DNA of 20,156 nt from a virus: positions 1 to 20,156 of the IMG/VR virus record IMGVR_UViG_3300017782_000308. The stretch is one strand, 5' to 3'. The stretch's first letter is position 1; each line of letters begins with the position of its first letter. Under the pieces are notes generated by a model. It was not told the DNA's origin. It made no database searches and saw only the letters and a program-made list of their open reading frames with translations. This document shows positions 1-20,156 of this stretch, piece by piece. The position numbers and the translations under genes were made by a program.

Positions 1-219
1 GCATTGTAAAGCAGTTCCTACAACAACAACTGAACGCTTGTTATAGGTTAAGTCATTGCTACCTGTAACCTTAGCAGGAATGAAATCAGGTTTTAACAGC
101 CATTCTTCAGCTATTACTTTTTTATCGTCTATTAGCTTACCTGTAATAAAAGATATTTTAGGTTCGCTGTAATCTACGTATGTAGAAAATTCTAAATAGT
201 TTGCGTCTTGTATAGTCAT
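1..219 (-). CDS. Partial hypothetical protein (5' end only)
   Basis: A frame that starts with ATG at 219-217 and stays open for 73 codons to the left edge, so the C-terminus is missing. The protein begins MTIQDANYLEF and contains a TGKLIDDKK segment. It shows no signal peptide, membrane segment or motif I recognise. The ATG lies one base after the stop of the upstream 74-codon gene, the same tight packing seen elsewhere, which supports it as a real gene in the leftward operon that begins near 700. I cannot assign a function. Confidence 0.6.
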   Translation of the reverse strand, partial: MTIQDANYLEFSTYVDYSEPKISFITGKLIDDKKVIAEEWLLKPDFIPAKVTGSNDLTYNKRSVVVVGTALQC

Positions 220-220
220 C

Positions 221-445
221 TTAATAGTTTTGAATGTAAAGTAATGTAGCTAATATTGAAGCTCCTATAATACAGAAGTGAGCAACTAAATCTAACATCT
301 TATTTGTTCTTGTTCTCTTTTGCTTTGTTAAATTTGTTATACTGTAATTTTGAACACTATTTTTTTTAAAAAAGTTTATTAATTCTTCTTCATTTAAAAA
401 ATAAGTTGCGTTCGTGTTTTTGTTTACTGTTTTAAAGTTTTCCAT
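221..445 (-). CDS. Small tail-anchored membrane protein, unknown function
   Basis: A 74-residue protein. The first ~45 residues are polar and rich in Asn, Lys and Thr. A basic stretch near residues 42-49 (KQKRTRTNK) is followed by a hydrophobic segment of about 19 residues (roughly 52-71, with AHFCIIGASILATLLYI). This suggests one C-terminal membrane helix with the basic N-terminal side in the cytoplasm by the positive-inside rule. It lies 11 bases after the preceding gene and one base before the next, so it is probably cotranscribed from the promoter near 700. I recognise no family. A role at the membrane is inferred from the hydrophobic segment only. Confidence 0.6.
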   Translation of the reverse strand: MENFKTVNKNTNATYFLNEEELINFFKKNSVQNYSITNLTKQKRTRTNKMLDLVAHFCIIGASILATLLYIQNY

Positions 446-456
446 TTCTTGATTAT

Positions 457-696
457 TTAGTTATTAATTATTGTTACATTTTTTAATTTAGAAATTAACT
501 CCTCTTCGTTACAATCTAAAGTTCTTTCAATTTCTAAGTAATAGTTTCCGTCTTTTAAACCTACTGACTTTTCAGTTTCGTAAGTTTCACAAAATATACT
601 GTCTTTATTTAAAATATTAAATATTCTTTTGTAAGAACCTTTGTATTGGTTTTCTTCAGTAACATTTTTAATAAGTATATTAGTTGTTGTTTTCAT
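457..696 (-). CDS. Small hypothetical protein, first gene after the left promoter
   Basis: The frame is open from an ATG at 741 (94 residues), but I choose the internal ATG at 696-694, giving 79 residues starting MKTTTNILIKN. A consensus Bacteroidetes promoter (TTG at 729-727, TATCTTTG at 708-701) lies between the two ATGs, so a transcript from it could not include the first one. The 15 skipped residues (MLKVLSVSFLLYLCC) resemble a short lipoprotein signal ending in Cys-Cys. A longer secreted form read from an upstream transcript therefore cannot be excluded. The remaining protein is mixed charged and polar, with an acidic stretch NCNEEELISKLKN-like near the C-terminus (CNEEELISKLKN). Function unknown. 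Confidence 0.55.
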   Translation of the reverse strand: MKTTTNILIKNVTEENQYKGSYKRIFNILNKDSIFCETYETEKSVGLKDGNYYLEIERTLDCNEEELISKLKNVTIINN

Positions 697-700
697 ACAG

Positions 701-731
701 CAAAGATACAATAAAAAACTTACTGACAAAA
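701..731 (-). promoter_or_regulatory. Bacteroidetes-type promoter (TTG-N18-TATCTTTG)
   Basis: On the minus strand a TTTTG (731-727) is followed after 18 bases by TATCTTTG (708-701). This matches the -33 TTG and -7 TANNTTTG elements of the Bacteroidetes housekeeping sigma factor. It is the only copy I found just upstream of a gene start. The expected transcription start falls at or next to the A of the ATG at 696, which implies a leaderless or nearly leaderless message. Confidence 0.6.
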
Positions 732-741
732 CTTTTAACAT

Positions 742-845
742 ACTTTTTAACTAAAAATATTAAAAAAAGTTATTCCTTATCTAGTAAATGATACTAAAAT
801 AAATTTAAAAAAAGATTAAAATTGGTTAAAAAAGGGGTTAAAAAC
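742..845 (-). other. AT-rich gap between late and left gene groups
   Basis: This is 104 bases without a convincing gene, almost all A and T. A short GGTT-TTT-AACC inverted repeat (846-836), which begins in the stop codon of the phosphoesterase gene, is followed on the minus strand by CC and six T. This could be a weak terminator, but the stem is only four base pairs. The core of the leftward promoter lies just beyond this gap, inside the longer version of the next frame. Confidence 0.35.
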
Positions 846-1568
846 CTACAAAGGCATTAACAAATTGATAGGTGTTTGACCGTTATTTAGAACAACTGCA
901 CAAGAAACCGCAGGTCTTTTGCCATATTTAGCATACGCCATTGCGTAAGATTTGTGATTGATACCGCAGCCGACTTGAGTTCCAAAGACTCTGAACTTCT
1001 TACCGACATAGTGTTCTGTATAACATTGGGTATGTAAATGTCCTTGTACTGTATTCATCATATCAGCACGACACTTAGTCCTAGCTGTACCACCTTCTCC
1101 ATGAATATATTGTACTCCGTCTGTTTCGTATCGTTCTACAAAGTTCCAATCAGGAGTCTCTAAGACTTCTTTAAAAGACTTAATCCATTTAGAAGGTATT
1201 GAAGAAGTCTGAGCTTTACGCATTATAATTCTATCGTGATTACCTATTATAACAGTAGCCATAGGAAAAGCGTCACGCCATCTACCTATTTTTTTAATAG
1301 CCAATTCTAGCTCATCTAAGCCACCCATTCCATCAGCACTAGCCTCATGATAGCTTGAGTAATGATTGTCTATTACATCACCTATAAATACAACCTCTGT
1401 GCAATTATAAGCGTAGTATTGGTCTATACAGAAGTCTAAGTAGCCATCTAAACAGAACGGTTCATGCAAGTCACCGATAACTAGAACATTTCTAGTCTCG
1501 GCTTCTCGCATCTTTTCTAGTGCCACAATTTCGTGTGGCTTTAATCTGTATCTATTACTTTTTAGCAA
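846..1568 (-). CDS. Calcineurin-like metallophosphoesterase
   Basis: A 240-residue protein with the complete motif set of the calcineurin-like phosphoesterase superfamily: GDLHE (residues 32-36), GDVIDNH (63-69), GNHDR (109-113), a His in YIHGEGG (156) and GHLH (176-179). These residues normally bind two metal ions, so the active site looks intact. Members cleave phosphomonoesters or phosphodiesters; the substrate here is unknown. The only start giving the whole frame is TTG at 1568, overlapping the upstream gene by 14 bases. An ATG at residue 20 (1511) would still keep every motif, since the first is at residue 32. It follows the lysis-like genes and is the last gene before the AT-rich gap. 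A role in host nucleotide or nucleic-acid processing is inference. Confidence 0.85.
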   Translation of the reverse strand: MLKSNRYRLKPHEIVALEKMREAETRNVLVIGDLHEPFCLDGYLDFCIDQYYAYNCTEVVFIGDVIDNHYSSYHEASADGMGGLDELELAIKKIGRWRDAFPMATVIIGNHDRIIMRKAQTSSIPSKWIKSFKEVLETPDWNFVERYETDGVQYIHGEGGTARTKCRADMMNTVQGHLHTQCYTEHYVGKKFRVFGTQVGCGINHKSYAMAYAKYGKRPAVSCAVVLNNGQTPINLLMPL

Positions 1569-1749
1569 CGTCAGCTATTCCTTGTCCAACGATAAGAACT
1601 AAGATTGCGTGATACAATTCTCTTGCAGTATTTTCGTCTACTCCTAAATAAGTAACTAAAGCAGGCACTACTACTGAACTGATTGCATACCAAAACTTCT
1701 TTGACTTTAACATCTGTCCGATAAGGTACTTTTCAAAAAACTTTTTCAT
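1555..1749 (-). CDS. Small two-helix membrane protein, probable holin
   Basis: A 64-residue protein with a lysine-rich N-terminus (MKKFFEKYLIGQMLKSKK), a hydrophobic segment at about residues 19-37 (FWYAISSVVVPALVTYLGV), a short polar turn with DENTARE, and a second hydrophobic segment at about 45-60 (YHAILVLIVGQGIADVA). The size, two helices and charged ends fit small phage holins, which form lesions in the inner membrane at lysis. It starts one base after the stop of the DUF5675 gene and overlaps the phosphoesterase gene by 14 bases. The assignment rests on topology and position, not a specific motif. A second holin-like protein lies at 2274-2432. Confidence 0.65.
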   Translation of the reverse strand: MKKFFEKYLIGQMLKSKKFWYAISSVVVPALVTYLGVDENTARELYHAILVLIVGQGIADVAKK

Positions 1750-1750
1750 A

Positions 1751-2290
1751 TTATTTATTTTTAATTATTAAGTTAATATTTTCTCCGCCCAAATTTAGTA
1801 TTTCTTTGATAACTAAATCCATAGCTAAGCGTGAGTTTTCAACAATGTCCTGTTGACGACCGTTTCCTACTAGAATACAACCACTTGTATCTTTAGCTGT
1901 GTTTCCTCTATGAAATAAGATATAACTTCTATTAGGCACATCCTGAACTAATAAGTGTAAGTAATCCCTAGTTGCTGACTCTCTCGCTAGTCTTAATCTT
2001 ACTTTGTAATTCCCTTCAGGAATACAGCTTATGTTTCTTTGATTATCTAGCCAAGGATTTTCTAATGTATCACAAAAATTCTCACCATTAATAAACAACT
2101 TACCAATAGTGCTTTCTTTTGTAAAAGTATCTCTAATGATTAAAAGATTAACGCCCTTGACCTCTGTAGGCTTTTTTAAAGCCGTTCTGTCCTTTACTTG
2201 CGTTTTTAGAGTGTACTCCCTTTCGTTTCTTTTTAACGCTCTTAAAACCACTTGTAATAACTTTACGAGCCATCTATTTATTTTTTTCAA
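1751..2290 (-). CDS. DUF5675 family protein, possible cell-wall enzyme
   Basis: The conserved part runs from about residue 47 (NLLIIRDTFTKESTIGKLFI) to the end. It contains CDTLENPW, IPEGNYKV and FHRGNTAKDTSGCILVG, the signature of DUF5675. The His127-to-Gly-Cys138 block resembles the active-site region of YkuD-type L,D-transpeptidases, so action on peptidoglycan is possible, but this is inference. The start is unresolved. The full frame needs TTG at 2290 or GTG at 2251, and its first ~46 codons overlap a different small gene in another frame (2148-2273). Homologues as I know them begin near residue 47, where no ATG, GTG or TTG exists. The N-terminal extension may therefore be wrong. The neighbours are holin-like genes, consistent with a lysis module. 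Confidence 0.65.
   Translation of the reverse strand: MKKINRWLVKLLQVVLRALKRNEREYTLKTQVKDRTALKKPTEVKGVNLLIIRDTFTKESTIGKLFINGENFCDTLENPWLDNQRNISCIPEGNYKVRLRLARESATRDYLHLLVQDVPNRSYILFHRGNTAKDTSGCILVGNGRQQDIVENSRLAMDLVIKEILNLGGENINLIIKNK
2148..2273 (-). CDS. Small basic phage protein (RGQGR tail)
   Basis: A 41-residue frame from ATG at 2273 to TAA at 2150-2148. The sequence is strongly basic: MARKVITSGFKSVKKKRKG, then HSKNASKGQ, ending FKKAYRGQGR. I recognise the pattern of Lys-rich N-terminus, GVHSK and a YRGQG(R/K) end as a recurrent small protein in Bacteroidetes phages; its function is unknown. The ATG follows directly after the TAG of the upstream 52-codon gene, with an A-rich leader (TTGAAAAAAATAAATAG). 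The frame lies inside the N-terminal part of the longer DUF5675 frame (1751-2290) in a different phase, so one of the two translations of this stretch is probably not used. I favour this one. Confidence 0.6.
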   Translation of the reverse strand: MARKVITSGFKSVKKKRKGVHSKNASKGQNGFKKAYRGQGR

Positions 2291-2432
2291 ATTGAATGAA
2301 TTTATATATAGTAAAACTAATTGCTAGAGTCAAAGAAACTAGCGTTAGTATTTCGTTACAATCAGTTATGCTGAATGCTATTGCTGAGGTGTTAGCTAAC
2401 CCTACTTGTAGAGTGTCTTTTACTTCTGTCAT
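2274..2432 (-). CDS. Small single-helix membrane protein, possible holin
   Basis: A 52-residue frame from ATG at 2432 (MTEVKDTLQVGLANTSAIAF...) to TAG at 2276-2274. Residues 1-26 are mildly polar. Residues of about 27-45 form a hydrophobic stretch (NEILTLVSLTLAISFTIYKF), followed by a charged tail QFEKNK. This is the layout of a single-pass phage membrane protein with a short cytoplasmic tail, often annotated as a holin or holin-like protein. An A-rich leader (AAAAAAACAAAACAAA) precedes the start, typical of this window, and the next ATG follows the stop directly. It lies in the lysis region with another small membrane protein and DUF5675. The holin role is inference. Confidence 0.6.
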   Translation of the reverse strand: MTEVKDTLQVGLANTSAIAFSITDCNEILTLVSLTLAISFTIYKFIQFEKNK

Positions 2433-2508
2433 TTTGTTTTGTTTTTTTATCTAAGTAGGTCTTTAGCTTAGTAATATTCTTAGTTTTTGGTTTATAGTGT
2501 TTCTTCAT
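2392..2508 (-). CDS. Possible 38-residue basic peptide
   Basis: An ATG at 2508 shares its A with the TAA that ends the connector gene (TAATG), the coupling arrangement used at several real junctions here. The frame codes for 38 residues, very Lys-rich at the start (MKKHYKPKTKNITKLKTYL), and ends at TAA 2394-2392. Its last 41 bases overlap the start of the 52-codon gene in another frame. The coupling and gap filling favour a real gene; the short length and the Lys bias expected of AT-rich DNA argue against it. No function can be given. Confidence 0.35.
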   Translation of the reverse strand: MKKHYKPKTKNITKLKTYLDKKTKQNDRSKRHSTSRVS

Positions 2509-3080
2509 TAATCAGAAGCGTTTAAAAAGTTTCTCAATGTTAGTTTAGTTCCTTGTCTCATTGGTCTTTCTAGGTTCATTCCGTTGTAATACGCATTTTG
2601 GTCAGGTGAAATATCAGCACCACTATTAGTATTGTATTCAGGAAAGCTAGATATATTGTTAGTGATATACTGTATCATTCGTTCTGTAAAATATTCAGCA
2701 TTGTTTCTTACTTCTTCTCTTAGGTGTTGAGCTTCTTCTGTGCTTAAAGCGTTTCCCGTCTCTGAAGTCTTAGAATAGATGTTACCGTTTTCCGTTTTAA
2801 AGCGTAAATAAGGAATGCACATATGAAACGCCCAAGAAGGCAAACAGTCGCCAATATACTCATCTACTAAAGTCTTGTAAGCTTCATTTCCTACATTTCC
2901 TATTGTTCCTGCTGTAATTAAACTTTCTAATTTTTCGTACAGAGTAGTTCCTAATTTTGTTTCTATATAAATACGCTGAGCTTGTAACACATAAGGTAAC
3001 AATATTTCAGGATCTACATTTAAGTTTATTGCTGTGCTATCTTTTAGCTTTGCTTCTGATATGAATAATACGTATGCCAT
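2508..3080 (-). CDS. Head-tail connector-like protein (DUF6712 type)
   Basis: A 190-residue protein beginning MAYVLFISEAKLKD, with the pattern I associate with the DUF6712 family of Bacteroidetes phages: an N-terminal FISE element, a middle part with AQRIYIETKLGTTLYEKL (about residues 34-51), then LPSWAFHMCIPYLRFK and REEVRNNAEYFTERMIQYI. The predicted structure is mainly helical, like head-completion adaptors (gp6/gp15 type) that join the portal to the neck. The gene comes directly after the portal gene (3 bases apart), the usual place for such an adaptor. Family recognition is moderate; the connector role is inferred from fold type and position. Confidence 0.65.
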   Translation of the reverse strand: MAYVLFISEAKLKDSTAINLNVDPEILLPYVLQAQRIYIETKLGTTLYEKLESLITAGTIGNVGNEAYKTLVDEYIGDCLPSWAFHMCIPYLRFKTENGNIYSKTSETGNALSTEEAQHLREEVRNNAEYFTERMIQYITNNISSFPEYNTNSGADISPDQNAYYNGMNLERPMRQGTKLTLRNFLNASD

Positions 3081-3083
3081 TGT

Positions 3084-4934
3084 TTATCTAGGTTTTAAAA
3101 ATCCGTTGTTTTTCATTCTTTTTGGTGGTTTTGCTACTAGCTTATCGTTTCTTTCAGCTGTAAATCCTTCAGATAAAGCTTTAGTGTAAGATATTGCTTC
3201 ACTTGGCTTGATATTACTCTTAGCACCTCTTGAAGATGTTTTATAGATTTGTCTCAACCAAAAGTGATGGCAATTTCCACCGCCTTTGTATAGCCATATA
3301 GAATATGTAGCAGCGCCACGAGGTCCCCATCCTGCATTAACAGCCCTAGAACCCATTTGTATAATATCTTCTTTTCTGTAAACTTTTCTTGCTGACATCA
3401 TAATATTACAAAAATCCCTTGTACTTCCTTCTTGACTTAGGAAATTATCTTTAGTGTAAACATATCTAACTTTATAAAAATCATTATCTGATTTATTAGT
3501 ACCATCTTGTTCACTTCTTGCGTTCGGTCTTGCTGTTCCTGTAGAAGCTAATTCTGTTTTGTTGTAACTATTTAGTTCAGCTTCATAATTAAAATCTTGG
3601 TGTTCTCCATCAACAATTTCTTCATCTATCAATTCCCAATCTTCAGGAATATCTTCTCCAAATTCTTCAATAAATTTTTCAAGTTCAGTTGCTTCTGTTT
3701 TAGCAAGTTTAACATCTTGCTCAACTGTGTCTTCATCTCCTAAAGGTTCAAGTCCTAAGTCTGAACGTATTTCGTCAATCGTCATTACTTCCCTTATTGT
3801 CTTAGAGTCAAATTGTACTGTAATAGGTTTTAATTGTACAAATTCTACAGGCAAGTCTATGTTGTTTACTGAGAATATAGTTTGCAAAGTGTTTAAGATG
3901 TTTAATTGGAAGCCACGAACAACTGTATTTTGATAGAAATTAGCTGCGTTTATTAGCTCGTCTGCATTACTAGAAAAGCCATTAGAAGTATCAATACCCA
4001 TTAAAGTTTTAGATGTAATTCTATGTGCTGCACAAATATTTGAAACTAAAAGCTCTTGTAAAGCTAAGTATTGCTTGTCTGCATCAGAAACGCTTATAGG
4101 TGTTATTTCAGGTGTTCTAGTCTTATCGTCTGAAAATGTTAAAATAAATTTGCCCGAATTTGCGGCACCCACGAATTTATCAGTAAGACTTTGTTCTATT
4201 TGTCGTCTTTCTTCTTGTGTCGGTACTCCGTTCGCAAAGGATATGAAGTAGCTTCCTGAGAAGCCGTTCTCTATATTGTTTAAATGAAACTCTGCAACTC
4301 TTTGGTCTACTAAAGCCCAATTACAACCTGCTATGTAATCAGGTGTATGATAAACGTCCATATTAGGACTGTAAGCACCTGTATATAGTAACTGACTTCC
4401 TGAAGTCCTATCGTTTACATTGAAAGCAGTAATAGGATAGGGTTTATTTGTTCTAGTGTTTCCCCAATCAGCACTTATAAAGTAAGTATCAATCTTACCT
4501 AGTTCGTTAGGTCTTCCCGCTCTTACTCGTTCTACAGGTACGTGATACAGCTCAACTATTTCTGTTCTTTCTCTGTTCCATACAATATGCAAAGCGTATG
4601 CTCCCTGAAGCTTAAAATCAAAAGCAACTTTCTTAATTACTTGGTGTAAACTTTCATTTGAATTAGCGTGTCTTAAAAACTTTTTAAGTTTAACATAAGT
4701 TTCTAAATTAATAGCGTCTTCTTCTTCACATACTAAGTCCTCACCTGCTATAATTTCGGCTGTCTGATTAATAATTGCAGCGTGTGTTGAACTTGAATAG
4801 TAAAGGTCAATTAAGAACTGAGGGTAAAGATTTTTCCAATCTTCCGTTCCGTATTCTATATAATCACGTCCTCTAACCTCTTGTACTATTGGAGCTGTTG
4901 ATGTTTCTAAGTTTATACTAAGTATTTTGTCCAT
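3084..4934 (-). CDS. Portal protein with MuF-like C-terminal domain
   Basis: A 616-residue protein. The N-terminal two-thirds are portal-like: YGTEDWKNLYPQFLIDLYYSSSTHAAIINQ near residues 28-58 matches the start of PBSX/SPP1-type portals in Bacteroidetes phages, followed by GAYALHIVWN, ELYHVPVERVRAG and LVSNICAAHRITSKTLMG. The portal is the dodecameric ring at one capsid vertex through which DNA enters and leaves. After an acidic linker (about 410-450), the last ~150 residues contain STRDFCNIMMSARKVYRKEDI and YKGGGNCHHFW, reminiscent of MuF minor head proteins (RxFC ... NCxxxW). This suggests a portal-MuF fusion. It starts one base after the LamG-like gene and lies far from the terminase, which is unusual. 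Confidence 0.85.
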   Translation of the reverse strand: MDKILSINLETSTAPIVQEVRGRDYIEYGTEDWKNLYPQFLIDLYYSSSTHAAIINQTAEIIAGEDLVCEEEDAINLETYVKLKKFLRHANSNESLHQVIKKVAFDFKLQGAYALHIVWNRERTEIVELYHVPVERVRAGRPNELGKIDTYFISADWGNTRTNKPYPITAFNVNDRTSGSQLLYTGAYSPNMDVYHTPDYIAGCNWALVDQRVAEFHLNNIENGFSGSYFISFANGVPTQEERRQIEQSLTDKFVGAANSGKFILTFSDDKTRTPEITPISVSDADKQYLALQELLVSNICAAHRITSKTLMGIDTSNGFSSNADELINAANFYQNTVVRGFQLNILNTLQTIFSVNNIDLPVEFVQLKPITVQFDSKTIREVMTIDEIRSDLGLEPLGDEDTVEQDVKLAKTEATELEKFIEEFGEDIPEDWELIDEEIVDGEHQDFNYEAELNSYNKTELASTGTARPNARSEQDGTNKSDNDFYKVRYVYTKDNFLSQEGSTRDFCNIMMSARKVYRKEDIIQMGSRAVNAGWGPRGAATYSIWLYKGGGNCHHFWLRQIYKTSSRGAKSNIKPSEAISYTKALSEGFTAERNDKLVAKPPKRMKNNGFLKPR

Positions 4935-4935
4935 T

Positions 4936-5613
4936 TTATAAGTTTGATAAATAAGTATTTACATTAGCTGTAAGTGCTGTGCTTTCTGTATCATATATTT
5001 GTATTTCGCTAATTGTTCCGTCATAAGCGTTAGCGTCTGTTGCTCTTACTCCTATTGCGTCAATATTTGCTGTTCCTGCTAAAGTTTGTGTATTAGTTTG
5101 AGCAACTCCATTAATGTAGAGTGTAACTAAGTTAGACGCATTTCTTGTAATAACTAAATAATTGTCTGCTGACAAGTCGCCATCATTTACAGTAATATCT
5201 ACTTGCGAACCGTCTGTTTTAAACCTTAATTTTGTACTACTAGTTATTTTAAAAAATTCGTTGGTTTGTGTGTTATCTCCTAATACAATTACATTATTTA
5301 AAGCAGGGTAAAGTCTTAACCCTAAAGTAAACGCACCTGATAAGAGTATATCAGAAGCCGTTTGTAAACTTTGAGTAGCTGAAGCGTCAAAGTCAATAGC
5401 ACCTGAATTGTAAGCAGGTTGTTCACTTGCTGTAGCTTGTACCATATCAAAACTATTAGAAGAACTATCAGCCCAAGCTGAAACATCAGAACCATTTAAT
5501 GTAATTCCTGTTTGAAATTTGTACCACGCTTCAAGACCTGTTTCATCAGAAGGTTGCCAACCCCCTAACGTATTAGTACTTACTAAACTTAATGCTTGTT
5601 TAAGTGCTAACAT
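4936..5613 (-). CDS. LamG/concanavalin-like structural protein
   Basis: The frame is open from an ATG at 5673, but I choose the ATG at 5613 (MLALKQALSL), giving 225 residues. That ATG shares its A with the TAA of the upstream gene (TAATG), and the extra N-terminal 20 residues would overlap that gene out of frame. Residues from about 19 (W-P-S-D-E-T-G-L-E-A-W-Y-K-F) to the end are a beta-rich LamG-like jelly roll: DSSSNSFDMVQA, AIDFDASATQSLQT, FTLGLRLYPA, and near the end LVTLYINGVAQT and GTISEIQIYDT. Such domains bind glycans or decorate capsids and tails. A role in host adhesion or capsid decoration is inference, because the gene lies between small structural genes and the portal. Confidence 0.7.
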   Translation of the reverse strand: MLALKQALSLVSTNTLGGWQPSDETGLEAWYKFQTGITLNGSDVSAWADSSSNSFDMVQATASEQPAYNSGAIDFDASATQSLQTASDILLSGAFTLGLRLYPALNNVIVLGDNTQTNEFFKITSSTKLRFKTDGSQVDITVNDGDLSADNYLVITRNASNLVTLYINGVAQTNTQTLAGTANIDAIGVRATDANAYDGTISEIQIYDTESTALTANVNTYLSNL

Positions 5614-5897
5614 TATATAACTTGCTCGTAGTAACAAATAGCTAAACCACTTGTCAAAGTGATAGCCGTACATTGAAGAAATAAAGTCGTTCCCGCAGGT
5701 ATAGTCGTGTGAAGACTTGCCGCTGCTGAACCTGTACCTGTTTGAATATTAGAAGCAGTTATTGAGGCTATTACACTTTCTGTAACAAAGTGAATTGCAT
5801 AATAGTCTTTACCTGTCATTGCTGTAGTAGTAATAACATCACATCTATTTTTCCCTAGTTGCTCAGTTAATAATTGTTGTACGTTTTCTATTGCCAT
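5613..5897 (-). CDS. Small structural protein, unknown
   Basis: A 94-residue protein starting MAIENVQQLLTEQLGKN. The N-terminal part is helical-looking. From residue 24 on it is Thr-, Ala- and Ser-rich with alternating hydrophobics (SASLHTTIPAGTTLFLQCT-like), suggesting beta strands. It has two Cys in the C-terminal half. There is no signal peptide and no recognised motif. The start follows an A-rich leader (AATAAAATAAAAAAAA), and the stop overlaps the next ATG, so it is coupled to the LamG-like gene. Its place inside the virion gene cluster suggests a minor virion or decoration protein, but that is only context. Confidence 0.6.
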   Translation of the reverse strand: MAIENVQQLLTEQLGKNRCDVITTTAMTGKDYYAIHFVTESVIASITASNIQTGTGSAAASLHTTIPAGTTLFLQCTAITLTSGLAICYYEQVI

Positions 5898-5908
5898 TTT
5901 TTTTTATT

Positions 5909-6391
5909 TTATTGTCCGTAATATATATAGTTTGTTTCTGTCGGTGCTTCTCTTTGCTTGTATCTAACTTGCTGAGTTCCGTCTTTTTCTGATAAGTTCA
6001 TTTTACCTTTAGTAACTAATCCCTGAACTACTCCTTTATCGTTAGCTACAGGGCTTAAAACATCATTTTCTGTTACAGGTGCATTTCCTGAAGAAACAGT
6101 TACTGTTCCTATCCAACTAACCTCGTAAATTTCATACTTCCAATAACCTGCAGGAAATAGCTTTACAAATCCTGTATAAATATTAGGTGTAGTTCCGTAA
6201 GAAATATTTATATTAGTATATCTATCTTTAATAAGTTCAGTATTGCCGTAAGCATAATATACAGACTTATCTAAGTCGTTTGTGAATTTGACTAAGTGTC
6301 TTATTTGAGTAGAAGCAACAGAAGTATTGATACGATTGTCCTCAGTTTGCACGTATATCTTTAAGTCTGTTTCTGTTGTTGCTTGTATCAT
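5909..6391 (-). CDS. Conserved phage structural protein, unknown role
   Basis: A 160-residue protein of beta-rich character: TETDLKIYVQTEDNRI at the N-terminus, YWKYEIYEVSW in the middle (about 83-93), then ENDVLSPVANDKGVVQGLV and a C-terminal end TETNYIYYG. I recall this arrangement as a recurrent hypothetical protein in virion clusters of Bacteroidetes phages, but I know no established function. It is the first gene after the UUCG terminator and is preceded by a copy of the TATTATATAAC motif (6420-6402), so it may begin a separate transcript. It is followed after 11 bases by the 94-residue structural gene. Confidence 0.6.
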   Translation of the reverse strand: MIQATTETDLKIYVQTEDNRINTSVASTQIRHLVKFTNDLDKSVYYAYGNTELIKDRYTNINISYGTTPNIYTGFVKLFPAGYWKYEIYEVSWIGTVTVSSGNAPVTENDVLSPVANDKGVVQGLVTKGKMNLSEKDGTQQVRYKQREAPTETNYIYYGQ

Positions 6392-6401
6392 AGTTAGTTT
6401 G

Positions 6402-6420
6402 TCTGTTATATAATAGAAAT
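6402..6420 (-). promoter_or_regulatory. Upstream repeat motif, copy 1 (possible promoter)
   Basis: The minus strand here reads ATTTCTATTATATAACAGA, 11 bases before an ATG. The same 19 bases recur without mismatch at 18537-18519, immediately before another gene. Related shorter forms precede the scaffold and protease genes. The site lies just downstream of a strong terminator, where a new promoter would be expected. It does not match TANNTTTG, so it may instead be a phage-specific promoter or an AT-rich translation leader. Confidence 0.4.
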
Positions 6421-6451
6421 AAGCTGTATTTATTTGTATTCAGTTAGTAAT

Positions 6452-6480
6452 AAAAAGAAAAAGGTGAACCGAAGTCCACC
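6452..6480 (-). terminator. Intrinsic terminator with C(UUCG)G tetraloop
   Basis: On the minus strand GGTGGAC-TTCG-GTTCACC (6480-6463) forms a 7-bp stem with one G-U pair, closed by the very stable C(UUCG)G tetraloop. It is followed at once by TTTTTCTTTTT (6462-6452). It lies 27 bases after the stop of the tube-like gene. It is the clearest rho-independent terminator in the window and probably ends or attenuates the capsid-tube transcript. Confidence 0.85.
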
Positions 6481-6507
6481 CTAATCAAGAAATATATAAG
6501 AAAACTA

Positions 6508-7092
6508 CTAAGATGTAGTGATTGAGACATTCGTAAATGCTGAATTGTCAAAAGGATTTGTAGTGTAATCTGCTACCATTGGAAACGGTTCTGCCTCCAT
6601 TCCGTCAAATGTAAGAGTGTATCCGTTCTTATCTCCCCAAGCAGCACCTGTATCCATAGTACCTGCATTTAATTCCATTCCATTAACTCTCCCTAAACAG
6701 ATGATAACATCATGTCCGTTAGCTAATTGTTGATTTAATTGAGCAAAGACAACTGTTTTAGTCGCTCCGAGTAATTTCACCTGATTTTGGTCTTCTTTTG
6801 TAAGTCTGTTGAATAACACCTGAACTGTTGGTGTGTAGTAGATTGTTCCGTTTTCACGAGAACCAACAATTGTGTCAGTAACAGAAGCAACGCCCATAGG
6901 CATAGCATATCTGTAAAGTCCTGTTCCTGCTCCCATTTCAATATCAGTAACTTCTCCTGAAGCTTCAACAATTCCTACTGTTTCTATTGGTGCTGTAAAT
7001 TGGTCGTAAACTCCGAAATAAATAAACTTTACTCCTCCACTGATACGATTACAGTCGAGTCCCCTTCCCTTTGTTAAATTTGTACAAGCCAT
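6508..7092 (-). CDS. Probable major tail tube protein
   Basis: A 194-residue protein starting MACTNLTKGRGLDCNRISGG. It has GGVKFIYFGVYDQF (about 19-32), SRENGTIYYTPTVQVLFNRLTKEDQNQVKLLG, HDVIICLGRVNGMELNAGTMDTGAAWGDKNGYTLTFDGMEAEPF and NPFDNSAF near the end. The pattern of an alternating beta barrel with a KLTKED-like helix and a GY(T)LTxxGxE strand matches proteins I associate with tail tubes of Bacteroidetes siphoviruses. These form the stacked rings of the tail shaft. It directly follows the major capsid gene and ends at a strong terminator, as expected for an abundant protein. Tube identity is moderate: no diagnostic motif is known to me. Confidence 0.6.
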   Translation of the reverse strand: MACTNLTKGRGLDCNRISGGVKFIYFGVYDQFTAPIETVGIVEASGEVTDIEMGAGTGLYRYAMPMGVASVTDTIVGSRENGTIYYTPTVQVLFNRLTKEDQNQVKLLGATKTVVFAQLNQQLANGHDVIICLGRVNGMELNAGTMDTGAAWGDKNGYTLTFDGMEAEPFPMVADYTTNPFDNSAFTNVSITTS

Positions 7093-7115
7093 TTTATTTT
7101 ATTTTTTAGGTTAAG

Positions 7116-7141
7116 GGTGGAAGGGTTTTACCCCCTCCATC
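7116..7141 (-). promoter_or_regulatory. Hairpin between capsid and tube genes
   Basis: Two arms (7116-7125 and 7132-7141) can pair over about ten positions with one mismatch and one G-U pair, around a six-base loop. On the minus strand it is G-rich then C-rich and unusually GC-rich for this DNA. No T tract follows, so it is not a standard terminator. It could tune the capsid/tube ratio by stabilising the end of the capsid message or by partial termination. Confidence 0.45.
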
Positions 7142-7156
7142 CGTATTATTTATTTA

Positions 7157-8068
7157 TTATGATTGGTAAACGATATCAGCTCCAACTCCTACCTGAACAC
7201 CTCCTGAGTAACGAGCAACTAATCTCATATTGTCGCTTCCGTCCAAAGCAGCCATATCCATCAAAGAAATTCTTGTAGCATCTGAAAGCAAGTCAGTACC
7301 GAAGAATAAGTTAGATTTTTCTGCTGCTACTAATTTGTTGTCTAACATTCCGTTACAAACAGCGATTTTGTACCCTTCAAATACAGGAACGTAATCTCCA
7401 TTCATATTGTAAGCATTAACATACCCTAAAGTAGATACTGCTGATACATATAAAGCGTAAGTCTTAGGACTCATGTAAATATGTAAGTCTTCTTTTCTCA
7501 ATACTGCTGAAATATCAGATGCCATATCAGCTGTTAAAGTTTGTAAGTTAGTTATGATGTTAGCTGCTGTGTAAGCACCTGAAGCAGTTGAAGCATTTAC
7601 TGTTCCATCTACTGCAAAGATACCTGTAGTTCCTGTTAAGAAACCTTCAAATTCTCCTGCATTTGCTGCTGCTCCTGACCATACTGAGTCTTCAACTCCA
7701 TTAGCGATAATTTCTCCCATGTAAGAAATTACATAGTCATCAAAAGATGCAGGTGGTGGTGCTCCTGCTCCTGCTCTCATTTGTAACGCTTCCCATGAGT
7801 CTAATAATGTAGCCTTGCATAAGTCAATGTTAATTTGTAGATTTTTTGGAGTAAGTACGTTTTCTGTCAAAGCAAGAGTTCCTGCATCAGTAAAGTCGCA
7901 AGAAGCGTCTTTTACTAATCCTGAACCTGCCATTTTTTGAATGTTGCTCTTATACTTGATGTTTTCAATCAAAGTTAAGTAGTCTAGTGAGTTTGCTTGG
8001 TTTAAAGCTGCGGAAATGTAAAATCCTGCTGCCTTTCCTGCAAAATTGCTTGTCGTTGTAAAAGCCAT
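7157..8068 (-). CDS. Major capsid protein
   Basis: A 303-residue protein starting MAFTTTSNFAGKAAGF. Features typical of HK97-fold capsid proteins as seen in Bacteroidetes phages are an N-terminal helical segment, VLTPKNLQINIDLCKATLLDSWEALQM (about 72-98), FDDYVISYMGEIIANGVEDSVWSG (about 109-132), the P-domain strand LHIYMSPKTYALYVSAV, and the C-terminal block FEGYKIAVCNGML ... MRLVARYSGGVQVGVGADIVY. It would form the icosahedral shell. It follows protease and scaffold genes in the classical protease-scaffold-capsid order, which is strong context. No cross-linking Lys-Asn pair can be assigned by eye. The start follows an AT-rich leader with no Shine-Dalgarno site (AATAAATAAAAAACAAAAAC). Confidence 0.8.
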   Translation of the reverse strand: MAFTTTSNFAGKAAGFYISAALNQANSLDYLTLIENIKYKSNIQKMAGSGLVKDASCDFTDAGTLALTENVLTPKNLQINIDLCKATLLDSWEALQMRAGAGAPPPASFDDYVISYMGEIIANGVEDSVWSGAAANAGEFEGFLTGTTGIFAVDGTVNASTASGAYTAANIITNLQTLTADMASDISAVLRKEDLHIYMSPKTYALYVSAVSTLGYVNAYNMNGDYVPVFEGYKIAVCNGMLDNKLVAAEKSNLFFGTDLLSDATRISLMDMAALDGSDNMRLVARYSGGVQVGVGADIVYQS

Positions 8069-8093
8069 GTTTTTGTTTTTTATTTATTAATTA

Positions 8094-8786
8094 TTATTTA
8101 TTTAAATCTTGTAAGAATTTTTCTCTTTTTGATAACTTAGCGTAGTCTTTTCTAGCCATTGGTTTTCTATCTGAACTGAACTTGTTTGTGTCTAAAGGTG
8201 CTGAAGCAGGTTGTGCTGCTAACTCAGTTTTTAACCTTTCGTTTTCTTCTTTTAACTTAGTCAATTCATCTTCTGCTGAGAATTCAACTACTTCTGTAGT
8301 TTTTATAGACTTAGGATTTGTAGAAGGTTCTTCTGTTTCTTCTGACATTTCTTCAACTTCATCATCACCGCCAACTTTTTCTTCTTTAAGTTTTGCTACA
8401 GCGATTTCTAAGTTTTCAATTCTTTTTTCCATACCTTGCCAATCAGCAACGTCCGCTTCTTCATCTTCTTCAGCTAATACTGTTTCTTCTGCTAAATCTT
8501 CTTCTTCAACTGTATCTACTTCTTCAGTTTCTGACTCAATAACTTCAGCTACAATACCTTCTTCTTCAACTCTAAAAGATACGCCTGTGTCGGTCTTGTA
8601 AGTTCCTACAGGAAGTAAAATTGTAGTTCTGTCCTCTGTGAGAACTGATATATCCACTCCTGCTTCTAATTCTTCAGCAGTTGAAACAAAGATTGTTCCG
8701 TCTTCTGATTTTGCTTGCCACTCTAACTTAATTGTTTCTTCTTTGTTAAGACCTAGAGCTACTAAGATTTGTTCTTTAATGTCCAT
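8094..8786 (-). CDS. Acidic scaffold-like capsid assembly protein
   Basis: A 230-residue, extremely acidic protein with long Glu/Asp-rich stretches (about 85-115 and 135-155). Coiled-coil segments lie near 118-137 (WQGMEKRIENLEIAVAKLKEE) and 173-192 (EDELTKLKEENERLKTELA). A basic C-terminus (RKPMARKDYAKLSKREKFLQ) follows. Coiled coils and a basic C-terminal tail are typical of phage scaffolding proteins, whose C-terminus binds the capsid protein inside the procapsid. The position between the prohead protease and the major capsid gene is the standard place for a scaffold. The first ~70 residues form a separate beta-rich part (EWQAKSEDGTIFVSTAEEL, TILLPVGTYKTDTG). Role inferred from context and composition. 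Confidence 0.7.
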   Translation of the reverse strand: MDIKEQILVALGLNKEETIKLEWQAKSEDGTIFVSTAEELEAGVDISVLTEDRTTILLPVGTYKTDTGVSFRVEEEGIVAEVIESETEEVDTVEEEDLAEETVLAEEDEEADVADWQGMEKRIENLEIAVAKLKEEKVGGDDEVEEMSEETEEPSTNPKSIKTTEVVEFSAEDELTKLKEENERLKTELAAQPASAPLDTNKFSSDRKPMARKDYAKLSKREKFLQDLNK

Positions 8787-8834
8787 AATTCTTTTTAGTT
8801 TTATTAGTGTTTGTAATATATAATAGATAAACTA

Positions 8835-9548
8835 TTACTTTGTTTGATTTTGCTTAATTATTTCATTTAGTGCTGAAAGAATTTCCTCATTACTTGGTGC
8901 TTTTTCTGACATCTGTTCCATTTTGTCTGTAAAGTAGCCTTCTATTGATAACCCTTTTAATTCACCTTCTTTGATTTTATTCCAAAGTTCGTCATTTTCT
9001 ATTTTCATTTTTACAAACCAAGTGCCATTAGGTAAGTCGTAACCGTATAACTTAGATTTGTCTTGGTCACCTTCCTTAATCCAACTTTCAACTGTTAGAA
9101 CCCCTGATACTCTATCTTGATGTTGGTATGTAGCTTTATGGTGATTGTTATGTTTTAAATATAATTCAGAAGCTTTACGTACTGTTTCAGGACTGAAGTA
9201 CACATAGTAGTCGCTGTCTGTATTTGGGTCGTGTCTGAATATTTGCTTGTTAGGAATAAGTGCAGGACTAACCAACATTCTTTTCTCCTCATCTACTTTT
9301 GCAAATGTTAAATTATTCTTTTCTTTTCCAAAGTAAACAAAGTCCTGTTCTATTGCAGGTGAAGTTACTAGACTAATAGCGTCTATTGCTAGTTCTTGAC
9401 TATCATCTGAAATTACTAACTCAACAATAGATGTAGTCTTTTCGTAATAGTCTTTGTTCGCTTCTTCACATTCAGCAATTGAGTCATATTGACAATCTCC
9501 TGTCTTTCCCCATTTATATTTTCCGTTTTCACATTGTTCGCAAGGCAT
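8835..9548 (-). CDS. Prohead protease, XkdF-like
   Basis: A 237-residue protein. Residues from about 38 to 210 match the XkdF-like putative serine protease pattern: SIVELVISDDSQELAIDAISLVTSPAI, then LVSPALIPNKQIFR, the probable catalytic His143 in TYQHQDR, and the probable catalytic Ser201 in GELKGLSIEGYF, as in herpes/HK97-type prohead proteases. Such enzymes cut scaffold and capsid proteins during head maturation. The first 30 residues carry four Cys (3, 6, 19, 27) in CEQCENGKYKWGKTGDC, a small Cys-rich module that could bind zinc. It lies just upstream of the scaffold and capsid genes, which fits. The assignment of catalytic residues is by pattern, not by alignment. Confidence 0.8.
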   Translation of the reverse strand: MPCEQCENGKYKWGKTGDCQYDSIAECEEANKDYYEKTTSIVELVISDDSQELAIDAISLVTSPAIEQDFVYFGKEKNNLTFAKVDEEKRMLVSPALIPNKQIFRHDPNTDSDYYVYFSPETVRKASELYLKHNNHHKATYQHQDRVSGVLTVESWIKEGDQDKSKLYGYDLPNGTWFVKMKIENDELWNKIKEGELKGLSIEGYFTDKMEQMSEKAPSNEEILSALNEIIKQNQTK

Positions 9549-9583
9549 AGTATATAATATATTTAATTAATTTTTATTTGATT

Positions 9584-11158
9584 TTAGATTGTAGCCCTTC
9601 TTCTAATATTGGCTAATTGGTTTTGGCTGCTTGTCATTTCATACGTAACTACATAAGCTTTAGTCGGCTCAGGTTCTACTCCTCCTGATAATTCAAAAGC
9701 TCCTGACATCATTTGAGGTGCAGGTGGTGCAGCAGGTGCTGAAACTCCTCCTCCTCCTCCTCCTCCTCCTCCTCCTGAGCCGCCTGTATCTGTTGCTAAA
9801 ATTGTTCTTACGTTCGCTAATCCTGCTGCAATTACTCCTGCTGCTGTTACATACCCAACAACACCACCCTGAGCAAATGCCTTATTTGCACCTACATAAG
9901 TATCAATAATCGCTGAAGCAACTGCTAGTTCTTTGTTATCTCCTGCTAAAGCACTTAATCCTGAAGCAAGACCTGAGAACGCTTCTAGTTGTTCGTTTAC
10001 ATTTTCTTGAACAATTTTTGACTTTGCTTTCTCATATTGTTTAGTGATAGCTGTAGTTTTCATTCCTGACTTCTTAGCCATCTTTTCCTTTAATTCATAA
10101 GCGTCTTTAAGTTCTTGTAATTCTCTTTCTAGTCCTGAAAGTCCTTCAGCTCTTAACTCCCTTTGAGCTTCTAAAAGTTCTTTTTCTAAAGCTACTGCAT
10201 TAGTCTTTTGTTCTGACAATTGACCTGTAATAGTTTCTTCAAGTTCAAGCATTCTTACTTTTTCACCTTGTAAGGCTATGTAGTTTTCTTCATTTGCGTT
10301 TATATTATATTGAGCTTGTGCTGCGTCTATTCCTGCTTGTACTTGTTCTCTTTGAAGCTGCTGTTGTTCTCCTAGTATATCATTTAACTTATTGTTGGCT
10401 TCAATTCTTTCTGCAAAAGTCTTAGTTTCATCATCTCTTATTTGTCTTTGTATCTCAGCATCTTTTAAGTATTGAGCATTTAACTTAGCAAATTCAACTG
10501 CTGCTCTGTTTGCTGCTTTCTTTGTTGCTGTTATTGCTGCTGCGTTGTTTATGACATTTTTTGTATAATCAGTTACAGCGTCTTTTGCTTTAGTAACTGT
10601 TTCAACTGTTTTATCAAAAGTATTGTCTACTCCTGTATAAACGTCTATCAATTCTTTTCCTGCTTCTGTTGCTAGGTCTGCTGCTTTATCAAAATCACCT
10701 GCAAATAAAGCTGCTACAGCACTACCTACAAAACCGAGTGTATCTACAAAACTATTAAACCGTTCTATAAGGTTATCTTGTATCAAATCCCCGAACTCCT
10801 TTAAAGACTCTTGTGGGTTTTCAAATATATCTTTAAAGAACCCTGTAAAAGCTCCTATATTATCATTTAGGAAATTAAACAAGTCATTGAACGCAATATT
10901 TAAAGCTGTCATTCCTGTATCAAAAGCGTCTAATACTTTTTGATTACTACTAAATACTTCCATTAGTTTTGCAAGTAAAGCAACAATAATTCCTATCCCT
11001 GCTGCTTTTAATGCCGTACCTACACCTTTAATAGCAACACCAAGTCCTTTAAAACCTTTTTTACCTTTTTTAGTAGCTCCTTCAAGCTTTTCAGTTTGCT
11101 TTACGACCTTCCCTATATCTGATTTTACATTTAATACAATTTCTTCTCCTTGTGCCAT
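9584..11158 (-). CDS. Tail tape measure protein
   Basis: A 524-residue protein. The N-terminus is Lys/Gly-rich (KKGKKGFKGLGVAIKGVG), followed by hydrophobic helices (TALKAAGIGIIVALLAKLMEVF, about 48-69; more at 120-160) and a long Ala/Glu/Gln-rich coiled region (about 200-385, with KLNDILGEQQQLQREQVQAG and ELQELKDAYELKEKMAKK). A second hydrophobic region (TAAGVIAAGLANV) precedes a glycine run and a conserved-looking end AYVVTYEMTSSQNQLANIRRRATI-type (ending NQLANIRRRATI). This is the build of tape measure proteins, which set tail length. At about 0.15 nm per residue the tail would be about 75-80 nm, which is a short tape measure. The gene lies after the tail-tip genes, the reverse of the usual order. 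Confidence 0.75.
   Translation of the reverse strand: MAQGEEIVLNVKSDIGKVVKQTEKLEGATKKGKKGFKGLGVAIKGVGTALKAAGIGIIVALLAKLMEVFSSNQKVLDAFDTGMTALNIAFNDLFNFLNDNIGAFTGFFKDIFENPQESLKEFGDLIQDNLIERFNSFVDTLGFVGSAVAALFAGDFDKAADLATEAGKELIDVYTGVDNTFDKTVETVTKAKDAVTDYTKNVINNAAAITATKKAANRAAVEFAKLNAQYLKDAEIQRQIRDDETKTFAERIEANNKLNDILGEQQQLQREQVQAGIDAAQAQYNINANEENYIALQGEKVRMLELEETITGQLSEQKTNAVALEKELLEAQRELRAEGLSGLERELQELKDAYELKEKMAKKSGMKTTAITKQYEKAKSKIVQENVNEQLEAFSGLASGLSALAGDNKELAVASAIIDTYVGANKAFAQGGVVGYVTAAGVIAAGLANVRTILATDTGGSGGGGGGGGGGVSAPAAPPAPQMMSGAFELSGGVEPEPTKAYVVTYEMTSSQNQLANIRRRATI
9745..9776 (-). repeat. GGA trinucleotide tract coding for poly-Gly
   Basis: The plus strand holds 32 bases of CTC/TCC repeats (over ten units), read on the minus strand as GGA codons. 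They give a run of about ten Gly near residues 460-475 of the tape measure protein, between its hydrophobic part and its C-terminal block. Each unit is three bases, so slippage would change the linker length without breaking the frame. Confidence 0.85.
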
Positions 11159-11169
11159 ATCTTTATTTT

Positions 11170-12024
11170 TTAAAGTGCTACTCCTGTTTTAATTTGTGTG
11201 AATGTTATATTACTACACCATTCTATCGTTACGTCTGTTGCTCCTCTTACTCGCATAGCAAAGTTAGTTCCTGATACTATTCCTGTTGGTTGCCAATTAG
11301 TAACCGTTCCATTACTTTTTATTGCGTCACGTTCTCTGCTTACACTAAGTGTTCCACTTTCATTTATTATAACTCCTCTTTCTACCCAACTTGCATAATC
11401 ACCTAAATTACCTGTTCCTGTTCCTCCTACTCTTACAGCTATAACATCAGCGTGAAAATACATTACAGCGTTTTCAGGAACGGCTAGAAGTTTATCAGTT
11501 GTGTTGTTAAGATAACTTACAGTATTAGTTCCGTTTGTAGTTTGTATTCCATATATCACTTGAATACTTTGCCTTTCACCTAACAAGTCTTCTGCTACGT
11601 TACCACCTAAGACAATTGAGTTATCGGCTGTAGCTTCTCCTAAAGTACCATACACGTTTGCGTTACTTACTCCATTTGCTATTTCGTTTTGAGTTCCTAC
11701 TACAATATTATTTGTTGAGTCGCCTCTTACTGTATTCTTTTGCCCTATTATGTAAGTATTGTCTGTATTAGCCAAAGTAATGTTCCCTGCTCCATTTATC
11801 TTGTTGTTTATATTACTTATATTTCTGTCTAAATTGCTGCTGTATTTAAAAGCCGAACAAGTCCTTGTTACTTTATTATATTTGTAGCCGTAAGCTTCAC
11901 ATTGTACCTGATTAGGAGTTACCTCATTAGTTCCGTCTGTAAAGGTAACAGTTCCTATTGGATTTATGCTAGAAGGCTTTACATCAAATCCTGTTAAATA
12001 TGGTGTTGTAGGTGTTTTACTCAT
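11170..12024 (-). CDS. Tail fibre-like protein with YadA-like repeats
   Basis: A 284-residue protein. After an N-terminal region with two Cys (NQVQCEAYGYKYNKVTRTC) come degenerate repeats around residues 80-145 of the form N-x-(I/V)-x-G-x-x-N (NTYIIGQKNTV, NNIVVGTQNEIAN, NSIVLGGN). These resemble the beta-roll repeats of YadA-type trimeric adhesin heads. A C-terminal beta-rich domain of about 120 residues follows (AVMYFHADVIAVRV, FAMRVRGATDVTIEWC). Trimeric fibre or spike proteins on phage tails use such folds to bind the host. It is coupled to the large tail protein gene by TAATG and precedes the tape measure gene. A receptor-binding role is inferred. Confidence 0.65.
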   Translation of the reverse strand: MSKTPTTPYLTGFDVKPSSINPIGTVTFTDGTNEVTPNQVQCEAYGYKYNKVTRTCSAFKYSSNLDRNISNINNKINGAGNITLANTDNTYIIGQKNTVRGDSTNNIVVGTQNEIANGVSNANVYGTLGEATADNSIVLGGNVAEDLLGERQSIQVIYGIQTTNGTNTVSYLNNTTDKLLAVPENAVMYFHADVIAVRVGGTGTGNLGDYASWVERGVIINESGTLSVSRERDAIKSNGTVTNWQPTGIVSGTNFAMRVRGATDVTIEWCSNITFTQIKTGVAL

Positions 12025-14750
12025 TATGGTATAAGTATAAATTCAACTGTTGCTAAGTCGTTAGGTTTGTAATCTATTTTATTTACTCTATAAATTCTGT
12101 TCTTTATCATTACTGTGTCATAGAAATTAAAGCTATTAACATCTGAAGGAGTTAAATTTACTTTAAGAGTCATAATTCTAGTATCAGGATTGTAAAGGTC
12201 TTTGTAATACGGTTGCCAAAACAAACTAAATAAATTATTAGTTGAAGTTCCTATACCTGTGAAAGTCTGCTGTGTTTCAAAATTTATATCTATTGTTGTA
12301 TTTGTAGTGGGTATATCTGTCAAATGACTAAATTGTAAAAATTCAGTCCAATTCGCTTCAGCAAAACCATTCCAAGCAGGTATAAAATAAGAACCATTAC
12401 CAACGCTTTTTATTCCATTGTTGAAAAATAATCTAGGGCTGTTTGCAAAAGGTTGCGAGTCGCCATCATCAGTCATAGAATAAATAGCAGGTGTTATCAA
12501 TTCGGAAACAGCGTTTATATCAGTCAGAGGTTTTGGCACTGATGCAGCAAAAGGTTCTGCTGATATTTCTTTTTCTCCTGTTAGTAAGTCAAATTGCTGT
12601 GAAGGTGCAATATGATTTAATGAACCGTAAGGATGACCACCTGTTGAAGACTTCATAACACTAGCTGCGTAGTCGTCTTCATCTTCAGCAAAGACAAACT
12701 TAGTTATTTTATTTAAGTCAGTTAAAGGTTTTAATTTTATTTCTGTTACATCTACTTTGTCAGTCCAATTTAATTCTTTACTATCGTCATTATCTATAAA
12801 TGTATTATAGTAAGGTTCAAACATTATTTCACTAGGATTATTAGGGTTAGGTAAAGTTACTATATTAAACATATTAATTAAACCCTTCAAGAACTCCCAT
12901 TGGTTAAGCTCACCTCTTAATGTTTCCATTAAGGTTTCTGTAGTCAGTGTAAGCATACCTGTAGTTCCGTATATGGTACACTTACCTTTACGGGTAGCTG
13001 TTTGTTCTCCAAAGAACAGAGTATTAACAGAAGTTAAAGATTTCCATTCTAGCTGAATATAATCACCTGCATTTGCACAACTTATTGTAGCTGAAGTATT
13101 TCTAGGTAGAGGAATATTACCGTTAACATTTGCAATTATTTCGTCATAAGTGTTTAATAAAGTTCCTGAACTGTTGTATTTAACCCATCTAGTATGTATG
13201 TCTTGGTTGGGTGCTAATAAAGTAGTTCCCCATTCAAGTTCTGCTGAAAGGGTAAACATCTGTCCGTCTGCTGAAGCAGTAAATTTACTAGCTGTCCAAC
13301 CCATCTGTGTGTCAAAAGACCAATCAGATAAGTCAATAGCATCAAATGAGCCTGTGCAATATTGTACTGCAGCAGTATCTTTATACAGACCACTTGTTTC
13401 AGGTATTCCTGATATATTTTCACCCCAACTAAAATCCATATAAAGTTTTGTAAATAAATCGGACTCAAAAAATTCACTTTTATACGTGAAAGGTATGTCT
13501 TGAAATATTCTGTCTATTAAATACTTTACATTTATACAAGGTCTGAACGCTGCTTGTAAATCTAAGAGTTCAGGCATTCCCCAAATTGCACTATTAGGTG
13601 GATTGTAAGGCGTTCGGATTATTTGATGTGACCAATCTATAAAAGGGTATTTTAAGGTTGAATAGGTATCTCTGAAGCCTGAAGTATTAGGGTTTAAATA
13701 AGTTATTCCTGTGTATGGTGCTGAGTCGTACCAACTTCTATAGATATTTTCTTTTTGATAATCGTGTTCTAATTCTGTAAAACTTAATTCTGAAAATGTC
13801 TTTAATCCTAACACATCAGATAACGAAACAGCTTCAGAATATAAATTTACATTGTAGCTTATTTCTCCTGACTTGTCAGAAATATCTATCATTTTTAAAA
13901 ACCCTTCAAATAATAAAAAACCGTCTTGTTTTAATACACATTTTGTTTTATTATACGGATTAAAGTTAATATCTGTATTAGTTCTTGTTATTTCAAAGAT
14001 GTGGTCAAAGATTTTATTATTTCTTTTTGTTGCAGGTAATTTAAAAGCTTTTGAATAAGACTGTACTTTCTCAGCTACATTTTTAAAGTCATCCACACTA
14101 AGACTTAAAGGTATATCTTCATCTTCATATAAATCACAAATAACTTGCCCATCTAGTAAGTCTGAATATGTTTGCGTAGGAGTAGTACCCTGTTGAGAAA
14201 TAGATACATTATCTATAACTATATTATCAGCAACGAAATTGTAATAACTTATAACTATCGTGTCATCTGTACTAGCTGCAGTCCAAGAAAAAGTGATTTG
14301 ACTTTGGTTTGCTGCGTGTAAAGGTTGCGCGATCATATTAGTACCATTATAAGCACTTGTTAAAACAAATCCTGTGCCTGTAGTAGATAAGTTTATTGTC
14401 ATTTCGTAATTTATTCCAACAACTAAGTTAGATAATCTTTGGTATATTCCTGACAAAGTTAATGTGGCTACTGAGTATAAAGTAACTCCTCCTGATATTA
14501 CAGTAGGTACTGTTGGTGTTCCTGAGCTTGAACTTCTGTATCTGTACCAATCATTTATATAATTTGGTGGATGAGAGCTTAAAGCTGAAACTATAACATT
14601 GGATGCAGACGAAGGGACTGTGCAAGTTGGATGGATTGTATTATCTAAAGCGTTGAAAGTTGAACCATCAACACAGAATTCACCTGTTTGCGAAAAGGTA
14701 GAACCGTAGCCGTTATAGATTTGTGGGTAAACTATTAATTGTAAGCTCAT
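12024..14750 (-). CDS. Large tail tip/baseplate-like protein with CBM-like N-terminus
   Basis: A 908-residue protein, the largest here. Residues of about 1-195 are Ser/Thr-rich and beta-sandwich-like (GINYEMTINLSTTGTGFVLTSAYN, FSWTAASTDDTIVISYYN, DNIVIDNVSIS), resembling carbohydrate-binding modules. From about 200 it changes to a tail-protein core: QVICDLYEDEDIPLSLSVDDFKN, SYSKAFKLPATKRNNKIFDHIF, NPYNKTKCVLKQDGFLLFEGFLKM. I associate this block with large tail proteins of Bacteroidetes phages. The C-terminal part ends VMIKNRIYRVNKIDYKPNDLATVEFILIP. It is probably a tip or baseplate hub, perhaps a Dit/Tal equivalent. It is coupled by TAATG to the genes on both sides. The exact role is uncertain. 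Confidence 0.65.
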   Translation of the reverse strand: MSLQLIVYPQIYNGYGSTFSQTGEFCVDGSTFNALDNTIHPTCTVPSSASNVIVSALSSHPPNYINDWYRYRSSSSGTPTVPTVISGGVTLYSVATLTLSGIYQRLSNLVVGINYEMTINLSTTGTGFVLTSAYNGTNMIAQPLHAANQSQITFSWTAASTDDTIVISYYNFVADNIVIDNVSISQQGTTPTQTYSDLLDGQVICDLYEDEDIPLSLSVDDFKNVAEKVQSYSKAFKLPATKRNNKIFDHIFEITRTNTDINFNPYNKTKCVLKQDGFLLFEGFLKMIDISDKSGEISYNVNLYSEAVSLSDVLGLKTFSELSFTELEHDYQKENIYRSWYDSAPYTGITYLNPNTSGFRDTYSTLKYPFIDWSHQIIRTPYNPPNSAIWGMPELLDLQAAFRPCINVKYLIDRIFQDIPFTYKSEFFESDLFTKLYMDFSWGENISGIPETSGLYKDTAAVQYCTGSFDAIDLSDWSFDTQMGWTASKFTASADGQMFTLSAELEWGTTLLAPNQDIHTRWVKYNSSGTLLNTYDEIIANVNGNIPLPRNTSATISCANAGDYIQLEWKSLTSVNTLFFGEQTATRKGKCTIYGTTGMLTLTTETLMETLRGELNQWEFLKGLINMFNIVTLPNPNNPSEIMFEPYYNTFIDNDDSKELNWTDKVDVTEIKLKPLTDLNKITKFVFAEDEDDYAASVMKSSTGGHPYGSLNHIAPSQQFDLLTGEKEISAEPFAASVPKPLTDINAVSELITPAIYSMTDDGDSQPFANSPRLFFNNGIKSVGNGSYFIPAWNGFAEANWTEFLQFSHLTDIPTTNTTIDINFETQQTFTGIGTSTNNLFSLFWQPYYKDLYNPDTRIMTLKVNLTPSDVNSFNFYDTVMIKNRIYRVNKIDYKPNDLATVEFILIP

Positions 14751-16138
14751 TATATTGATTGCGTTCTTAGTGTCTTACTCTTTTCTACTTCAAAAGTGTA
14801 TTGAATAAGTCTATCATTAGCTACTGTCTTTTTTGTAAAGTTTGTACTCGTTAACCTTACAGGTGTTACGTATTGGTTCAAATTAGTTTGAACGTCATAC
14901 ACATACGAATAACCTGCTAGTATATAAACCTCAGGACTGTTTGTTAATTCTTCAAACATTACGTTATCGTTTTCACTTATAAAGTCTGTGTTCATTTTGA
15001 TTTTCTCAGTAGCGTTTACTCTAAATGTTTTCTTACCACCTTTGTAACCGTTTACTCTGTAAGCTGACTCGTTCCAAGTTCCTGCCTGTTGCTCGTATGT
15101 AGAACCTTTTGTTGATATACTTCTTGTAGACTTCTGTGTGAATGTGTAGTAATCCCACGCACCCCATTGGTTAAGCCAACAAAGTCTTATAGACTCATAT
15201 CCTTTTGAATTAGGACAATTAACATTTATTCTATATTCTTGAGTTGTATAATTTGATGACATTGTTTTCCAAGCTCTTATAGTGTAATAGCCACCCTGTA
15301 TAGTTCCTGCTGAAACTAATCCTGCAAACATTGTAGTATTGTCGCTTCTAAGATTAGCAGGAAAGCAACCAAAGTAAAACAGATTTTTTTGCACATCAGA
15401 AGTTGCCGAATAAGCTCCACCATTAGCTACGTCTTTATTAACATTTTCCGAACCTAAAGAAACACCTGCGCTATTAAAATATTCAAGATTTATTGAAGAC
15501 ACTTTTTCGTCATCATCTAAAAAAGCAATTGTACCGTAGTCTTCTACATTTGCATTTTGAGTATTAGGTGCATTAGTTAGAAATCTTTTAGATTGACTAG
15601 AAGGAAAGAACTCTGTCATATCAAAACCAAAGTCTACATTTTGTAAATCTAATACATTATCATATTTTAGATACCCATTAAGCAATTTGTAATTGATTGA
15701 ATTAACAGGAGTAGCTTCTTGCTCAGAACCGTTGTTATCAATATATACAGTTCTAAACTGAATAGTTAACCATCTTAAAGCATTTCTATTTGTTGAATAC
15801 TTATCTATTAAATGTAAAGGGTTTGCTGTTTCATTATTTGTTAGTGCAGTTTTATAAGAACTACCTTCAGCTGCAAGATTATCAGCAGCTACATAGCTTT
15901 CAGCTACTTGCCTGAAGTCAAACATACCTACACCTACATTATTTGGTTTTGTCTTAAACGTAGCTAAAGGTGCTCCTGTTACTGTTGGTGGTGTTCCGTT
16001 ACTTATATAAACGTCAGCTTGAAAACTTACATTAGTAAATTGTGCTACTATATTGTCGTTAGATATTGTAAAAATTATCTCTTGCCCTACAGGTACAGCA
16101 TTTGAATATCTAGGTTTTTGTTTTATTTCTGTTTGCAT
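14750..16138 (-). CDS. Tail protein, unknown role
   Basis: A 462-residue protein starting MQTEIKQKPRYSNAVPVGQEIIFTISND. It is beta-rich throughout: VSFQADVYISNGT, ALRWLTIQFRTVYIDNNG, CWLNQWGAWDYYTF (about 318-331), YKGGKKTFRVNATEKI, and a C-terminal strand RLIQYTFEVEKSKTLRTQSI. The block IRLCWLNQWGAWDYYTF is one I recall from tail proteins of Bacteroidetes phages, without an established function. It lies between the gp10-like neck gene and the large tip protein, with a one-base overlap to the latter, so it probably belongs to the tail shaft or tip. No signal peptide or enzyme motif is visible. Confidence 0.6.
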   Translation of the reverse strand: MQTEIKQKPRYSNAVPVGQEIIFTISNDNIVAQFTNVSFQADVYISNGTPPTVTGAPLATFKTKPNNVGVGMFDFRQVAESYVAADNLAAEGSSYKTALTNNETANPLHLIDKYSTNRNALRWLTIQFRTVYIDNNGSEQEATPVNSINYKLLNGYLKYDNVLDLQNVDFGFDMTEFFPSSQSKRFLTNAPNTQNANVEDYGTIAFLDDDEKVSSINLEYFNSAGVSLGSENVNKDVANGGAYSATSDVQKNLFYFGCFPANLRSDNTTMFAGLVSAGTIQGGYYTIRAWKTMSSNYTTQEYRINVNCPNSKGYESIRLCWLNQWGAWDYYTFTQKSTRSISTKGSTYEQQAGTWNESAYRVNGYKGGKKTFRVNATEKIKMNTDFISENDNVMFEELTNSPEVYILAGYSYVYDVQTNLNQYVTPVRLTSTNFTKKTVANDRLIQYTFEVEKSKTLRTQSI

Positions 16139-16684
16139 TTAGCTAATTATTTTTTGTTGTTTTAAACCGTCTATTATGCTTTCTTTTATTGCTGCTCCAA
16201 AATTATTACTAAATTGTTGCATTCCTAACATTAAAGGTTTCTGAAAGAAGCTTATGCCTTGTATTCCTTTTTTTCCAATGCTTCTAGCAATTAAAAACTT
16301 TATACTTTTTCTAGACATAAATTTCCCTTCTTTATCTCTTGGAGCTATTCCTTTTTTAACTATCCACTTATCAAGTGCCTTAGTAGGTGGTTGTGAGTGT
16401 CCTTTAGATTTTTTATAACGAAAAGGACTTTTAAGAGTTTTGCCTTTGTAATCTTTAAATCTTCTTTCTTTTTCTGTTCCTGAAACTCCCTTATCTACAA
16501 ACTTACCATAAGCAGCCATCTTAAACTTTACACTTAAAACCCCTTTGTCCTCTATCACAGTAAATGTAATAGATTTTTCTAAAGCAGTATCACCACCCTT
16601 AGATTTCTGTAAGTTTCCTTTTGCTCTATTTACTACTTGTTTACCAAAGCTATTAAGATATCTTTCAAGAGCATCTAACTTCAT
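16139..16684 (-). CDS. Tail completion/neck protein, HK97 gp10-like
   Basis: A 181-residue, strongly basic protein. It begins MKLDALERYLNSFGKQVVNRAKGNLQKS and has the arrangement of HK97 gp10-type head-tail joining proteins: an N-terminal helix, a beta segment with VKFKMAAYGKFVDKGVSGTE (about 53-72), and a C-terminal helical part with FFQKPLMLGMQQFSNNF. The phrase YGKFVDKGVSG, in which a small loop holds a Gly after Phe-Val, is typical of this family. These proteins sit at the neck or on the tail side of it. It is coupled to the upstream gene (TAATG) and abuts the next gene. It is reasonably assigned, though the sequence similarity is by eye. Confidence 0.65.
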   Translation of the reverse strand: MKLDALERYLNSFGKQVVNRAKGNLQKSKGGDTALEKSITFTVIEDKGVLSVKFKMAAYGKFVDKGVSGTEKERRFKDYKGKTLKSPFRYKKSKGHSQPPTKALDKWIVKKGIAPRDKEGKFMSRKSIKFLIARSIGKKGIQGISFFQKPLMLGMQQFSNNFGAAIKESIIDGLKQQKIIS

Positions 16685-17133
16685 TACACTAGTGCTGCAA
16701 ATACTTCTACTTGAACATCAGTTGTTGCTGAAGGTCTCACCTCTACAGTAACCAAATCTTCTAATGTAGGAAAAGCAGGACTTGCGTCTTCTTCACCAAT
16801 TAAAACTTCTTCAGCTTGGAATAAGATGTGCGAACCACCTGCTCTAACTGTTACTTGATAATTTGTTGCTGCTGTTACAAAAGCTACTTTCATGTCTTGG
16901 TCATCACTTAAATTTGTAACTCTTAAGTATTTGCAATTCTCTACATCTAAAGCACCATCAGCACCATAAGGTGTAGAATTAAAAACTGCTACTGTTGTAG
17001 TCTGTGAATGAGTACAAGTTAAAATTCTTTCAAATACATCTACTATCCCTGTAGTTGTTAAAGTGTTTAAAGATCCTCTGACTGAGCCGTTCAATACGAC
17101 ATTCTCTGTAATTGTTGTTGTTAAATCTGCCAT
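16684..17133 (-). CDS. Small beta-rich virion protein, unknown
   Basis: A 149-residue protein, acidic and beta-rich (TTTITENVVLNGSVRGSL, YLRVTNLSDDQDMKVAFVTA, YQVTVRAGGSHILFQAEEVL), ending VQVEVFAALV. The phrase RAGGSHILF in a beta-barrel setting is seen in small virion proteins, but I cannot place the family. It starts one base after the 24-codon frame and is coupled to the gp10-like gene by TAATG. Its place among the neck and tail genes suggests a minor virion component. It could also be a decoration or tail-tube-associated protein. Confidence 0.55.
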   Translation of the reverse strand: MADLTTTITENVVLNGSVRGSLNTLTTTGIVDVFERILTCTHSQTTTVAVFNSTPYGADGALDVENCKYLRVTNLSDDQDMKVAFVTAATNYQVTVRAGGSHILFQAEEVLIGEEDASPAFPTLEDLVTVEVRPSATTDVQVEVFAALV

Positions 17134-17134
17134 G

Positions 17135-17209
17135 TTATATTTTTATTGTTATTTTAAATTTCTTCCATCCTATTTGAACTATTAATCTGCCTATCTTAAA
17201 TTTGAACAT
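17135..17209 (-). CDS. Possible 24-residue peptide filling a gap
   Basis: The ATG at 17209 shares its A with the TAA of the upstream gene (TAATG). The frame ends in TAA one base before the ATG of the next gene, so it exactly fills the gap. The product is basic and alternates hydrophobic and charged residues: MFKFKIGRLIVQIGWKKFKI and four more. It may be a tiny real gene, or a leader that keeps ribosomes coupled between the two larger genes. The length is too short to decide. Confidence 0.3.
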   Translation of the reverse strand: MFKFKIGRLIVQIGWKKFKITIKI

Positions 17210-17754
17210 TAGTAACCTGCACCTCTTATATTAACAGGAATATTACAAGTCTGAAAGTCATTCTGAACTAATACTCCTAAGTTAAACACATATCCACAGC
17301 ATAAGTTATCAAATCTTTCCTGAAACGGTTCTATTGTAAATTGGTCTTGCGTAAAATAGATAGGTTCGTTTATATCATTTACTCCGTTTAAAGATTGTCT
17401 AGAACTGTGTCTTAACATTCCTATTATGTCTGTGCAAATAGCTAGTGTCTGATTGAATACTTCTTGTTCGTTATTCTCTGTGTTTACTAACTTAGTTAAT
17501 TCTGAATGTTGTTTTGTTTGCCAATCTGACTTCTCGCTTACCATATCCATTATAAAGATTTGGAAGTTATAAGTAAGCTGACTATCACCTGTAGTTACTG
17601 ATGTAGGATTTATGTGCATTAAAGGGAACTTCTCCATCTTTTCAAGATTGATGTCGTAAATGTCGCCAACTGAAGTAGTGCTGATTTGGTCGTGATACTC
17701 ACCTAACCTAAGCAAAGTATTTACTACATTATTATAAGTCTTATTATTTACCAT
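17209..17754 (-). CDS. Tail terminator/neck-like protein
   Basis: A 181-residue protein starting MVNNKTYNNVVNTLLRLGEYHDQI. It has an N-terminal helix and then a mixed alpha/beta part with KFPLMHINPTSVTTGDSQLTYNFQIFIMDMVSE (about 42-74). In the middle is a helix TKLVNTENNEQEVFNQTLAICTDIIGML, and at the C-terminus FDNLCCGYVFNLGVLVQND. The succession helix, strand pair, helix, strand fits tail terminator proteins (lambda gpU type), which cap the tail tube and join it to the head. Its start lies inside the end of the frameshifted chaperone frame (11-base overlap). I infer the role from fold pattern and its place before the gp10-like gene. Confidence 0.5.
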   Translation of the reverse strand: MVNNKTYNNVVNTLLRLGEYHDQISTTSVGDIYDINLEKMEKFPLMHINPTSVTTGDSQLTYNFQIFIMDMVSEKSDWQTKQHSELTKLVNTENNEQEVFNQTLAICTDIIGMLRHSSRQSLNGVNDINEPIYFTQDQFTIEPFQERFDNLCCGYVFNLGVLVQNDFQTCNIPVNIRGAGY

Positions 17755-18519
17755 TTCTTTGAACTTTATTTTGTGAGTTTAAGTCTGTTTCATAACTTAA
17801 CCAAGTCAAGCACTCTAACAGCCCTAAATTCGTTATTCTTTCTAAGTTTACTATCTCAGCTCCGCATAATCTGTGGAGGACTCCGAACCATCCCCACTTA
17901 TCAGCAAAACTTTCTGTTGCTATTGCGTCTTCGTTTCCTTCAGCTGCTCCATCAAATATAATGGCAAAATCTCTGACAACTCCTTCCCTAAATTGTAGAA
18001 AAAAAAAAGAGCTGCTTGTACTTGTTGAGCTGACATCTTTTTCATTTCTTCCGTCCTGAGCCGAATATCTCCATCATAAGCGTTAATAATATAAATGTCA
18101 TTCTTCTTTTCTTTTATCGGTCTAAACAATACAGCCATTATTTCAGGCATATTCTTTTCAATTCCACCCTTAATAAATGTTTCTAAGTCTGCATACTCGC
18201 CTAATGTTATACTGTCCAAATCAGGATGAAAGCCGTACTCAACACCATCTATTTTAATAATCTTTTTAAGCTTAGTATCTTGCTTTTGCTGTAACGCTGC
18301 TATCTTGTTCATTATAACTGCTACATCTGATAAAGCCAATTCCTTTACTAACTGCTTAGGAATGTTAGATAATGCTGCTATTGTTTCAGTTGCTTCTTCT
18401 GTCTTTGTGCCTGTTTCAAAATCAATAAGTTGTAACCACTTCTCTAACGTTACATCTTTCCAACTGCTTATAAGTTTAAACTCTTTTACCTTACCTTCTT
18501 TTTTAACTTTTACTTTCAT
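17744..18519 (-). CDS. Tail assembly chaperone G-T fusion by -1 frameshift
   Basis: Joined product of about 258 residues: 174 from the upstream frame, then 84 from the -1 frame, ending at TAA 17746-17744. The -1 frame holds no ATG, so it needs entry from the first frame. It codes for a convincing protein: SFADKWGWFGVLHRLCG, then LERITNLGLLECLTWLSYETD, typical of the C-terminal extension of tail chaperones. The slip site is a run of ten T (18008-17999) ending U UUU UUC in the zero frame, the X XXY YYZ heptamer of ribosomal -1 frameshifts. Slippage of RNA polymerase on the T run would give the same product. Extended forms (gpGT in lambda) bind the tape measure and tube proteins during tail assembly. 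Confidence 0.75.
17920..18519 (-). CDS. Tail assembly chaperone (G-like, unshifted form)
   Basis: A 199-residue protein starting MKVKVKKEGKVKEFKLISSWKDVTLEKWLQL. The middle is helical (TKTEEATETIAALSNIPKQLV, LALSDVAVIMNKIAALQQKQ). A short beta part follows (KIIKIDGVEYGFHPDLDS), then a helix-rich C-terminal region with FFYNLGKELSEILPLYLMEQL. The shape and the frameshift signal near its end fit tail assembly chaperones of lambda gpG type, which coat the tape measure before the tube polymerises around it. It is not next to the tape measure gene but next to terminase. Its start follows one of the two 19-base repeat motifs. Identity as a chaperone rests largely on the frameshift architecture and the extension. 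Confidence 0.7.
   Translation of the reverse strand: MKVKVKKEGKVKEFKLISSWKDVTLEKWLQLIDFETGTKTEEATETIAALSNIPKQLVKELALSDVAVIMNKIAALQQKQDTKLKKIIKIDGVEYGFHPDLDSITLGEYADLETFIKGGIEKNMPEIMAVLFRPIKEKKNDIYIINAYDGDIRLRTEEMKKMSAQQVQAALFFFYNLGKELSEILPLYLMEQLKETKTQ
17998..18008 (-). promoter_or_regulatory. Frameshift/slippage site (ten T, U UUU UUC)
   Basis: The plus strand has ten A at 17999-18008 after a G at 17998. Read on the minus strand in the zero frame, the codons are CTT TTT TTT TTC, so the run ends in the heptamer U-UUU-UUC. A -1 shift there joins the G-like frame to the 84-codon frame. I saw no strong stimulatory stem-loop directly downstream, which slightly favours transcriptional slippage over ribosomal frameshifting. 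Confidence 0.7.
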
Positions 18520-18537
18520 CTGTTATATAATAGAAAT
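18519..18537 (-). promoter_or_regulatory. Upstream repeat motif, copy 2 (possible promoter or leader)
   Basis: The minus strand reads ATTTCTATTATATAACAGA, identical over 19 bases to 6420-6402. The last A is the first base of the chaperone start codon. With so little distance to the ATG, a promoter here would need transcription to begin inside the gene, so a translation leader is more likely at this copy. Confidence 0.35.
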
Positions 18538-18551
18538 TTGTTGTTTTTAGT

Positions 18552-19763
18552 TTACTGTACGTAATACTTCCCTGCGTTAGGGTTGTCTAGGTGATAAATT
18601 ACGTTATATCTAACCCCATCTATTGCGTGGTTGTAGTTATCTACATAAAGCTTTGAGCCTTTGTCAGCGTATATATAGTTATTCAATTCTTTAGCTATGT
18701 TAGTGCTTTCAGGTGTTATGATTAGTTCATAATCTTGCATACGAGTTATTCCACTTTCAATAGTTCCTTTTTTAACAGGCTTTATATTTACCCCTAAATG
18801 TCTAAGGTCTGCTATTAGTCTTGGTTCTGCTGAGTCTGCTATGATGAGTTTATTATCTACTTTGTCTAATATTATTTGTGCCAACTCATTTGACTTTAAT
18901 CCGTTCTTGTATATATGTTCTTTTAAATATATCTTACGTTTCCTTTTATCAATAGCTACTTCAGTAAGACTGTCAGGGTCAACACTAAAACCAAAGTCCA
19001 TTCCGCAAGAAGTCTGTAAGCCATCAGGATTAAATTCACCTATTGACCAATTCTCAAATACAACTCCTTCAGCTTTGTCTAACCAACCCCCTAAGATTTT
19101 ATGCTGATACTTTTTAAAGTTTCTGTGCTTTATGCTCTTAATACGCTCTAGGAAGCTCTGTGAGAGGTTTTCTTTGTTGTCTCGGTAGTTGGTGTGTATA
19201 TAGCATACATTGTCTTTAAAGCCGTTAAAACCACCTTCTACGCCTTTGTCCTCAAAAAACCTTTTGTATATCCAATGTTCTTTAGTAACAGGGTTTAATA
19301 TTAATACTACTCTATTGTGTATGTTCTTTTCTCTAATACTTAAATCAATAGTGTCAAATATATTCTCATCAACTAATTCTTCTGCTTCGTCTAATACCCA
19401 TGTGCTTATTCCTTGTAATGACTTTAAACTTGCTGTTTGATTTCCTGCTGATGTTCTAATTCCTCTAAATAAAATATCTGACTGATTGCTTGTATTAACT
19501 ACTTCTGCTTTATTAATACTAAAGACTTCATCAAAACCTAGCAGTCCAATCTTTTCTAAGAATTCAGGAATAATAGACAAGTGAGCTGAAGTCATTGTAA
19601 AACGAGTAAAGAGAATTCTTATCCCTTTAGTCATTGTAAGTAAAGTTAAAAATACTGTTACAGCAAAAGACTTACCTGATCCCCTTCCGCCTGTAATTAT
19701 AAAGTAACGAGCATCAGAAGAAAATAATGGATTGTATTTCTTATTCAGTATCAGTTTCAACAA
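18552..19763 (-). CDS. terL: Terminase large subunit
   Basis: A 403-residue packaging motor protein. The N-terminal ATPase has Walker A GGRGSGKS (residues 25-32), Walker B WVLDEAEE (Asp125 and the catalytic Glu126) and a coupling segment LILNP (about 154-158). The C-terminal RNase H-like nuclease shows MDFGFSVDPDS with Asp256, LIIADSAEPRLIADL with Asp310, and HAIDGVRY with Asp382, a complete acidic triad. The family is the PBSX/Bacteroidetes type of terminase large subunits. It pumps DNA into the prohead through the portal and cuts concatemers. The frame starts with two TTG codons (19763 and 19760) and overlaps the small subunit by 23 bases. The next Met is residue 44, beyond the Walker A motif, so a TTG start is needed. 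Confidence 0.92.
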   Translation of the reverse strand: MLKLILNKKYNPLFSSDARYFIITGGRGSGKSFAVTVFLTLLTMTKGIRILFTRFTMTSAHLSIIPEFLEKIGLLGFDEVFSINKAEVVNTSNQSDILFRGIRTSAGNQTASLKSLQGISTWVLDEAEELVDENIFDTIDLSIREKNIHNRVVLILNPVTKEHWIYKRFFEDKGVEGGFNGFKDNVCYIHTNYRDNKENLSQSFLERIKSIKHRNFKKYQHKILGGWLDKAEGVVFENWSIGEFNPDGLQTSCGMDFGFSVDPDSLTEVAIDKRKRKIYLKEHIYKNGLKSNELAQIILDKVDNKLIIADSAEPRLIADLRHLGVNIKPVKKGTIESGITRMQDYELIITPESTNIAKELNNYIYADKGSKLYVDNYNHAIDGVRYNVIYHLDNPNAGKYYVQ

Positions 19764-20094
19764 ATGTTATAACAGGCATATTGATAGCTTTATCACCTGA
19801 AGTTATATCTACTCTGTTTGTTTCATTCCAACCTAATCTAGTCTTAGCAGCGTGTATTACTACTGAAGGTACTTTGTCTTTTACGCATTCATAATACTTT
19901 GACTTAATAAAGTCCTGCTGTATATTTTCTATTTCTTCAACCTTAGCTGCAAATTCTTCATCTTCTTTTAACCACTTATAAAAGTTTGTTCTGCTTAGGT
20001 CGGTTGCTTTTAAAGCAGTTGTTATTACTCCTAATGAACTTTCTAAAGCTTTGAGTAATCTCTCTTTGTTAATCTTTGTTCTATTCTGTTCCAT
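19741..20094 (-). CDS. terS: Terminase small subunit
   Basis: A 117-residue protein with a helix-turn-helix in its first half (LLKALESSLGVITTALKATDLSRTNFYKWLK, about residues 13-43). This is followed by the helical segment EEFAAKVEEIENIQQDFIKSKYYECV and the phrase HAAKTRLGWNETNRVDIT. This pattern is typical of small terminase subunits, which recognise the packaging site on phage DNA and load the large subunit. It overlaps the large subunit gene and starts with ATG after an A-rich leader. The upstream 62 bases to the edge of the window hold no recognisable gene start. It could in principle be another DNA-binding phage protein, but context makes terS very likely. Confidence 0.85.
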   Translation of the reverse strand: MEQNRTKINKERLLKALESSLGVITTALKATDLSRTNFYKWLKEDEEFAAKVEEIENIQQDFIKSKYYECVKDKVPSVVIHAAKTRLGWNETNRVDITSGDKAINMPVITFVETDTE

Positions 20095-20156
20095 TTTTCA
20101 ATGTTATATTAGAGCGTGATGGTGGAATTGCACCCCTTCTTTGACTTGGAATAGCC

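Follow-up and report, generated by a model that had tools for sequence, protein, structure and literature searches.

Among long-tailed phages, the frameshift in tail chaperone genes is the textbook example of programmed ribosomal frameshifting. The window (the whole stretch of DNA analysed, a 20,156-base IMG/VR record of a marine bacterial virus) contains a gene apparently of this kind, in which a second reading frame devoid of a start codon opens behind a run of ten T. The question is whether this frame is expressed as the C-terminal part of a longer protein and, if so, whether the ribosome or the RNA polymerase slips on the run, a choice that the initial annotation had left open. The features concerned are as follows.

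18552..19763, minus strand: terminase large subunit, the upstream neighbour (Pfam Terminase_3, 3e-31)
17920..18519, minus strand: probable G-like tail chaperone, the short product of 199 aa in the zero frame; coordinates include the stop (ORF)
17999..18008, minus strand: putative slip site, ten T, U10 in the mRNA (sequence)
17920..17998, minus strand: dual-coded stretch, in which the end of G overlaps the start of the extension (sequence)
17744..17998, minus strand: extension in the -1 frame, a T-like domain of 84 codons followed by TAA (translation, homologues, pN/pS, model)
17744..18519, minus strand: predicted long product GT, about the first 173 residues of G plus the 84-residue extension (frames)
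17209..17754, minus strand: next gene, 181 aa, beginning inside the end of the extension (ORF)
9584-11158: tape measure candidate (phrog_3336, 3e-11)
6508-7092: candidate tail tube protein

The minus strand at 18009-17998 reads C-T10-C, and the run, which sits inside the 199-aa ORF (18519-17920), is read in frame as CTT TTT TTT TTC (LFFF). The run holds the heptamer U_UUU_UUU (18007-18001), and U_UUU_UUC is found at 18004-17998 with its last base just outside the ten T. In the -1 frame the sequence stays open from 17998 to 17747 (LQFREGVVRDF...QRNGK) and ends with TAA at 17746-17744; its translation contained no Met, and the ORF list contained no ATG-, GTG- or TTG-initiated ORF of at least 60 aa in this region. 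Exactly 165 bases separate the stop of the first ORF (17920) from the start of the next gene (17754), and the extension spans this gap and runs 11 bases into the next gene. The position and reading of the run, the open frame of 84 codons without ATG and the explanation of the gap, all given in the initial annotation, were confirmed on the sequence, the translation and the ORF coordinates, respectively. The frames, together with those of the homologues described below, are those of one gene for a short protein and a longer form with a C-terminal extension in another frame, and from this arrangement a long product GT would be made.

Scans of IMG/VR gave 159 close and more than 300 more distant homologous loci. 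A total of 476 loci from metagenome viruses and the isolated Nonlabens phages P12024L and P12024S were examined, and loci less than 75% alike in the extension were counted as separate lineages, of which there were 99. An unbroken run of 9 (most loci), 10, 11 or 12 T was present at the homologous place in all 476, the run in two contigs with little upstream sequence being read by hand. A homologous extension, 80-93 codons long in 99/99 lineages, followed the G-like protein in the -1 frame in 468 of the 476 loci, or 468 of the 470 testable ones, as six contigs end too early to judge the frame; these homologues reach down to about 28% identity. The two exceptions were run-length variants. Locus L194 (around 3029) has T10 where its relatives have T9, resulting in an in-frame G-T fusion, and locus L323 (around 2463) has T9 versus T10 in its sister L322, which moves the T domain to +1. 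Both one-T variants may be real or single-base errors.

These data bear on the main alternative considered in the initial annotation, an assembly or sequencing error that conceals a true run of 11 T and a single long gene. Homopolymers are error-prone, and L194 and L323, each one T away from near relatives, no longer have the -1 relation. However, the 468 independently assembled loci keep this relation at T9, T10, T11 or T12, in whichever phase results in -1, the isolated phages P12024L and P12024S show it as well, and the zero frame stays open after the run for a further 56 codons (median). An error is scarcely credible and was rejected on the homologues. Since the zero frame runs on for this distance, a stretch of about 170 bases is dual-coded in most lineages; the zero-frame tail is shorter in the window and in P12024 than in most lineages. 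In the most divergent lineages (e.g., L175, L176 and L241) it carries a conserved SGxGI motif. Phase variation, by which replication slippage at the run would toggle genomes between a fused and an unfused state, could draw on the two one-T variants among the 470, but 468 of the 470 genomes are in the same state and the protein is structural, not the product of a surface or defence gene; this explanation is highly improbable and was rejected on the same comparison.

Among annotated records, two isolated flavobacterial phages, P12024L and P12024S, come closest, at 28-30% identity; their host is Nonlabens/Persicivirga IMCC12024. Their run is CTT TTT TTT TAT (T9), with a homologous extension in the -1 frame which was located by position and then confirmed in the alignment; a tblastn search of the window's extension against annotated phages gave no match. 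The P12024 extension is 28% identical to that of the window, and the motifs F-x-x-K-W-x-W and W-L-x-Y are common to both. Unlike in the reading given here, gene and extension are annotated in these phages as two separate hypothetical proteins (gp40/gp41 in P12024L and gp38/gp39 in P12024S), with the frameshift unannotated and the extension covered only in part by a 55-aa ORF from an inner ATG. Both of these ORFs (P12024L gp41, 9411-9578 of locus L160; P12024S gp39, 3351-3518 of locus L161) are the ends of the -1 extension. The existing annotation speaks for a separate gene with an internal start or re-initiation, an explanation opposed by the lack of any Met in the extension in 31 of the 99 lineages, by the position of the first Met elsewhere (median codon 63 of 85) and by the conserved part, which begins directly at the run. 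For these reasons a separate gene is very unlikely and was rejected. Both pairs, gp40/gp41 and gp38/gp39, ought to be re-annotated as G and GT, with the junction at the T9 run.

Beyond the first stop, pN/pS of the extension was 0.14 in the -1 frame (78 distinct sequences), versus 1.6 and 2.7 in the other two frames of the same part. With a low value in the -1 frame only and homology over 99 lineages, the compared sequences show the extension to be under purifying selection at the protein level, which agrees with the earlier proposal that it is a real protein. The values for the upstream part of G (0.41-0.53), possibly distorted by misregistered rows, were set aside.

No sequence family in Pfam, NCBIfam or the annotated PHROGs names the protein. 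Pfam gave no match for G or the extension and NCBIfam none for the extension; G matched phrog_32199 (function unknown) in 70/70 homologues and phrog_166 ("tail protein") weakly in 6/70, and the only match of the extension was phrog_38404, also of unknown function. G and T were modelled separately. The best PDB fold match of the AlphaFold model of G (pLDDT 83) was the HK97 gp13 tail assembly chaperone (2ob9), a weak match with Z 4.3 over 69 residues and an rmsd of 3.3; the next PDB row had Z 2.6, and only six rows had Z of at least 2. Viral models in BFVD named tail assembly chaperone matched the G model at E 0.02-0.2, and Foldseek of this model against the PDB gave nothing significant (best E 2.1). 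The model of the extension is a small all-helical domain (pLDDT 81), for which VIA-align returned no row, a result uninformative on the T fold. On account of the two-product design, the fold match and the conserved place, and not of sequence, the gene very probably encodes a tail assembly chaperone of the lambda G/GT type. The earlier assignment as a tail chaperone with a -1 extension is thus supported by homologues, selection, synteny and the weak HK97 fold match. Two single proteins in BFVD, A0A6J5MY57 (244 aa) and A0A6J7WDG4 (226 aa), were matched by both the G and the T models and are possibly natural in-frame GT proteins of other phages.

A chaperone gene of this type usually lies between the major tail protein and tape measure genes, a position not essential to its function. 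The gene order found here was instead terL - G/GT - next gene, and it is conserved: terL is just upstream of G in 88/91 testable lineages, a homologue of the next gene is present in 81/84 testable lineages, and the gene at 16139-16684 is conserved in 82/84 lineages. Compared with lambda G/GT, the gene of the window is directly after terL and not just before the tape measure gene, whose candidate is about 6.6 kb away, and it shows no sequence similarity in Pfam, NCBIfam or the annotated PHROGs; on the side of likeness to the lambda G/GT and HK97 gp13/gp14 type stands the weak fold match of G to gp13. Since position is usual and not essential, the claim made is that the gene works like G/GT, not that it belongs there by sequence. 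The gene order at 3084-11158 of the window is also unusual: the tape measure candidate is followed by the head protease, the capsid gene and, last, the portal gene, a long way from the terminase.

From the synonymous codon usage of these genes an unbroken run would be expected in 17.9 of the 99 lineages and was seen in all of them. In the neighbouring ORFs (66,655 codons) T runs of at least seven were avoided (20 seen versus 50 expected), and one T9 was present. In the homologous loci the first T of the run occupies codon position 1, 2 or 3, depending on the lineage, and the run never falls below nine T in any phase. Where a 5' flanking T was lost, at least two extra T were found on the 3' side in 6/6 contexts, as against 44/242 (P 5e-5, P values being only guides as the lineages are not fully independent), and in the form CGG TTT TTT TTT GTT nine T are retained in a shifted register. 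The codons NTT TTT TTC, synonymous in both frames in 73 lineages, would retain U_UUU_UUC, and this form was never seen against 17.8 expected (P 1.4e-9, with the same reservation). TTC is used elsewhere by 81/99 genes, yet in these 73 lineages a C never occupies the last heptamer base. By this comparison run length, and not one codon phase, is what is kept. The weight given earlier to U_UUU_UUC as the slip heptamer lacks support, since in the commonest codon phase it never replaces the run, though synonymous in both frames.

The third frame contains a stop within seven codons of the run in 99/99 lineages (median 2, versus 5 at control positions), so that any other slip would yield nothing but a G a little shorter than normal. 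RNA structure 5' or 3' of the run showed no excess over chance (99 lineages; mean z -0.15 to 0.07), and a Shine-Dalgarno-like motif was present in 5/99 lineages, no more than in controls; neither a stimulatory 3' structure nor an upstream Shine-Dalgarno sequence, both common but not obligatory in ribosomal frameshifting, was thus found at these loci.

As in programmed transcriptional slippage, these loci carry an A/T homopolymer of about nine or more whose length is conserved. Nine A/T is the length at which many bacterial genomes begin to avoid slippage-prone runs, on which the polymerase slips (PMC1088944), and A/T runs gain insertions at a rate that increases exponentially with their length, up to 9-11 (PMC5574713). 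In Shigella mxiE one nucleotide inserted at a run of U fuses two overlapping ORFs (PMC1088944). The present run is, like those of mxiE (a run of U), Thermus thermophilus dnaX (nine A) and IS elements, a homopolymer of at least nine A/T; one inserted base would fuse two overlapping frames as in mxiE, and stops lie nearby in another frame as in dnaX. Those are host and IS genes, whereas here a phage structural gene is concerned and slippage is judged from comparison alone. The comparative data suggest that RNA polymerase slippage on the T run fits better than the ribosomal slippage known for other tail chaperones, and the probability of this reading was put at about 0.6. Against it, every run also contains the ribosomal heptamer U_UUU_UUU, the flanking T may be kept partly by the amino acids of both frames, the early stop in the third frame is due in part to a conserved dual-coded TTTAGG/TTTAAG, and the avoidance of T runs from seven on in other ORFs is compatible with ribosomal slipping too.

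In ribosomal -1 frameshifting the tRNA-Phe pair would move back one base on U_UUU_UUU (in the window also on U_UUU_UUC), and G and GT would arise from one mRNA as in lambda, without a stimulator structure. A slippery heptamer of the form X_XXY_YYZ is present in the zero frame as U_UUU_UUU in every run, the direction of the shift is always -1, the missing RNA structure is no strong argument against ribosomal slippage, and the mechanism described for tail chaperones, those of the lambda type included, is slipping at the ribosome (PMC5009743). On the other side, at least nine T are kept in all three codon phases with compensation between the run ends, the doubly synonymous U_UUU_UUC does not substitute for the run in any of the 73 lineages, no stimulator of either kind was found, and no unrelated heptamer appeared in 99 lineages down to less than 30% identity. 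Ribosomal frameshifting is therefore possible but the less probable of the two mechanisms between which the initial annotation had not chosen.

With slippage of the polymerase, a siphovirus-like flavobacterial phage would use the gene as a tail assembly chaperone gene of the G/GT type in the following way. Normal reading would yield the short protein G of 199 aa. At the ten-T run the RNA polymerase would sometimes add one U (or drop two), a fraction of the mRNAs would then have the 84 codons of the extension in frame and would be translated in the ordinary way into the longer GT. Transcripts with other slips would enter the third frame and stop in a few codons. As in lambda, G would bind to the tape measure protein as a coat, and the T domain of GT would bind and recruit the tail tube protein.

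The slip site of the lambda/HK97 type is a variable seven-base heptamer, and in the present loci it would be a length-selected run of at least nine T; a G/GT-type system with such a slip signal is new as far as the literature searched tells. No tail chaperone with transcriptional slippage was found in the literature searched, which was open-access only and so is not proof. A large and widespread group of flavobacterial tailed phages would then probably set its chaperone ratio in the mRNA through polymerase slippage and not at the ribosome, and would be the first known case for a tail chaperone. If this is true, the same two-product output would be reached via the RNA polymerase, and the output would be selected independently of the mechanism, as is known for dnaX; transcription could then fix the ratio of the two forms in hosts that make little use of Shine-Dalgarno pairing. 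The gene is unannotated or split in hundreds of viral genomes, and gene callers will miss the extension.

Contig scans of genomes gave no clear prophage copies, one scan yielding no relative and the other a single MAG contig. This 36-kb contig (L476, PAPR01000004.1, from a MAG named Pseudooceanicola) carries the same G/GT gene with T9 and, lying in an alphaproteobacterial MAG, is probably phage DNA that was assigned to the wrong bin. A fold relative of G (E 8e-4) was found in gp10 of Flavobacterium phage 6H (L477, 10352-10927), behind which the -1 frame holds an unannotated ORF of some 100 codons (gap to 10047). The slip region of 6H is only T6C and TAG directly follows in the -1 frame, so this phage would use some other site or mechanism.
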